Source: Acidobacteriota bacterium (GTDB taxonomy: Bacteria > Acidobacteriota > Blastocatellia > UBA7656). Taken from it: 62,947 nucleotides of DNA. Below the pieces are notes generated by a model. That model was not told where the DNA came from and made no database searches. It worked only from the letters and a program-made list of their open reading frames with translations. Below are positions 1-62,947 of this stretch, in pieces. The stretch is taken from NCBI GenBank assembly GCA_016201275.1, contig JACQDB010000003.1, positions 1 to 62,947 on the forward strand, given 5' to 3'. Numbering within the stretch: position 1 is the stretch's first letter; each line of letters begins with the position of its first letter. The position numbers were made by a program, and so were the translations under genes.

Positions 1-269
1 CAATCCCCCCGATGGCAGTTGGGGGATAGTTAAAGTCCAGCCTTGAGCATCGGGCAAGGCTGGACTTTAACTATCCCCCGACTACCATCGGGGGGATTCG
101 TTGATCGGTGGCAGCGTTTCGTAGGCTGGACTTTAACTATCCCCCAACTGCCGTTGGGGGGATTCGTTGATCTTTGACAGCGTTTTGTAGGTTGGACTTT
201 AACTATCCCCCAACTGCCGTTGGGGGGATTGGCAGGTTGGTTCACCTCTGAAAAATGTACCAAGTCGAG
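1..269. repeat. Hairpin-repeat array 1 (cut by window edge)
   Basis: Four copies of a roughly 42-44 bp unit lie at 2-43 (reverse), 57-98, 121-164 and 187-230. Each unit has a stretch ending GGACTTTAAC followed by a C-rich/G-rich palindrome ending in GGGGGGATT. The linkers between units 2, 3 and 4 also resemble each other. After the last unit comes a conserved boundary that ends TGTACCAAGTCGAG (256-269). It matches, with one mismatch, the terminal inverted repeat of the element at 8229-8832. The left end is outside the window. An ORF can be read through the repeats but its protein is only the repeat translated, so I do not call a gene. Confidence 0.85.
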
Positions 270-361
270 TTTAGAATTGTGGATGAAATCGCCTGCAAAA
301 CTTGAGTGATTTGCAAAAGCTTGGTACGGGCGATCCTCGGTGGTCGCCCGTACCAAGCTTG
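270..361. repeat. Palindromic repeat, family F copy 1
   Basis: A perfect 17-bp stem (317-333 with 344-360) with a 10-bp loop follows a segment containing AAAACTTGAGTG. The same segment, in reverse orientation and next to a similar GGGCGACC/GGTCGCCC palindrome, occurs at 25035-25110 and 53063-53135. It therefore looks like a dispersed repeat. It lies just downstream of the metallothionein stop and could also act as that gene's terminator, but there is no clear T-run. Confidence 0.6.
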
Positions 362-384
362 CTACTTGATTTCAGCCACCCTCC

Positions 385-558
385 TTATACCGTTTGCGCG
401 ATTTCGGCAGCGCAACCCGTATGCCCGCATTCACAGGCGATACTGGTGGTGCCGCTGTCGCTGGCGGCCTGGCAATTCGGACTGCAATAAGAAGCGTCTT
501 CGGCGACCGTGCAACTGCACAGCGAATGTCCGCATTGATTGTCATTTTTATCAGTCAT
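385..558 (-). CDS. Small bacterial metallothionein (SmtA/BmtA-like)
   Basis: This encodes a 57-residue Cys-rich protein, which fits the 50-60 residues usual for bacterial metallothioneins that bind Zn, Cd or Cu thiolates in the cytoplasm. Eight cysteines sit at 9, 14, 16, 25, 29, 42, 44 and 49, with histidines at 11 and 46. The closing motif CECGHTGC strongly resembles the CGHTGC ending of cyanobacterial SmtA, and an YC-x3-C segment lies in the middle as in that family. I chose the ATG at 558 over longer upstream options because AGGAGG stands 7 bases before it. No SmtB-like repressor gene is adjacent. The match is by motif, so the metal preferred is unknown. Confidence 0.8.
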   Translation of the reverse strand: MTDKNDNQCGHSLCSCTVAEDASYCSPNCQAASDSGTTSIACECGHTGCAAEIAQTV

Positions 559-565
559 GATCTGA

Positions 566-571
566 CCTCCT
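566..571 (-). promoter_or_regulatory. Shine-Dalgarno site of the metallothionein gene
   Basis: A perfect AGGAGG read on the minus strand precedes the ATG at 558 by 7 bases. It decides the start of this short gene. Confidence 0.75.
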
Positions 572-774
572 GAGCCGATGTGAACGGTCACGCCTGTTTT
601 TATCTTAAAGAAGCCTGCGATAAACATCAACGCAGCGCGCGTAGCGTCCTAATCGTATGGTGCGGTTGGATTACTCACGAAGTGGACGCAAGCCTAAAAC
701 CACGGGGGGTAGTCGGTGGCTGAACGCCTATCGGTATGGTTAGCCCACCAAGCGAGTGATAGATAATTGGCTAT

Positions 775-864
775 CACCCGCTGCGCGGGCTAGGAAGCCA
801 TCACCACCCACGTACCCAGCGCGGACGCACTGGGCTGTATGCGGTCACCCGCTGCGCGGGTTAT
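775..864. repeat. Dispersed repeat H copy 1, in the 559-1033 gap
   Basis: Two short hairpins built on CCCGCTGCGCGGG flank a central TACCCAGCGC...GACGCACTGGGCT segment. The same arrangement appears in inverted orientation at the far end of the window (62868-62947). I see no gene in the rest of the 559-1033 gap. It should hold the metallothionein promoter on one side and the DUF1800 gene promoter on the other, but I could not identify convincing -35/-10 boxes. Confidence 0.55.
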
Positions 865-1033
865 CATCTGCCCCCACAATTTTAGGACTCTACCGAAGCA
901 CGAAGCAAAAACCCTTTGCCGTACTTTTTCAAACTTACTGAATTTAGCCTGCGTCTAAGGTTTTGCAACAGTGGAAGGTTTGCATGGCCTAGCGGTCATC
1001 CAAGGGTTGAAAGTTTTTCAAGAGGTAATCAAG

Positions 1034-3090
<2,057 letters not shown>

Positions 3091-3091
<1 letters not shown>

Positions 3092-3190
3092 TTATTTGTT
3101 CTTGGTTACTGGTTACGGGTTATTGGTTATTCGAAATTTGCAAGCAACCAAGAACCAGTAACCAAGAACCAGTAACCAAGAACAAATAAC
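3091..3190. repeat. Inverted repeat with internal tandem units between DUF1800 and DUF1501 genes
   Basis: A perfect 24-bp inverted repeat (3091-3114 with 3167-3190) encloses shorter direct copies of CCAAGAACCAGTAA. Transcribed, it would make a long AU-rich stem with a 52-base loop between two operon genes, so it may tune mRNA stability or coupling. No T-run follows, so it does not look like a classical terminator. Confidence 0.75.
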
Positions 3191-3220
3191 CAAGAACCAG
3201 ATATGTAAGGAGAGAACATT

Positions 3221-4480
3221 ATGACCGTATCAAGAAGATTTTTTCTCAAATCATCGGGACTGGCGATTGCAAGTTTTGCTGCGGTTCCGTCGTTTTTACA
3301 GCGCACCGCATTGGCGCAAACCGGCGGCGGCAAAGGCAAGCCCATCATCATCGCTATCTTTCAACGCGGCGCTGCCGATGGCTTATCAATGGTCGTGCCG
3401 TTCGGCGATAAAAATTATTACAGCCTGCGCCCGCAGATTGCTATACCGCAACCCAAGAGCAGCGACCCGGATGCGGCGCTTGATCTGGATGGATATTTCG
3501 GATTGCATCCGGCGCTGGCCTCTTTCAAACCGATTTATGATGCGGGGCAACTGGCTATTGTTCAGGCCGTCGGTTCGCCCGACAACACGCGCTCGCACTT
3601 TGACGCGCAGGATTACATGGAGTCGGCTACGCCGGGCAACAAAGGCACTGCCGATGGTTGGTTGAATCGTTATCTGGCAGCGAAAAAAAATGCCAAAGCC
3701 ACGCCGTTTCGCGCTGTCGCCTTCAGCGCCAATATGCCGCGTTCATTGATGGGCAAAGAGAACGCCATTGCTATGACCAACATCAATGATTTCGGCGTCA
3801 AAGCAGGGCAGGGCAACACTCAGGTGGCCGCAAGTTTTGAAGCGCTCTACGCTCAGAACATGAGCGATGCGCTGCACGGAACCGGCAAAGAAGCGTTCGA
3901 GGCCGTCAAGATGTTGAAGCAGGCCAATCCGCAAAAGTATCAACCGACCAACGGCGCGCAGTATCCGAATTCGCCTTTCGGGCAGAGCCTTTTGCAAATC
4001 GCCCAATTAATCAAATCCGACATAGGGCTTGAAGTCGCCTTCGCAGATCGCGGCGGCTGGGACACCCACGCCAATCAAGGGACAGGGCGTGGGCAGTTGG
4101 CCAATCAATTGCGCGATTTCTCGCAAGCCATCGCGGCGTTATCTCAAGACCTCGGCGACCGTATGCAGAATGTGGTGATTTTGACCATGACCGAATTTGG
4201 CCGCACGATTCGCCAGAACGGTTCGGGCGGCACCGATCACGGCCACGCCAGTTGTTTGTTTGCGCTGGGCGGCAAGGTCAAAGGCGGCAAGGTCTATGGC
4301 AAATGGCCGGGACTCGATACCAGTCAATTGTACGAAGGCCGCGACCTGGCGTTGACGACGGACTTCCGCGATGTGTTTGCCGAAGTGGCGGCGCGACATA
4401 TGGGCGCGGCGAATGTGAACGCGATCTTTCCGGGCTACAACGCAAGCGCGGCAAACTTCCGTGGCTTCATTCGTGGGTGA
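3221..4480 (+). CDS. DUF1501 family Tat-exported protein
   Basis: The 419-residue protein begins with a twin-arginine signal (SRRFFLKSSG, then a hydrophobic stretch ending about residue 35), so export of a folded protein by Tat is likely. Family landmarks include FQRGAADGLSM near residue 45, SHFDAQDYMES, DRGGWDTH around residue 275, TMTEFGRTIRQNGSGGTDHG and a C-terminal LALTTDFRDVF. DUF1501 belongs to the alkaline-phosphatase/sulfatase-like superfamily in current classifications, but its substrate is unknown. A good ribosome site, AAGGAGAG, precedes the ATG at 3221. It pairs with the DUF1800 gene upstream, and the two are expected to work together at the cell envelope. Confidence 0.87.
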   Translation: MTVSRRFFLKSSGLAIASFAAVPSFLQRTALAQTGGGKGKPIIIAIFQRGAADGLSMVVPFGDKNYYSLRPQIAIPQPKSSDPDAALDLDGYFGLHPALASFKPIYDAGQLAIVQAVGSPDNTRSHFDAQDYMESATPGNKGTADGWLNRYLAAKKNAKATPFRAVAFSANMPRSLMGKENAIAMTNINDFGVKAGQGNTQVAASFEALYAQNMSDALHGTGKEAFEAVKMLKQANPQKYQPTNGAQYPNSPFGQSLLQIAQLIKSDIGLEVAFADRGGWDTHANQGTGRGQLANQLRDFSQAIAALSQDLGDRMQNVVILTMTEFGRTIRQNGSGGTDHGHASCLFALGGKVKGGKVYGKWPGLDTSQLYEGRDLALTTDFRDVFAEVAARHMGAANVNAIFPGYNASAANFRGFIRG

Positions 4481-4598
4481 GTTGAGAAGAAGCGCAACGA
4501 TTCGACTTTGCGCTTCCTCTTTGCCTCGCGTTGCGATGAAATTCCCGTGCCGGTTTTGTTCGTCGTTGAGCAGCGGATTTCACCTTGAAGGAGTTGGG

Positions 4599-5690
4599 AT
4601 GACCTGTGCCAAGAGTATCAAGATTGCCTCTGTTTGGTTGCTTCTGTTTTGCGTCATCGCCTTTTCTGCATTGGCTCAGGAGCAGCAATCACCGACCCCG
4701 CCAGACCCCGATGCGCCGATTAAATTAGGCTCGACTCTGGTCAGCGTGCCGGTGATTGTCAGCGACCGCAGCGGACGTTACGTTTCTGGATTGAAAGCTG
4801 AACAGTTCACTCTTTACCGAGATGGCAACAGGCAACCCCTCGCCTTTTTCAGCGCCGAAGAAGAAACCTTAAACGTCGCGCTCTTGATAGACACCAGCAA
4901 AAGCACACGCGAGGTGCTGGATCAGATCAAAGATCATGCACAAGACTTTCTCAAACAACTGCGTCCGCAGGATAAGGCTATGGTGGTGAGTTTCGATTAT
5001 CAGGTTCACATTTTGACGCGCCTCACGGCTGACCGCAAAGAGTTGGAGCGCGCCATCAAGCGAGCAGAGATAGGCGAATATCTCGGCACGACCTTGCGCG
5101 ATGCGGTTTATGAAGTGATCGAACACCATTTCAAAACTATCAAGGGACGCAAAGCAATCATCCTGTTGACTGACGGCAAAGACCACGGCAGTCAGGTAGC
5201 AAACGAAGATTTGCTGGAGACGGCTGCCGAATCCGATGCCATGATTTACTCGATTTTCTACACCACCAATTTTCCGACATTCAATCGTGGCGGTGAGCGC
5301 TTGCCACGTCGTGACCGTATGGAGCCGTTTCCGCCTTTTGGTCGTGGCGGGCGCAGACGCTTTCCTCAGATGAACGGACAAGTCCTGCCGCAATCCAGAG
5401 CGCAGCAATTTCCTGATCGTGGGCAAAGGCGTGAACGACAGGAGCGCCAGAACGAACAGGCGGTAGAATTTTTAGAGCGTTTATCGAATCTTTCGGCGGG
5501 GCGTTTTTATCGCAGCGAGGTCGGCGATTTGAACAAGAATTTTGCTTTGATTGCCGACGAGTTGCGCCATCAATATCGCTTGGGTTTTTACCCCGATGGT
5601 GAGAAACGCGAAGGCAGCGTTCATCGTCTCCGCGTCGAAGTTTCGCAAGTTGATGCGGTCGTGCGAGCGCGGCGCACTTATACGGATTGA
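4599..5690 (+). CDS. VWFA-related secreted protein (acidobacterial type)
   Basis: The 363-residue protein has a signal peptide (about residues 1-27, ending ALAQ). Next comes a beta-rich segment containing VPVIVSDRSGRYVSGL and then a von Willebrand A domain with the MIDAS start LLIDTSKST and a downstream LTDGKDHG. This layout matches the VWFA-related family described mainly from Acidobacteria. The ATG at 4599 was chosen because AAGGAG lies 6 bases upstream and the signal peptide then begins at once; longer reading upstream overlaps the DUF1501 gene. An Arg/Gln/Pro-rich insertion of roughly 60 residues splits the A domain after the metal-binding part. It probably mediates protein-protein or adhesion contacts outside the membrane. 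Last gene of the DUF1800-DUF1501 group, before a strong terminator. Confidence 0.85.
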   Translation: MTCAKSIKIASVWLLLFCVIAFSALAQEQQSPTPPDPDAPIKLGSTLVSVPVIVSDRSGRYVSGLKAEQFTLYRDGNRQPLAFFSAEEETLNVALLIDTSKSTREVLDQIKDHAQDFLKQLRPQDKAMVVSFDYQVHILTRLTADRKELERAIKRAEIGEYLGTTLRDAVYEVIEHHFKTIKGRKAIILLTDGKDHGSQVANEDLLETAAESDAMIYSIFYTTNFPTFNRGGERLPRRDRMEPFPPFGRGGRRRFPQMNGQVLPQSRAQQFPDRGQRRERQERQNEQAVEFLERLSNLSAGRFYRSEVGDLNKNFALIADELRHQYRLGFYPDGEKREGSVHRLRVEVSQVDAVVRARRTYTD

Positions 5691-5766
5691 AGAGTCGTAC
5701 AGTCTGTAGTCCGGTGTCCGGCGTCTGCAAAAGCGCAAGCCACCGCCGCACATTTCGTACCTTGCA

Positions 5767-5806
5767 AAAAGCAAAAGAGCGGAATCAACTCCGCTCTTTT
5801 GCTTTT
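5767..5806. terminator. Bidirectional rho-independent terminator
   Basis: A perfect 17-bp stem (5767-5783 with 5790-5806) with a 6-base loop has an A-run on the left and a T-run on the right. It can stop transcription from both the VWFA gene on the plus strand and the convergent gene at 5836-6855. Confidence 0.85.
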
Positions 5807-5835
5807 CTGACGCCGGACGGTATGACTGGCGACTC

Positions 5836-6855
5836 TCAGCGCAGGTTTTTCAAATCGTTGATGCGTTTTCGCAGAGCGCGGACATATATCTCTACTTCGG
5901 AAGGCGCAAAACCGGCGGCGCGGAACGCATCGTTGAGTTGTTTATCGGAGAGGCGGCTTAATAGATTACCCATCCAGCGGGCGTTTTCGACCGATACGCC
6001 ATCGAGGGCTTTGCGATTTTTGCCTTTGTAATTGAACACCACTTGGCCGTGGTTCACGCCGGTAATAAATGCCTGCCTCGCGTAATCGTTGGGTTCGCCT
6101 TTGCTGCCAGCAGGGGCGTTAGCAAAACCGGGAATCTTGCGAAAGAGCGAGCCGGTCGCGCCAAAGGTGGCACCCAGATCGCTGACGTAATAGATGTGCA
6201 TATTTTTATCGCCGCCACTCTTTTTGCTCGGACGCGCTATCTCGTTGTTCTCGTCTTTCAAGTCCCAGTTGTTGAGCAGCGCCATCAACACTTTCAAGCC
6301 CTGCAATTCCCGCGACCCCATAAAAGGATTGGCAGTCCAACTCCAGGTAGGCGTCTCTTCGACTTTGCTGAAGCCGTCATCGCGGCGCTCAAAACGCACG
6401 TCGGCGACCTCGAAGCCACCGCGCCCGTCTATCTTGGCGACCTTCACAAAATAGTCCTGATCCACATGATACCCAGCAGCCCAGACGATGCGCGTGGCAG
6501 CGGTTTCGGCTTTGGTTTCGGCTCCGAGTTTGACCGTCCAACTGCGATTTTTGCTGTCGGTCACTTCCATCTTTTCAGAAGTGCCGGAGGTGATGCGGCG
6601 GACAAACTTGAAGGTCTCCGAAGGATTGGGCGCGCCTTCCTGGCCGCCCGCGCCATAAAATAAATCGCGGCTTTCAATATCCGTGGGTTCGCTCCACATC
6701 ACCAGGCGTGGTTTGAGGTCCTCGCCGGACTCGGCTTTGTCGGTTTGCTTCGCTTTCGGCTTATCGTTCTGAGCAAAGACCGGCGCGAAAGCGGTCAAAC
6801 CGCTGCACAGGCTGACCAGCAACAACATACGCATTGGGCGTTTCGGTATGGGCAT
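5836..6855 (-). CDS. Secreted protein with kinase-like motifs, function unknown
   Basis: This 339-residue protein starts with a signal peptide (residues 1-29, ending PVFAQ). I do not recognise a named family with certainty. The body shows an order of motifs like atypical protein or lipid kinases: Lys109 in SWTVKLG, Glu117 in KAETAATRIVWAAGY, a loop NNWDLKDENN (Asp198, Asn203/204) and DLG at 226-228 after YYVS. A conserved-looking HGQVVFNYKG follows. No glycine-rich loop is obvious, although GAGGQEG (68-74) is nearby. If it is a kinase-fold enzyme it would act outside the cytoplasm, as CotH and Fam20-type kinases do. A good ribosome site, AAGGAG, precedes the start. The motif assignment is inference only. 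Confidence 0.7.
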   Translation of the reverse strand: MPIPKRPMRMLLLVSLCSGLTAFAPVFAQNDKPKAKQTDKAESGEDLKPRLVMWSEPTDIESRDLFYGAGGQEGAPNPSETFKFVRRITSGTSEKMEVTDSKNRSWTVKLGAETKAETAATRIVWAAGYHVDQDYFVKVAKIDGRGGFEVADVRFERRDDGFSKVEETPTWSWTANPFMGSRELQGLKVLMALLNNWDLKDENNEIARPSKKSGGDKNMHIYYVSDLGATFGATGSLFRKIPGFANAPAGSKGEPNDYARQAFITGVNHGQVVFNYKGKNRKALDGVSVENARWMGNLLSRLSDKQLNDAFRAAGFAPSEVEIYVRALRKRINDLKNLR

Positions 6856-6985
6856 AGGTCTCTCCTTTCCAGTTTGTAGAGGGCAACATTATAGTCATTT
6901 GAGCAAATCACGAAAAGCGCGAAGTGGGTGACCGCGAGGAAATTTCGCGCCATCAAAGTGTGCTTGAAGAGAAGATTATGCCAAT

Positions 6986-7013
6986 AAAAAATGGAGCAGC
7001 ATAACGCTGCTCC
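6986..7013 (-). terminator. Rho-independent terminator of the gene at 7041-7991
   Basis: An 8-bp stem GGAGCAGC/GCTGCTCC (6993-7000 with 7006-7013) is followed on the minus strand by a T-rich run. It sits 28 bases after the stop of the upstream minus-strand gene. Confidence 0.75.
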
Positions 7014-7040
7014 GTTGCGGGATGAAGAAAGCGGTAGTGC

Positions 7041-7991
7041 TTAGTTGCGCTCGACGCGATCACCAATATTGATTTCGCCAGTGGTGCGCGTGATGAGCGC
7101 GACAGCGGTGCCTTTTTCGACTTTCAGTACAATCATTTCGCCGAGAACTTTCCTAGGAATATATGGGCGGTCGTGGAGAATCTTCTCGCGTTCTTTGGCC
7201 AGACTTTGATTGGAAAAAGTGCCGCCTTTCCAATGATCGCTGTGATAATCTTCACTGCGTTTCAGATAGATTTTATCCTGTGGATACGAGGCAATGTTTT
7301 CGCGTTTGTTTACGATTTTATGGTAAATCGAAAAGTAGTCGCCGACTTGGACGCCCTGTCTTTCGCCGAGGTCTATGAAAACGATGTCGTGGGCGGCCAT
7401 ATATTCGCGACCATTTTGCGCCAGCACGATCTGTCCGGCGACATCGCCGGTGCTGTCGCCGTGCAACGGCAAGGGTTGGCCTTCGCGTGGTTCGGGTGCG
7501 ACCTTCTCTTCATACGGCTTCAACAAATCGCCCATCTCAACGGTATCGCAGGAGATCGTCACTTCTGCGGTCGAGGTTTTATCATTGACCTGAATGACGC
7601 GCAGCATACCGATCTCGCGTACATAAGTGCCGAGTTTGCGTTTGGAATGAAACGGATGTTTGATTTCGCCGAGCGGACGAATGATGTAATAAACTGCGCC
7701 TGAACGCACGCCCTCGGCACGTCCTTTATTGAGGAAAACGACATCGCCTTGAGCGAAAGAGTTTTGAAAATTCTCCCGTTCGCCGCCGATGATCATCGAA
7801 TCCGGCCACAAGGTAGATTCGGTGATGTAGCCGGTGCAATAGATATCGGAGCGTTTGGCGACCGCGTTCGGCACCGGGTTGACTTGCGGAATCGGCGGCG
7901 GGGTTTGCTCTTTTTGCGCGCGGACCGGAGTCGTTACGGTGCTGCAAAAAAGCACGACCAGCGCCAGCACAACCAAGGCAGAGTGTTTCAT
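7041..7991 (-). CDS. Secreted protein with two related beta-rich modules, unknown function
   Basis: The 316-residue protein has a signal peptide (residues 1-25, ending VRAQ) and a Pro-rich linker. Two modules of similar design follow. Each opens with GDVVFLNKGRAEGVRSG or DIVFIDLGERQGVQVGD, then a strand-rich part (IIRPLG, FSIYHK), and closes with a G-x-I/L-V/R-V-I/L-K/Q-V strand and an MGD or IGD turn. The design resembles the C-terminal domain of the flagellar assembly protein FlgT and LysM-associated secreted proteins, but I cannot name a family. The start at 7991 was chosen because it places the signal peptide at the N-terminus and GAGG lies upstream; a longer reading to 8057 has no support. 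Confidence 0.7.
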   Translation of the reverse strand: MKHSALVVLALVVLFCSTVTTPVRAQKEQTPPPIPQVNPVPNAVAKRSDIYCTGYITESTLWPDSMIIGGERENFQNSFAQGDVVFLNKGRAEGVRSGAVYYIIRPLGEIKHPFHSKRKLGTYVREIGMLRVIQVNDKTSTAEVTISCDTVEMGDLLKPYEEKVAPEPREGQPLPLHGDSTGDVAGQIVLAQNGREYMAAHDIVFIDLGERQGVQVGDYFSIYHKIVNKRENIASYPQDKIYLKRSEDYHSDHWKGGTFSNQSLAKEREKILHDRPYIPRKVLGEMIVLKVEKGTAVALITRTTGEINIGDRVERN

Positions 7992-8228
7992 AATAGTGAT
8001 CCTCGAAAATGCCTTCAGGGGGAATGATGCTATCAAACTATGGGAGCAGATTGACAAATACCCTGTGTCGGCAAGCTATCAAAGTATATTCTTGAAGTCA
8101 ATAATTAAATTCTGTGAGAGGTCGGCGCAAGGGTTAGTCGCCAGCACCTTCAGGCTTCGGCAATCAAGCATACCGCCCCGCTGCATATCGCTAACCATTG
8201 AGGGAAAAGCCCAGAAAAAGGTAGTTAG

Positions 8229-8832
8229 CTCGACTTTGTACATTTTTCAGATGCGAACCGAGCTTGCCAATCCCCCGATGGCAGTCGGGGGATAGTTAAA
8301 GCCCAACCTACGAAACATCGCACAACCTCAACGAATCCCCCCAACGATAGTTGGGGGATAGTTAAAGTCCAGCCTACGAAACGTCGCCAAAGATAAACGA
8401 ATCCCCCCAACTGCCGTTGGGGGGATTGAAAAAAGTTTTGCTTGCTGGGTGTGTAGGTTGGACTTTAAGCATCCCCCGATTTCCATCGGGGGGATTGCAA
8501 AAAAACTTTGCTTGCTGGGTGTGTAGGTTGGACTTTAAGCATCCCCCGATTTCCATCGGGGGGATTGCAAAAAAACTTTGCTTGCTGGGTGTGTAGGTGG
8601 GACTTTAACCATCCCCCAACTGCCGTTGGGGGGATTCAGACGAATGGCCTCACCGCCTCGGCTCTCCGTTGGTAGTTTTTTCAGCGGCGAAGCAGCCTGA
8701 TTTCATTGGCTTTTTCAACCTCTGGAAATATTGAACCTCACCTCAACAAGCTGAGGTTCAATATTTCCAAGCGCGAACCGCAACGTCAGCGCTTGATTGG
8801 TGTGGTTCAATTTGAAATTGTACAAAGTCGAG
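8229..8832. mobile_element. 604-bp hairpin-array element with perfect 14-bp terminal inverted repeats
   Basis: The sequence CTCGACTTTGTACA (8229-8242) is repeated exactly, inverted, at 8819-8832. Between them lie six copies of the same hairpin unit as in array 1: 8269-8311 and 8334-8377 reverse, 8400-8427 partial, 8453-8496, 8523-8566 and 8593-8636. There is also a perfect 17-bp stem at 8724-8740/8752-8768. The segment next to the left TIR (CATTTTTCAG, then GGTTC/GAACC) also occurs at the right boundary of array 1. TTAG stands directly outside the left end and one base outside the right end, hinting at a target duplication. No protein gene is inside, so movement would need a transposase supplied from elsewhere. 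Confidence 0.6.
8453..8636 (+). repeat. 70-bp tandem repeat inside the hairpin-array element
   Basis: Three successive hairpin units start at 8453, 8523 and 8593, exactly 70 bp apart. They share an identical linker containing ACTTTGCTTGCTGGGTGT. The first two units are identical and the third differs in the palindrome. This points to recent tandem amplification. Confidence 0.85.
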
Positions 8833-8834
8833 AT

Positions 8835-8933
8835 TAGAGCGTGTCGCAGAATCCCAACAACCCATATGTTGTAGACGATTAAACCATCACCTACTATATC
8901 TGGACAGAAAATCCGTTTCTGCGACGCGCTCTA
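8835..8933 (-). mobile_element. MITE family A, copy 1
   Basis: A roughly 95-bp element begins GAGCGTGTCGCA and ends TGCGACGCGCTC, with TA at both outer edges. In reverse orientation it aligns along its whole length with the copies at 12400-12501 and 57915-58016, including an internal TCCAGATAT and an ATATGGG. The TA borders fit a Tc1/mariner/IS630-type target duplication. It sits two bases from the right end of the hairpin-array element. Confidence 0.75.
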
Positions 8934-9655
8934 GGTACAGAAAAAGTCCACTTTTTTCTGCCTGCGTGTTGCTTGCTAGGGCATCTTCCGGCCTTCTGTT
9001 TACACTGCTGAAATGCCCCCGACTTGGTTACGCAACGATTTCACGAGGTCAGGATTGTTCTTGACTTTTTACCCGTGCCGATATATTTTCGCGTGGCATT
9101 TTCGTTGTTCTTTCATATATCCATACTCTGGCGCGGCAGCCATTCTGTTTTTGATGCGCCGGAGCAAAGCTTCGCTTTATTATCCGGGCGATTGGTGGCA
9201 TAGCGAGAGATCAAGCTCAAGAAGAATGGATTCGCTATCTCGCCCCACTCGTTGCGTTCGCTCTATGCAAGATATGATCGCGGCTTTTTACGCTGAATGA
9301 TTCTCGCTTGCGCCCATTCGACAGTGGACAACATCACGATGACGACCTGCACAAGGTGCGCCGCCAAGGCAACCACCACGCTCACGTTGGTCTATTCCGT
9401 AGAGGTCAGCACCGCAGGCGGCAGGCGCATTTTTAACGAAGTCAAGGCGGTAGCGTTAGCGTAACTATCAAGGAGGCGGTGTTACACCATAGGACTAGCT
9501 CGGCCAAGTTGATCGTTGCGGAAAACGTGGCGGCTTATGGATTGACGAATGCTCAGGATTCATATTAACTGATGGCGACCGACGGACTTTTACAGAGTCA
9601 CAAAATTAGACAATCACTACTTTACCGTATAGGAAAAATGAAAAGGAGATCGAAT
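8934..9655. other. Intergenic stretch, no gene recognised
   Basis: I see only a small hairpin (CAGAAAAA/TTTTTTCTG near 8938-8960) and short ORFs without ribosome sites or recognisable composition. The part 9340-9470 can be read as a 42-residue peptide, but nothing supports it. It may be degraded coding or repeat DNA. Confidence 0.5.
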
Positions 9656-10558
9656 ATGAACAAGCTGCGAATCGGGATCACTACGCTTCTATTATTAATC
9701 GTGTGTTTGCTGGGCGCTGCGGCGGCACAAGCACAGGCAACGCGAACTTGGGTGTCCGGTGTGGGGGATGATGCCAACCCGTGCAGTCGTACCGCGCCGT
9801 GCAAAACTTTTGCCGGTGCCATTTCAAAGACTGCCGCCGGTGGTGAAATTTCCGTACTCGACCCCGGTGGTTTTGGCGCGGTGACCATCACCAAAGCCAT
9901 AACCATTAATGGCGAGGGCACGCTTGCCGGAGTTCTGGCAGCGGCGACCAACGGGATCATTGTGAATGCCGGAGTCAACGATGTCGTAGTCATCAAATAT
10001 CTGTCTATCAATGGTACGAGCGGCGCTCAAATCGGCCTCAACGGCATCCGTTACTTGGCGGGAAAACAAGTCGTGGTTGAAAACTGCACGATCAGCGGCT
10101 TCAGCCAAAAAGGCATTGATGTGAATCTCGCCGCTTCCGGCAGGCTCGATGTCCGCAACACCTCCATCACGACTACGGGAGATGGGGTGACGATGAGCAA
10201 TTCCGCCGGCACGATGAATGGAACGCTGGATCATGTACGCATTCAAGGAACCTCGAATGCCGGTGTCAACCTCTTGAGCGGCGCGCTCACCATGAGCAAT
10301 TCTATCGTTGCCAATAATACGAATTTCGGCGTGATCGCGCAGGGCGGCGCGACCATCACTTTGGAACGCACCGTTGTGGCGCATAATGGCACGGGCGTTT
10401 CCACCAACAATGCGGCGGCGACGGTACGGCTTTCCAACACCACGATCAATAACAACACGGCGGGCATTACCATCACCGCAGGGACGGTCGCCAGCTTTAA
10501 AAATAATAGTATCGCTCCCGGACAAGGAGCGCCGAACACTTTGCTGACGCAGCAGTAA
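9656..10558 (+). CDS. Secreted right-handed beta-helix protein
   Basis: The 300-residue product has a signal peptide (residues 1-27, ending AQAQA). A conserved opening, RTWVSGVGDDANPCSRTAPC, carries two cysteines that could form a disulfide. It leads into a repetitive Asn/Thr/Val-rich region typical of parallel beta-helix proteins (ITINGEG, VVVENCTISG, LDVRNTSITT, LTMSNSIVANN, VRLSNTTINNN). Such proteins usually bind or cleave polysaccharide, but no pectate-lyase catalytic set is evident. The ATG at 9656 is preferred over upstream in-frame starts because AAGGAG precedes it by 8 bases. It borders the surface-polysaccharide locus downstream. Confidence 0.8.
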   Translation: MNKLRIGITTLLLLIVCLLGAAAAQAQATRTWVSGVGDDANPCSRTAPCKTFAGAISKTAAGGEISVLDPGGFGAVTITKAITINGEGTLAGVLAAATNGIIVNAGVNDVVVIKYLSINGTSGAQIGLNGIRYLAGKQVVVENCTISGFSQKGIDVNLAASGRLDVRNTSITTTGDGVTMSNSAGTMNGTLDHVRIQGTSNAGVNLLSGALTMSNSIVANNTNFGVIAQGGATITLERTVVAHNGTGVSTNNAAATVRLSNTTINNNTAGITITAGTVASFKNNSIAPGQGAPNTLLTQQ

Positions 10559-10889
10559 CGCCGGTGCAGGGGAAGCTTTTCTAAACCGTTATGGTTCTGG
10601 CAACGGTCATTCTGCGCTTGGTGAATTCCCGGCGTGTATGATGGTTGCCGGAGCCGCAATTGATGATTGATTGACGAGTCTGTTAATCAGGCGCAGCACC
10701 TCGGTCGAAGGGTTGTCGAAGCGTTCATGAAGTCATTGAGGGTTGGCGGTAAGCCTGAAGCATCTTCTGGCGAGCGGTACTAATTTCGCTTACCAGGTGT
10801 CTCGGTCTGGCAAGCGAAATGGATATGGGAATTCTTCAGATGATGCACCGCTCTGGTATTTACTCAGTATGTTTGAAAATTGCAGGTCT
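10559..10889. other. Intergenic stretch with one imperfect hairpin
   Basis: A 14-bp stem with one mismatch (10783-10796 with 10807-10820) is the only structure I can name. No gene is supported. Confidence 0.45.
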
Positions 10890-11186
10890 AGGAGTTTTTG
10901 CGCCATCGGCGCACAGGAGAGTAGCCCGTGGGAAAACTACGGAAATTAGTTTTTGCGCCGGAGGCGCAGAGGAGATTAGCCCGTGGTGAAGCCACGGGAA
11001 GACACAGGCAGATTGACGGTCGCGCTCTGGAAGAGCGCAGGAGGCTTGCAGCAATCTATCTCCTGCACCCCTTCAGGGCGCGCAGCGTTTGCTCAACTTG
11101 GTTCCAGTGTCTTTGGTTCAGTGCCTGTAGCACTGGCTAATTTCCTACACCCTTTCAGGGCAAAGAGGGCTGGGTAGTTACCCTCG
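10890..11186 (+). repeat. Composite dispersed repeat E, copy 1
   Basis: About 250-300 bp made of successive small hairpins: GCGCCGGAGGCGC, CCCGTGG/CCACGGG, a CTCCTGCACCCCTTCAGGG segment and a CTGTAGCACTGGCT segment. The same elements in the same order occur on the opposite strand at 57532-57776. Copy 1 has a partial duplication of its first module (10898-10944). The ORFs crossing it are not conserved between the copies, so it is a repeat and not a gene. Confidence 0.7.
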
Positions 11187-11312
11187 TTGACGTATAAAAT
11201 CATCCGCAATTTTCTCTCGGAAGGGACGGGGCGAGATGGCCAGGCGAATGCCGGAAGGCCAGCTTGTGCTGTAGTGCGAAGCACGCCCCGGCGAGATTAC
11301 AAAGGCATATCT

Positions 11313-12398
11313 ATGACTATCGCTTTTCCAACCAAAGATGAAGCATACAAAACCATCCCACCGGCGAGCTTGCTGCGTCAGGTGGTCGTGAGCGAAGAAA
11401 CGGCTAACAATTTTCTCTATGGCGGATATGTTGTCGCCGAAGGCATCAAGAACGCGCTGGCTTTGATTGGCAGACCGTTGGAGAGTTTTGCCCGGGTGTT
11501 GGATTTTGGGTGTAGCTGTTCGCGGGTCCTGCGGTGGTATGAACGGTTCGCTGCGACCACGAGTTTTTTCGGCTGTGATATCAACGAAGAAGCCGTTATC
11601 TATTCGAGCAACCAGATTCGCTTTGCAAAATTTGCGGTCAATAATTATCTGCCCCCTTTGACTGGCTTCGACGGCGGCTTTGATTTGATTTATGGCATAT
11701 CGGTGGTGACGCACCTGAATGAAGAGATGCAGCTTGCCTGGCTGGAAGAGTTGCATCGCCTCTTGACCCCCGGCGGCATTCTGCTCCTCAGTGTCCACGG
11801 CGAAGGCGTTGCCAGCGCAGGCTTGAGCGCAGCGGCACAGTTACAGTTGCAGCAGCACGGTCACTATTATCAAAGAGTGGTTGAGGATGGCGGGGTTGAT
11901 GGCTTACCGGATTTTTATCAGGTCGCCTATCATTCTCGATCTTACATAGAGCGGGTGTGGTCACAATTTTTCACCCTGCGGGCTTACCTGAAACATGGGC
12001 CAATGTTTTTACAAGATACTGTCGTGTTGGAGAAGCCTGGTGCGAGTCAGAGCCTAGACTATATCTATCTTGATCTGCCTGTAGGTTGCCTGGGCGCGCC
12101 CAAAATAACCGAGGTGATTGAGGCGGAAATGCTGAAGGTAAATGGTTGGGCGTTTCACGAAGATGGCGGCACCGTGGAGGTTGACCTGTGGCTTGACGAT
12201 CAACTGTTAGGCTCCTGTCAGGCGAAACATCTTCGCGCTGATGTGGGAGAAGCTTTTCCCCTTTGGCCTTCCGCAAAAATGGCGGGCTTCAGCGAAACCT
12301 TCGATATAGCCAAACTTGATCGCGGTATTCATCAGCTTAACGTGATGCTGAGAACCAATCGCATCCCTTCCGTTTCCGGCTACTTTTTCAAAGAGTAG
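11313..12398 (+). CDS. SAM-dependent methyltransferase with C-terminal beta-sandwich domain
   Basis: The 361-residue protein is a class I SAM-dependent methyltransferase. Motif I is VLDFGCSCSRVLRW (around residue 63), with FFGCDINEEAV and DLIYGISVVTHLNEE as later Rossmann motifs and a LLTPGGILLLSVHG strand. Residues from about 266 to the end form a separate beta-rich domain with GWAFHEDGG and LRADVGEAF; a related pattern is seen in the lipoprotein at 20587-21057. The ATG at 11313 has AAAGG eight bases upstream, and the earlier in-frame start at 11187 reads through repeat DNA. It opens the polysaccharide locus, so it may methylate a sugar or glycan end. Confidence 0.8.
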   Translation: MTIAFPTKDEAYKTIPPASLLRQVVVSEETANNFLYGGYVVAEGIKNALALIGRPLESFARVLDFGCSCSRVLRWYERFAATTSFFGCDINEEAVIYSSNQIRFAKFAVNNYLPPLTGFDGGFDLIYGISVVTHLNEEMQLAWLEELHRLLTPGGILLLSVHGEGVASAGLSAAAQLQLQQHGHYYQRVVEDGGVDGLPDFYQVAYHSRSYIERVWSQFFTLRAYLKHGPMFLQDTVVLEKPGASQSLDYIYLDLPVGCLGAPKITEVIEAEMLKVNGWAFHEDGGTVEVDLWLDDQLLGSCQAKHLRADVGEAFPLWPSAKMAGFSETFDIAKLDRGIHQLNVMLRTNRIPSVSGYFFKE

Positions 12399-12399
12399 A

Positions 12400-12501
12400 T
12401 AGAGGGTGTCGCATCAATGGGTTTTCTATCCAGATATAGTGGGTGATGATGTAAACATCCACAAGATATGGGCGGTTGCTGGAATTCTGCGACACGCGCT
12501 A
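12400..12501 (+). mobile_element. MITE family A, copy 2
   Basis: The element begins GAGGGTGTCGCA and ends TGCGACACGCGC with TA at each side (12400-12401 and 12500-12501). It starts one base after the stop codon of the methyltransferase gene. It aligns throughout with copies 1 and 3. Confidence 0.8.
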
Positions 12502-12592
12502 GATTTGCCAACTATGGCAAGAGCGCTCTTGACCTTGGCGCTTGTGCTATTGGTCTGCAGACGCAATGAAAAAGGCTACAACTTGGATTTAC

Positions 12593-13159
12593 CTAGCGGG
12601 AAGCGGGAGCCAAGGCGCTGGCGATGGCGGCTTCGATGCGTGCGCGTATGTCAAAGAAAAAACTCTCTTCTCTTTTGTCGTTGCGCTTGATGGCTCCGGC
12701 ATCCAGGGTGAGGCGACCAATCTGGGTTTGCAAAGTAAAAAAGAACTGGCTTTGCGTTGCTGATTTCGTCACATCCACAATGAAAGAGCGCTCTTCTTTG
12801 GTGGAAAAACGGGAAGTCGTTGGTTGCCCTTTGTCCACGCCTTCTTCGCTCAACGCGAATTTTCTGGCTTCATCCATGATGGCCTTCAAGACCTCCAACT
12901 GAATGAGGTTGAAAGCGCCGGACACCACTTGTTCGTCGCCATCCGTGATGACGACCTGAAATTCTCCGGGAACCTCGGACGAAGGGGCGATATTGAAGCT
13001 GGCTCCGGTTGGCGATTTGATCGGGCCTTTTATCAATGGGCGCGGCGCTTTTGCTGCTGCCTCTCTACCCGTGCCGATATTCTGCCCTTGCGCTAGTACG
13101 CCGACCCAAAGGCCGCAGAGCGCTACGACTGCTATACAGGTAATTGGTCTGAACTTCAT
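12593..13159 (-). CDS. Secreted protein of unknown function
   Basis: This 188-residue protein starts with a signal peptide (about residues 1-23, ending LAQG). A Pro/Lys linker follows, then a beta-rich segment (FQVVITDGDEQVVSG), a helix (LEVLKAIMDEARKFAL) and more strands (SFIVDVTKSATQSQFFFTLQ, GRLTLDAGAI). I do not recognise the family. It lies on the opposite strand to the polysaccharide genes on either side. AGGAG stands just before the ATG with a short gap. It has no obvious catalytic motif and is probably a periplasmic or surface protein. Confidence 0.65.
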   Translation of the reverse strand: MKFRPITCIAVVALCGLWVGVLAQGQNIGTGREAAAKAPRPLIKGPIKSPTGASFNIAPSSEVPGEFQVVITDGDEQVVSGAFNLIQLEVLKAIMDEARKFALSEEGVDKGQPTTSRFSTKEERSFIVDVTKSATQSQFFFTLQTQIGRLTLDAGAIKRNDKREESFFFDIRARIEAAIASALAPASR

Positions 13160-13297
13160 CTCTCCTCAACTTTCGCTTGATGATTCTACCTCCTTCCGCG
13201 CCTGAGCCTGCGCCCTTGTGGTTGGCCGAAGCGTTGACGCGGCAGCCGCAAGCCTTGCTCTTGTATAAACCGGAGTGAGCCGGTAGCATCGGTCTTG

Positions 13298-14599
13298 ATG
13301 AGTAGGCTCTTGCCACAATGGGCATCCAAGCTCAGTTCTCTGATCTGGCGTCTGCTGGTGCGCTATGGAAGGTTCAAGTATCGCTATCTGCTGCCGCTTT
13401 ACCGGCGGCTGCATCTTATGCCGAATGCCGCGAAAGCGCAAGGAACCAGAAAACCTTCGGGAACTCTGCGCTATGTTCAAGCTCTCATGCGGAGGTTGAA
13501 CCGCACGGCGCTGCCGGCCAATCGTGAGCAACTGCAACGGATTATCGAACGAGTGCAGCAGAGCAAAGGCGCGGTGATTTTTCTGCCTTCGGTAAGCTGG
13601 AACCTCGTCAATACGCAACGCTCTCATCATCTGGCGCGGGAATTTGCCCGCCAAGGATATGTCGTCATTTTCGACAGCACCAACGCCTATGATGATGTGA
13701 GCGGGTTTCAAGAGATCGAACCCAATCTCTTTCTGTTTCGTGCCGATGAAGCATTTTTACAAGACATCCCGGACCCTTTGCTTTGGGCGCTGTCTTATAA
13801 TTTTGATCGCAAGGCGGCATATCCGGCTTCGACACGCATTGTGTACGACTGGATTGATGATCTGGAAGTCTTTCCCTACGACCGACAGTTTCTGGACGCC
13901 AACCACGCACAGGCGCTACAAGAGGCAACCGCCGTACTCAGCGTGGCGCGCCGCCTGCACGAGCAAGCAACTCAGGTGCGCCCGGATGCTTTGTACCTGC
14001 CCAACGGCGCTGACTATCTGCACTTTGCCAATGAGCAGATGGCCTTGCCCAACGACCCGCAAATGGAGCGGTTGCGGCAGGCAGGGAAGCCGATTGCCGG
14101 ATATTTTGGCGCGCTTGCCGAATGGTTCGATTACGCCTTGCTCGATGAAGTAGCGGCGCGGCGTAGCGATTGGAATTTTCTCTTGCTGGGGCCGGTGTAC
14201 GATCTCAGCCTGCACCAGCGCGGGCGGTCCCTGCTCAAGCGCACCAATGTTCACTGGTTGGGGACGCGCCCTTACCAAGCGCTTCCCGCTTACCTGCGCT
14301 TATTCGATGTGGCGATGATTCCTTTTCTGATCAATGACATCACGCGGGCAACTTCGCCGCTCAAGTTGTATGAATATTTTGCTGGCGGCAAGCCGGTCAT
14401 CTCTACAGCCTTGCCCGAATGTCTGGCCTATGCCGAAGTGCAAATTGTTGACACCGCGCAGGCGTTTTCCCAGGCTCTTGAAGTCGCCAGACAGCGCGGC
14501 GGTGAACCACAATTTCGTGAACGCCTGCGCCAATTGGGGCGCGAAAACTCTTGGACGGCGCGGGTCGAAGAGTTGCTCAAACATTTGCACCATATGTGA
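13298..14599 (+). CDS. Family 4-like glycosyltransferase
   Basis: The 433-residue protein has a GT-B fold pattern. The N-terminal half contains SHHLAREFARQGY and VYDWIDDLEVFPYD (around residue 184), and the C-terminal half contains SPLKLYEYFAGGKPVI (around residue 352), the usual nucleotide-sugar binding block of group 1 glycosyltransferases. The first 35 residues (LLVRYGRFKYRYLLPLYRRLH) resemble the linker of the next gene, residues about 430-460. The ATG at 13298 lies next to a TTG; the ribosome site is weak. It likely adds a sugar to a surface glycan. The donor is unknown. Confidence 0.8.
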   Translation: MSRLLPQWASKLSSLIWRLLVRYGRFKYRYLLPLYRRLHLMPNAAKAQGTRKPSGTLRYVQALMRRLNRTALPANREQLQRIIERVQQSKGAVIFLPSVSWNLVNTQRSHHLAREFARQGYVVIFDSTNAYDDVSGFQEIEPNLFLFRADEAFLQDIPDPLLWALSYNFDRKAAYPASTRIVYDWIDDLEVFPYDRQFLDANHAQALQEATAVLSVARRLHEQATQVRPDALYLPNGADYLHFANEQMALPNDPQMERLRQAGKPIAGYFGALAEWFDYALLDEVAARRSDWNFLLLGPVYDLSLHQRGRSLLKRTNVHWLGTRPYQALPAYLRLFDVAMIPFLINDITRATSPLKLYEYFAGGKPVISTALPECLAYAEVQIVDTAQAFSQALEVARQRGGEPQFRERLRQLGRENSWTARVEELLKHLHHM

Positions 14600-14637
14600 T
14601 TGACAGGTGAAGGCTGGAACGCCTACCCTAGCCATTT

Positions 14638-17600
14638 ATGTTCAATCCGCTTGATCATCCGATTTGCCTTTCTTCTCCCTTGCGGCTGGCTTCGACGGCG
14701 TGGGCAGAACACATACCGTTTGCCATGTTGGTCGTGGAGCTGCTGCGCCCTGCTACCATTGTCGAACTCGGCACTTTTTCGGGCGTTTCTTATTGCGCCT
14801 TCTGTCAGGCGGTACAAGAGCTTGAGTTGAATAGCCGTTGTTATGCCGTGGACACCTGGGAAGGCGATTCGCAATCCGGATATTTCGGAGCCGAAGTGCT
14901 TGACGACTTGAAACGTCATCACGACCCTTTGTACAGCCAGTTTTCCACGCTGATTCAAAGCACCTTTGATGAGGCGCTACCACAGTTCGCGGATGGCACG
15001 ATTGATCTGCTGCATATAGACGGCTATCACACCTATGCCGCTGTACGCCATGATTTTGATAACTGGTTGCCAAAGATGAGTCGGTGCGGCGTGATGCTCT
15101 TTCATGACATAGAAATTCGCGAAGGCGATTTCGGAGTGTGGAAACTCTGGGCGGAGTTGCGCGAGCAATATCCCCATTTTGAATTCCAGCACGAACATGG
15201 TTTGGGCGTGCTGGCGGTAGGTGAATCGGCGTCAAGCGGCTTGCAGCCATTACTGGAAGCGCCGGAAGCGCAAAAAGAAATTCTCCGCAATCTCTTTTTT
15301 CAACTCGGTCAGCGCTTCAAATTGCGCTTGGAAGGAGAACATAGAGAAAAGACTTTGGGTTGGCAAATCGAAGATCAGGAAAACCTCCTGCGCGCTTTGA
15401 ACACCCAGTTGGCGCAACGCGAGGAGGCCATCGCCTGGCTCTCGGCGCAGGAGAAGGAGAAGGACGACATCTTGCAGCAACGCGATGAAGCAATCCGTTG
15501 GTTGCAGGAAGAACTGGGGCTGGCGCAAAAGGCAGTGAAACGGTTGACCAAGGTGAATGAAGCGTTGACGGCGCAGGCTGGGGAAAATCAGCAATCGCTT
15601 GATGCCTTGGCGAGCCTGACGGTCGAGAAAGAGCGCTTGGCACGCGCCCTGGTGGTGGAACAAAAGAAGGTCGCTTCTTTGAAGGCGCGACTGGCGCATC
15701 CCACGGCGCAGGCTGAAGAACAGGAAGCCATCATTTGCGCCCGCGAAGAGGCCATCGCCTGGCTGCAAACCGAGTTGGCACACGCCCAGAAAAGTAATGA
15801 CCGACTGGCCTCCGCCAATGAATTGTTAAAGGCGCAGGTGATTGCAAAAGAGCAGGCAAAACAAACTTTGGCAAGGCAACTGGCGACCAAAGAGACGCAA
15901 CTGCAAAGACTTTTGAATTCTTTTGGTGGGCGGCTGCTGAATCGCTACGGTGCGATAAAGTATCGGTATTTACTGCCGATTTATCGCCTGCTGCATCTGC
16001 TGCCAGCGGAAAATTCCGGCAACCCACAGCCTCCTCACGCGCTTCCTGCTCTGCAACCCCTCAGCCTTGAGTCCACCGCGCCGGAAGAAAATATTGAAGA
16101 CTCGCAGCGCCTAGAAGCGCTCAACACTGCCGCGCCTGCGCCGCTAGAACTGCCGCCGCCCAGCCGTCAGCCGGCGGACTTTTATGAATCGCTTACCCTT
16201 CTGCCGCAACCCAATGAAGAAGAGTTGTCTGCCATCTTTAACCAGCGCCTCTCGCCGCGACTTGCCCGCAAACCGGATGTGATCTGCTTTTCGATCATTG
16301 ATTGGGAGTTTCGCTACCAGCGTCCGCAGCAGTTGATGTCACAGTTTGCGGCGCAAGGACACAGAGTTTTCTACATCAGCACCTCAAGGTTTCTGGCCGC
16401 TACCGCTTTGCCACGCATCGCGGTGAGCCAGATCAAAGAAAATATTTTCGAAGTCCAACTGGCCGCCGAATATATACCGGAGGTTTATGGGCGGGTGATT
16501 CAAGGGATCAACCAAAACGCCTTGCTGGCGTCGCTGGAAGAATTGCGCCAGACTTTTCACATTGATTCGGCGCTTGCTTACGTGATGATTAGCTCTTGGG
16601 GCAACCTGGCGTTTGAGGCGCGCCGCCTGTGGAAGTGGCGCATCCTTTATGACTGCATGGATGAATGGGAAAATTTTCCTGGCATCAAACAGCCGCTCTT
16701 GGATATGGAGATCAATCTGGTGCGCGAATGTGATTTGCTGGTGGTCAGCGCGCAACGCTTATACGACAAATGGCTGGCCTACGAGCGCCCTATGGTGCTG
16801 GCGCGCAACGGTGTTGATGTGCAGTTCTATACGCAAGAGTACCGCCCGAATACGTTGCTGCCTGCCATACCTCATCCGTTGATTGGCTATTATGGCGCGA
16901 TTGCCGATTGGTTCGATGTGGATTTGTTGGTCAATGCCGCACGGCAGCGTCCGCATTATAGTTTTGTGTTGCTGGGAGGAGTTTTCGAGGTTGATGTTTC
17001 GGAGTTGGAAGCGTTGCCCAATGTATATCTCTTAGGCCAGCAGCCTTACGAAACCATGCCGCAGTACCTGTTTCATTTCGATGTGTGCATGATTCCCTTC
17101 AAGATCAATCCGATTACCGAGGCCACCGACCCGGTGAAGTTGTATGAATATCTCAGCGCCGGAAAGCCTGTGGTTGCGGTGGCGCTCGCCGAACTCGAAG
17201 CCTTGCGCGATTATCTTTACCTTGCCGAAGATCAACAGGATTTTGTGGTGCAACTGGATTTGGCCGTAGCGGAAAACGATGCCGAAGTGGTGACGCGCCG
17301 CCAGCGCTTTGCCGCACAGAACACTTGGGAAGCGCGCTACCAACAGATTGAAGCGGGACTGATCCGCATCACGCCGCGCGCCAGCATCATCATTGTGACC
17401 TACAATAATCTGGCACTAAATAAACTGTGTCTGGAGAGCCTTATTCGCAACACCACCTATCTCAATTATGAAGTGATAGTCGTGGATAATCATTCGCTGG
17501 ATGGCACACCGGCATATCTGCGTTATCTGGCGGGTTGTTATTCCCACTTGTCCATCATTTTGAATCAGGAAAATCATGGCTTCGCACGCGCCAACAATCA

Positions 17601-18219
17601 AGGCATTGCCTCCAGCACCGGCGAATATATTGTGTTGCTCAATAACGACACCATCGTGCCGACGGGTTGGCTCGACCGCCTGCTGCGTCATCTGAAAGAC
17701 CCTGCGGTTGGACTGGTCGGGCCGGTGACCAATTTCGTCGGCAACGAAGCCAGAGTCGAAGTGCCATATCAAACCTGGGGCGAGATGCAGGATTTTGCCC
17801 ACGAATACACTTGGTCACACGAGGGCAAGGTCGCGGACATTTTTATGTTGGCGATGTTCTGCGTGGCGCTGCGGCGCGACACTTTGGAAGAGATAGGTCT
17901 GCTCGATGAGCAATTCGGCATCGGTATGTTCGAGGATGACGATTATACTCAGCGCGTGAAAGCGCAAGGCTATCGCGTCATCTGCGCGGCGGATGTTTTT
18001 GTCCATCACTTCGGACAGGCGGCGTTTAAGAAATTGATTGCCAGCGGCGACTATGACGCGCTGTTTGACGAAAACCGTCAGCGCTATGAAACCAAGTGGA
18101 AGATCAAATGGATTCCCCACCAGAACGCGCCCTTGAAATTTGAAACGCTCGCGCCGCCTACGCCCAGTTCCCAAACGGTGGAGCAGGCGGATAAAAGAAC
18201 GGCCAAGAAAATAGGGTAG
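14638..18219 (+). CDS. Methyltransferase - coiled coil - GT4 - GT2 fusion protein
   Basis: At 1193 residues this is an unusual chain of four parts. Residues 30-200 form a class I methyltransferase of the Methyltransf_24 type (IVELGTFSGVSYC, DLLHIDGYHTY, GVMLFHD). Residues about 235-430 are a Leu/Gln/Glu-rich coiled coil with repeated REEAIAWL motifs. After a Pro-rich linker, residues about 540-900 form a GT-B transferase (RPQQLMSQFAAQGH, DPVKLYEYLSAGKPVV). Residues 914 to about 1160 form a GT-A family 2 transferase (IIIVTYNN, VVDNHSLDGT, LLNNDTIVP, FEDDDYTQR). It probably builds and methylates a glycan as one assembly at the membrane face. The start has no strong ribosome site but no better one exists. 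Confidence 0.85.
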   Translation: MFNPLDHPICLSSPLRLASTAWAEHIPFAMLVVELLRPATIVELGTFSGVSYCAFCQAVQELELNSRCYAVDTWEGDSQSGYFGAEVLDDLKRHHDPLYSQFSTLIQSTFDEALPQFADGTIDLLHIDGYHTYAAVRHDFDNWLPKMSRCGVMLFHDIEIREGDFGVWKLWAELREQYPHFEFQHEHGLGVLAVGESASSGLQPLLEAPEAQKEILRNLFFQLGQRFKLRLEGEHREKTLGWQIEDQENLLRALNTQLAQREEAIAWLSAQEKEKDDILQQRDEAIRWLQEELGLAQKAVKRLTKVNEALTAQAGENQQSLDALASLTVEKERLARALVVEQKKVASLKARLAHPTAQAEEQEAIICAREEAIAWLQTELAHAQKSNDRLASANELLKAQVIAKEQAKQTLARQLATKETQLQRLLNSFGGRLLNRYGAIKYRYLLPIYRLLHLLPAENSGNPQPPHALPALQPLSLESTAPEENIEDSQRLEALNTAAPAPLELPPPSRQPADFYESLTLLPQPNEEELSAIFNQRLSPRLARKPDVICFSIIDWEFRYQRPQQLMSQFAAQGHRVFYISTSRFLAATALPRIAVSQIKENIFEVQLAAEYIPEVYGRVIQGINQNALLASLEELRQTFHIDSALAYVMISSWGNLAFEARRLWKWRILYDCMDEWENFPGIKQPLLDMEINLVRECDLLVVSAQRLYDKWLAYERPMVLARNGVDVQFYTQEYRPNTLLPAIPHPLIGYYGAIADWFDVDLLVNAARQRPHYSFVLLGGVFEVDVSELEALPNVYLLGQQPYETMPQYLFHFDVCMIPFKINPITEATDPVKLYEYLSAGKPVVAVALAELEALRDYLYLAEDQQDFVVQLDLAVAENDAEVVTRRQRFAAQNTWEARYQQIEAGLIRITPRASIIIVTYNNLALNKLCLESLIRNTTYLNYEVIVVDNHSLDGTPAYLRYLAGCYSHLSIILNQENHGFARANNQGIASSTGEYIVLLNNDTIVPTGWLDRLLRHLKDPAVGLVGPVTNFVGNEARVEVPYQTWGEMQDFAHEYTWSHEGKVADIFMLAMFCVALRRDTLEEIGLLDEQFGIGMFEDDDYTQRVKAQGYRVICAADVFVHHFGQAAFKKLIASGDYDALFDENRQRYETKWKIKWIPHQNAPLKFETLAPPTPSSQTVEQADKRTAKKIG

Positions 18220-18410
18220 TTTGATTTTGCCTTTCACTCGTTGCCGTTTTGAGCGATGTCTGGCGCGTACTCAAGTATTTTTTCCAGTCATCTACGATTG
18301 AGTTAAACGCTGCGATTGTTCGGCAATCCCTGTGCATAGAGGATTCGGTAACTAGAGGGTGCAAGTACACCGTAGAGGAATCAAAACCACGATAAAGGAA
18401 CACTGGTTTA

Positions 18411-20288
18411 ATGGCATTCATTCTCTGGATCATGGCTCACCTGAGCGCTTGGGCAGTAATCTTGTTGGCGGCTGTGGGGGCCGGAAATCTGCTTTTGCGC
18501 CGATATGATTTCAACTCCCTGGAAGAGCGACTAGCTTTCACACTGGCAACCGGTTTGGGACTGTGGGCCTTGGTGTTTTTTATCTTGGGACTGGTCGGGC
18601 TGCTTTATAGAGAAGTGATTATAACGCTCACGGTGTTTGGTGTAATCGTGTGCCTGATTCAGTTTGCCGCGTCATCCGCGTTCATACGACTGTTTGAGGT
18701 AAAGCGATGGCGAGAATATTTACGGTCACCTGCACGATTCAAACTGCTCTTCGTGGCGGCGGCACTAGGGTACTGGGCGTTACTGTTTCAGCGAGCGTTG
18801 TATCCGCCTCTGGTATGGGATGCGACGGCCTACCATCTGGTCTTGGCTCGTGAATATTTGACCGCGCACCGACTGGTGGTTCACGAAGGAATTATCCTGC
18901 CCGTGGTGCCTGCGCTGAACCATATGTTGTTTACTTGGGCGCTTGCCATTCAAGATGACCTTGTTGCTCAACTGCTGGAACAAACCTTGATGCTGATTAC
19001 AGCGTTGGCGCTCTATGCTTGGGGCAAACGTCAGCATCGCCCGCTGTTTGGAGTGGCGGCGGCGGCCTTCTGGCTCGGTCATCCTTTGGTACTGATGCTG
19101 GGTGAATCGGCGTATGTAGATGTGGGGATCACCTGCTTTGTTTTTCTCGGCATTTATGCGTTGCGACGCTTTTGGGATGAGCATCAAGCCGCGTGGTGGT
19201 ATCTCGGCTTGGCGCTGCTCGACATGGCTGCGGGCATCAAGATGCCGGGACTATTTTTCGCCGGACTGGCCGCCTCGCTTGGCCTCTGGGCATGGATGAA
19301 ATCTTATTTGAAGAGGCAAGAGTTGCTCGCCGGATGGTTACTCGTAGCGGCGTTGGCGACGCCTTGGTATGCTTTTATTGCCTATCACGCGAGCAATCCT
19401 TTCTGGCCAGCTTTTGCCAGATTGAGTCACGGCGAATGGTTTGTCGGCGCTGAGACGGTATGGCGCACTTGGGGGAATGTTGGCGTCCCCAAGACGTTCC
19501 TCAATTTTCTGTCGCTGCCCGTGCGATTGACGCTAACCCCTGACCTCTTTTTTCCTGACAACAATCGCTCGTTACTTCCTCTGGTTCTGGTCTTTCCGCT
19601 GGCTTGGATCATGGCTATCTTCAATCGGTCGGTGCGCTGGTGGACTTTCTGGGCGTTGGCTTATACCGCGTTCTGGTTTCTCAGTTCCCAGCAGTTGCGC
19701 TTCTGGCTTATTGCCTTGCCGTTCGTAGGCTTGGCCATGTATGAAAGTCTCGATTGGTTGGTGGGCAAACTAGGCAAACCTCGCGCTCTACCTTCAGCCA
19801 TCTGGCTTTCGCTTACGCTGTTCGCCTTGGTCTATGGATTTCGACCGGGTTTTGGCGTCATGAAGATTAAACACTGGCCGCCGCCGATTACAGAAGAGCA
19901 GCGCGAGGACTTTTTGACAAGGCTTTATGTCGGCTACAAGGGAGTACGATATATCAACCAGCACGCCGAACCGGGCGAAGCCGTTTATGCCTTAAATGGC
20001 AGTTGGTTAAATTATTATTTCAAACCGAGGATTATTGATACGGCAGGGATGTTGCAATTATCCGGGCGACCCACTTTCCGTTGGCCTGAAGATGAGCCTT
20101 GGGTGCGAAAGATGGAAGCCAATAACGTAAAGTGGATTTTCATGAATGTCGCCAACGCCCCGCCTATGGTGGCGATACCGAAACGAAACCCGGTCACCAA
20201 TCCGTTCTGGCCGGATTATGAAATCGTCTATGCTGATTCGACTACTTGGGTCTTTCGACATAAGCCCATTCCGCCGGAAAATTTTTGA
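18411..20288 (+). CDS. Membrane GT-C glycosyltransferase (ArnT/PMT-like)
   Basis: The 625-residue protein has about ten to twelve hydrophobic segments over its first 450 residues and a soluble C-terminal part. The first large loop has WDATAYH near residue 136, which fits the catalytic Asp of GT-C enzymes using polyprenyl-phosphate sugars. No proline-rich or OST-type motif is evident, so acceptor and donor are unknown. It follows the fusion transferase after a 190-bp gap that holds nothing I recognise. It may use the polyprenyl-phosphate sugar made by the enzyme at 21098-22570. AAGGA lies about 11 bases before the ATG. Confidence 0.75.
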   Translation: MAFILWIMAHLSAWAVILLAAVGAGNLLLRRYDFNSLEERLAFTLATGLGLWALVFFILGLVGLLYREVIITLTVFGVIVCLIQFAASSAFIRLFEVKRWREYLRSPARFKLLFVAAALGYWALLFQRALYPPLVWDATAYHLVLAREYLTAHRLVVHEGIILPVVPALNHMLFTWALAIQDDLVAQLLEQTLMLITALALYAWGKRQHRPLFGVAAAAFWLGHPLVLMLGESAYVDVGITCFVFLGIYALRRFWDEHQAAWWYLGLALLDMAAGIKMPGLFFAGLAASLGLWAWMKSYLKRQELLAGWLLVAALATPWYAFIAYHASNPFWPAFARLSHGEWFVGAETVWRTWGNVGVPKTFLNFLSLPVRLTLTPDLFFPDNNRSLLPLVLVFPLAWIMAIFNRSVRWWTFWALAYTAFWFLSSQQLRFWLIALPFVGLAMYESLDWLVGKLGKPRALPSAIWLSLTLFALVYGFRPGFGVMKIKHWPPPITEEQREDFLTRLYVGYKGVRYINQHAEPGEAVYALNGSWLNYYFKPRIIDTAGMLQLSGRPTFRWPEDEPWVRKMEANNVKWIFMNVANAPPMVAIPKRNPVTNPFWPDYEIVYADSTTWVFRHKPIPPENF

Positions 20289-20302
20289 GTCGTTCACGGC
20301 GC

Positions 20303-20396
20303 GAAGTTCAGTGTACAAGCTTCAGCTTGCTGGTGTGATAATCCAGCAAGCTGAAGCTCTGAACTTTTCCTCTGTGTGATAATTCATCAAACTGAA
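20303..20396. repeat. Palindromic repeats, family G copy
   Basis: A 14-bp stem (20318-20331 with 20345-20358) has the loop TGTGATAATCC, nested inside an outer CAG/CTG arrangement. A second decayed copy of the arm follows (about 20370-20396). The loop and the CTTGCT/AGCAAG stem top also occur at 25225-25292. The element lies just after the stop of the GT-C gene and could serve as its terminator. Confidence 0.6.
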
Positions 20397-20426
20397 ACTT
20401 GTACGCTGAATCTTTCCTCTGTTCCC

Positions 20427-20571
20427 TAGAGCGGTTTTTGTTTGAGATTACTGAAATATCAAACCCGTTGAGCGGCGGTCGAAGACCTTCGTGCGGTCGA
20501 AGACCTTCGTGCGGTCGAAGACCGCTGCTCAATGATAGGGGGTTCAGTACACACATATGAAAACCGCTCTA
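20427..20571 (+). mobile_element. MITE family B, copy 1
   Basis: The element begins GAGCGGTTTTTG and ends AAAACCGCTC with TA at both edges. The core has three tandem copies of an 18-bp unit containing CGGTCGAAGACCTTCG and then AATGATAGGGGGTTCAGTAC. The copy at 45296-45422 has the same ends and core but only two tandem units. It carries no gene. Confidence 0.8.
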
Positions 20572-20586
20572 GTGACGTGATTCGCT

Positions 20587-21057
20587 TTAGGGCTGGTTGA
20601 AGGTACAGTTGATGGGTTTCGGGGTGTTTTTCAGATCGCTATGGGTTTCGGCAAACTTCATACGAATCGAATGCGGTTTGTCATCTTTCAAACGTAGTGG
20701 CACCGGATAAGTAAATCCGTGCTTCCCATTGCCGATTCCGGCCTTGAGTAAATCTTCGCGGAAATCTCCGGCAGTCACCGTTGCCAACAACGTATCGCCA
20801 TCATAAATTTCTACTTTAACCGGCTCGTTCGGGCGGTTTTTGTCCCAAGCCCAACCCCGAATACCCGTGCAGTTGGTGATGTCTTGATAGCCTTCCAAAA
20901 CGGCTGGAGCCGAATTTGCGGGAACGCTAGGACCAACGCTTTGATCTAGTGAAGGACTGGTATGTTCTTTCGCGGGATTGGGCGTACAAGCCAACAACCA
21001 TGCGGTTGTCAGACTCAAAAAGAGGATGGCGCAACCTCGTCGCGGCAAACGATTCAT
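20587..21057 (-). CDS. Lipoprotein with a small beta-sandwich domain
   Basis: This 156-residue protein has a lipoprotein signal with lipobox LLAC and Cys24 as the modified residue. After a Ser/Pro-rich linker it has a single domain with RGWAWDKNRPNEPVKVEIYD, ATVTAGDFREDLLKAG and HGFTYPVPLRLKDDKPHSI. The same type of domain is seen at the C-terminus of the methyltransferase at 11313-12398. I chose the ATG at 21057 because AAGGAG is 9 bases away; an ATG six bases upstream is too close to it. It begins 40 bases after the stop of the upstream glycosyltransferase gene on the same strand, so they probably share a transcript. Function unknown. Confidence 0.7.
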   Translation of the reverse strand: MNRLPRRGCAILFLSLTTAWLLACTPNPAKEHTSPSLDQSVGPSVPANSAPAVLEGYQDITNCTGIRGWAWDKNRPNEPVKVEIYDGDTLLATVTAGDFREDLLKAGIGNGKHGFTYPVPLRLKDDKPHSIRMKFAETHSDLKNTPKPINCTFNQP

Positions 21058-21097
21058 TACCATGTTCTCCTTGTGGGTCGGTGAATTTTTTGCCGAC

Positions 21098-22570
21098 TCA
21101 ATCTTTAACCGCGACAACGACCAAGCTCACGCCGCTCCAAGGGAGCAGGTTGTTGATGCGTTTGAAAATCGGCATAAGCGTATCCAGAATTTTAAGTTGT
21201 ATGCGAGAAAATTGTTTCCGACGCAGCACTTTGCCATTCAACCACCAGCCCGGAACCGAGAAGCGATTGAAGTCAAACAACTTCTCTATGCGAAATCCGG
21301 CGCTACGAATGGCCTGCTCAAAATCAGCCGCCGTGTAGCGTTTGTGATGTTCGAGCGCCTTATCCAAAGTGCCGTACAAGGCCGGGTGTTGCGGTACCAA
21401 AATGATGGCGCAACCGCCCGGTTGCAGCGTTGACCAGAGATTTCGCAGGGCGGTTTGCTCGTCGCTCAAATGCTCCAGCACGTTCAGCATCAGCACCGTA
21501 TCGAACTGCTCCTCCAGGTCGCGGAAGTGTTCCGGGTTCTGGGCATCAACTTCCATGACGCGCAGGTACGGTTTCCCAAATGAGTACGACCGCAGATAAT
21601 GCAGATAGTTGGGGTTGATGTCTGAGGCGATATAAAGTTCACGCGGGATCAATTGATTGGTCAGATTGCCAATCCCGGCTCCGATTTCCAACACCCGATC
21701 TCCAACGTAAGGACGCAAGGTCTCTCCCATCCAGAGATTGAACTGCCGCGTTCTTTCCAACTCGACGAGTATGTTGGAACCATACTCGTCATCTTGATAA
21801 ATATCGTCAATCAACCAGAAGCGCAACATGGCAAACAAGGCCAGCAAGCCGTCACGAGCGCGAATTTTTTTTCCTTCTTCAGCGGTTCGCGGTTGATAGC
21901 GTATAGGAACTTCAAAGATGCGCGCCCGGCGTTTTGCCAGCTTGAAAACGATTTCGACTTCACAACGAAAATCATTGCTTCTGAGCGGAATGGATTTTAA
22001 CAGAGTTGCGTTCACGGCCTTGTAGCAGGTTTCAATATCGGTCAACGCCAGATCGGTGAACCAGTTGCCCAGCACGGTCAGGATTTTATTGACCAGGGTA
22101 TGACGGTACATCAAGGCTCTGCGATAAGGCGCGGATAGATAGCGCGAACCGAAAACGGCGTCTGCGCCCTCTTTGGCAAACGGCACCAGCAGGGCAGGAA
22201 TATCCGCCGGATTGTATTCCAGATCGGCATCGTGCATCAGTATGATGTCACCGGTCGCCCGCGTCAGCGCGGTACGAATCGCCGCACCTTTGCCCTGATT
22301 CTGCTCGTGAAAAAGCAGGATGATGCGCTCGTCTTCCTCCGCAAAGCGCTGCAGTCGTTCGCGTGTTCCGTCGGTGCTGCAATCGTCAACGATAATTATT
22401 TCGAGGCTGCTGATTAATTCATGTTTGAGCGCCAGCACGCGCTGCAAGCTGGCCTCGATTACATGGCGCTCATTATAAACCGGAACCAGAATGCTCAGGC
22501 GAAACGAAGTGGCGATGGTTTCTTCATAAACCGGAAGTTTATAAAGCAGGGAATTCGAAACTTTCATCAT
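21098..22570 (-). CDS. Polyprenyl-phosphate GT2 glycosyltransferase fused to a methyltransferase
   Basis: The 490-residue protein has an N-terminal family 2 transferase like DPM1 (SILVPVYNE, VDDCSTDGTRE, MHDADLEYNP around residue 116, AVFGSRYL, DIETCYKAVN). The C-terminal part from about residue 270 is a class I SAM methyltransferase (VLEIGAGIGNLTNQLI, LMLNVLEHLSDE, ALRNLWSTLQPGG). Enzymes of the first type attach a sugar to polyprenyl phosphate on the cytoplasmic face and supply GT-C enzymes such as the one at 18411. The methyltransferase may modify the same sugar or the lipid end. Two ATG codons are possible (22570 and 22567), both after GAAGAG. Its neighbours are a lipoprotein gene and wecB. 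Confidence 0.85.
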   Translation of the reverse strand: MMKVSNSLLYKLPVYEETIATSFRLSILVPVYNERHVIEASLQRVLALKHELISSLEIIIVDDCSTDGTRERLQRFAEEDERIILLFHEQNQGKGAAIRTALTRATGDIILMHDADLEYNPADIPALLVPFAKEGADAVFGSRYLSAPYRRALMYRHTLVNKILTVLGNWFTDLALTDIETCYKAVNATLLKSIPLRSNDFRCEVEIVFKLAKRRARIFEVPIRYQPRTAEEGKKIRARDGLLALFAMLRFWLIDDIYQDDEYGSNILVELERTRQFNLWMGETLRPYVGDRVLEIGAGIGNLTNQLIPRELYIASDINPNYLHYLRSYSFGKPYLRVMEVDAQNPEHFRDLEEQFDTVLMLNVLEHLSDEQTALRNLWSTLQPGGCAIILVPQHPALYGTLDKALEHHKRYTAADFEQAIRSAGFRIEKLFDFNRFSVPGWWLNGKVLRRKQFSRIQLKILDTLMPIFKRINNLLPWSGVSLVVVAVKD

Positions 22571-22756
22571 GGCATCTCTTCTAAAACTCAAGGAGGCTAA
22601 CATAGACGTTGAGGTAATTCAATCGCCAGGCATCGGCTGATTCGGAGCCGCAAGGTCTCACCAAATTACGAGTGACAAAAACAAAATGATGGTGAGTCAA
22701 GGAGGAGAGGCGTTGCGTAGTTCTGCTTTCCGGCGGAAGCGGTCGCCGTTCTAATT

Positions 22757-23905
22757 TTAGGGCAAGGCTTGGCGTGATGAACGAATGGCAACGAGTTGTT
22801 GGGCAAGAATGCTGACGATGCGTTCGGCTGCGTGGCCGTCTCCGAAGGGATTCTCAGCGGCGCACATCTTGGCGTATTCGGTCGAGTCACGCAGCAATAA
22901 AGTTGCGGCTTCAACAATGCGTTGCTCATCCGTGCCGACGATTTTTCCGGCCTTTGCCGCAACGATTTCCGGGCGTTCGGTTACTTCGCGCAAGATCAAC
23001 ACCGGCTTGCGAAAGGAAGGCGCTTCTTCTTGCAGGCCGCCCGAATCGGTCAGGATTAAATAACAACTCTTCATCAATCGGAGCAGATCATTATAAGAGA
23101 GCGGCGCAAGCAGATGAATCCTGTCCACCTCACGAAGTTCTTCGTTGACCACCTCGCGGACCAGCGGGTTCAAGTGAACCGGATAGACAATCTCTATATC
23201 CGCGAAGGTGGCGATGAGAACCTTCAAGGCCTGGCAGATCGAGCGCAAGGGCGCGCCATGATTTTCGCGGCGATGCGCGGTCACCAGCAGCACGCGGCGG
23301 TTATGAAATTGAATGCGCTGCAAATCTTCATCATCAAAATCAGCGTCCAAGGGGATGGACGCCAGCGCGTCAACGATGGTGTTGCCGGTCACAAAAATCT
23401 TCGCCGCTGGCACTCCTTCACCCAGCAGATTCTTGCGCGCTCCTGCGGTCGGCGCAAAATGCAGGTCTGCCAGACAACTGGTCAGTTGGCGATTGATCTC
23501 TTCTGGAAACGGCTGATGGCGATCAAAGGAGCGCAGTCCGGCTTCCACATGACCAACTTTTACATCTTGATAAAAGGCTGCCAGCGCCGCTGTCATCACC
23601 GTTGTGGTGTCGCCTTGAACCAGAACGATGTCGGGCTTTTGCGTCGCCAACAATTCGGCTAAAGCGGTCAAGGCGCGTGCGGTAAAAGCTGCGAGCGTTT
23701 GTTGTTGTTGCATCAATCCCAGGTCTATGTCCGGTTGTAGCTGAAAGACCTGGAAAATCTGGTCGAGCATCTGGCGATGTTGCGCCGTGGTTACCAGCGT
23801 GTGCCGAAAGAGAGCGTCTTGTCGTTTGATCTCGCGGATGACGGGAACCATCTTGATGACTTCAGGGCGGGTTCCGAGAATGGTCATGAGGTGATATTGG
23901 CTCAT
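22757..23905 (-). CDS. wecB: UDP-N-acetylglucosamine 2-epimerase (non-hydrolysing)
   Basis: The 382-residue protein matches the family throughout and has its usual length. GTRPEVIKM is at residues 11-19, followed by VQGDTTTVM, HVEAGLRSFDRHQPFPEEINR, VTGNTIVDAL, TAHRRENHG and LTDSGGLQEEAP near residue 290. It converts UDP-GlcNAc to UDP-ManNAc in the cytoplasm, a precursor for surface polysaccharide. This fits the glycosyltransferase cluster around it. Codons for MSQYHLM offer two starts; I kept the first, and neither has a strong ribosome site. Confidence 0.93.
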   Translation of the reverse strand: MSQYHLMTILGTRPEVIKMVPVIREIKRQDALFRHTLVTTAQHRQMLDQIFQVFQLQPDIDLGLMQQQQTLAAFTARALTALAELLATQKPDIVLVQGDTTTVMTAALAAFYQDVKVGHVEAGLRSFDRHQPFPEEINRQLTSCLADLHFAPTAGARKNLLGEGVPAAKIFVTGNTIVDALASIPLDADFDDEDLQRIQFHNRRVLLVTAHRRENHGAPLRSICQALKVLIATFADIEIVYPVHLNPLVREVVNEELREVDRIHLLAPLSYNDLLRLMKSCYLILTDSGGLQEEAPSFRKPVLILREVTERPEIVAAKAGKIVGTDEQRIVEAATLLLRDSTEYAKMCAAENPFGDGHAAERIVSILAQQLVAIRSSRQALP

Positions 23906-24075
23906 CGTTGTCTATATTGCCGATAAGTCGCGGGGCGAGCAAGGCGACACGGCGACGCAGGGAACTTGAACCTATCAAATATGCTCGCCCTGTTGCCGCG
24001 TTGCCGCGTCCCTGTGTCGCTCCTTCGCCGCGTCTTGGTTGACTCATTCCTTGTGCGCCTACGGCACAAAAACCA
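23906..24075. other. Intergenic inverted repeats upstream of wecB
   Basis: The segments GGGCGAGCA (near 23935) and TGCTCGCCC (near 23983) pair, and GCGACAC...CAGGG pairs with CCCTGTGTCGC further along, giving a large imperfect fold. Whether this is a decayed mobile element or an upstream regulatory structure cannot be told. Confidence 0.4.
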
Positions 24076-24193
24076 TATAGCGAATTGCATTTGCCCACGA
24101 CTACAACACCTAGTTGAGAGGCGGCCTGTGACCGCTATGCGGCGGTCACAGGCCGCCTCTCAAGCAAGCGCATACCTCTGCAACCTGCTATTA
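24076..24193 (-). mobile_element. MITE family C, copy 1
   Basis: The element runs from TATAGCGAATTGCATTTG to GCAACCTGCTATTA with a central stem GTTGAGAGGCGG...CCGCCTCTCAA. Reverse-complemented it aligns with 62640-62738 and with the truncated copy at 49085-49145. The region 24194-24538 beyond it holds no gene that I recognise; a small CCGTCGGC/GCCGACGG hairpin (24490-24514) lies just before the next ribosome site. Confidence 0.65.
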
Positions 24194-24538
24194 GACTTTC
24201 AACTTTCAAGCGAGCGGAGTGGTTACGAAAAATTACTGTTGTATGTGGTGCAAACCTCTGGTAGGCTGCCCATGCCTAATCGAAAGCGAATCAATTGCTC
24301 GATGGCTTATGCATAGGCCGGAAAGTAATTCAGCTATTGGTCTGTAACCTGATCCCTTACCAAACCGCAGCTCATCCCGCTATTTCATTTCGTCATCATT
24401 CAAACACCAGAGAAAACTCAGGCTGTCGCCATTCAAGAGACCAACAGGCCTTGATGCAAAAGTCACCCTGAGCGCCTGGATCAGTTGATCCGTCGGCTAC
24501 ACAATGGCCGACGGGCTACGCTAACCAAAAGAGGGGTT

Positions 24539-25009
24539 ATGTCGAATTTAACAAGTCATGAATCTTTGACCAGTGGAAAACGCTGGCGCGTGTTGCTGGT
24601 GGACGACGAAGAATTCAACCATGAAATTCTGGAGTTGTCGCTCAACAAAACCGACTTTAGTTTGGTCTCTGCCATCAATGTCGCCGAGGCCATGCGAGTG
24701 ATGGTCAGCGACCCGCCCGACATCCTTATCACCGATGCCATGATGCCTGGCGAAAGCGGCTTCAGCTTGATCGAAAAAGTTCGCGCACGGCCTGAGACCG
24801 CCAATATGCCGATTATTTTATGGACGATTCTGGAACAACCGGACGGCTCGGTGATGGATGCTTCGCGCAAGGCCGACTTTATGGTGAGCAAACCGTTTTA
24901 TCTCTCTTCGATTCTGGAAACCCTCGAAAAAGCCAAAGAAATGGCGGAATTGAATGCGCTTACCGCCAGCAAAACTCTGCCTGCGACGCTGTTTCAAAAA
25001 GCTCTTTAA
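24539..25009 (+). CDS. Single-domain response regulator
   Basis: The 156-residue protein is a receiver domain with a short tail and no output domain. It has the acidic pair in LLVDDEE, the phosphoacceptor Asp in ILITDAMMPGESG, the switch Thr in WTILEQ and the Lys in SKPF. I chose ATG 24539 because GAGGGG precedes it; upstream codons to 24485 lack a ribosome site. It converges with the large hybrid kinase whose stop is 314 bases away, so it may be that kinase's diffusible partner. It could pass phosphate to other proteins or act by protein contact. Confidence 0.9.
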   Translation: MSNLTSHESLTSGKRWRVLLVDDEEFNHEILELSLNKTDFSLVSAINVAEAMRVMVSDPPDILITDAMMPGESGFSLIEKVRARPETANMPIILWTILEQPDGSVMDASRKADFMVSKPFYLSSILETLEKAKEMAELNALTASKTLPATLFQKAL

Positions 25010-25034
25010 GGATGGTGGAGCAAATAAAGTGCCA

Positions 25035-25137
25035 CCCTGTATGGGCGACCACCGCAGGGTCGCCCATACAGGGCTTGGGAGAAGCCCTCAAGTTTTGCAC
25101 TTCACTTGATCCGCCATCCCTATTTGATCCGCCATCC
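25035..25137 (+). repeat. Palindromic repeat, family F copy 2
   Basis: A 16-bp stem (25035-25050 with 25058-25073) is followed by CTCAAGTTTTGCA and two direct copies of GATCCGCCATCC. The same combination occurs at 270-361 (reverse) and 53063-53135. Confidence 0.6.
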
Positions 25138-25224
25138 TAAGCGCGGCCCAGGCCCAACAGTTGTTGCTTTGCACCGCCAAAGCGAAGCTTGAGAAATGAG
25201 TACCTTCAGCGCAATGATGGCGCG

Positions 25225-25297
25225 AACTTCAGCGTACCAACTGCAACTTGCTATGTGGTAATCCAGCAAGTTGCAGTTGGTACGCTGAAGTTTTTTT
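25225..25297 (+). terminator. Strong hairpin with T-run (family G repeat)
   Basis: A perfect 28-bp stem (25225-25252 with 25265-25292) is followed by a run of T on the plus strand. It should end transcripts of the response regulator gene. The loop ATGTGGTAATCC resembles that of the family G palindrome at 20303-20370, so a dispersed repeat probably serves as a terminator here. Confidence 0.75.
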
Positions 25298-25322
25298 CGG
25301 TGCTATTCTGGCGCACTTCGAT

Positions 25323-28300
25323 TTAGACGCAGACCTCCGGTTCCATTTCGGCGAGCAGGCTTTCCAGCTTGCTGATAATCAACGCCACTTCCTGTTCGAT
25401 GTGAGCCAAGCGCAGAGGCGCTTCCTCCATGTCGTTTGAGCGTCGCATCTGCTCCAGCCCTTTCAGCTTGTCAATGATCGAAGACTCGAAGAAATGCCCA
25501 CCCGCGCCTTTCAGCGTGTGGGCGGCACGCGCCAGACGTTCGCTGTCCTGGCGCTCTATGGCTTCGCGCATCTCGGCCACCATGCGCGGATATTTTTTCA
25601 GGAACAGGCGGATATAATTCTGCAACAAGTCTTTGTCGCCAGCCGTCACGTCCAGCAGTTTGGTGAAATTCATACTGCTCTTCACCTGCGTATCGGTCTG
25701 CCGATTGGTAAAACTGGGTGCCAACGTCGGCGGCATCTTCGCCTTGAGCGCATCCAACTTGTCCAAGAGGTTTTCGGCGACAATCGGCTTGGACAGATAA
25801 TCATCCATGCCCACCGCTAAACAGCGTTCGAGGTCGCCTTTCATGGCGTGCGCGGTCAAAGCGATAACCGCTTGATGTTGACCGGTCGTCTGCTCTTTCC
25901 GGCGCAAGGCGGTGATCGCTTCAAAGCCGCTCATCACCGGCATCTCCACATCCATCAACACCACATCGAAACTTTCGCGCTCCAACGCCTCTAAGGCGAG
26001 TTGGCCATTACTGACGATGCGGACATGATGGTGGTGTTTGACCAGCAGATACTTGATGACATATTGATTGACCTCGTTATCTTCGGCAACCAGTATGTGC
26101 AGTCCCTTGGCTCGCGGCGGCGTGGGAACCGCGCCCGCGTTGGTCGCCAGCGCCAGCACCGGCGGCGCTTGAAAGCTGTCCAAAATCGCGTTCAGTAACT
26201 CGGAAGGCTTGGTCGGTTTGACCAGCACGGTGCAGTCTTTCAAAGTGTTGGTCATATGCGTGGCATCGGCACTGACCATAGAAGAAGTCAACAACATGAC
26301 TTTGTGCAGCAGGCCGGGATTTTGCGCCAGATGCTCGGCCAAGTTGATCTGCTCGCGCTGTAAAGCGGTTATGTCAAAGAGCGCCAGAGCGAACGGCTTG
26401 CCCGCTTGTCGCGCCTCTTGCAAGGTGTCGAGCGCCGTGCGGGCATTCTCGACGGTGGTCGGGTTCATATGCCAACTCTGCAACATATCGTTGAGCAATT
26501 GACGGGTGTGCAGATTCGGCTCCACCACCAGCACAGGAAGTTCACTGAGCGATTTCGGCAGCGCCGGGGAACTGCTGTTCTGCTGATCTTTTTGGCGCGC
26601 AAAGCGCGCCGTAAAATAAAAGGTGCTGCCTTTGTCCGGCTCGCTCTCGACCCATATTGTGCCGTCCATCATCTGCACCAGCCGCGAAGAGATGGTCAGC
26701 CCCAGCCCGGTGCCGCCGTAGCGACGAGTCATAGAGCTATCGCCTTGCACAAAAGCTTCGAAGATGAATTGCTGTTTTTCTACGGTCAAGCCGATGCCGG
26801 TGTCGGTCACAGCGAATTCCAGAAACGCTTCGTCATCATTCTGCGCTTTGACTTCTATGCTCAAGACCACCTCGCCGGTATTGGTGAACTTGACGGCGTT
26901 GCCGACCAGGTTGATGAGGATTTGCCGCAAGCGGTCGGCATCGCCCAGCAACTCATCGGGAACTTCTGGGGCGACCTTGTAGGCAATCTCCAGACCTTTG
27001 GCGTGGGCGCGCACGGCAGGCGTTTTGATGGTGTCGCCAACGCATTCGCGCAGGCTGAAAGGGTTCATGGAGAAGTCCAGTTTGTCGGCTTCAATCTTCG
27101 AGAAATCCAGTATGTCGTTGATGATGGTGAGCAAGGCTCCGGCGCTGGAACGAATCATCTCGCCGTATTCGCGCTGCGTCGGCGACAACTCGGTGTCCAG
27201 CAACAGATCGGTCATGCCGATGACGCCGTTCATAGGAGTGCGGATTTCGTGGCTCACATTGGCGAGGAATTCCGATTTCAAGCGCGTCGCTTCCAACGCC
27301 TGATCGCGTGATTGCGCCAATTGCGCTTCCATCAATTTGCGACTGGTAATATCCTGAATTTGAGCGATGACATGAAGCGGTTGCCCGGCGGCGTCGTGAA
27401 TCAGCGAGGCGCTCAACAATACCCACACCACTTGTCCCCGCTTGTGAAAATAGCGTTTCTCCATTTGATACGAGCGACACTCTCCGGCGAGCAAGGCACG
27501 CGCCTGCTGGAGGTAGTCTTCCACATCATCCGGGTGGGTCAAGGCCTGGCCGGTCTTGAGCAACAACTCCTCCGCCGTATAACCGAGGATGTCGCAGAGC
27601 GCGTTGTTGACCTGTATCCAGCGTCCATCCAGTCCGACAATGGCCATACCGATGGCGGCATATTTCATGGCTTTGCGAAAGCGCTCTTCGCTCTCGCGCA
27701 TAGCTTCTTCGGACTTTTTGCGTTGGGTGATGACCTGAGTGAAGAAGATCACCCCGCCGATTTCGCCGCCCGCTTTGTGCCAAGGGCGCGCTTCCCACTG
27801 TAGCCATTCCAGCGACCCATCAGCGCGTGGAAAAGGGTCTTCGCTGCAACTTTCAACTGCACCGGCCAGTACCCTGCGATGCGCTTCTTTCCAGCGCTGC
27901 GGCGTATCAGGAAAAATTTCATAATGCGATTTGCCAACTATCTCGGCCTCTTCGATGTGATAATCGCGCCGCCAGCGTTCGCTGGTTTGTAGATAGCGCA
28001 TCTGGGTATCGAGCATGGCGATGGCCGCCGGAGCGTGAGCGATGAATTGCCGCAGCAGATTATCGCTGACCGTCAATTCCTCTTCGGCGCGCTTGCGCTC
28101 GGTGATGTCGCGCAGGATCGCTGTGTAGATAATTTCATCGCCCAACCGCAGTTCCGAAATCGTTGCTTCGGCGGGAAAGCTCGACCCGTCCCGGCGTTTG
28201 CCCGTGACTTCTCGGCGGACTTCGGTTTTATGAACAGGCGAAGGCGGCAGCGCCGATTCAGGAAGGGCGGCGACCGCTTTACCGATAAACTCTTCGGGAA

Positions 28301-29942
28301 TCAACAGCGTCAAAGGCTGCCCCAAGACCTCTGCTGCGGTATGGCCGAAAATGGTTTCTGCGCCTTGATTGAAGAGCGTGATGCGTTGTTGCTGGTCAAT
28401 CGAAATAATGGCGTCACGGGCGATGTCGAGGATGCCTGCAAAGCGTGCGTTGGCGGCTTCGGATTCTTGAAAATGTCGCCGTGCGGTCTGCATCAGGCGC
28501 ACGATGAAAGGCAAAGACAAAGACATCAGCAAACCCAAAACGAGTAGTATATTGGGCAATCCTGAATGATGCCGTTGCATCCAGGCGGCGCTCGGCAACA
28601 CCGTTATCGTCCAGTTCAAATCCTTGGCGGGTTGCAGCGCCAAGGGCGCGATGAGCGCTGCTTGCGGTACGGCTCCGGCATCGCGGCGATAGATTTCCTG
28701 TTGCTCGTTGGCAATAATAATCGAACATTGAAAAGCCAGTTCGGCAGGCAACAAGGTCGCGAAAAGTTCGCGGGCATAAAACCGCGCCCCTATGAAACCA
28801 TCGAATTGAGTGCCGATAAAGATCGGCGCATAGGCCACAAAATCCCATTCGCCCGGCGCAAATTCAACCATCATGACGGCCAGACCCTGCGGCTGCGTTT
28901 GCATCATCGCCAACGCTCGACGGCGATATTCGGTAAAGTCCGAATCGAGCGGTCGGCTTGCCATCGAGTGCGTATTGGTGACCAGCCAACGCGGTTGCAA
29001 AGCGGCGTCTATCCATTTAATGCCCTCGAAGCCGGTGAAATCTCGGATTACTAATCCGGCTTCGTATTTCCAGTGTTCTTCGCTCGGACGCCCCTTTTTC
29101 CCCCAGCGTTCTGCCAGTCGTTCGATAGCCGCCAGCCGATTCTGTATTTGCACCGCCAAGACCTGTTTCAAATTTTCGGCTTCGACTCTGAGCAGCGCCG
29201 TTTTTTGCGTAGCTTCTTGAGCCTTGAGCGCCTGCCATATCGCCAGCGACGACAGCACCAATCCGATGGCCAGCGTAATCGGCAGGAGGCGCTTCACCTC
29301 GCTTTTGATGTCGCCGGTGTTCCACACCGCCGCCAGAATCGCCAGACTGAGCAGGATAAAAGCCATCGCCGTGTGCAACGCGACGTTGAAGAAGGTCCCT
29401 TGAATAAAATTGACCGGCACTTGCGCCAGATAGCCGAAGATACTGATGGCGCTCAAGGTAAACAACAGCGAGCCAAGCAGACTTTGCACCAGCAAACAGC
29501 GCTTTTTTTGCAACGCACAACCGGTGATGAGCAACGAGGCCGCCGTCAACAAAAAACATATAGCTGTAACCACGGCCATGCGTCCGGGGTGAGGCGTGCG
29601 GACGGTGATGTAGGATTTCAAGAAGAGTTCATCAATGCCTAGATTGATGGAGAAAAGATATTCTGCCAGCGTCAGTCCACTCAAACTCAAAGGGACGAGC
29701 GCCAGATAAGCGGCGAGCCGACGATGTTGCCAACTGATGGCCAGTAAACTGAGGCCGCAACCCAGAAAGGCGAGCGCTGTATTGTATTGCATGGGCGCAA
29801 AGGCAGGACTAATCTGCACCAGTACCGGACTGACTATATGCCAGCCCAGCAGTACCAGCAGCGCCAGTGTGATGAGCAAACCGGCGATCCAGCGCGCTGA
29901 CTTTACCTGCCAGGGGTTATCAACATTCCTATGCGTCAACAT
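25323..29942 (-). CDS. Hybrid sensor histidine kinase (CHASE, 3 PAS, HisKA, HATPase, 2 REC, Hpt)
   Basis: The 1539-residue protein begins with about eight hydrophobic segments (residues 15-230). A CHASE-like sensory region follows (about 240-450) and another membrane segment (about 470). PAS domains start near 500, 632 and 754. The HisKA box with SHEIRTPMNG lies near 896, and the ATPase has NLVGNAVKFTN and GTGLGLTIS (about 1017-1080). The first receiver (about 1131-1255) is degenerate: the acidic pair is replaced by VVEPN. The second (about 1282-1405) is intact, with LMDVEMPVMSG and LSKPI. A C-terminal Hpt has AAHTLKGAGGH near 1475. I chose ATG 29942 because AGAGGATAGGA precedes it. The signal sensed is unknown. 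Confidence 0.9.
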   Translation of the reverse strand: MLTHRNVDNPWQVKSARWIAGLLITLALLVLLGWHIVSPVLVQISPAFAPMQYNTALAFLGCGLSLLAISWQHRRLAAYLALVPLSLSGLTLAEYLFSINLGIDELFLKSYITVRTPHPGRMAVVTAICFLLTAASLLITGCALQKKRCLLVQSLLGSLLFTLSAISIFGYLAQVPVNFIQGTFFNVALHTAMAFILLSLAILAAVWNTGDIKSEVKRLLPITLAIGLVLSSLAIWQALKAQEATQKTALLRVEAENLKQVLAVQIQNRLAAIERLAERWGKKGRPSEEHWKYEAGLVIRDFTGFEGIKWIDAALQPRWLVTNTHSMASRPLDSDFTEYRRRALAMMQTQPQGLAVMMVEFAPGEWDFVAYAPIFIGTQFDGFIGARFYARELFATLLPAELAFQCSIIIANEQQEIYRRDAGAVPQAALIAPLALQPAKDLNWTITVLPSAAWMQRHHSGLPNILLVLGLLMSLSLPFIVRLMQTARRHFQESEAANARFAGILDIARDAIISIDQQQRITLFNQGAETIFGHTAAEVLGQPLTLLIPEEFIGKAVAALPESALPPSPVHKTEVRREVTGKRRDGSSFPAEATISELRLGDEIIYTAILRDITERKRAEEELTVSDNLLRQFIAHAPAAIAMLDTQMRYLQTSERWRRDYHIEEAEIVGKSHYEIFPDTPQRWKEAHRRVLAGAVESCSEDPFPRADGSLEWLQWEARPWHKAGGEIGGVIFFTQVITQRKKSEEAMRESEERFRKAMKYAAIGMAIVGLDGRWIQVNNALCDILGYTAEELLLKTGQALTHPDDVEDYLQQARALLAGECRSYQMEKRYFHKRGQVVWVLLSASLIHDAAGQPLHVIAQIQDITSRKLMEAQLAQSRDQALEATRLKSEFLANVSHEIRTPMNGVIGMTDLLLDTELSPTQREYGEMIRSSAGALLTIINDILDFSKIEADKLDFSMNPFSLRECVGDTIKTPAVRAHAKGLEIAYKVAPEVPDELLGDADRLRQILINLVGNAVKFTNTGEVVLSIEVKAQNDDEAFLEFAVTDTGIGLTVEKQQFIFEAFVQGDSSMTRRYGGTGLGLTISSRLVQMMDGTIWVESEPDKGSTFYFTARFARQKDQQNSSSPALPKSLSELPVLVVEPNLHTRQLLNDMLQSWHMNPTTVENARTALDTLQEARQAGKPFALALFDITALQREQINLAEHLAQNPGLLHKVMLLTSSMVSADATHMTNTLKDCTVLVKPTKPSELLNAILDSFQAPPVLALATNAGAVPTPPRAKGLHILVAEDNEVNQYVIKYLLVKHHHHVRIVSNGQLALEALERESFDVVLMDVEMPVMSGFEAITALRRKEQTTGQHQAVIALTAHAMKGDLERCLAVGMDDYLSKPIVAENLLDKLDALKAKMPPTLAPSFTNRQTDTQVKSSMNFTKLLDVTAGDKDLLQNYIRLFLKKYPRMVAEMREAIERQDSERLARAAHTLKGAGGHFFESSIIDKLKGLEQMRRSNDMEEAPLRLAHIEQEVALIISKLESLLAEMEPEVCV

Positions 29943-30082
29943 TCCTATCCTCTGCAAATTCATTCTGGACAATGTATTTTTAGGCCATACGCAAGTGCTG
30001 CAGGTAAAACGATGCTCTCAGTATAATGCTTTCTGGTTTTCTGTATAGAGTTTCTTTGCCGCCGCAGAGGCGCATCAGGCGC

Positions 30083-30125
30083 AAAAAAAAAGCCAGCGCC
30101 GCACTCCGTAAAGAGCGGTGCTGGC
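30083..30125 (-). terminator. Rho-independent terminator of the TonB-dependent receptor gene
   Basis: A GCCAGCACCGC/GCGGCGCTGGC stem (30092-30125) is followed on the minus strand by nine T. It lies about 120 bases after the receptor stop codon. The rest of 29943-30248 holds no gene. Confidence 0.85.
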
Positions 30126-30248
30126 CGATTGAAGTTGGGTGAACAAGTCCGGCCTTGCCCCTTGTCTAGCGCGTGGTGACGCTCATCATGAAGCTCGGCG
30201 TTGACCTTTACCAGCCGCTATCAACGCCGGGATTTTGCCGCACGGCAC

Positions 30249-33200
30249 TTAGAACGAATACTTGAGCGCCATCTGTATGCGTCGTGCGTTGCTGACGGTG
30301 TTGCCTCTGGCGCGCCCGAAAATCGAATTGGTGATGATGGCGCTTTCCGGCAAACCAAACGACGGATGATTGGTCGCATTCTGCATCTCCAGTCGATATT
30401 CGAGCTTATGATTTTCGGTGATGCGCGTGAACTTGCCTATCGCCAGATTCACATTGAAGAAGCCCGGCGTGGTGAAATAATTCCTTCCGGTGTTGCCCAA
30501 CTGTCCGGGTTCGGGAATCGAAAACAACGCCCGCTGTGCCTCGGTGAAATAAAATTCAGTTCCCGCCTTGGCATTAAATAAGCGTTTGGCCATATCCGGC
30601 GAACAGCCGTTGCAGTTGGCCGGCGATTGCACGACGTTGCTGTAAGTGTTCGAGCCTGCATATACGGTAAACGGCCTGCCCGAAGTCAAGACCACGGAAC
30701 CGGTCAGGGACCAGCCGCCGACGAAACGATCCAGCACCGGGTGCAGGTTGTCGGCAAACTGCCGCCCTTTGCCGAATGGTAGATCATAGACCGCTGTGCC
30801 TTGAAAAGAGTGTCGCCGATCAAAGTCCGAACGCGCATAATTCAACTCGCGATTTTTAATGTCGAAGGGCGTGCTGGAAGCGCTTTGTGCCGCTCCTGTT
30901 GCGACGCGGGTAAAGGCCGGATCGAAGGAGCGCGTGTCCAGAGATTTCGCAAAGGTGTAGCTGAGTTGGAAACTGAGGCCGCTGGAAAAGCGACGATTGG
31001 CGATGGCTTCAAAGGCGTGATAGGTCGAGCGGTCGCCGCTATCCAATACGTTCAAGCCTCCGGCAAATTGCGGGAAGGGGAAAAAGAACGTCGCGCCCAA
31101 GCCGCTGGCAACCGGCAACGGCACGCCGCTCGCCGTGCGTCGGGCCAGCGTTGCCGCCAACGTCGCTACAGAATTCTGCGACAACTCCGTAGGGAACAGA
31201 CGGCGCACGAAATCCGAGCCGGTTTCATTGGCGCGTCGGCTGGGGTCGGGTTGCAACAGTTGATTAATCAGACTGCTTTGCCCACCGGCTTTGACGGTCT
31301 TGAACGCATCCACGAAACCGTTGCTGAAAATCTCCGCCTGATTGATGTTGTAAGCGCCGAACAGATGCTCACCTTTGCGACCTATGTAATTCAACTCGAC
31401 GACGGTCTTCCAACCGACTTCGCGTTGCAGGCTCAAGCCCCATTGCTGTGTGCGCGGCGCTTTCCAGTTCGGGTCAACGATGTGAATGCTGCCCGATGAA
31501 AATGCCGGCGGCTGGCGCAACTGCGTAGGTGTCAATCCGGCAGGCGGCGCAAGCGTAGGCAGCCCATCGCTCAAGCGTCCGCCGCCCTGACCGAATGCCG
31601 TGTTGGTGACGCCGAAAGTTAAACCGGGTTCGCTTTGATAGATGGTCGAAGAGATGACAAAGGTATTGATGCGGTCATAGGCGATGCGATAGTTAGCACG
31701 AATGGAAGTCTTGCCATTGCCGAACGGGTCCCAGGCGATGCCTATGGAGGGACCGAAATTGTTGCGGTCATCTTTGTACAAACGACCTTCCACCCACTTG
31801 AGATTGTTGCTTGGTGTCGCGCCAACAAAGACGCCCTGATCGGGATGCAGGATGATGCTGTTATTGACCGGGCGCGGCGCTTGCTTCACCTCATAACGCA
31901 AGCCCAGGTCAATGGTCAGATTGGGACGCAATTTCCAACTGTCCTGCACGTAATAATCCAACTCGTTGTAGCGCGACGCGAAGACAAACAAGGTGCCGGG
32001 CGCGCCATAAGCGTTGTCGCTTTCGGCAACGAAGGACTGCGAGATATTGCCTATGCGACCGAGCAGTTCGTTAATCGCCGATTGCAGACGTGGGCGATCA
32101 TTGGCGGTGTTGATGTCGGTAGGCAGGCGGAACACCGTTGGGTCAACGGTGTTGATGGTGCGGCTGAAATCGGCAACCTTTTGGACATTGGCTCCGGCCA
32201 CCGAACCGCGCCGGTCTTCGTGTTTTTGAAAACGGAAATTGAAGCCTGCTTTGTAGGTATGCGCGCCGCGCACCCAGGTAGCATTATCAACAATCTGATA
32301 GGTCGTCAACTCGCGCAGATTGCCGATGGTCGGGTCTAAAGGCGAAGTGACCAGCCCGAAAAAGAACGGCGGATTGTCTTTGAAATTCGGGTCCGGATTG
32401 AAGAAGTCGAACTTGAATTTGTTGAGGCCAAAGACCGCTTCATTAGTGATCGAAGCGCTAGGCGTCCAGCGCCAGTTGAGCGCCAAATTTTTGGGACGAC
32501 GCACGGTGTCCACAATGCGCGGCGTGCCGGGAAAACGCGAAAAACCATCGTTGACAAAATCGCCTATGGTGTCCTGACTGCCTTGTGCATAGCGCCCGAA
32601 AACGGTGTTGTTCTGATTGATGATGTGATCAATCTTGATGACGAAATCCTGTTGCTTTTCGCGCTCAATCGGCGAGAAGGAATACCCCGCCGTGTTCAAG
32701 CCATCGCCGACCGTGAAGTTATTCGGTAGCGGCGTCAACCCCAGAACTTTCTGCACCGTCGGGTCAAGGCCGCGCCTTGCCGGGTCGTTGCCAACGATGT
32801 CATAGGTTCGCACGTTGATGCCGGGCAAGACATTGCCGTTGGCATCAACCGAGGCACCTGCCGCCCCCGCCGGATTATTCTGTCCCCCGGCAACGTAGCG
32901 GAAGATGCCGTTGCGCGCCGCCTGTGTATAGACCGTGCTGGTGACGGCGCGCGTCGAACGCAGGCGCAGCCACTGCATATTGGTAAAGAAAAATGTTTTG
33001 TTGTGGCCGTCATAGATTTTGGGAATCCACACGGGGCCGCCGAAGCTGAAGCCCGGTATGTGCTGAACGAATTGCGGCTTGACCACTTTGTTCAAATTGT
33101 TTTCATACTCGTTGGCGCGAAAGCGCGGCGTTTGATAAAACTCGAAAGCGTTGCCATGAAAATCATTGGTTCCCGATTTGGTGACCATAGCAACCTGCGC

Positions 33201-33911
33201 GCCGCTGTTGCGTCCGTATTCGGCGGTCGCGTTGCTGGTGATGACCTTGAATTCGGTGATCGAATCGGGATTGGTGCGCGTAGGCGAAAAGTTCGAGCCA
33301 CCGGCGCTGGTTTCATTGGTGTCTATGCCGTCGAGAGTGAAGTTCCAGGCGCGGTCTCTAGCGCCGTGGACATGGACGCCGCCGCCGGTGTTTGCGCCGC
33401 TGACGACGCCCGGTTGAAAATTCACGAGGTCAAGTGGATTGCGTCCACGCACGCCGACGATGGGCAGACGGTCAACGATGCGCTGTTCGACGATGGTGCC
33501 GAAATTGCCCGATGAACTGGTCTGCACCAACTCGGCACTGCCGCGCACCTCTACGACTTCGGCGACTTGTCCGAGTTCAAGCGTAATGTTGACCGTGGTC
33601 GGCTGGCCGATGTGGACGGCGTTGCCCGAGGCGATGAATTTTTTGAAGCCCGCCTTTTCCACGGTTACCGTGTAGTTGCCGACTTGCACGGAATCGAAAA
33701 CGTAAGTTCCCGTTGACGAGGTTTCGCCGGTGAAGGCGAGTTGCGTGCCTTCATTGGTGAGCGTGACTTTGGCGTTCGGCACAACCGCGCCATTGGGATC
33801 AAGCACGACGCCTGTGATCCTTGAGGTGGTGCCTTGTGCCAAGGCGCTCGTCATGCCGTTCACCAACATGAGAGCAACGAGTAGGGAATGGATAATTTTT
33901 TTCTGGCTCAT
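30249..33911 (-). CDS. Oar-like TonB-dependent outer membrane receptor
   Basis: At 1220 residues this fits the large receptors typical of Acidobacteria. It has a signal peptide (residues 1-26), a carboxypeptidase-regulatory-like beta-sandwich (27-115: ITGVVLDPNGAVVPNAKVTLTN), a plug domain (about 120-280, with VSGANTGGGVHVHGARDRAWNF and EFKVITSNATAEYG), then a long barrel ending in an aromatic residue (MALKYSF). Such proteins import large substrates using TonB energy, or act in protein secretion as in myxobacterial Oar. AAAGGAG is 7 bases before the ATG. It is alone between divergent or terminator-bounded regions, so it is probably monocistronic. Substrate unknown. Confidence 0.92.
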   Translation of the reverse strand: MSQKKIIHSLLVALMLVNGMTSALAQGTTSRITGVVLDPNGAVVPNAKVTLTNEGTQLAFTGETSSTGTYVFDSVQVGNYTVTVEKAGFKKFIASGNAVHIGQPTTVNITLELGQVAEVVEVRGSAELVQTSSSGNFGTIVEQRIVDRLPIVGVRGRNPLDLVNFQPGVVSGANTGGGVHVHGARDRAWNFTLDGIDTNETSAGGSNFSPTRTNPDSITEFKVITSNATAEYGRNSGAQVAMVTKSGTNDFHGNAFEFYQTPRFRANEYENNLNKVVKPQFVQHIPGFSFGGPVWIPKIYDGHNKTFFFTNMQWLRLRSTRAVTSTVYTQAARNGIFRYVAGGQNNPAGAAGASVDANGNVLPGINVRTYDIVGNDPARRGLDPTVQKVLGLTPLPNNFTVGDGLNTAGYSFSPIEREKQQDFVIKIDHIINQNNTVFGRYAQGSQDTIGDFVNDGFSRFPGTPRIVDTVRRPKNLALNWRWTPSASITNEAVFGLNKFKFDFFNPDPNFKDNPPFFFGLVTSPLDPTIGNLRELTTYQIVDNATWVRGAHTYKAGFNFRFQKHEDRRGSVAGANVQKVADFSRTINTVDPTVFRLPTDINTANDRPRLQSAINELLGRIGNISQSFVAESDNAYGAPGTLFVFASRYNELDYYVQDSWKLRPNLTIDLGLRYEVKQAPRPVNNSIILHPDQGVFVGATPSNNLKWVEGRLYKDDRNNFGPSIGIAWDPFGNGKTSIRANYRIAYDRINTFVISSTIYQSEPGLTFGVTNTAFGQGGGRLSDGLPTLAPPAGLTPTQLRQPPAFSSGSIHIVDPNWKAPRTQQWGLSLQREVGWKTVVELNYIGRKGEHLFGAYNINQAEIFSNGFVDAFKTVKAGGQSSLINQLLQPDPSRRANETGSDFVRRLFPTELSQNSVATLAATLARRTASGVPLPVASGLGATFFFPFPQFAGGLNVLDSGDRSTYHAFEAIANRRFSSGLSFQLSYTFAKSLDTRSFDPAFTRVATGAAQSASSTPFDIKNRELNYARSDFDRRHSFQGTAVYDLPFGKGRQFADNLHPVLDRFVGGWSLTGSVVLTSGRPFTVYAGSNTYSNVVQSPANCNGCSPDMAKRLFNAKAGTEFYFTEAQRALFSIPEPGQLGNTGRNYFTTPGFFNVNLAIGKFTRITENHKLEYRLEMQNATNHPSFGLPESAIITNSIFGRARGNTVSNARRIQMALKYSF

Positions 33912-34327
33912 GATTTCACTCCTTTAATCTGACCTTGAATTGAGCGTGGTTGTTTGTGTTGATGCCACAAAGGGCGCGTCAATGATACGAGTCGTAAGCC
34001 GCACGGTCAATCGGCGAAGGGCCGTCATCCTTACTATTTTCAACAAAAATGAGTTATGGATACGATAACGAAGTTTTGTTGATAGCAGTACGCGACACCC
34101 TTCGTGAAAGTCGCGGGTGAAGCGCTTGAGTCGCTGACAGAACTTGATGCGAGGCAGCCGGAGCCACGATTTTTTCGTCCCTGCGAGCGGATTCAAGTAG
34201 CGTTTGTCAGGCTGCCAAGAGCCAAGAGGTTGGCGGATTTTTGAAGTTAGATTGAATGCCGCTAAATGAAAGTGCTATATTGAAGGCTCATTGACGCATC
34301 ACATTATTTCGGCAACAGGAGGTAGAA
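33912..34327. other. Divergent intergenic region
   Basis: About 415 bases separate the minus-strand receptor and the plus-strand YtxH gene, so this should hold promoters for both. Apart from the candidate promoter at 34252-34281 I recognise no operator or RNA. Confidence 0.5.
34252..34281 (+). promoter_or_regulatory. Candidate sigma-70-type promoter of the YtxH gene
   Basis: TTGAAT and TATATT are 18 bases apart and end about 46 bases before the ATG at 34328. This is by inspection only. Confidence 0.35.
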
Positions 34328-34801
34328 ATGTCCAGAGAAGAGAATTCATCAGCAACCGATAAACTGACGTTCCTGCTCATCGGCGCAGGCATAGGCGCAA
34401 CGCTGGCGCTGTTATTTGCTCCGAAGAAAGGCAGCGAATTGCGAAGCGACATCGCCGACTACACCAGAAAAGGCATAGACGTGGCCAACGAAGGAGCGCG
34501 TCAATTGGGCAATCGCGCCGGGGAACTTTATGACACCGGGCGGGAGCGGGCGGTTGACGCTTACGGACAAGCGCGTGAAAAAGTCGGCGAAGTTTATGGC
34601 ACCGCCAAAGAACGCGTCGGCGAAGTCTATGGGCAGGCGCGTGAGCGTGTGGCGTCGAGCGCCGAGTCGGTCACCGATTTGGCGGCGCGACAGAAAGACC
34701 AGATTGCCGCCGCTATAGAGGCCGGTAAACAAGCCTATCTCGAAGAGAAGAAAAAGATGGGCGAATCGGCACGCGCCGCTGTCGAAAGCGACGAAGCCTG
34801 A
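34328..34801 (+). CDS. YtxH domain protein
   Basis: The 157-residue protein has one hydrophobic segment (residues 14-30, LLIGAGIGATLALLFAP) followed by KKGSELR, the hallmark of the YtxH family. The rest is a long amphipathic helix with repeated Y-G-x-A-K/R-E-R/K-V-G-E-V units (residues about 75-105). Family members are general-stress or envelope-associated proteins of unknown function. AGGAGGT stands 7 bases before the ATG. The next gene is a DUF948-like protein, the same pairing as in the Bacillus ytxGH operon. Between the two genes is a perfect 13-bp inverted repeat (34818-34830 with 34871-34883). Confidence 0.85.
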   Translation: MSREENSSATDKLTFLLIGAGIGATLALLFAPKKGSELRSDIADYTRKGIDVANEGARQLGNRAGELYDTGRERAVDAYGQAREKVGEVYGTAKERVGEVYGQARERVASSAESVTDLAARQKDQIAAAIEAGKQAYLEEKKKMGESARAAVESDEA

Positions 34802-34905
34802 TTGGCAAAAGCAAAAAGGCAAAAGGCAAAAGTAGTGACCGGTGCGAGCCGCTAAGCAAGCGATTTTCGCTTTGCCTTTTGCCATTACCGCAGCAGGGAG
34901 AATTT

Positions 34906-35496
34906 GTGGAGCAACAAACCTTTTACATCATCGTTGCAGTTGCCGCCATCGTCATCACTTTGAGTTTCGTCATCCAGGCCGTGGTCTTTATCAAACTCTA
35001 CGGCGTGGCGAAAAAGATTAAAGAAGTCAGTGAAGCGGTGCAGGCCAAAGTCGAGCCGGTGATTAACAAAGTTGTGCCGGTGGTCGAACAAGTGCAGGCC
35101 ACCGTGATTAACGTCAAGACCACGGTTGATAGACTGAGCGTGCAGGCCAAAGAGACCTTTGAAAAAGTCACCGTCGAAACCCGTGCTGTCGCCGTTGCCG
35201 TCTCCACGTCGTCGCAAGAGATTTCGGCGCTCGCTCGTCGTCAGGCCGAACAGCTTGCCACTACTTTGGAATTGACCAACTCGACCTTGCAACGTCAGAT
35301 CACGGAGATTGACGGCTTGTTGACGCGCACTCAAAATCGCGTGGACGACACGTCGCAGGAAGTGCAGATGACGGTGCTGGAGCCGGTGCGCGAAGTCGCG
35401 GCGTTGATTGCCGGACTGCGCCGCAGCATGGAAGTGTTGTTCGGTCGCCGCAAACGCATAGACCAGGTTTATCAAGACGAAGAGATGTTTATTTGA
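34906..35496 (+). CDS. Membrane-anchored coiled-coil protein (DUF948-like)
   Basis: The 196-residue protein has one transmembrane segment near the N-terminus (about residues 5-30) and then long heptad-rich helices (KIKEVSEAVQAKVEPVINKV, LERVNDT-like repeats) without catalytic motifs. I chose the GTG at 34906, with GGGAG five bases upstream; an earlier TTG at 34879 lies inside the intergenic inverted repeat. By position after a YtxH gene it is probably the YtxG/DUF948-type partner. It may act as an envelope spacer or scaffold. The sequence similarity to the family is by pattern only. Confidence 0.7.
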   Translation: MEQQTFYIIVAVAAIVITLSFVIQAVVFIKLYGVAKKIKEVSEAVQAKVEPVINKVVPVVEQVQATVINVKTTVDRLSVQAKETFEKVTVETRAVAVAVSTSSQEISALARRQAEQLATTLELTNSTLQRQITEIDGLLTRTQNRVDDTSQEVQMTVLEPVREVAALIAGLRRSMEVLFGRRKRIDQVYQDEEMFI

Positions 35497-35515
35497 GACC
35501 CAGCCGGTTTGCAGC

Positions 35516-35562
35516 CCGTGTGCCTTGAAACAGGCTACAGCAGCCCGTTTCAAGGCACACGG
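35516..35562. repeat. Perfect 16-bp hairpin between the YtxH pair and ileS
   Basis: CCGTGTGCCTTGAAAC (35516-35531) pairs exactly with 35547-35562. There is no T-run, so it may be a dispersed palindrome that weakens read-through into ileS. Confidence 0.6.
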
Positions 35563-35679
35563 CAGCATGAAAGACCGGCGCAGAAATTTTCCAAAGCGCC
35601 TGGTTCTTCAGTCGGAATCAGGCGCTTTTTGTAATCACGAAGCAATCGAAAATTTTTATCAACAGAATAGGAAAGACCC

Positions 35680-38652
35680 ATGTCAAGCGATACGCCTTTA
35701 GATTTGAAAGCCACCATCAATTTGCCGAAGACCGACTTCGCGCAAAAAGCCAATCTCAATCAACGCGAGCCGGAGCGTCTGAAAAAATGGGACGCCATGA
35801 ATCTTTATGAAGAGATTCGCCGCGCCCGCGCCGGTCGCCCGATGTTTGTTTTGCACGACGGGCCGCCCTACGCCAATTCTGATATACACATCGGCACGGC
35901 GATGAATAAAATTCTCAAAGACCTGATTGTGAAATCCTACGCGATGCTCGGCTACGACGCGCCTTATGTGCCGGGCTACGATTGTCATGGCTTGCCTATC
36001 GAACAGCACGTTGACAAAGCTCTCGATAAAAAAGGCATCAAGAAAGCCGCGATGAGTCCCGTGGAGTTTCGCCAGACTTGTCGCAATCACGCTGCCGAAG
36101 CCTTGAAATCGCAGACGCGGGACTTCAAACGCCTGGGCATACTGGGTGAATGGGACGACCCTTACATGACCATGTCGAATGCGTATGAAGCCGAAACGGC
36201 GCGACTGTTCGGCATCTTCATCAAGCAGGGTTATGTCTATAAAGGCTTGCGTCCAGTCTATTGGTGCATCAACGATCAGACCGCTTTGGCCGAAGCCGAA
36301 GTCGAATACAAAGAACACACCAGCCCCTCGGTCTATGTGAAATTTCCTGTGCCGGAAGATCAGTTGAAAGAACTGGAGCGCCGCATCAAGCTTTGCACGG
36401 AGGCCGAATATCAGGAAGGACTATTTGCGGGCAAGCCTTTATTCATACTGATCTGGACGACTACGCCTTGGACCTTGCCAGCCAATTTAGGCATAGCGGT
36501 CAATCCGAAATTCGACTACGCGGCAATGGATGTCGGCAACGAAATTTACATTGTCGCCAACGATCTGGTAGCGGCAGTCGCAGAAAAATGTGAGCTCGGC
36601 GAGCCGCAAGTGTTGGCGAAATTTTCCGGCGCGTTGCTTGATAAACTTCAGGCTCGCCATGCGTGGATTAATCGCCCTTCGTTATTGATGTTGGGCGAAC
36701 ACGTCACCTTGGGCGGCGAAGCGACCGACGAAGAAGAGATAGACGAATCGAAAAAATCCATCAGCAAATCCGGTACGGGTTGCGTTCACACAGCGCCTGG
36801 TCACGGTCACGATGACTATTTGATTTGCCAACAGTATCAAGAAGAGTTCGCGCCGATTTATGCGGCCTTGCGCGAAGCGGGCGCGGTCTCTGGGCAGGCC
36901 AAAGGCAAAGAGGTCTATTGCCCTGTGGACAACGCAGGGCGTTTTACCAGCGAGGTCGAACACTTCGCCGGTCAAAAAGTTTTCGCTGCCAATCCGCACA
37001 TCGTCGAGTTCATGCGCGCCAGCGGCGCACTGGTTTTCGCGGAAGATTACCAGCATCGTTACGCGCATTGCTGGCGTTGTAAAAAGCCTTTGATTTTCCG
37101 CGCCACGCCGCAATGGTTTATCTCTATGGACAACAAAGCGACGGGCGAGGCTTCGTTGCGTGAAGGAGCGTTGCGCGAAATCGAAAAGGTCAAATGGTTG
37201 CCGACCTGGGGGCGTGGACGTATGCACAATATGTTTGCGGCGCGTCCCGATTGGTGCGTGTCTAGGCAAAGATTGTGGGGCGTGCCGATTCCGGCTTTCT
37301 ATTGCGAAGGCTGTGACGAAACCATCGCCGACCCGCAGGTGATAGACCATGTGGCCACGATATTCGAGAACGAAACCGCCGATGCCTGGTATGGGCGCGA
37401 GGCGGAATACTTGTTGCCCGATGGTTTTCAATGCCCGAAATGTGGCGGCACGCATTTCCGCAAAGAGACAGATATTCTGGATGTGTGGTTCGATTCGGGT
37501 TCGTCATCGCTGGCGGTGTTGGAGCGCGAACGCCATTTACCGTGGCCTGCGGATGTTTATCTGGAAGGGCCTGACCAGTATCGCGGCTGGTTCAATTCAT
37601 CTTTGATGGTCGGCCTTGCAGCGCACAACGCAGCGCCTTACAAGACCGTCATCACGCACGGCTGGACGGTGGACGGACAAGGCAAAGCGATTCATAAATC
37701 CGGTCCCAACTCTATCCCGCCAAGTACCGTTACAGATACATTAGGTGCGGAGATTCTGCGCTTATGGGTTGCCTCTTCCAATTATCAGGAAGACGTGCGT
37801 TTGTCGCAGGAAATTTTTACGCGCTTGGTTGATACCTATCGCAAGCTACGCAACACGGCACGTCACGCCCTCGGCAACCTCGGCGATTTCAATCCCGAAG
37901 TGGATGCCGTCGCTTATGAAGAGTTGCTGGAAATAGACCGTTGGGCGCTGGCTGTGACCAATGAAACGGCGCGCAAAGTCATCGAAGCCTATAGGCGTTT
38001 CGATTACACGAGCGTCTATCACGCCATGTACAACTACACGACGGTGACGCTGTCGGCAATGTATTTCGATATATTGAAAGACCGGCTTTATACCTTCGCG
38101 CCCAAATCGCTGGCGCGACGCAGCGCGCAGACCGCGCTCTATGAAATCGTCGATAAGTTTGCGCGACTCTTAGCGCCGATACTGGTGTTTACCGCCGACG
38201 AGATTTGGGAAAATCTGCCAGGCCAACGTGAGGCTTCTGTGCATATAGCGGAGTTCCCGAACACCGAAGCGCGGCCTGATGAAGCGGAGTTGTTGGCGCG
38301 TTGGGAAAAACTTTTCGACATTCGCTCGACAGCGCAAAAAGCTCTGGAAGAGAAGCGCCACGAAAAAGTCATAGGCAGTTCACTCGAAGCCAAAGTAACG
38401 ATTCAAGCAGGCGGCGAGGCGTTGCGATTGCTCAAACAGTATGAAGAACAATTGGCCGCTTTGTTGATCGTTTCCGAGGTTGTGCTTCAGGAAGCGGCAG
38501 GCGATACTTTAGAGGTAGAGGTTGAACACGCGGCAGGCGCGAAATGCGAACGCTGCTGGAACTGGTCGGTGACGGTGGGCGCAGAGGCGCGCTACCCGAC
38601 GCTGGATGCGCGCTGTGTGCAACAGGTCGAAGCAGGATGGGGGCCAAGATGA
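35680..38652 (+). CDS. ileS: Isoleucyl-tRNA synthetase
   Basis: This enzyme charges tRNA-Ile. The 990-residue chain has the class I HIGH site in DIHIG (about residue 70) within GPPYANS, the editing domain with [11 protein letters not shown] (about residue 265) and [12 protein letters not shown], and the tRNA-binding C-terminal part. Two features deviate. The KMSKS loop reads [10 protein letters not shown] around residue 670 in place of KMSKSLGN. The C-terminal zinc knuckle has CERC but only one Cys in the second half ([10 protein letters not shown]), where the family normally has two. AGGAAAG precedes the ATG. Its stop overlaps the next start as ATGA. Confidence 0.95.
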
Positions 38653-38915
38653 GTGCTTCAACATTAGAGCAGGTTTTAGAAAAAGTGAAAGAGTTGACAG
38701 CGGAAGAACAGGAGAAAGTGCGCGAGTTGTTGGCCGCTTTCTCGATTGAGTCGAAGCCGAAAATGACGATTGCCGAAGTCGAGCAAAAGATGGTGGACGA
38801 TGGCTTGCTAACTTACATTCCGCTGGCTCGTGATTTGACATCCTACAAAAAGCGTCGGCGGATTCAGGTAAAAGGCAAGCCGTTGTCGGAGACGATTATC
38901 GAGGAGCGGCGATAA
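38649..38915 (+). CDS. vapB: VapB-like antitoxin
   Basis: The 88-residue protein has an N-terminal helical part ([21 protein letters not shown]) and a C-terminal tail with [19 protein letters not shown], typical of antitoxins where the last residues wrap the toxin. Its ATG overlaps the ileS stop (ATGA), so its translation is coupled to ileS. The toxin gene begins directly after its stop. It would bind the toxin and probably repress its own transcription, although no own promoter is visible. The assignment rests on size, tail motif and the neighbouring PIN protein. Confidence 0.8.
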
Positions 38916-39377
38916 ATGGCGGCGTATTTTGTTGACAGCAGCGGACTGGCCAAACGCTATGCTGAAGAGACCGGCTCGGATTGGGTTGACAGCATTCTTG
39001 ACTCTCCATCTGGCAATTTTATTTATGTAGTGAGCCTTACCGAGGTGGAAGTCAGCTCGGCAATTGCTCGTCGGTTACGTGAAGCAAGCATTGAGCAAGC
39101 CGATGCCGCAGAGGCTTTTGATATGATCTTTGAAGACTTTGCCGATTATTTTAGAGTAGCTCATGTGACGGGCGAATTGATTGAACGGGCGATTGCCCTG
39201 GTGAAGAACTACACACTGCGCGCCTACGATGCCATACAACTAGCAGCGGCGCTTGAAGTCAATGAGAGATTTTTGGCGGCGAAGCAGTCCCTTACGCTGA
39301 TCTCTGCCGATGGCGCATTAAATAACGCGGCACGCGCCGAAGGGTTATTGGTTGAAGACCCGAATCTTCACCCCTAA
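38916..39377 (+). CDS. vapC: PIN-domain ribonuclease toxin (VapC-like)
   Basis: The 153-residue protein is a PIN domain of the usual toxin size. It has Asp7 in FVDSSGLAKRY, Glu43/Glu45 in LTEVEVSSAI, Asp105 in YDAIQLAAAL and Asp132 in SADGALNNAA, the set of acidic residues that binds metal. Such toxins cut tRNA or rRNA when free of antitoxin. ATG follows the antitoxin stop without a gap. All key residues are present, so it looks functional. The pair is wedged between ileS and lspA. Confidence 0.88.
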   Translation: MAAYFVDSSGLAKRYAEETGSDWVDSILDSPSGNFIYVVSLTEVEVSSAIARRLREASIEQADAAEAFDMIFEDFADYFRVAHVTGELIERAIALVKNYTLRAYDAIQLAAALEVNERFLAAKQSLTLISADGALNNAARAEGLLVEDPNLHP

Positions 39378-39399
39378 TTTTATAAGGAATACAGGCTTG

Positions 39400-39972
39400 A
39401 TGAGTTCACAGGCAATCAGCATCGAAAATCCATACAGCAAAGCACGCTATTTAATCATCACAGCGCTGGCGATTGCGCTCGACCAGTTCACCAAATACTG
39501 GGTGACGCGGGCGCTTGGCGAGGGCGGCGAAGTAGTCGTGATTAAAAATTTTTTCGTCATCAGCTACACGGAAAACCCCGGCATCGCTTTCGGTATGTTG
39601 GGCAACGCTAACGTGAAATGGGCGCTGGTAGCCATTTCTGTGGTTGCCATCTTCATCGTCGTCTATTACCTGATGCACACACCGCCGGCGAATCGCCTGT
39701 TGATGTGGTCGTTGGCGTTGCTGGCCGGAGGCATCGCCGGGAATCTTATTGACCGCGTGCGCTTGGGGCGCGTCATAGATTTTCTGGAGTTTTATTATCG
39801 TGACTGGCATTTTCCGGTCTTCAACGTCGCCGATACCGTGATTACCATCGGCGCGTCGTTGATGGCGATTGAATTGTTATTCGCCTCGCCGCCGACGCCC
39901 ACAGCCATCAGCCAAGCCGATGCCGCAGTGGACGCCATCGTGGTCGAACCCAAGAGCGAATCGAGTTTATAA
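39400..39972 (+). CDS. lspA: Lipoprotein signal peptidase (signal peptidase II)
   Basis: This 190-residue inner-membrane aspartic protease cleaves the signal peptide of lipidated prolipoproteins. It has four hydrophobic segments and both catalytic blocks: GNLIDRVRLGRVIDF and FNVADTVITIG. YTENPGIAFG is also conserved. I chose ATG 39400 with AAGGA upstream; a longer reading to 39352 overlaps the toxin gene. Its tail after residue 170 is variable, Ala/Thr-rich. The position after ileS is the common bacterial order, disturbed here only by the toxin pair. Next gene in the lipoprotein pathway is lgt. Confidence 0.93.
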   Translation: MSSQAISIENPYSKARYLIITALAIALDQFTKYWVTRALGEGGEVVVIKNFFVISYTENPGIAFGMLGNANVKWALVAISVVAIFIVVYYLMHTPPANRLLMWSLALLAGGIAGNLIDRVRLGRVIDFLEFYYRDWHFPVFNVADTVITIGASLMAIELLFASPPTPTAISQADAAVDAIVVEPKSESSL

Positions 39973-40125
39973 TCGAAGGCCTGTGCAAACGGGCGATGTT
40001 GTCAGAATTGACAAGCAAATCCGTTAACCAACTACGAAGCGCACCACGACCCCGAAGATAATGGATTCTCTGGCTTCGTGATCTTCGTGGTGGTGATCTG
40101 GTTGTTGATTATCAGGAGTGTACAG

Positions 40126-40947
40126 ATGTTTCCAGAACTTTTTAAAATACCCGGAACCAATATTCCGATTTCCACCTATGGGCTGCTGTTGGCGGTGGCC
40201 TTTATTCTGGCCTTGTGGTTGACGGCGCGGCTTGCGGCGCGTGACGGTCTGCCCAAAAATCGCATTTACGATTTGGGCTTGTACATCATCGCCGCCTCCT
40301 TGCTAGGCTCGAAGCTGTTGATGGTGATTACCGAGTGGAGTGATTTTCGCGGCGATGTGTCGCGCCTTTTCTCGCTCGATTTTCTGCGTTCGGGCGGCGT
40401 CTTTTACGGCGGCTTCATTGCGGCGGTGCTGGCGAGCATCTTTTTTATGTGGCGCTGGCAATTGCCGTGGCGCAAGACCGCCGATGCTTTTGCGCCAGGC
40501 ATCGCCGTAGGCCACGCCATAGGCCGCCTCGGCTGTTTTTCGGCAGGCTGTTGTTGGGGCAAGCCCACGACTTCGTGGATCGGTGTGAAGTTCACCGAAA
40601 AAGCTTCGGAGTTGACCGGCGTGCCGTTCGATGTGGCGCTGGTGCCGACGCAGTTGCTTGAAGCGTTAGCGAATTTCATGTTGTTCGGCGTCTTGTGGTG
40701 GTTGTGGAAGCGCAAGAAGTTCGACGGGCAAATCATCTTCGCCTATGTCATATTGTATTCGGTGATTCGCTTTACCATTGAATTCTGGCGCGACGACCCA
40801 CGCGGCGCGCTCTTGGGACTTTCGACTTCGCAATTCATTGCCGTGGTGATGTTCCCGCTAGGCATCGCGCTGATGATTTATTACGGACGCCGCGTCGCGG
40901 ATAAGAAAGCCGCGCCGCAAAAAAATGTCGCCGCTCAGGTTTCGTAA
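40126..40947 (+). CDS. lgt: Prolipoprotein diacylglyceryl transferase
   Basis: The 273-residue membrane enzyme moves diacylglycerol from phosphatidylglycerol to the lipobox Cys of prolipoproteins, the step before LspA. It has about seven hydrophobic segments, an early STYGLLLAVAF, the signature block HAIGRLGCFSAGCCWG around residues 127-142, and RFTIEFWRDD near the C-terminus. AGGAG precedes ATG 40126 by 7 bases; codons upstream to 40078 are not needed. The 150-bp gap after lspA may hold its own promoter. Confidence 0.93.
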   Translation: MFPELFKIPGTNIPISTYGLLLAVAFILALWLTARLAARDGLPKNRIYDLGLYIIAASLLGSKLLMVITEWSDFRGDVSRLFSLDFLRSGGVFYGGFIAAVLASIFFMWRWQLPWRKTADAFAPGIAVGHAIGRLGCFSAGCCWGKPTTSWIGVKFTEKASELTGVPFDVALVPTQLLEALANFMLFGVLWWLWKRKKFDGQIIFAYVILYSVIRFTIEFWRDDPRGALLGLSTSQFIAVVMFPLGIALMIYYGRRVADKKAAPQKNVAAQVS

Positions 40948-40992
40948 AGTTGCTTGCGAGCATTTTATGAAGATTGACCAGAGAGGCTTGAA

Positions 40993-41286
40993 GTGGGCTT
41001 TGCATGGGATGAAAATAGAAATGCTGCGAATATCGTAAAGCACGGTTTTAGTTTTGCCGATGCCTGGGAACTATTTGCTTCCCCTATGGCAACCTTGCTT
41101 GACGAGCGAAAAAATTACGGCGAAGAGCGTTGAATAGGAATTGGTTCGCTCCAATCCCGAATCGTTGTCGTGATTTTTACCGCGCCGGATGAGGATACAA
41201 TTCGCATCATTGCTTTGCGAAAGGCTTTCAAACATGAACGCATCCGATACGAAGAATTCACCCGCAACCAACTGGGAACGGATTGA
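40993..41286 (+). pseudogene. brnT: BrnT-like toxin with in-frame TGA
   Basis: From GTG 40993 (AGAGAGG upstream) the frame reads FAWDENRNAANIVKHGFSF, the BrnT/DUF497 opening, up to GEER, then TGA at 41131-41133. It continues in the same frame as IGIG, IVVVIFTA and IRIIALRKAFKHERIRYEE, the rest of the domain, stopping at 41286. Total 97 codons, the normal family length. The stop stands where a Trp or Tyr is usual after GEER, so one base change is enough. The product would be a truncated, probably inactive ribonuclease. Confidence 0.8.
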
Positions 41287-41512
41287 TGCCATGACCGATG
41301 ACCTGATTGACACTTCCGATATACCACCGCTTGATGAAGCTTTTTTTGCCCAAGCCCAGTTGAGAATGCCCAAGTCAAAAGTGACCGTTACCGTGCAGTT
41401 TGACGTAGAAGTGTTTGAATGGTTGAAGGCGCAGGCTAAAGATTATGAAAATTTAATTAATGTCGCCTGAAAAAATTTTGTCAATGAACATAAAAATTTG
41501 CCTGGGGAATAA
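41234..41512 (+). pseudogene. brnA: BrnA-like antitoxin with premature TGA
   Basis: The gene starts at ATG 41234 inside the end of brnT in another frame, the standard arrangement. It reads TNWERIDAMTDDLIDTSDIPPLDEAFF and VTVTVQFDVEVFEWLKAQ, typical of the family (start of the 78-residue product), then stops at TGA 41468-41470. Past the stop the frame continues as KNFVNEHKN, the usual ending of the DNA-binding helix, up to TAA at 41512. A short antitoxin of 78 residues may still be made but lacks the last helix. Confidence 0.75.
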
Positions 41513-41547
41513 AACGCCGGGAAGACGTTTCCACCTTCGATTTTAAT

Positions 41548-42501
41548 TTGGATATTCAACAACTCACCACGACCAACGACGACGCGGGAAAACGCTTGGA
41601 TGCCTTTCTGGCTTCGCAACTTCGAGACCTCAGCCGCACGCGATTGCAGCGCGCCATCGAAGACGGCGAGGTGTTAATCAATGAACGCGCTGTCAAACCC
41701 AGCTATAAATTGCGCGCCGGAGATCAAATCGAAATTGATTTGCCGGAACCGCCGCCCGTTGCCTTGCTTGCCGAACCGCTGGCGCTGGACATCGTTTATG
41801 AAGACGAGGATTTGATTGTCGTGGATAAGCCCGCAGGCATGATCGTGCATCCCGGCGCAGGCATTGAATCGGGAACCTTGGCGAACGCTTTGGTTTATCA
41901 CTTCAACGAGTTGTCGGGAAGCGCCGGACGCATACGCCCAGGCATCGTCCATCGCATAGACAAAGACACTTCGGGCTTGCTCGTCGTCGCCAAAAACGAT
42001 GCGGCGCACACGAAAATCTCCGAGCAGTTTCACGACCGCAAAGTATTCAAGATGTATGTGGCGCTGGTTTATGGTCGGGTGTCGCAGAGCCTCGGCGATA
42101 TTGAAGCGAACATCGGTCGCAGTCCGCACAATCGCACCCGCATGGCGGTTTTGCGCGGCAATTCGGGGCGTTACGCCCACACCATTTTTCAAGTGGTTGA
42201 CCGCTACACGGAGTTTTCACTCTTGCAGGTGCAAATCAAAACCGGACGCACGCATCAGATTCGCGTTCATCTTTCGCACATCGGTCATCCCGTGGTCAGC
42301 GACACGCTTTACGGCATGGGACGCGACAACACCGTGCAGGATGCAAAGATGAAAAAGCAAGTGCGCTTGCTCGGTCGCCATTTTCTGCACGCCGCGCAAT
42401 TGGAATTCACGCACCCGACAACCGGCGAGTTGTTGAAATTTGCCTCGCCCATGCCGCACAAATTGACCAGCTTTCTGGCGTTGTTGAAGCAAGGTGCTTG
42501 A
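41548..42501 (+). CDS. rluD: RluD-type 23S rRNA pseudouridine synthase
   Basis: The 317-residue protein has an N-terminal S4 RNA-binding domain (KRLDAFLASQLRDLSRTRLQRAIEDG) and the RluA-family catalytic domain. The catalytic Asp lies in GIVHRIDKDTSGLLVVAKN, and VDKPAGMIVHPG, GRTHQIRVHLSHIGHPVVSD and LGRHFLHA are also present. It makes pseudouridine in the 23S rRNA, usually in helix 69. I found no ATG; TTG 41548 is the only start that gives a complete S4 domain, and no ribosome site is evident. It closes the ileS-lspA-lgt-rluD group. Confidence 0.9.
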   Translation: MDIQQLTTTNDDAGKRLDAFLASQLRDLSRTRLQRAIEDGEVLINERAVKPSYKLRAGDQIEIDLPEPPPVALLAEPLALDIVYEDEDLIVVDKPAGMIVHPGAGIESGTLANALVYHFNELSGSAGRIRPGIVHRIDKDTSGLLVVAKNDAAHTKISEQFHDRKVFKMYVALVYGRVSQSLGDIEANIGRSPHNRTRMAVLRGNSGRYAHTIFQVVDRYTEFSLLQVQIKTGRTHQIRVHLSHIGHPVVSDTLYGMGRDNTVQDAKMKKQVRLLGRHFLHAAQLEFTHPTTGELLKFASPMPHKLTSFLALLKQGA

Positions 42502-42504
42502 ACT

Positions 42505-43239
42505 ATGTGGCAGATAAAGAATCCAGTCATTAAAACTACGACTTTAGATTTTCAGTCATCGGGGCAACCAAGTCGGCAAGTCACACAACTTTTTTCTGCA
42601 GGCATATTGTTAATCAATGCTCTTGAATTAGTTGACTGGCAGGAAGAGAAAACGCAGTTTTTAATTTGTGAATCCTGTGGCTATGCCCATTGTAAATCCG
42701 GCGACTGGATTAGCTTGCGAGCGGCTGGAGAGCGGCTATTGATATTGCCAGCTTTTGCAGCATGGTGTAAAAACAGAGACATCAGCACGGAATATCATCC
42801 GCCAGCTTATGTGTTAAAACGCGGCATACCTTTTTTGACTCTCGCTGATTATGAAGCTTTGCAGTTGCTGCATTCGGCTTTTCCCGCCGTTGATAAAATT
42901 CGCCAACTGAATTTGCAAGAAGCGATTTGGGCTTTTCAACTGGAAGCCCCGCGTCGGATGTTTGGCAATCCATCAGAAAAAATCGTTGCTCAAAAAGAGG
43001 CTGTCATTGGCGCGTCCGAAGGCGACTTCAATGAGCATTTACAGTTCATCGAAGCGTTTGCACAAACCAATCGAAATAATGAATCGCCTGTAGAATTGAG
43101 GATGCCAAAAGCAGCCGAGACCATCATCTCCGTTTATTTAGACACTCATGAATTCGTTGAATGGAAGATTTTGGCATACCACGAAGCGAATAAATATTTG
43201 CTGCTGAATTCTGAATTTGTCATTGCCCCTGAAAAATAA
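42505..43239 (+). CDS. Hypothetical protein with a short Cys cluster
   Basis: This 244-residue protein starts 3 bases after the rluD stop and is more A+T-rich than its neighbours. I recognise no family. It has a LICESCGYAHCKSGDW segment around residues 54-68 that could bind zinc, and otherwise mixed helix and strand with no signal peptide or membrane segment. The base composition and the adjacent broken genes suggest acquisition by transfer. It has no obvious ribosome site and may be translated by coupling to rluD. Confidence 0.6.
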   Translation: MWQIKNPVIKTTTLDFQSSGQPSRQVTQLFSAGILLINALELVDWQEEKTQFLICESCGYAHCKSGDWISLRAAGERLLILPAFAAWCKNRDISTEYHPPAYVLKRGIPFLTLADYEALQLLHSAFPAVDKIRQLNLQEAIWAFQLEAPRRMFGNPSEKIVAQKEAVIGASEGDFNEHLQFIEAFAQTNRNNESPVELRMPKAAETIISVYLDTHEFVEWKILAYHEANKYLLLNSEFVIAPEK

Positions 43240-43296
43240 AAGTATCAGGCGCTTTGCGCCTCCAGCGCTCCGTTCATATAATCGTCGTTTACCATT

Positions 43297-44835
43297 ATGC
43301 TACCCAATCATGAAACCGTCATCGTCCTGGATTTTGGCTCGCAATACACCCAACTGATTGCGCGGCGGGTTCGCGAGCTTGGCGTTTATTCCGAAATCGT
43401 TCCCTTCAACACTCCTGTTGAAGTCATCAAGCAGAAGCAGCCGCGAGCGCTTATTTTGTCTGGCGGCCCTTCGTCGGTTTATGAAGATGACGCGCCGCTT
43501 CCCGACCGCGCCATACTTGATTTAGGCGTTCCCATACTGGGTATCTGCTACGGCGTGATGTTGTTGGCTTACTTTCTGGATGGCGAAGTCAAACCTTCGA
43601 ATCGCCGCGAATACGGTTATGCAGAGATTGAACAGCAAGCCGCGAGCCTGTTGCTCAAAGACTTGCCCGCGTCTTTCAAAGTGTGGATGAGTCACGGCGA
43701 TTTTGTCAGCCGCGCCCCCGCTGGCTTTACCATTACGGCGACGACCGAGGCAGCCATAGGCGCAATCGAAGACCCTGCGCGTCAACTCTACGGCATACAA
43801 TTTCATGCGGAGGTCGCGCATACGCCGCTCGGCAAAGAGGTGTTCAAAAATTTTCTCGTCAACATCTGCCAACTGCGTTGCGACTGGACGATGGCTTCGT
43901 TCATCGAAACGACTATTGAACAAATTCGCCAGCAGGCCGGTGACGGCAAAGTGGTGTGCGGTTTATCGGGCGGCGTGGATTCATCTGTAGCGGCGGCGCT
44001 CGTGGCCAGAGCGCTCGGCGATAAACAGACTTGCATATTCGTGGATAATGGCTTGTTACGCAAAGACGAATTCGCGCAAGTCCTCGAAGCTTACAAAGCG
44101 ATGCACCTGAACGTCATCGGCGTAGCGGCAGGTGAACGCTTTTTAGGCGAGCTTGCCGGAGTCACCGACCCTGAACGCAAACGCAAAATCATCGGCAACG
44201 AATTCATAGAGGTCTTTCAGGAAGAGGCCAACCAGTTAGGCCAAGTGGATTTTCTCGTGCAAGGCACGCTCTACCCCGATGTGATTGAATCGGTGTCGGT
44301 GAAAGGGCCGTCGGCGGTCATCAAATCGCATCACAACGTCGGCGGACTCCCGGAAACGATGCACTTGAAATTGATCGAACCGCTGCGCGAATTGTTCAAA
44401 GATGAAGTGCGTAGAGTTGGGCGCGAGTTGGGCTTGCCGGAAGAGATTGTTGCGCGGCAACCGTTCCCCGGCCCCGGCCTTGCGGTTCGCATACTCGGCG
44501 AAGTCACTGCCGACCGCGTGGCGCTGTTGCAGGAGGCCGATGCGATAGTCATCGAAGAGATACGCCGCGCCGATTTATACGATAAAATCTGGCAAGCCTT
44601 CGCGGTGCTGTTGCCGATTTCGACGGTCGGCGTGATGGGCGATTTTCGGACTTATGAAAACGCCTTAGCGATTCGCGCCGTCGAATCTACCGACGGCATG
44701 ACTGCTGATTGGGCGCGTCTGCCTTACGAAGTGTTGCAAAGAATTTCCTCGCGCATCGTCAGTGAAGTCAAAGGCATCAACCGCGTCGTCTATGACATTA
44801 GCTCAAAACCACCTTCGACGATTGAGTGGGAGTAG
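43297..44835 (+). CDS. guaA: GMP synthase (glutamine-hydrolysing)
   Basis: The 512-residue enzyme makes GMP from XMP, ATP and glutamine. The N-terminal class I amidotransferase has the nucleophile Cys in GICYGV (about residue 84) and the His/Glu pair in FHAEVAHT. The ATP-pyrophosphatase part has the P-loop [12 protein letters not shown] (about residue 224). The C-terminal dimerisation part has [13 protein letters not shown] and ends KPPSTIEWE, the family ending. Length is normal. The start codon at 43297 is close to a palindromic CGCC-rich stretch and has no strong ribosome site. Confidence 0.95.
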
Positions 44836-44857
44836 GTTGCTCATTTAAGTTAATAGT

Positions 44858-45298
44858 ATGGGACAGCAGAGCGTTGTTTACGGAATAATTGAAGGCTATC
44901 AAAATTATCCACATAAGGGATGTATGTATGCAGACTTGAATCGAGTAGTGATTGAAAGTCTTCCTGAAGAAGATGACTGGCCTTTTTTAGTTCGTGATCT
45001 GTTCGCCATCACCAAGAGAAATAAATCGTGCTTAGATTATCATTTCTAAATCATTCACTTTGGCGCATCTTACAAACAGGTTGAATCTGAGTGGGAAGAA
45101 TGGTTGATTAAATTCGAGAAGTTCTTGTCAAAGCTTTATTGGGCTTGTGCAACAGTACCTCTTGCAACGGAGCTTGTTGGTAGCCACGAATATCATTGGA
45201 TTGCTGATTTCTATGACAAATCTTTGACGGATAATAATCTACTCAGTCCTGTTTCTTTGTGGGAGTTCAGCGGTGGACCTCGCAAATTCGATCTCTAG
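44858..45298 (+). pseudogene. Broken ORF with in-frame TAA, ending in a MITE
   Basis: The frame reads MGQQSVVYGIIEGYQNYP and ESLPEEDDWPFLVRDLF, then TAA at 45047-45049. It continues as IIHFGASYKQVESEWEEWL, KLYWACATVPLATELVGS, and ends WEFSGGPRKFDL. The two halves are in one frame and both look coding, so a single nonsense change (for example CAA to TAA) is likely. I cannot name the family; small acidic proteins of this kind often occur near toxin or phage genes. The final stop TAG is formed by the TA border and first G of the MITE at 45296, so the natural C-terminus may be missing. Confidence 0.65.
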
Positions 45299-45422
45299 AG
45301 CGGTTTTGGTTTGAGATTACGGAAACCTCAAAGCCGTTGAGCGGCGGTCGAAGACCTTCGCACGGTCGAAGACCGCTGCTCAACGATAGGGGGTTCAGTA
45401 CACCCATATGCAAACCGCTCTA
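45296..45422 (+). mobile_element. MITE family B, copy 2
   Basis: It begins GAGCGGTTTTGG and ends AAACCGCTC, flanked by TA at 45296-45297 and 45421-45422. It is similar to 20427-20571 throughout but has two, not three, copies of the 18-bp core unit. Confidence 0.8.
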
Positions 45423-45480
45423 GTAACAAGAATACTGTCACTTGTATTTATCCACCACCGTCCGGCGTGAGCGCAAAACC

Positions 45481-48153
45481 ATGGCGAAACTCGAAAAACT
45501 CATAGGGCAAACACTCGACGGCAAATACCTGCTCGACAAACTTTTGGGGCAAGGCGGTATGGGCGCGGTCTTTCTCGCTACGCATTTGGGAACCAAAAGA
45601 CCTGTCGCGCTCAAAGTCATCGCGCCGCAATTCATGGCGAATGAAGAAGTCGGTGAGAGGTTTCGCCGCGAAGCCGAAGCCGCCGGTCGCCTGCGTCATC
45701 CGAATGTCGTCAACGTCACAGACTTTGGCGTGACGAACTTGGGCAAAGAACCGCTCGCTTATCTGGTGATGGAATATCTCGACGGGCATTCGCTCGGCGA
45801 TATGCTGAAAGAGAAGGGTCGCCTGCCACTTGATTTCGTGGTCGAGATTGTCGAGCAGATTTGTCTGGCCATCGGCAAGGCGCACCAACAAGGCATCATT
45901 CACCGCGATTTGAAGCCCGACAATATTTGGTTGCAACCCGATGGACGCGGCGGCTATCTGGTCAAGGTTCTGGATTTCGGACTGGCGAAACTGCGCGATG
46001 TGACCGCCGTTGATGACTCCGATGAAGCCACACGCAGCAATCCTTTCGCTACGCCAACACGGGCGATTTTGAATGATGGTCGAGCGACGGTTGGCGCAAT
46101 GAAAACCACTCAGCCGCAATACCTCAACGATGGCGACCGCGAAGCCGAGACGCAAATTCAACTCAACGCTAGTGCCGACCGCAAAGCGTCAACGCAAATG
46201 CAAACGCCGAATTCTACTGAACTCGAAGCCGCAACTTTATTGCAAGCACCTGTGCCGATTGAAGGCGACGCTGCCACGATGATACAACCGGCGACGACGC
46301 AACTTGAAGAAGCCACCTTGCTGCAAACGCCTGTGCTACTTGAAGCAGAGCCGCGCTTCAAATCATCAATAAATACGGGCGAAATCAAGCCTTCGTCGTC
46401 TGCTGACAAGAGCAGCGTCACTTCATCTTCGGCGGTAGAACTGACGCGCATCGGTTCGATTTTAGGCACGCCGTTGTATATGTCGCCCGAACAATGTCGC
46501 AGCGAACCCTTAGACCCGCGCTCGGATATTTACAGCCTCGGCGTCATCATCTATCAAATGCTCGCCGGTGCGCCGCCGTTTTCCGGCACGATGATGGAGT
46601 TGATGGACCAGCATTGCAGCGTCGTGCCACCGGCCTTGAAAGCGCAACGCGAAAACATTCCTGCGTCGGTGTCGAATCTGGTGATGGCGGCGCTCGAAAA
46701 GCCGCCGGAAAAACGCCCTGCCAGTGCCGAAATATTTGCCAATGCCTTGCGCGCCACTGCCGAAGGCGAAGCCGATTTATTGCGCCAGACTAAAGCTCTT
46801 TACTACTCGAATCAGCGCCTCTTCTTTCAAGCATCTCTGGTTATCTATGCGCCGTTGGCGGTGCTTTCCATCGCCGCCAGCGTGTTGTCCAATGCGACAA
46901 TAGGGAAATCCGTAGCCCTGACGACAAGTTTTTATTTCGTCATCTTCGCCGTGGTTTTATTGGCTACGCGATGGAATGCAGCGCTCTGCACCTTGATTAT
47001 CAAAGAGCAGCGTTTGCAACCCACGGCGACGATCAAACTGCTACCCCTGCTGCAAATTTTTATACGGCGTCTGCCCACTCTTTTAATCACCGCGATGCTG
47101 GCCTATGCAAAAGCTTTCTTCAATCTTTGGCGTTTGGTCAGGCCGGGCTGGCGCGAGTATGTGGATGATGCGTTGAGCGCTTCAGTGGTGGTGATGGAAG
47201 GCAAGCGCGGGGCGGCGGCGCTGTCGCGTTCGCAACATCTGGTGAACCCTTTGCGTGCGCTTGCACGGGCGATGGCAGCGCGTGATTTGGGCATCAGCGT
47301 CTTGTCACTGATTTTGTTTCCCTGCATCACGGTCATCATGACGATGTTGTTCGGCGGCGGTCGCGGCAATGTTTTTGCGGTGATGATGGTGCCGGTGCTG
47401 CGAAATTTTATCGTCACCTATTGCTGGTTCCTGTTGACCCTGATGCATACGATTTATGCCGCCGCGCCTTTGGCCATGCTGTATTTCAAAGCGCGGCAGG
47501 CAAGCGGCGAAATGCTGGAAGAGAACACCTCCGAACGCTGGCAGTTTGACGAAGCGCAGAAACGCCCTGACCAGATGGGCAAGGCCACTGTCGTGTGGTT
47601 TTCTCTGCCGCTGGTGTTGCTGGCCTTTATGCTGTTGACGCTGTTGCTTGATAGCGGCGGCTCCTTGATTGAAGCGGTGCGCGGTGGACGCATCGCTACG
47701 GTGAAGCGACTGCTTGCGGCGGGAGCCAATCCCAATGATAAGCGATTTGGCAGCACTTCGGTGTTGATGTTGGCGGCCAGAGACGGCCAGCTTGAAGCGG
47801 TCAACGCTTTGCTTGAGGCTGGCGCGAAGGTCAACGATCAAGATAGCGATGGCGATACGCCTTTGCTGTATGCGGCGATGGATAATCGCGTGGAGATCAT
47901 TCAAGCTTTGCTTGATGCAGGAGCCAATCTCAACGCTCGCAATCAACAAGGGCAAACCGCTTTGAGCCGCGCCGCGCAGCGCGGTCGCCGGGAAGCCGTA
48001 CAAGCATTATTGGCCAAGGGCGCAGACCTGCACCTCAAAGACCAGCAAGGCAAAAGCGCTTTGCAGTACGCCGAAGAAGAAGATCACAAGGAGATTGTGC
48101 AACTCTTGAAAGCCGCTGGCGCTAACGACTGGCGGGAAAGTTTGCTAAGATAA
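45481..48153 (+). CDS. Ser/Thr protein kinase with activation-loop insert, membrane segments and ankyrin repeats
   Basis: The 890-residue protein has an N-terminal PknB-type kinase domain: GQGGMGAVF (about residue 21), the Lys of VALKVIA, HRDLKPDN (about residue 140) and DFG at 165-167. The next landmark, GTPLYMSPE, comes only at residue 329, so about 140 extra residues lie in the activation segment. The insert is Thr/Gln/Glu-rich with repeats like EATLLQTP and EAATLLQAP. After the kinase come several hydrophobic segments (about 440-720) and four or five ankyrin repeats (about 735-885). The ATG at 45481 was chosen because the upstream region lies near the MITE. Its substrates are unknown. Confidence 0.9.
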   Translation: MAKLEKLIGQTLDGKYLLDKLLGQGGMGAVFLATHLGTKRPVALKVIAPQFMANEEVGERFRREAEAAGRLRHPNVVNVTDFGVTNLGKEPLAYLVMEYLDGHSLGDMLKEKGRLPLDFVVEIVEQICLAIGKAHQQGIIHRDLKPDNIWLQPDGRGGYLVKVLDFGLAKLRDVTAVDDSDEATRSNPFATPTRAILNDGRATVGAMKTTQPQYLNDGDREAETQIQLNASADRKASTQMQTPNSTELEAATLLQAPVPIEGDAATMIQPATTQLEEATLLQTPVLLEAEPRFKSSINTGEIKPSSSADKSSVTSSSAVELTRIGSILGTPLYMSPEQCRSEPLDPRSDIYSLGVIIYQMLAGAPPFSGTMMELMDQHCSVVPPALKAQRENIPASVSNLVMAALEKPPEKRPASAEIFANALRATAEGEADLLRQTKALYYSNQRLFFQASLVIYAPLAVLSIAASVLSNATIGKSVALTTSFYFVIFAVVLLATRWNAALCTLIIKEQRLQPTATIKLLPLLQIFIRRLPTLLITAMLAYAKAFFNLWRLVRPGWREYVDDALSASVVVMEGKRGAAALSRSQHLVNPLRALARAMAARDLGISVLSLILFPCITVIMTMLFGGGRGNVFAVMMVPVLRNFIVTYCWFLLTLMHTIYAAAPLAMLYFKARQASGEMLEENTSERWQFDEAQKRPDQMGKATVVWFSLPLVLLAFMLLTLLLDSGGSLIEAVRGGRIATVKRLLAAGANPNDKRFGSTSVLMLAARDGQLEAVNALLEAGAKVNDQDSDGDTPLLYAAMDNRVEIIQALLDAGANLNARNQQGQTALSRAAQRGRREAVQALLAKGADLHLKDQQGKSALQYAEEEDHKEIVQLLKAAGANDWRESLLR

Positions 48154-48193
48154 TTTTGCGCCCATCCGCAGAAAAATTTGTTTGGAGAGAAAC

Positions 48194-48904
48194 ATGGCTC
48201 AACCATCATCGCCCAGAGGCAACCCGATTCAGGATTATGTTACGGTTGCCGAACGCATAGAGAAATTTTACGAACGCTATCCCGAAGGTCGCATTGTCAC
48301 ACACATCGTCGAACACGATGCCGAACGCGGCTTCATCCTGATGCGCGCCGAAATTTATCGCAACCCGGACGACGCACAGCCCAGTGCAACCGGTCACGCT
48401 TACGAATACCGCGATGCCGGATATGTGCAAAAAACTTCTTACATAGAGGTCGGAGAAACTTCAGCAGTGGGCAGAGCCTTGGCGCTTTGCGGCTTTGAAG
48501 TGAAGCGCGGCATTGCCAGCCGTGAAGAGATGGAAAAACAGACGCGCATGGCGCAATCCGCCAGACCACAGGAGCGCGAAAGGGCGACACCCCCTGCGCC
48601 GAAAGCGGCTGCGCCGTCCGCGCCAGCAGCTAAAGTTGATAAGCCGACCGTTGTCGAACCCGCTGCCACTGCGGAAAAAAATGTTGCCGTAGAAAAGACT
48701 GGAACCGAGGGCTTGAAAGAGGAAATCCTGAATCTGCTGGAAGCCTTGAGACCGGGCGACCGTCGCGCACAAAGAGAGTTGCTTGTCGAACTCACGGGCA
48801 AACAGACCCGCGAAGAGTTGACCTATAAAGAAGCGTTGGCGCTGGTTGAAAAACTCAAGCAACAGAGTCGCCACCCCGCCGTTCAAGATGATCCCTTGAT
48901 GTAA
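48194..48904 (+). CDS. Phage-type single-strand annealing-like protein
   Basis: The 236-residue protein has an N-terminal domain with YVTVAERIEKFYERYPEG, MRAEIYRNP and the conserved block KTSYIEVGETSAVGRALALCG followed by GIASREEM. This block is found in phage recombination or ssDNA-binding proteins related to the Rad52/ERF group. After an Ala/Pro-rich linker (about 120-165) a C-terminal helical part follows. GGAGAG precedes ATG 48194. No other phage genes are near, so it looks like an orphan or a domesticated gene. Function in recombination is inference from the motif. Confidence 0.6.
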   Translation: MAQPSSPRGNPIQDYVTVAERIEKFYERYPEGRIVTHIVEHDAERGFILMRAEIYRNPDDAQPSATGHAYEYRDAGYVQKTSYIEVGETSAVGRALALCGFEVKRGIASREEMEKQTRMAQSARPQERERATPPAPKAAAPSAPAAKVDKPTVVEPAATAEKNVAVEKTGTEGLKEEILNLLEALRPGDRRAQRELLVELTGKQTREELTYKEALALVEKLKQQSRHPAVQDDPLM

Positions 48905-48924
48905 TCCTGAGGGCAATCATGGTT

Positions 48925-49018
48925 CTCTGGTAGTTGGCGTGAAGACGCCCAACATATAGAGGTTGCCACAGTAACCTTATACAATATCTTGGGAGTCTTC
49001 ACGGCAACTACCAGAGAG
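48925..49018. repeat. Palindromic element with about 28-bp inverted ends
   Basis: The arms 48925-48952 (CTCTGGTAGTTG...) and 48989-49018 (...CAACTACCAGAG) pair with two short interruptions. It encloses a 36-base centre. It looks like a MITE-type element or a large hairpin after the annealing-like gene. Confidence 0.6.
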
Positions 49019-49084
49019 TCGCAATCTTTGCGACAGCTTGCCGTGTGCGAAAAATCTTTCCTCCATTTCTTCTCTACAGGGGCT

Positions 49085-49145
49085 TATAGCGGCTTGCAGA
49101 GGTGTGCGATTGGTTGAGAGGCGGTCACAGACCGCCTCTCAACAG
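49085..49145 (+). mobile_element. MITE family C, copy 2 (truncated)
   Basis: It starts TATAGCGGCTTGCAGAGG and has the GTTGAGAGGCGG/CCGCCTCTCAAC stem, but the right arm is missing. Between here and 49537 I recognise no gene; a short GCGCTATGCGC palindrome lies near 49375. Confidence 0.65.
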
Positions 49146-49537
49146 GAATGATAGGATTATATTTTCCTCCTTTTCCCTTAACATATTTTTAAGGCTACGC
49201 TCAGGGCTTTATGTTGGACTGACCAAGATCGCCATCGTATAATTTTGCCATCATACTTTCATAGAGAGTTGGGCTGCGGCTGACAGTCCAGTGAAAGTAA
49301 AAAGGAAGAAGATGATGAGCATAAAACTGATCTTCGTATCCGTTGCCCAAGGGCAACCCGTACCTCCTCAACAAGCGCTATGCGCTTGCCAGATTTGTCC
49401 GGCAAATTAAGCCGCACCGCTACGATTGTAGAAGACCGCATAAAGCCTCAGCCGGTTCTTGGATAACCCATCGGCAGAATGCTGTGGTGCTGTTTGCACC
49501 ATCGGTATAGCTGATTTTGAAGGAAGGATAAAAGCGC

Positions 49538-50392
49538 ATGAAAGATAAATTGACGACTACCAAGCACTATTTGCTGGCCAGCGATTTCGATCAGACCTTG
49601 AGTTTTAATGACTCCGGCATCGTGTTGAGCGAGTTGCTCGGCACTTCGGGGTTTCAAGAAAAAGTCGCAGGGCTATCGCGTATGAACCTTGTGCAACAGG
49701 GCGGCGAACTGGCCTACCTGTTATTGCACGACCCGGAATATCGTTGTGTACGCAAAGAACATTTGATTGAAGCCGGCAAACGCATACGCCTCAAACAGAA
49801 CATTCATCTGCTGTCGCGCTTTCTCGAAAATGGCATTGAAGGGCATCACTTCTCGTTTTATGTGATTTCTGCCGCGCCCGAAGAAGTCATTCAAGCGGCA
49901 CTGGAAAATATCATTCCGCCGGAACGCATATACGGCACGCGCTTCCACTACGACCCGTCAAGCGGCGAGATTCAATCCATCGTCAGGGTTCCGGCAGGTT
50001 ACGGAAAGGTCGCCGTGCTTGACGAATTGCAAGCCAAACTCCAGCTCAGTTATGACCGCATCGTCTATGTTGGCGATGGCAGTTCCGATGTCCATGTGAT
50101 GTTGCACGTCAATCACCGCGAAGGTTTTACCATAGCGGTTTCGGAAGCGAAATATATTTCGCAAATCGCTAAACGCACCATCCTCAGCGACGATGCTTTG
50201 AGCGTGCTGGTGCCGATACTGGAAGACCTCGCGGGATGGCGGGATGCGGCGCGCATTCGTTCGTTGTTTGAAGCGCACGGCCTGCTGATTCAGGAATGGG
50301 ATAAAGTCCGCACCGATTGGTTGATGATTCGGGAAATGTTGCCGAGTGTGGAACCCGCAATGGCAATGGTATCGGAGGTGGCAGATGCTTGA
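49538..50392 (+). CDS. HAD-superfamily phosphatase
   Basis: The 284-residue protein has the HAD nucleophile motif DFDQTL with Asp16 and Asp18, a central S/T motif in VISAAPEE, a basic residue region around [11 protein letters not shown], and motif IV VGDGSSD near residues 178-183. The cap region between motifs I and II fits small-molecule phosphatases such as phosphoserine phosphatase relatives. The substrate cannot be read from the sequence. GAAGGA lies upstream of ATG 49538. It overlaps the next small membrane gene by 8 bases, so the two are cotranscribed. Confidence 0.85.
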
Positions 50393-50648
50393 TTGGCTTG
50401 GCTGGATTGCTACGGCAATTTTTGCGGCTTCCTATTTTTGCAAACAGCCTGCAAAGCTGTGCGGTGTGCAGGCGCTGGCGGCTTTGGTGTGGATCGGCTA
50501 TGGCGTATTGATTAAAGCCCCGCCGGTGATCGTGGCAAATCTGGTGGTCGCGATTGTTGCGGCGTACTCGGCGTGGCAGCAACCTCGCCGCCGCGCCTGC
50601 TTGAAGAGGAGCGGCGCGATGGTAAAGTCAGGCGACGAAAAATCATAG
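50385..50648 (+). CDS. Small membrane protein, YgjV/SemiSWEET-like
   Basis: The 87-residue protein has three hydrophobic helices: [33 protein letters not shown] and [19 protein letters not shown]. The size and the [19 protein letters not shown] segment resemble small three-helix proteins such as SemiSWEET transporters and YgjV. The start ATG 50385 overlaps the HAD stop and has GGAGG 6 bases upstream. The tail is basic. Function is not established. Confidence 0.65.
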
Positions 50649-50733
50649 GGATGAATTCGCCCTGATTGACAGCGTATCGCCTCTATGATTCAGCGAAAGC
50701 TTGATTATTTGTACACGAGGGCAGCCCGATGCG

Positions 50734-50784
50734 ATTTAGGGATCAACGCTTGCAACCTTGCAAGCGTTGATCCCTAAATTTTTT
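50734..50784 (+). terminator. Strong rho-independent terminator
   Basis: A perfect 22-bp stem (50734-50755 with 50758-50779) with a 2-base loop is followed by six T on the plus strand. It ends the HAD/membrane-protein transcript. Confidence 0.85.
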
Positions 50785-50806
50785 CAGCCCAATTGCCGCA
50801 GCGAAT

Positions 50807-52819
50807 TCACGGACAGCTACACGAGTTATTGCGGATGTCGCGGTCTGTAATCAGACATCGGGTCGTGCCTGGCGGTGTTTGCAGAGAGGCAGTGCCGGAC
50901 TTCACGGAACTATCCACCTTAACCAAGACTCGGCGATCCGAGGTGTAATGTTCGATGATGTAAACGCATCCACGCACCGTGACCTTGCCGACCCCTGTAT
51001 AGACCGCGCCGTTGCAGCAGAAGCGATAGGCTCCGGTTGTCAGATTGAAAAATATCACGTTGTTGCGATTGGTATCATCCTGCAAGCAACCGCTAAATAC
51101 GTTGAGCGTGAAACTGCAACTTGCGGTGTTGTTTGAAGCATCGGTTGCCGTGCAAGTGACGGTCGTGGTTCCGGTCGGGAAGGTCGAACCGGATGCCGGC
51201 GAGCAGACCACAGATGCGCCCGGACAATTATCGCTTACCTGTGGAGCCGGATAGGTCACCACGCCGCTGGCTGGCGGTGGGCAAACGGTCGCGGTGCTGG
51301 CGGGGATATTGGTACAAGTGATCTGCGGCGCTTGCGTATCCATCACCGTCACCGTGAAGTTGCAGGAAGCGCTATTGCCTGCCGCATCAGTAGAGGTGCA
51401 GGTGACTGTCGTTGTGCCTTTCGGAAAGGCGGAGCCGGATGAGGGCGAACAGACGACGGCGCAGGGTTCGCCACCATTCAGTGGCCGTCCACGCAGCGGA
51501 ATCGCGCAGGGGCAATTGTCGGTTGCCGTTGGCGAATCAAATACCACCACCGCCGAACATTGGTTCATATCTGTCGGCGCGGAAATATTATCTGGACAGG
51601 AAGCAATCGTTGGCGGTGTAGTATCGCCACTGGTGCAGACCGGCGCTTCATAAGCGCCAGCATCACACAGCGCGTTATTGTCGGAGTTGCCATCCACTGG
51701 TCGAGAGACGCCGCGTTGATCGGTGGTGACGGCGTTACTGCTGAGGTCGGTGCAATCTGAAACCGCATCAATCGCTACGCTTCCGTTAAGTAAGGCATGG
51801 GTAAAGGTGAGGCCGCCATTATCCTGCAAAGGGCCGAGATTGAGTTGCGCGGCGGTGACTTGAGTAAGGCCAGCGAAAGAGTTGTCAGTTGAGTAATTGA
51901 CGCCAGAAGCATTGATGGTGCCGCCGTTCGAGACATTGCCTCCCGATGGACTGTTGGCCACGATGGAGTTCTTGATATTCAGCGTCCCGGCGGATTCGTT
52001 ACGGATGCCGCCGCCGCTGCTGCTGGCGGAATTATTTGCCAGAGTAGTGTTGCTGAGGTTCGCTGTGCCGCCGTTAATGTGAATGCCGCCGCCACTGCTG
52101 CTGGCGGAGTTTCCCGACAACGTACTGTTGAGGATCGTCAGCGTGCCGCCACCCACCGCAACCCCGCCACCTAAACTAGCGCTATTGTTTGACAGCGTGC
52201 TGTTGACAATGCTCACCGCGCCGCCATTGCTGTAGAGGCCGCCGCCATCACCACCGGAGGCAGCGTTATTTGACAAGGTGCAAGTGCTGATCATCAGAGT
52301 GCCGCCATTATTGTAGAGGCCGCCGCCAACCACCGAGACGCCATTATTGGCGAGGCCGCCGCCAACAGCAGAGACGCTATGATTGGCGAGGCCGACGCCA
52401 ACAGCGACGGTTCCATTACTGATGGTCAGACCGGAGAGGGTCACGCTAATGCCACTGGCAACCTCGAAGACGCGGGACGCATTGTTCCCGCTGATGGTCA
52501 ACAGTTGCGGCCCTGGCCCGGTGATGGTCAGGTCTTCGGTAATCGCCGGCAGTTGTCCGCTGGTCAAGGTGATGGTGCCGAACAATTCGTCTTGAAAATC
52601 TATGGTATCCGCGCCCGCCGTTGCATTGGCATCGAGGATCGCCTGGCGGAGCGAACCTGCGCCGCTATCGCTAAGACTGGAGACGGTGAAGAGGGCTGGC
52701 ACACGGGCAGCGCTATAAACGCGCCTGCCTCTCCAGCCCAGGCCGAGTATGATTGCGATCATGATCAGCGCTACGATGAGCGCCAGACCAATTCTTTTTC
52801 TCATGATTGCCTGCCACAT
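50807..52819 (-). CDS. Secreted beta-helix protein with two HYR domains and a Cys-rich C-terminal domain
   Basis: The 670-residue protein has an N-terminal membrane segment or signal (about 8-33). A VSSLSDSGAGSLRQAI opening and beta-helix repeats rich in Asn, Ser and Gly follow (about 45-390; NSTLSNNSAS, SGGGI). Two HYR-type domains contain TTTVTCTSTDAAGN and TTTVTCTATDASNN. The last 95 residues (576-670) carry six to eight cysteines and begin CLQDDTN. That module also forms the mature part of the protein at 56954-57436. GGAGG is before the ATG. It is probably a surface or released adhesive protein; no enzyme motif is visible. Confidence 0.82.
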   Translation of the reverse strand: MWQAIMRKRIGLALIVALIMIAIILGLGWRGRRVYSAARVPALFTVSSLSDSGAGSLRQAILDANATAGADTIDFQDELFGTITLTSGQLPAITEDLTITGPGPQLLTISGNNASRVFEVASGISVTLSGLTISNGTVAVGVGLANHSVSAVGGGLANNGVSVVGGGLYNNGGTLMISTCTLSNNAASGGDGGGLYSNGGAVSIVNSTLSNNSASLGGGVAVGGGTLTILNSTLSGNSASSSGGGIHINGGTANLSNTTLANNSASSSGGGIRNESAGTLNIKNSIVANSPSGGNVSNGGTINASGVNYSTDNSFAGLTQVTAAQLNLGPLQDNGGLTFTHALLNGSVAIDAVSDCTDLSSNAVTTDQRGVSRPVDGNSDNNALCDAGAYEAPVCTSGDTTPPTIASCPDNISAPTDMNQCSAVVVFDSPTATDNCPCAIPLRGRPLNGGEPCAVVCSPSSGSAFPKGTTTVTCTSTDAAGNSASCNFTVTVMDTQAPQITCTNIPASTATVCPPPASGVVTYPAPQVSDNCPGASVVCSPASGSTFPTGTTTVTCTATDASNNTASCSFTLNVFSGCLQDDTNRNNVIFFNLTTGAYRFCCNGAVYTGVGKVTVRGCVYIIEHYTSDRRVLVKVDSSVKSGTASLQTPPGTTRCLITDRDIRNNSCSCP

Positions 52820-53062
52820 TTATTGATTCCTCCTGCGAATTCTTTTGCTGTTGAGCTGATGATTATCAAGGCTCGAAAAATTGCTTGGTGTTTCTGCTGA
52901 TACTCTAGCTTTGAGCGCCACAGACCTTATCACAGCGAAAGATTTTGTTCAAACATTCCCACCACCGAGAAGCAAATCGCGTGAGATAAAGTTGAGAGGC
53001 GGTCTGTAAGAATGGTTCAGTAAATCAAGTGCAACGGCAAGGATAAGCATTTCGAGGAGAGG

Positions 53063-53135
53063 TGACCACCGCAGGCTCGCCCGTACAGGGCATTGAAAAA
53101 TCACTCAAGTTTTGCAGGGTATTTCATCCATCATC
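53063..53135 (+). repeat. Repeat family F, copy 3, in the 52820-53227 gap
   Basis: The segment GTACAGGGCATTG...CTCAAGTTTTGCAGGG matches 270-361 (reverse) and 25060-25100. A half copy of the GTTGAGAGGCGGTC stem of family C lies before it at about 52992. No gene is seen in the gap. Confidence 0.55.
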
Positions 53136-53227
53136 CAAATGGTTGAAAGGCGCGGTCACCGCCCATCGCTCACCCGCCTGACTCTCAGGTAGTTTTGCCG
53201 TGCGAGATTCCCTGCCATTTGCGTGAC

Positions 53228-53746
53228 TCAGAGCTTGAAGGTTTTTTTGACCAGGTTGGATAGCCAGCGCGCAACTTTGGTGAAGGCTTGCGGCGGCGGC
53301 GAGGCGGCGGGGAAACTTTGATAGATGACTTGATGTTGCACTTCGCCCAGTTTTACGTTCAGCGTTTCGCTGTAATAGCGTTGGCCTGCACCGGCTCCGC
53401 CGTAAGTTCGCTCAAGGCTGAGAAAGCCGGACTGGTTGAGGAGCTTGACGAAGGCGCGAAGGTCTTTTTTAGAAAGCTGCGCTTCTCGCACACGCAAATC
53501 TTTTGGCGTCCAGCAGGGTCTTTGCTCAAGCCAGTTTTGGCAGCGGTTATCGGCATCCTGAAAGTAGGTGAGTTTCAACGTCAAGCCCTCGATGATAATG
53601 TCGCGGTACACGGTCTCCGCCGCATACACATAACGGGCGTGAATGTTGGTGTGTTGCTTCGGTTTGGTGGAGTGCGGCGCGGCAGAAGTAAGCAAAGCCG
53701 ACATCAACAGCAGGCCGAGCGCAAAACTCAGGATGGAGGTTTTCAT
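53228..53746 (-). CDS. Secreted protein of unknown function
   Basis: The 172-residue protein has a signal peptide (about 1-22, ending SAAPH). The body has strands (VYRDIIIEGLTLKLTYF), two Cys in CQNWLEQRPC, a helix (SKKDLRAFVKLLNQSGFLSLE) and YYSETLNVKLGEVQHQVIYQ. I do not recognise the family. AGAGAAG stands before ATG 53746. The helix-strand order resembles small inhibitor-like secreted proteins, but that is only an impression. It is downstream of the DUF2911 gene on the same strand. Confidence 0.65.
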   Translation of the reverse strand: MKTSILSFALGLLLMSALLTSAAPHSTKPKQHTNIHARYVYAAETVYRDIIIEGLTLKLTYFQDADNRCQNWLEQRPCWTPKDLRVREAQLSKKDLRAFVKLLNQSGFLSLERTYGGAGAGQRYYSETLNVKLGEVQHQVIYQSFPAASPPPQAFTKVARWLSNLVKKTFKL

Positions 53747-53888
53747 CGGGGCTTCTCTATTTACGCTTCGCCAGCCGCAAGGCCGAGAGCCGACCTTTGG
53801 TTGACGCGCTTTTGTCGGAAAGAGCAAAACGCAAAACCGCTCCACCGTGGCGCAGCCTTGCGTTTTACAAAAGTCTATTCAGCGAATC

Positions 53889-54401
53889 CTATTTCACTCC
53901 GAGGTCGCCGCTCAAGACCAGCGTTCCCCATTGGACTTTGACATTGGCTTTGCCGTGGTCATCGGCGAGCGCGATGGTGAACAACTCGACGGAATCTTTG
54001 GCAGTGGATTGTTGCAAAGGCAATTCGGCAACATAGCCGTCTTTCAGTACCGGCGAACCCCAGACCCCGGTCTTGGGATGAAAGCACAGATGCCATTGAG
54101 TATCGCTGACCTTTTTCGCCCACAACGAATATTTGCCGGGTGCGAGTTTGGTGCCGGCAATATCGAGTTCGGCGGCGGTGTCAATCTGCGTCGCCTGATT
54201 TTTGCCGAGCCGCCACACCGTGCCAACCGGCGCTAACGAGAGCAAGTCCCGCCCTTTCAATTCCGGGCGACCGTAATCTATGGAGAGAGTTTTGCCTTTG
54301 ATGGTGGCTTCTGCTTTGCCGCGATCATTGCCGCCTTGCGCGCAGGCGATCACCGCCAGACAAAGTATGACCAGTATAGGCAGTAGTTTCGTCAATTTCA
54401 T
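53889..54401 (-). CDS. DUF2911 family exported protein
   Basis: The 170-residue protein has a signal peptide with a possible lipobox (CLAVIACAQ) at its start. The body reads ATIKGKTLSIDYGRPELKGR, VWRLGKNQATQIDT, LAPGKYSLWA and TGVWGSPVLKDG, the DUF2911 pattern common in Acidobacteria and Bacteroidota. The function is unknown. GGAGG lies 11 bases before ATG 54401. It is the upstream gene of a pair with 53228-53746 on the same strand. Confidence 0.85.
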   Translation of the reverse strand: MKLTKLLPILVILCLAVIACAQGGNDRGKAEATIKGKTLSIDYGRPELKGRDLLSLAPVGTVWRLGKNQATQIDTAAELDIAGTKLAPGKYSLWAKKVSDTQWHLCFHPKTGVWGSPVLKDGYVAELPLQQSTAKDSVELFTIALADDHGKANVKVQWGTLVLSGDLGVK

Positions 54402-54532
54402 GGTAATGGTTTTCCTCCGAAAAATTTTTTGATGGCAATCCACTGAGCAAGAATAGTAGCCGCGCCCCTTCGCGCCGACAAGCCTATGACAATATTTTAC
54501 AACTGCTGTGGCGACGTAAAACTTGGCAGCCT

Positions 54533-56527
54533 CTACTTCGGCACATCAAGCGCCGGGTTGCGCGTAAAGAAACCGCTCGGCATCAATTTGAAACTGGCTT
54601 TATGCACAGTCATCACTGGCCACTCTTCGGGGCGCGGAATGTGCGTCACGCCCAGGGTGTACCAAATTACCAGGTCCTGATTTTCGATGGGCCGATTGGC
54701 CTTCGTCCATTTCGGCAAGCCCTCGCCGCCTTTGCTCTGATTGATATAATCGCCCGCCGCGTAGAGTTCATCCGCTACGTAAGGCGTAGCCCACAGATGC
54801 GCGTTCATAAACCCGGCGCGTTTTCTGACCGACGAGGTAGGAGCGGCATAGGGCAGGGAGTTTTCACCCGGAAATAATAAATATCCAGTGGGTTCGCCCA
54901 GTGAATTTTTATGCGTTGGGTTGATGATTTTCCATTTGCGACTCGACGCCAGATTCAATTGCCGCTGCGCCTGCAATTCCGTTCGCAACACACTCTCGCG
55001 CATGGTGAAGGTGTTGTGATAGGGATTGTTTCGTCCCAAGGCATTCGCCTGGGTGTTCATTTCCACGACGCTGTTTGCCGTGCCATCCACATCGAAGTCC
55101 AGACGGAAATTGAAGAAGTGTTGATGATGCACGGCCTCAACATTGGGCGCGACTTTGTGGCCGTGGGCGCTGTCGTGCGCCGAATGATTTTCATCTTCAT
55201 CAATGCCACGCGCCGCCATGATGCCCGTCAGTTGTGCTTCCATTTCTAACACGCCGTCTTGATGAAAGACCCAGTTGAAACCGTATTCATAATTGCCTAC
55301 GTTGGCAAACCACGACAGCACCAACTCACGCGCCCGCCGCGATTCGTTATGCACGAAAGGGATCGTCGTGTAGTCCACGTGTTTCCACAACACGCCGCCA
55401 TCACGTTCATACAAGGCAACGGCGCGTGGCAAGGGCGTGGCCGTGCCATCGGGTTGCGCGAACAGCGCATTGAACAGCGTTGCATTTTCCGGGAAATCTA
55501 CTTTCGGTTCGAGCGACAAGGCCAACTGCCCGATGCCGTATTCGCCTTCATCAAACGCATTGCGGAAAAACCAACCGGACTTGGCGTCACCGTAAGGCAC
55601 AACCATTTCCGACAGCGCGGCGCGATAGAGGATCGAACGCAGCTTGCCATTATCTTCATAACCGACGGTGTGCAGCACTAAGCCTTCACGCGGGTGCATG
55701 GAAAAGCGAAAGCGCCAATTCTGCCAGCGTACTTCTTGCCCCGCTACGGTAAAGCTTGCGCCTGCCGGTTGCGTAATGTGCAACGGTTTGGGCGCTTCAC
55801 GCAGCTTGCCTATGGATTTCATGTCGAGTTCGCCGGTCTCTTTGGGAACCGTGACTACGCCTGTGTCTATGAGCTTAGACACTTTTTGGGTGTTCAAATT
55901 CACATAGGCGATGACGCCTTCAATCGGTCTGGCGTAGGAATTTCTGGTGCCGTCATTGAGATAAGAAACGGCGCAAGTGAGGCGCGCATCTTTGGCTTCC
56001 TCGGTGCCGAAAAAACCGACCGCCCAGGCATCCACCTGCACGGCCTTGAAGTTGGTGATGCCGCGTTTTCGCATCGCCGCCTGCCAGCGCGGGTCGCTGG
56101 TGACGATCTGCTGAGTGAGCAGATAATCTTCGACCATGAAACTCGGCTGCACCCCCGGCACAGCTTTCCACGACGCGAGGGTTTTTTTATTGAGGTCAAC
56201 GACCGCTTCAAAGGTTTGATTCGTGGCGCGTTCGTAGATGATGACGAAGGCTTCGCGGCGAAAGCGCTCGCCGGTGCGGAAATTCAAGACTTCGGCTTTT
56301 GGTGGCTCCTGCAAAGCGATCATTGGAAAGCGGCTGGCGTCGGTGACTTTGCCAGCGCTTTTCAAGACCGCAACGGTGGCGGCGATCTCCTCTTGGTTCA
56401 AAGGGTCGAGCGGATGTGTCGGGTAGCTTGCCGCCAGGATGCCATTCGCCGACAGCCCGAAAAAAACCACCAACAGCACAAGTTGGCGGCCACGAAATAG
56501 ACAAGGCACAAATTTACAAGTCATCAT
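54533..56527 (-). CDS. Copper amine oxidase
   Basis: The 664-residue secreted enzyme oxidises primary amines to aldehydes with release of ammonia and hydrogen peroxide, using copper and a topaquinone made from its own Tyr. The signal peptide is at about 13-33. NYEYG near residue 411 is the topaquinone site (consensus Asn-Tyr-Asp/Glu-Tyr). The likely catalytic base is in FRNAFDEGEYGIG. Copper ligands are in VHHQHFFNF (about 475) and the His of MTVHKASF near the C-terminus. The length matches bacterial members. The Thr/Ser usual three residues before the Asn is replaced by Asn. GGGGGAA precedes the ATG. Confidence 0.92.
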   Translation of the reverse strand: MMTCKFVPCLFRGRQLVLLVVFFGLSANGILAASYPTHPLDPLNQEEIAATVAVLKSAGKVTDASRFPMIALQEPPKAEVLNFRTGERFRREAFVIIYERATNQTFEAVVDLNKKTLASWKAVPGVQPSFMVEDYLLTQQIVTSDPRWQAAMRKRGITNFKAVQVDAWAVGFFGTEEAKDARLTCAVSYLNDGTRNSYARPIEGVIAYVNLNTQKVSKLIDTGVVTVPKETGELDMKSIGKLREAPKPLHITQPAGASFTVAGQEVRWQNWRFRFSMHPREGLVLHTVGYEDNGKLRSILYRAALSEMVVPYGDAKSGWFFRNAFDEGEYGIGQLALSLEPKVDFPENATLFNALFAQPDGTATPLPRAVALYERDGGVLWKHVDYTTIPFVHNESRRARELVLSWFANVGNYEYGFNWVFHQDGVLEMEAQLTGIMAARGIDEDENHSAHDSAHGHKVAPNVEAVHHQHFFNFRLDFDVDGTANSVVEMNTQANALGRNNPYHNTFTMRESVLRTELQAQRQLNLASSRKWKIINPTHKNSLGEPTGYLLFPGENSLPYAAPTSSVRKRAGFMNAHLWATPYVADELYAAGDYINQSKGGEGLPKWTKANRPIENQDLVIWYTLGVTHIPRPEEWPVMTVHKASFKLMPSGFFTRNPALDVPK

Positions 56528-56953
56528 TTAGTAGTTCCCCCGAGGTTTTATGAAACGCTGTAATGCCGCCGCAAAGGCTGCGACATTCTGCCGCATTCGT
56601 GATAAATTTCGACGGCTCAAATTTATCTGTGACGGCAACGAAACCGCTTTCTGCACCAACTGCTCCGCCTGCAATAAATTTATAAAAGCTCTATCCTGAT
56701 GTTTCTACGGAATTGACTTTGGCAGGGTAAGACTATACTATAAGTCCGCCTGGTTTACAGCCCCACACCCAATAATTTTGTGTTGTAAACGGTTGGGTAT
56801 CTTTCACAGCCCTTATCGAAAAAAATTTACACTGATAGCTAGATACGCTTTGAACCATCAGTGGTTTGGTATATTCGTGGGCCGTCTGCGGATAGAAAGC
56901 CAGCTAACGGGTACATCGTATCTGGCAAGGGAAAAACCTAATCTGAGGAGGAA
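56528..56953. other. Divergent intergenic region
   Basis: The 426-bp region between the amine oxidase and the small secreted protein should carry both promoters. It is A+T-rich near 56690-56830. I found no clear repeats, operators or RNA structure. Confidence 0.45.
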
Positions 56954-57436
56954 ATGATGAATACAATGATCAGTCGAATGCAGCGCTTCAGTGGTATAGG
57001 ATTAGAAATTGCTCTGGGAATATTTTTGTTATGGGTTTTTGTTGCGGCGCTGAATCCGCCAGCGGCGCACGCTGCGGGTGCCGCCTCAACAGCCGCGATC
57101 AAGGCCAACGCGGTACGCAGTTTGTTGGCGATTGCCGGAACGGTTTGCCTACAGGACGACTCGAATGGCAACTCCATTCAGTTTGAATCGGCAACCGGAA
57201 ACTACTGTTTTAGCACGGCTTCGGGATTAACCATTTCCGGCGTCGGCACGGTCAGCATCAAAGGCACGACCGTGACCTTGCAACACTTTGCTCCGGACCG
57301 TCGCGTCATTGCCTCTACCGATGAGTCGGTGAAAACCGGCAAAGCCTCGGCGCAATATTTCCCCAATGGCACGACCGTCTTCACCGTAGCAGACCGCAAT
57401 ACGACGGGCGATATCTGCACCTGTGCTAAACGATAA
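56954..57436 (+). CDS. Small secreted protein with a Cys-containing domain shared with 50807-52819
   Basis: The 160-residue protein has a hydrophobic N-terminal segment (about 15-40, ending AHAA). Residues 63-160 align with the last 95 residues of the beta-helix protein: CLQDD-S/T-N, TG-x-Y-x-F, GVG-x-V, H-(x)3-DRRV, SVK-x-G-x-AS, DR-x(6-7)-C-x-C. There is no other domain. AGGAGGAA stands just before two possible ATG codons. Function unknown; the conserved Cys suggest disulfides outside the cytoplasm. It is alone and faces repeat DNA downstream. Confidence 0.72.
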   Translation: MMNTMISRMQRFSGIGLEIALGIFLLWVFVAALNPPAAHAAGAASTAAIKANAVRSLLAIAGTVCLQDDSNGNSIQFESATGNYCFSTASGLTISGVGTVSIKGTTVTLQHFAPDRRVIASTDESVKTGKASAQYFPNGTTVFTVADRNTTGDICTCAKR

Positions 57437-57531
57437 TCGGTGCCGACTGCGCCAGCGATGGGCCGTGATTCATGCGGGTAGGCCAACGCTTGTAGCGTGT
57501 CGCTCGGTACGCGATAATCCACATCAATAGT

Positions 57532-57776
57532 AATTACCCAGCCTGTTTTGCCCCACAGGGGCGTAGGAGAGTAGCCAGTGCTGTAGGGAATGGAACCAAA
57601 GGCACTGAAATCAAGTTGGGCAAATTCTTCGCGCCCTGAAAGGGTGCAGGAGAGGCGATACGGCAAGCCTCCTGCACCCTTTCAGGGCGCGACCGTCAAA
57701 CCACTTTCGCCTTCCCGTGGCGTTACCACGGGCTACTCTCCTGTGCGCCTCCGGCGCAAACACTAATTCCCGTTGA
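57532..57776 (-). repeat. Composite dispersed repeat E, copy 2
   Basis: On the minus strand this has the same order of hairpin modules as 10890-11186: the GCGCCGGAGGCGC hairpin, CCCGTGG/CCACGGG, GACGGTCGCGC, CTCCTGCACCCTTTCAGGG and CAGCACTGGCTA. Two direct copies of GTTGAGCAGCGGTCTCTGA follow at about 57773 and 57828. The gap 57437-57914 has no gene. Confidence 0.7.
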
Positions 57777-57914
57777 GCAGCGGTCTCTGACTAAGAAGGG
57801 GAGAAAATATAATCCCATGATTCCTGTTGAGCAGCGGTCTCTGACCGCTGGCTTGGCTGTGCGCCGACGGCGCAACAACGAAGCGACCGGCAATGTTCAA
57901 CCAAGCTGGGTAGT

Positions 57915-58016
57915 TAGAGCGTGTCGCATCAATGGATGTTTTGTCCAGATATTGTGTGCGATGGTTTGACTATCTACAACATATGGGCGATTGCTGGAAT
58001 TCTGCGACACGCTCTA
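57915..58016 (+). mobile_element. MITE family A, copy 3
   Basis: The element begins GAGCGTGTCGCA and ends TGCGACACGCTC, with TA at both edges. Of the three copies it has the best-matched ends. It abuts the family D element at 58014. Confidence 0.8.
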
Positions 58017-58119
58017 TATGCGCGGCACCCCAAGATTCGGGGGATGAAACTTGGCGAGCCGCATGAATGTTCATCTCGTCGCGGCGCTCATACCGAATCT
58101 TGGGGTGCCGCGCATATAG
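58014..58119. mobile_element. TIR-bounded element, family D
   Basis: Two perfect 27-bp inverted repeats (58014-58040 and 58093-58119), starting CTATATGCGCGGCACC, enclose 52 bases. It shares its left TA with the end of MITE A3, so one inserted at the edge of the other. No gene is present. Confidence 0.75.
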
Positions 58120-58132
58120 TTACTATCAAGAA

Positions 58133-58165
58133 GGCTGGCAACGCTTGCCAGCCCTCCTCTTTTTC
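58133..58165 (+). terminator. Hairpin with T-rich tail
   Basis: GGCTGGCA (58133-58140) pairs with TGCCAGCC (58146-58153), then CTCCTCTTTTTCC follows. It points away from the O-antigen ligase-like gene and would stop plus-strand transcripts from the left. Confidence 0.6.
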
Positions 58166-58244
58166 CTGCACCGTGCCTGGGGCTTGAGGGTGCGCCTGCC
58201 TGAATACTTGTAGGTTGCCCAAAGAGGCGCTACTTGCTCGCCGG

Positions 58245-60641
58245 TCACTTTGGCAATCGGAGTTTTTGTTTGAGCGCGTCTATGCGTGCCGCTGTCGTGC
58301 TGGCGGTTTGCGGACTTTCGCGGGAAAAAATTTCCCATTCCCTAATTGCCTGCTCATAATCGCCCAACTTTTCATACAAGGTAGCCAGCAGTTGATGCCC
58401 AGGCGGACAACCATTCGCTGAACTTCTGATGGCGCGTTGCAGAAATTGCTTCGCTCTCTCGAATCGCCCTTTTTTTATGGCCTTTTTGCCACGCATCAAC
58501 CACTCTTGAATATCGCGTTCGGTGGCGGTCTGCTCGTCATGCGCCCGCGTCAAAAACGCCAGCACTGCGCCGGAAGACGGGAACCATCGCAACGCTTCTT
58601 CGCCTTCCTGAAGGGCTGCCGCTGGCGCGCCATTGGCCAGCAGCGCTTCGGCCATCATCAGGTGAGTGCTGAAAAACTTGTTGTCCCATTTCACCGCCTC
58701 CTCGGCATATTGTCGCAAGCGCGCTTTGTCGTTGGCATAGCGCGCCAGATAAGCGAGCAACACATAATTGGATTCCGGCGTCAGCGTATGCGTCAGCGCT
58801 TTTTCTCCGTGCCGCATAGCAGTTTCGGCGAGTGCGGAGAGGCGCTCCGGCGTGCGCTCGTCCGCCGCGTTTGCGGTCGGTGTTGAACCGGCCAGAGGTT
58901 GAACCCGATTGAGGTATTCGGATAACCCTTGAGCATAGAGATAATCATAAGCGTTGATCGGATTGATGCCGCGCACCGCTTGTTCGCCGTTTTTTTGTAA
59001 GCCCTCCAAATCTTTCGCCGTACTCGCCTGCAACGCACGCTTGATAGCCATATCGGTGCGCGTGGCATTGATGGCATACCAACCGGCAAATAGCATTGCG
59101 CCGATTGCTGCCAGCGCCAAGGCCCGCGCCGCTTGCCGCACGATTTTCTCTGACACCTTCGTGGGCGAAAAATTTTTTGTTTGCGGCGCTTCGGTTGATG
59201 CACTCGCTTGGCTGGCCTTTGCGTCGGTGCTCAGAGGCAGCGCGGCGTGGGCGTTTTCCTGCGCCGCGACCATCTTTGCGGTGATGACCGCAAGCGCCAT
59301 GAAAGCGAAGAAATATAGCCCGGTAGCGATTTGATCGTAGATGAAAAAATTGTGTACGCCTACCGCGACCAGCGACGACAGCATTCCCACGATGAGCAAA
59401 CGCAAACGCCGATTGGTAACGCGACGATACGAACGCCACAACAGACGGAAGGCCGATGCGATCAACGCGATATAAAAAATCGCGCCAAATAGTCCATAAG
59501 AAATGATGGCATCGAGATAAATATTGTGAGAACTTTCGTTGTTGTTTTGCGGTGCGTACAACGCCAGCTCCGTTGATTTATAGGCGAGGAAGGCTTTGCG
59601 AAAACCTTCCGGTCCGCAGCCGTTGAGAGCATAAGCGGGAACCATGTTGAGAGCGTCACGCCAGAGCAGCGTGCGGCCAGAGCCGGTCACGCCATCGGCG
59701 AAAACTGCACGAGCGAAAACGCTGTGACCGACCGGACTTACGGCGAAGATGGAAAACGCGACCGCAACGACGAGAACCAGCAAGGCCGCTTTGATGAGTT
59801 GGCGTCTCTCGAACCTGGGCAAATCGGTTGGCTCGCGTCTGAGCCACACGAAGGTAAGCAAACCAAAGATGGCACCAACCCACGCGCCGCGAGTGCCGCT
59901 CAACACGATAGCCAACACCGCAAGCGCTGTGGCGATCAGCGCCAGCCGATGACGGCGACCGGATGAGATCAGCGTCAGACTGACACCGAGCGGCGTGGTG
60001 TAGAGTAAAAATTTTCCCAGATAATTTGCATGACCTAGAGTGCCGGGTACACGCAAAATGTCGCCCTTTGGCGACGCGAAAAGATACGCCGACATCGGCA
60101 GAAACGGGTCTTTGCCGACCGCCTGCACCAGCGCATAAGCCGCCGTGAGCGTTGCCGTAAAAACCATCGCCCAGAGAATTTGCTCCAGGCGTTGCGGCTG
60201 GCGATGGCAGGCGAGGATCAAGCCGATCAAGCCGATCAAAAAGCCGCAGTAGGTAAGCCAGCCCATCTGTATGTCATAGCTGCCGAAAAATGATGTGCGC
60301 GGCGACACGCCGAAATAAGTGGCGAGCGCCAAGGTCAAAAGATAAAGCAGCGCTAGGGTGAGGTGCGAAGATTTCAGCGCCCGCAATTGCTCAAGCGGTT
60401 TTGCCGCAAAGCCCACCACCAGCGCCAGCAGCAAAATGATAATGGCCGTGCCGCAAACCAGCGCGATAAATTTGGGCTGCACAAAGGTGCTGTGAAAGGC
60501 CGTGCTGAACAGAAGCGGAACTATGATGAGCAGCCCCGCACACGCGAAGAAAAGTAGCGCCTGCAACCGGCTGCCCACGTCAGGCTCTGCGGGGGTTGCG
60601 GTTTGAGTTACAGTTTTTTTGTGAGTCGTTTTTTTCGTCAC
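58245..60641 (-). CDS. O-antigen ligase/polymerase-like membrane protein with TPR-like tail
   Basis: The 798-residue protein has about ten to eleven hydrophobic segments up to residue 460. The family block is GHANYLGKFL and LSGTRGAW (about residue 245), then a large loop with SSHNIYLDAI, as in Wzy/WaaL-type proteins that polymerise or ligate polysaccharide at the outer face of the inner membrane. From about residue 545 the chain is soluble and rich in helix-turn-helix repeats (AEEAVKWDNKFFSTHLMMAEALLANG), likely TPR. GTG 60641 is the start, with AAAGG upstream. It may act on glycans from the 11-24 kb locus. Confidence 0.85.
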   Translation of the reverse strand: MTKKTTHKKTVTQTATPAEPDVGSRLQALLFFACAGLLIIVPLLFSTAFHSTFVQPKFIALVCGTAIIILLLALVVGFAAKPLEQLRALKSSHLTLALLYLLTLALATYFGVSPRTSFFGSYDIQMGWLTYCGFLIGLIGLILACHRQPQRLEQILWAMVFTATLTAAYALVQAVGKDPFLPMSAYLFASPKGDILRVPGTLGHANYLGKFLLYTTPLGVSLTLISSGRRHRLALIATALAVLAIVLSGTRGAWVGAIFGLLTFVWLRREPTDLPRFERRQLIKAALLVLVVAVAFSIFAVSPVGHSVFARAVFADGVTGSGRTLLWRDALNMVPAYALNGCGPEGFRKAFLAYKSTELALYAPQNNNESSHNIYLDAIISYGLFGAIFYIALIASAFRLLWRSYRRVTNRRLRLLIVGMLSSLVAVGVHNFFIYDQIATGLYFFAFMALAVITAKMVAAQENAHAALPLSTDAKASQASASTEAPQTKNFSPTKVSEKIVRQAARALALAAIGAMLFAGWYAINATRTDMAIKRALQASTAKDLEGLQKNGEQAVRGINPINAYDYLYAQGLSEYLNRVQPLAGSTPTANAADERTPERLSALAETAMRHGEKALTHTLTPESNYVLLAYLARYANDKARLRQYAEEAVKWDNKFFSTHLMMAEALLANGAPAAALQEGEEALRWFPSSGAVLAFLTRAHDEQTATERDIQEWLMRGKKAIKKGRFERAKQFLQRAIRSSANGCPPGHQLLATLYEKLGDYEQAIREWEIFSRESPQTASTTAARIDALKQKLRLPK

Positions 60642-60762
60642 GTTGGCAGCCTTTGGGCAAATTTATTAGCGCAAAAATCACCTGGATGGTCTTGATCTGT
60701 AGAGCCTGTTGAGGCGAACAATGCCCGATAAATTAATCAACTCAAATCAATTTCGTCAATGG

Positions 60763-62601
60763 CTACCGGGTACGAATCCTCAAATGCGGCTTCTCGCGCA
60801 AATGCACAGTGATGTCAACGAAGCGCTCTTGATCGTCGAAGACGATCTCGAAGTTGTCTTTGGTGACGCGCTCAAAGCGCCCAAATCTGTTCAACCTATT
60901 TATACAGCCATCTATGTCACTCGGATGATACAAGGTAGCTGGATTCAAGCCTATTGTTTTGAAGACCAGATTATCTTTCACTGTTTCATTGCCAATAACC
61001 TCGACTCTGCGAAGGGTATAACCTTTGCCTCTATTGCCTGAATCAAGCGGCAGCAAGCGTCCCATCTTTGGCGCTTGAATTTCGCCGTGTTGGCGCAAAT
61101 ATTTCATGACGATTTCCGAGAGCAAGCCGCCCACATCCGTCTGTTTAGTCTGCAAAAAGGTATGATACAAATCGCCGCCTTGCGCTAAGAAGCTGTTGGT
61201 TGCCACGCGATAAACTCGTCTGTCATCAAGCGGCTCGCCGTTGATCTGCGCTTCAATCAGACGTTGCTTAACGGGTTGGCTCAAATCATAAATGGCCTTG
61301 AGTCCAGACACCTGAATCAGGCCGCGCTCTAATGAAAAGCCTTGCTCCAAAACCTCTTTGATTTGCGCGCCGGTCATTTCACAAACCACCAGCGAATTGA
61401 TAAACGGCAGAGCGTCCAGGACATTGCCATTCGTCACTTTGCCGGCGGGCAAATCGCCACGGAGTCCCCCGGCATTCGTCATCCCAACTTCTGCGCCGCT
61501 TTCTGCGCGTATCACATCCGCGACGAAATCACCAAGCGTTGATTCGCGGTTGTAATCGCGCACCAGTCGGGTCTGCAAACGTCCCATCACTTGGCCGATT
61601 TGTGGCGCAACTTGCTCTTTGTAACGCGCCAGCTTGGCGGCTACCTCGCGGTCAGGCGCGAACTTGGCGCTCCACACCTTCAACAATTCGCCTTGATGCC
61701 AAACGATTTTTTTACCTTTCACTTTCAACTTCAAATAGCCCAGCCGTGTGCCATAACCATAAGTCTGCACAATCAAGGTTCCGGTTTTAGGATGTATGTA
61801 AGGCGTCTCGATGCCGTGATGCGCGTGACCGCCTACGAATACGTCTATGCCTTCGACTTCACCGCATAGCCATCTGTCTTCGTCGAAATCGCGTTGCACT
61901 TCGGGGCGATTTTCGGCGTCGGTCTGCATAGGGCCGGTCTTGCCTTGATGCGCCAGCACAACAATCAAATCAACCTGCGGCTTCAATTCTTTGACCAACT
62001 CGCGGACGATGGGAAGGGGATCAAGAAAATTGAGATGGGTGATGCCCGAAGGCAAAGCGACGCTGCGCGCATCTTCGCCAATGATGCCGATAACACCTAA
62101 GCGAACGCCATTCTTTTCGAGAATCGTATAAGGACGAGCGTAGCGATGCGTCGTGCCTTGATAAAAAATATTCGCGCCCAGCACAGGGAAGGGAACTCTG
62201 TTCATCTGCTTTTCAAAGTTATCGCTGCCATAATCGAATTCGTGATTGCCTATGCACATGGCGTCATACTTCATGCTCATCATCATCTCCATGAGCGCTT
62301 CGCCTTTGGTCAAAAACGACAGTTGCCCGGTGAACATATCGCCAGTGTCGAATAGGAAAGTCGTCGGTTCGTGCTTGCGAATCTGCTTGATGTAGGTTGA
62401 TAGATACGCTGCGCCGCCAAGCCGTGGCGCGCCTTTCAACCAATAAGCCGGAATCGGATCAAAGGCGCTATGAAAATCGTTGGTGTAAAGAATCGTCACC
62501 TCACGAATTTGCCGCTCAGGTTTTTGCGCTTCAACCGCATAGACATTGAACAGTGCGAGCAGAAGGATTGCTGCGCGTAAGTGGTAAAAATTTTTTATCA
62601 T
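60763..62601 (-). CDS. 5'-nucleotidase/metallophosphoesterase with C-terminal POTRA-like domain
   Basis: The 612-residue protein has a signal peptide (about 1-26). The N-terminal metallophosphatase has YTNDFHSAFD, DTGDMFTGQ, IGNHEFDYG, VLAHQG and GGHAHHG, the metal ligands of the UshA/YfkN family. The C-terminal 5'-nucleotidase part has MTNAGGLRGD and QGGDLYHTF. The last 85 residues (528-612) do not belong to that family: RRVEVIGNETVKDNLVF, then INRLNRFGRFERV and VDITVHLREKP, which is the pattern of POTRA domains in BamA/Omp85 proteins. ATG 62601 has AGGGG upstream. It probably acts on nucleotides in the periplasm. Confidence 0.9.
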   Translation of the reverse strand: MIKNFYHLRAAILLLALFNVYAVEAQKPERQIREVTILYTNDFHSAFDPIPAYWLKGAPRLGGAAYLSTYIKQIRKHEPTTFLFDTGDMFTGQLSFLTKGEALMEMMMSMKYDAMCIGNHEFDYGSDNFEKQMNRVPFPVLGANIFYQGTTHRYARPYTILEKNGVRLGVIGIIGEDARSVALPSGITHLNFLDPLPIVRELVKELKPQVDLIVVLAHQGKTGPMQTDAENRPEVQRDFDEDRWLCGEVEGIDVFVGGHAHHGIETPYIHPKTGTLIVQTYGYGTRLGYLKLKVKGKKIVWHQGELLKVWSAKFAPDREVAAKLARYKEQVAPQIGQVMGRLQTRLVRDYNRESTLGDFVADVIRAESGAEVGMTNAGGLRGDLPAGKVTNGNVLDALPFINSLVVCEMTGAQIKEVLEQGFSLERGLIQVSGLKAIYDLSQPVKQRLIEAQINGEPLDDRRVYRVATNSFLAQGGDLYHTFLQTKQTDVGGLLSEIVMKYLRQHGEIQAPKMGRLLPLDSGNRGKGYTLRRVEVIGNETVKDNLVFKTIGLNPATLYHPSDIDGCINRLNRFGRFERVTKDNFEIVFDDQERFVDITVHLREKPHLRIRTR

Positions 62602-62639
62602 GGCATTGCCCCTGAAAATGAAATTATCTATCGCTGGTT

Positions 62640-62738
62640 TATAGCGGCTTCCAGATGTGTGCATTGGGTTGAGAGGCGGTCACAGACCGCCTCTCAACCA
62701 GCTGTCATGGGTCGTGGGCAAATGAAATTCGCTATATA
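62640..62738 (+). mobile_element. MITE family C, copy 3
   Basis: The element begins TATAGCGGCTTCCAGATG and ends ATTCGCTATATA, with a central GTTGAGAGGCGG/CCGCCTCTCAAC stem. It lies 39 bases upstream of the 5'-nucleotidase start, so it may affect that gene's promoter. Confidence 0.7.
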
Positions 62739-62776
62739 GCGATTTGCAGTCGGTTGCGACCCAATATCAGTAGCCC

Positions 62777-62823
62777 GACCGTGAGGGAGGGCTTGATTAC
62801 GCAGCCAGCCCTCCCTCACGGTC
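62777..62823. repeat. Perfect 17-bp hairpin
   Basis: GACCGTGAGGGAGGGCT (62777-62793) pairs exactly with 62807-62823. No T-run follows, so it is probably another dispersed palindrome. Confidence 0.65.
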
Positions 62824-62867
62824 TTACTTTTACCCATAAGTCAGAACTTCATCAACTGCGATAGTTT

Positions 62868-62947
62868 TTTAGCCCGCGAAGTGGGCGATAGCATATAGCC
62901 CAGTGCGTCAGCGCTGGGTAAATGCGAAACCATCTCTCGCTAGCCCG
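62868..62947 (-). repeat. Dispersed repeat H copy 2 (cut by window edge)
   Basis: On the minus strand it reads GGGCTAGCGAGAGATGG, then TACCCAGCGCTGACGCACTG and a CCCACTTCGCGGG hairpin, matching 775-864 apart from small gaps. Confidence 0.55.

Follow-up and report, generated by a model that had tools for sequence, protein, structure and literature searches.

Descriptions exist of REPs and REPtrons, of IS701 elements and of MITEs, among them one with tandem repeats in its interior (PMC6006769, PMC3733652, PMC4596501). The IS701 family includes ISAba11 (PMC8472584), for which a 5-bp target duplication has been reported (PMC7885321). An expandable tandem-repeat interior is known from the BrickBuilt MITE of Porphyromonas gingivalis, in which a 23-nt repeat is present in 19 copies in one strain; its abstract mentions neither REP units nor a Y1 transposase tied to the repeat (PMC4596501). 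REPs, also in the form of BIMEs and REPINs, are made of a GTAG foot and a palindromic stem-loop and occur in high copy number as inverted pairs or clusters, and in a REPtron the cognate hairpins lie on either side of a Y1 gene (PMC6006769, PMC3733652). Cases in which a REP dimer sits within another palindrome have been reported as well (PMC3733652). As to the enzymes, TnpA_REP of E. coli appears to be monomeric, and the working form of IS200 transposases is a dimer (PMC6006769). The TnpA_Y1 class 3 of Quentin et al. (2018), which stands between insertion sequence and REPtron, is found in Acidobacteria and Planctomycetes with many hairpins around its gene; it is a single-domain protein of ~178 aa with a CnGA foot and a Y motif that, in the printed consensus, has Q at position +5 (PMC6006769).

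The locus analysed here brings several of these systems together. We consider it very likely that, as a whole, it is explained by a REP array from a REPtron-like locus lying inside an IS701-type MITE that was amplified by DDE transposition, with a pseudo-dimeric Y1 enzyme behind the hairpins. The window, which is the whole analysed stretch of 62,947 nucleotides, is contig C38 of the organism's own assembly (G000), a 6.84-Mb draft in 162 contigs. At 8229-8832 it holds an element bounded by an exact pair of inverted repeats, CTCGACTTTGTACA at 8229..8242 on the plus strand and its partner at 8819..8832 on the minus strand, and the complementarity of the two ends extends to 18 nt at 94%. Directly outside lie GTTAG (8224..8228) and ATTAG (8833..8837), a target-site duplication that agrees at 4 of its 5 bases. 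Six REP-like hairpin units are enclosed: units 1 (8269..8293, CTAC foot towards 8311) and 2 (8334..8359) in reverse orientation on the minus strand, unit 3 (8400..8427) with a perfect 12-bp stem at the orientation switch, and units 4 (8453..8496), 5 (8523..8566) and 6 (8593..8636) on the plus strand, each composed of a foot (GTAGGTTGGACTTTAAGC in unit 4) and a hairpin (8471-8496, 8541-8566 and 8611-8636, respectively). The first two units are spaced by 66 bp and the last four by 70 bp. As single-stranded DNA each of the six folds better than nearly all of its shuffles (z from -2.7 to -6.1). A seventh, 47-nt hairpin at 8723-8769 (z -10) differs in sequence from the REP unit and forms part of the constant right-hand section of the element (8637..8818, plus strand), which is common to most full copies. 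With up to two mismatches, CTCGACTTTGTACA has four matches in the window against 0.31 expected, a number that 0 of 100 shuffles reached. The bordered hairpin array is a real feature, and the original prediction of six units, partly in a 70-bp tandem, between exact 14-bp inverted repeats is confirmed.

Other repeats are found in its neighbourhood. A palindromic repeat of ~100 bp (AGAGCGTGTCGCAGAA ... TTCTGCGACGCGCTCT, window 8833-8935) abuts the right end of the element, with further copies beside one MITE (L020) and inside another (L038), and a long hairpin of CTTGGTTACTGG-type repeats lies between two genes at 3095-3186. Rfam searches returned only sub-threshold, miRNA-like matches, both for this long hairpin and for the hairpins in general.

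The start of the window, 1..269, is a second copy of the element on the minus strand, with hairpin units at 2-27, 73-98, 139-164 and 205-230 and an end, CTCGACTTGGTACA, at 256-269. The same unit and a border with one mismatch to CTCGACTTTGTACA had been recognised here at the outset, and both observations hold; the border had however been taken for the same right boundary, whereas its sequence continues as CTCGACTTGGTACATTTTTCAGAGGTGAACC, the left end of the copy at 8229, so that this array is an inverted copy truncated by the contig end.

Genome-wide, CTCGACTTTGTACA ends with at most one mismatch number 88 and 87 on the two strands (175 in total), compared with none in a reversed-letter control. 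They pair in plus-minus order at distances of 360-710 bp, which corresponds to ~90 element copies in the 6.84-Mb draft. Many of the listed ends lie less than 450 bases from a contig start, so that it is the element itself that breaks the assembly. One pairing in L021 proved false and was left out; among 30 distinct copies whose flanks are both readable, exact 5-bp target duplications are present in 18 and duplications with one mismatch in seven, the commonest being CTTAG and CTAAG (CTWAG type). The search for empty sites that had been proposed with the original prediction yielded one, a paralogous site in which the joined flanks of the copy at C80:85664 match contig C10 of the same assembly (L083:3976-4169) at 86% over 195 bp. 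This site has a single copy of the target and is located inside another repeat; the repeat that carries it is the palindromic one also present at 8833-8935 of the window. The element is short and multicopy, has terminal inverted repeats, target-site duplications and one empty site, and contains no transposase gene, all as in a MITE. What had been proposed as a mobile, non-autonomous element with paired ends is thereby borne out by the 175 ends and by the duplications in 18 of 30 copies, and the idea of an expandable hairpin cargo agrees with the stem count per copy, which by a strict pattern varies from 2 to 6. Among the copies, L037 1057-1514 has another palindromic repeat (GTCAGTAGCCCGACCGTGAGGGAGGGC ...) nested inside. 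Two unit arrays of the same genome, L025 10964-11230 and L017 12202-12500, have no clear terminal repeat; the units of the former follow a 68-bp period, with a degenerate end-like AAACTTTGTACAGGCGAAC.

The ends point to the IS701 family. The sole IS701 transposase in the assembly (G000:C135; NF049999 289.6 bits; PF13546, DDE_5, 103 bits) lies in an element of 1330 bp with CTCGACTTTATCCA ends and CTTAG duplications, and these ends differ from CTCGACTTTGTACA at 2 of 14 positions. Homologs occur in 13 of 162 genomes of the class, mostly with the same ends as the C135 element and CTWAG flanks. In genome G113, one transposase-bearing piece (L102) starts with an exact CTCGACTTTGTACA after CTAAG and another (L097) ends in CTCGACTTTGTACG followed by CTAAG; over its terminal 18 bp the right end of the window element is identical to the L102 end, at 18 of 18 positions. 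As in IS701-family elements and their MITEs, the terminal repeats are those of transposase-bearing copies, the duplication is 5 bp long and the related transposase is of the DDE_5 type. Unlike in these, only the ends match: the interior is a REP array unrelated to a transposase gene, and beyond the ends the window element has no resemblance to these insertion sequences. Since ends and target both match IS701-family elements, the border is best read as that of an IS701-type MITE, probably moved in trans by an IS701-family enzyme. The acting family is assigned by this likeness because a transposase with exact CTCGACTTTGTACA ends was not found in this draft, which may lack multicopy elements; a transposase ending in the same repeat, which the original prediction had suggested looking for, was thus found in G113, although not with exact ends in the genome itself. 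No matching pairs of ends were found around the remaining DDE_Tnp_1 genes of the genome (L064, L065, L067). The gap in the draft, together with the many copies at contig ends, where a multicopy insertion sequence could have been lost, would leave room for a DDE element from outside the IS701 family that is missing from the assembly but shares these ends and has a similar target; we judge this quite improbable, considering that the transposase-bearing IS701 piece of G113 has the identical end and a CTAAG flank. In another family of the class, an independent MITE of ~177 bp with CTCGACTTTGTCCA ends was observed in G011 (L068 3994-4170, L069, L070, L071), with the 5-bp duplications ACGGA, TTGAA, TTCAA and ATTAG.

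The hairpin unit, GTAGGYTGGACTTTAANCATCCCCC-AACTGCCGTT-GGGGGGATT, consists of a GTAG foot, a linker of ~15 nt and a C-run/G-run stem with a 4-nt loop, and in the MITE such units are arranged in two blocks of opposite orientation. The 5' GTAG foot, the palindromic stem-loop, the high copy number and the inverted pairs or clusters are those of REPs, while the length of the linker is unusual. Over 493 kb of this genome, almost every unit is located within or beside CTCGACTTTGTACA-type ends, and in the genome array and borders are copied together, as had been proposed; they do not always travel together, as ten other genomes of the class carry the unit without these ends. The possibility that the unit is private to the element with terminal repeats was rejected on the same grounds. 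That the arrays of the other genomes lie inside IS701 MITEs was likewise rejected for the loci read, in which a search for the ends gave no paired ends. The hairpins are REP-like units separate from the borders and appear to belong to a second mobile system.

The two arms of the stem change together (AAC/GTT, GAT/ATC, GAC/GTC, CCACC/GGTGG), and stem pairing is 0.74 compared with 0.59 in shuffled sequences (shuffle maximum 0.61). Such covariation, and the position of the window copy between larger ORFs, would fit an array kept for a function in the host, with mobility being secondary; transcription termination, mRNA stabilisation and the binding of gyrase or IHF are known roles of other REPs (PMC6006769). 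Yet ~90 dispersed copies with duplications and a variable number of units look like the outcome of transposition, and correction of palindromes during replication can likewise produce covarying stems. We therefore regard a primary host function as unlikely, whereas some selection by the host on the hairpins is possible.

The counterpart of the hairpins is found at a Y1 transposase locus of the same genome. The assembly has eight Y1 matches at seven loci, of which only the one with a tandem gene (L140) has units, on both sides and in inverted orientation; no unit was found in the fetched flanks (up to ~1.5 kb) of the other Y1 genes or fragments (L137, L138, L139, L142, L143 and L144). The product of the tandem gene is a protein of ~277 aa with two IS200-type Y1 domains, and two loci that had been fetched from other genomes by their hairpin (G147, G005) encode the same protein at 57-59% identity. 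A protein search detected it in 8 of 162 genomes of the class, and in the genome collection 15 loci were found, which come from Pyrinomonadaceae, other Blastocatellia, a Terriglobia bin, gp4 Acidobacteria, Planctomycetes and a Myxococcales bin. All 12 loci examined (L140 and 11 others) have hairpin arrays around the gene, mutually inverted on the two sides, although in one of them (L187) the downstream side alone is long enough to judge; as in a REPtron, the Y1 gene is flanked by cognate hairpins. In four loci (L165, L180, L183, L184) the gene ends in a TAG stop codon that at the same time forms the TAG in the GTAGG foot of the nearest hairpin downstream. Over 113 bp, the upstream array of the genome's own tandem gene shares 94% identity with the MITE arrays, compared with at most 85% with arrays elsewhere, which indicates that the MITE array is of the same stock as this locus.

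This kinship of the hairpins also speaks for a one-element reading: the fused enzyme would recognise the hairpins and move the whole unit bounded by the 14-bp repeats, much as the original prediction had envisaged in a hairpin-recognising enzyme. Y1 (IS200/REP) transposition is not known to make target duplications, and the exact 5-bp duplications in 18 of the 30 copies already contradict such a reading. Moreover, the ends and the target match IS701 elements, the borders and CTWAG duplications being of the IS701-family DDE type; the tandem Y1 locus has no CTCGACTTTGTACA-type ends within the fetched DNA, and the units of other genomes lack them as well. A single Y1-driven element therefore has hardly any probability left.

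The two-system reading, a REP array nested in an IS701-type MITE, allows a history to be proposed. A REP array from the REPtron-like Y1 locus would have entered a MITE on whose ends an IS701-family DDE transposase acts in trans, generating a 5-bp duplication, usually CTWAG, and the MITE would then have been multiplied by DDE transposition to ~90 copies. The number of units may have shifted by slippage, by recombination or through the nicking of lagging-strand hairpins by the Y1 enzyme. Whereas this order of events is inferred, the ends, duplications, copy number, single empty site and separability of units and ends can be read directly from the sequences, as can the units around the fused gene and the complementary conservation of its catalytic residues. 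If the reading is correct, one repeat is the substrate of two unrelated transposition systems, and REP arrays carried inside a MITE would have a concrete route to about a hundred genomic sites without an enzyme of their own.

More surprising than the nesting is the tandem, half-site enzyme. Y122, Q126, H207 and H209 are invariant in 11 homologs that are 21-55% identical to the first. Y122 and Q126, both in the N-terminal half, correspond in the alignment to Tyr and Gln of IS608 TnpA; the HUH motif of that half (HIH in IS608 TnpA) is lost, its position reading HLR, QFR, NLR and similar. Conversely, the C-terminal half keeps its HUH motif, and in most homologs its Tyr position is occupied by F or W; in L186 (G022) it is Y, and the assignment is less certain in L188 and the distant L190-L192. 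In IS608 TnpA the HUH and Tyr active sites are reported to be shared between subunits (Ronning et al. 2005, cited in PMC8266576). Given this sharing and the complementary conservation of the residues, the fused pseudo-dimer would most simply have one composite active site per chain, with Tyr and the metal-binding Gln from the N-terminal and HUH from the C-terminal domain, and a second, dead site.

The protein is thus close to, yet distinct from, the described Y1 transposases. It scores 146.6 bits with the IS200 TnpA profile and 57.5 bits with that of the REP tyrosine transposase, below the cut-off of 80, and hence differs from the TnpA_REP (RAYT) of REPtrons in its IS200-like score as well as in the fusion of two domains whose losses of catalytic residues complement each other; the ~15-nt linker between foot and stem also sets its hairpins apart. 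An IS200/IS605 TnpA is a single domain with HUH and Tyr that forms a homodimer (IS608, ISDra2), whereas here both domains are in one chain and one catalytic set has been lost. With TnpA_Y1 class 3 it shares the occurrence in Acidobacteria and Planctomycetes, the numerous hairpins near the gene and the intermediate place between insertion sequence and REPtron, but it has two domains rather than one, ~277 aa, a GTAG foot and Q at +4. Unexpectedly long proteins were excluded from the study of Quentin et al. (PMC6006769), so the tandem enzyme may have been seen and dropped. In the literature searched, no fused or tandem Y1 transposase was found, and neither was the nesting at ~90 copies nor a complementary-half Y1 transposase tied to this unit; the original view that no described family has this design is partly wrong, since tandem-repeat MITEs such as BrickBuilt and REPtrons have both been described. 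On balance, it seems probable that this rare Y1 family of Acidobacteria, Planctomycetes and relatives is an obligate single-chain pseudo-dimer with one composite active site that spreads GTAG-footed hairpins, which in one genome have hitch-hiked in an IS701 MITE to ~90 sites. A natural fused dimer of this kind, with one dead and one composite site as inferred and kept across distant phyla, would make the roles of the active sites directly testable without engineering. The AlphaFold model of the tandem protein is confident (pLDDT 87.8, pTM 0.85) and matches the structures of ISDra2 and IS608 TnpA with Z about 12, in line with the fold of the two halves being that of the IS200/IS605 dimers.
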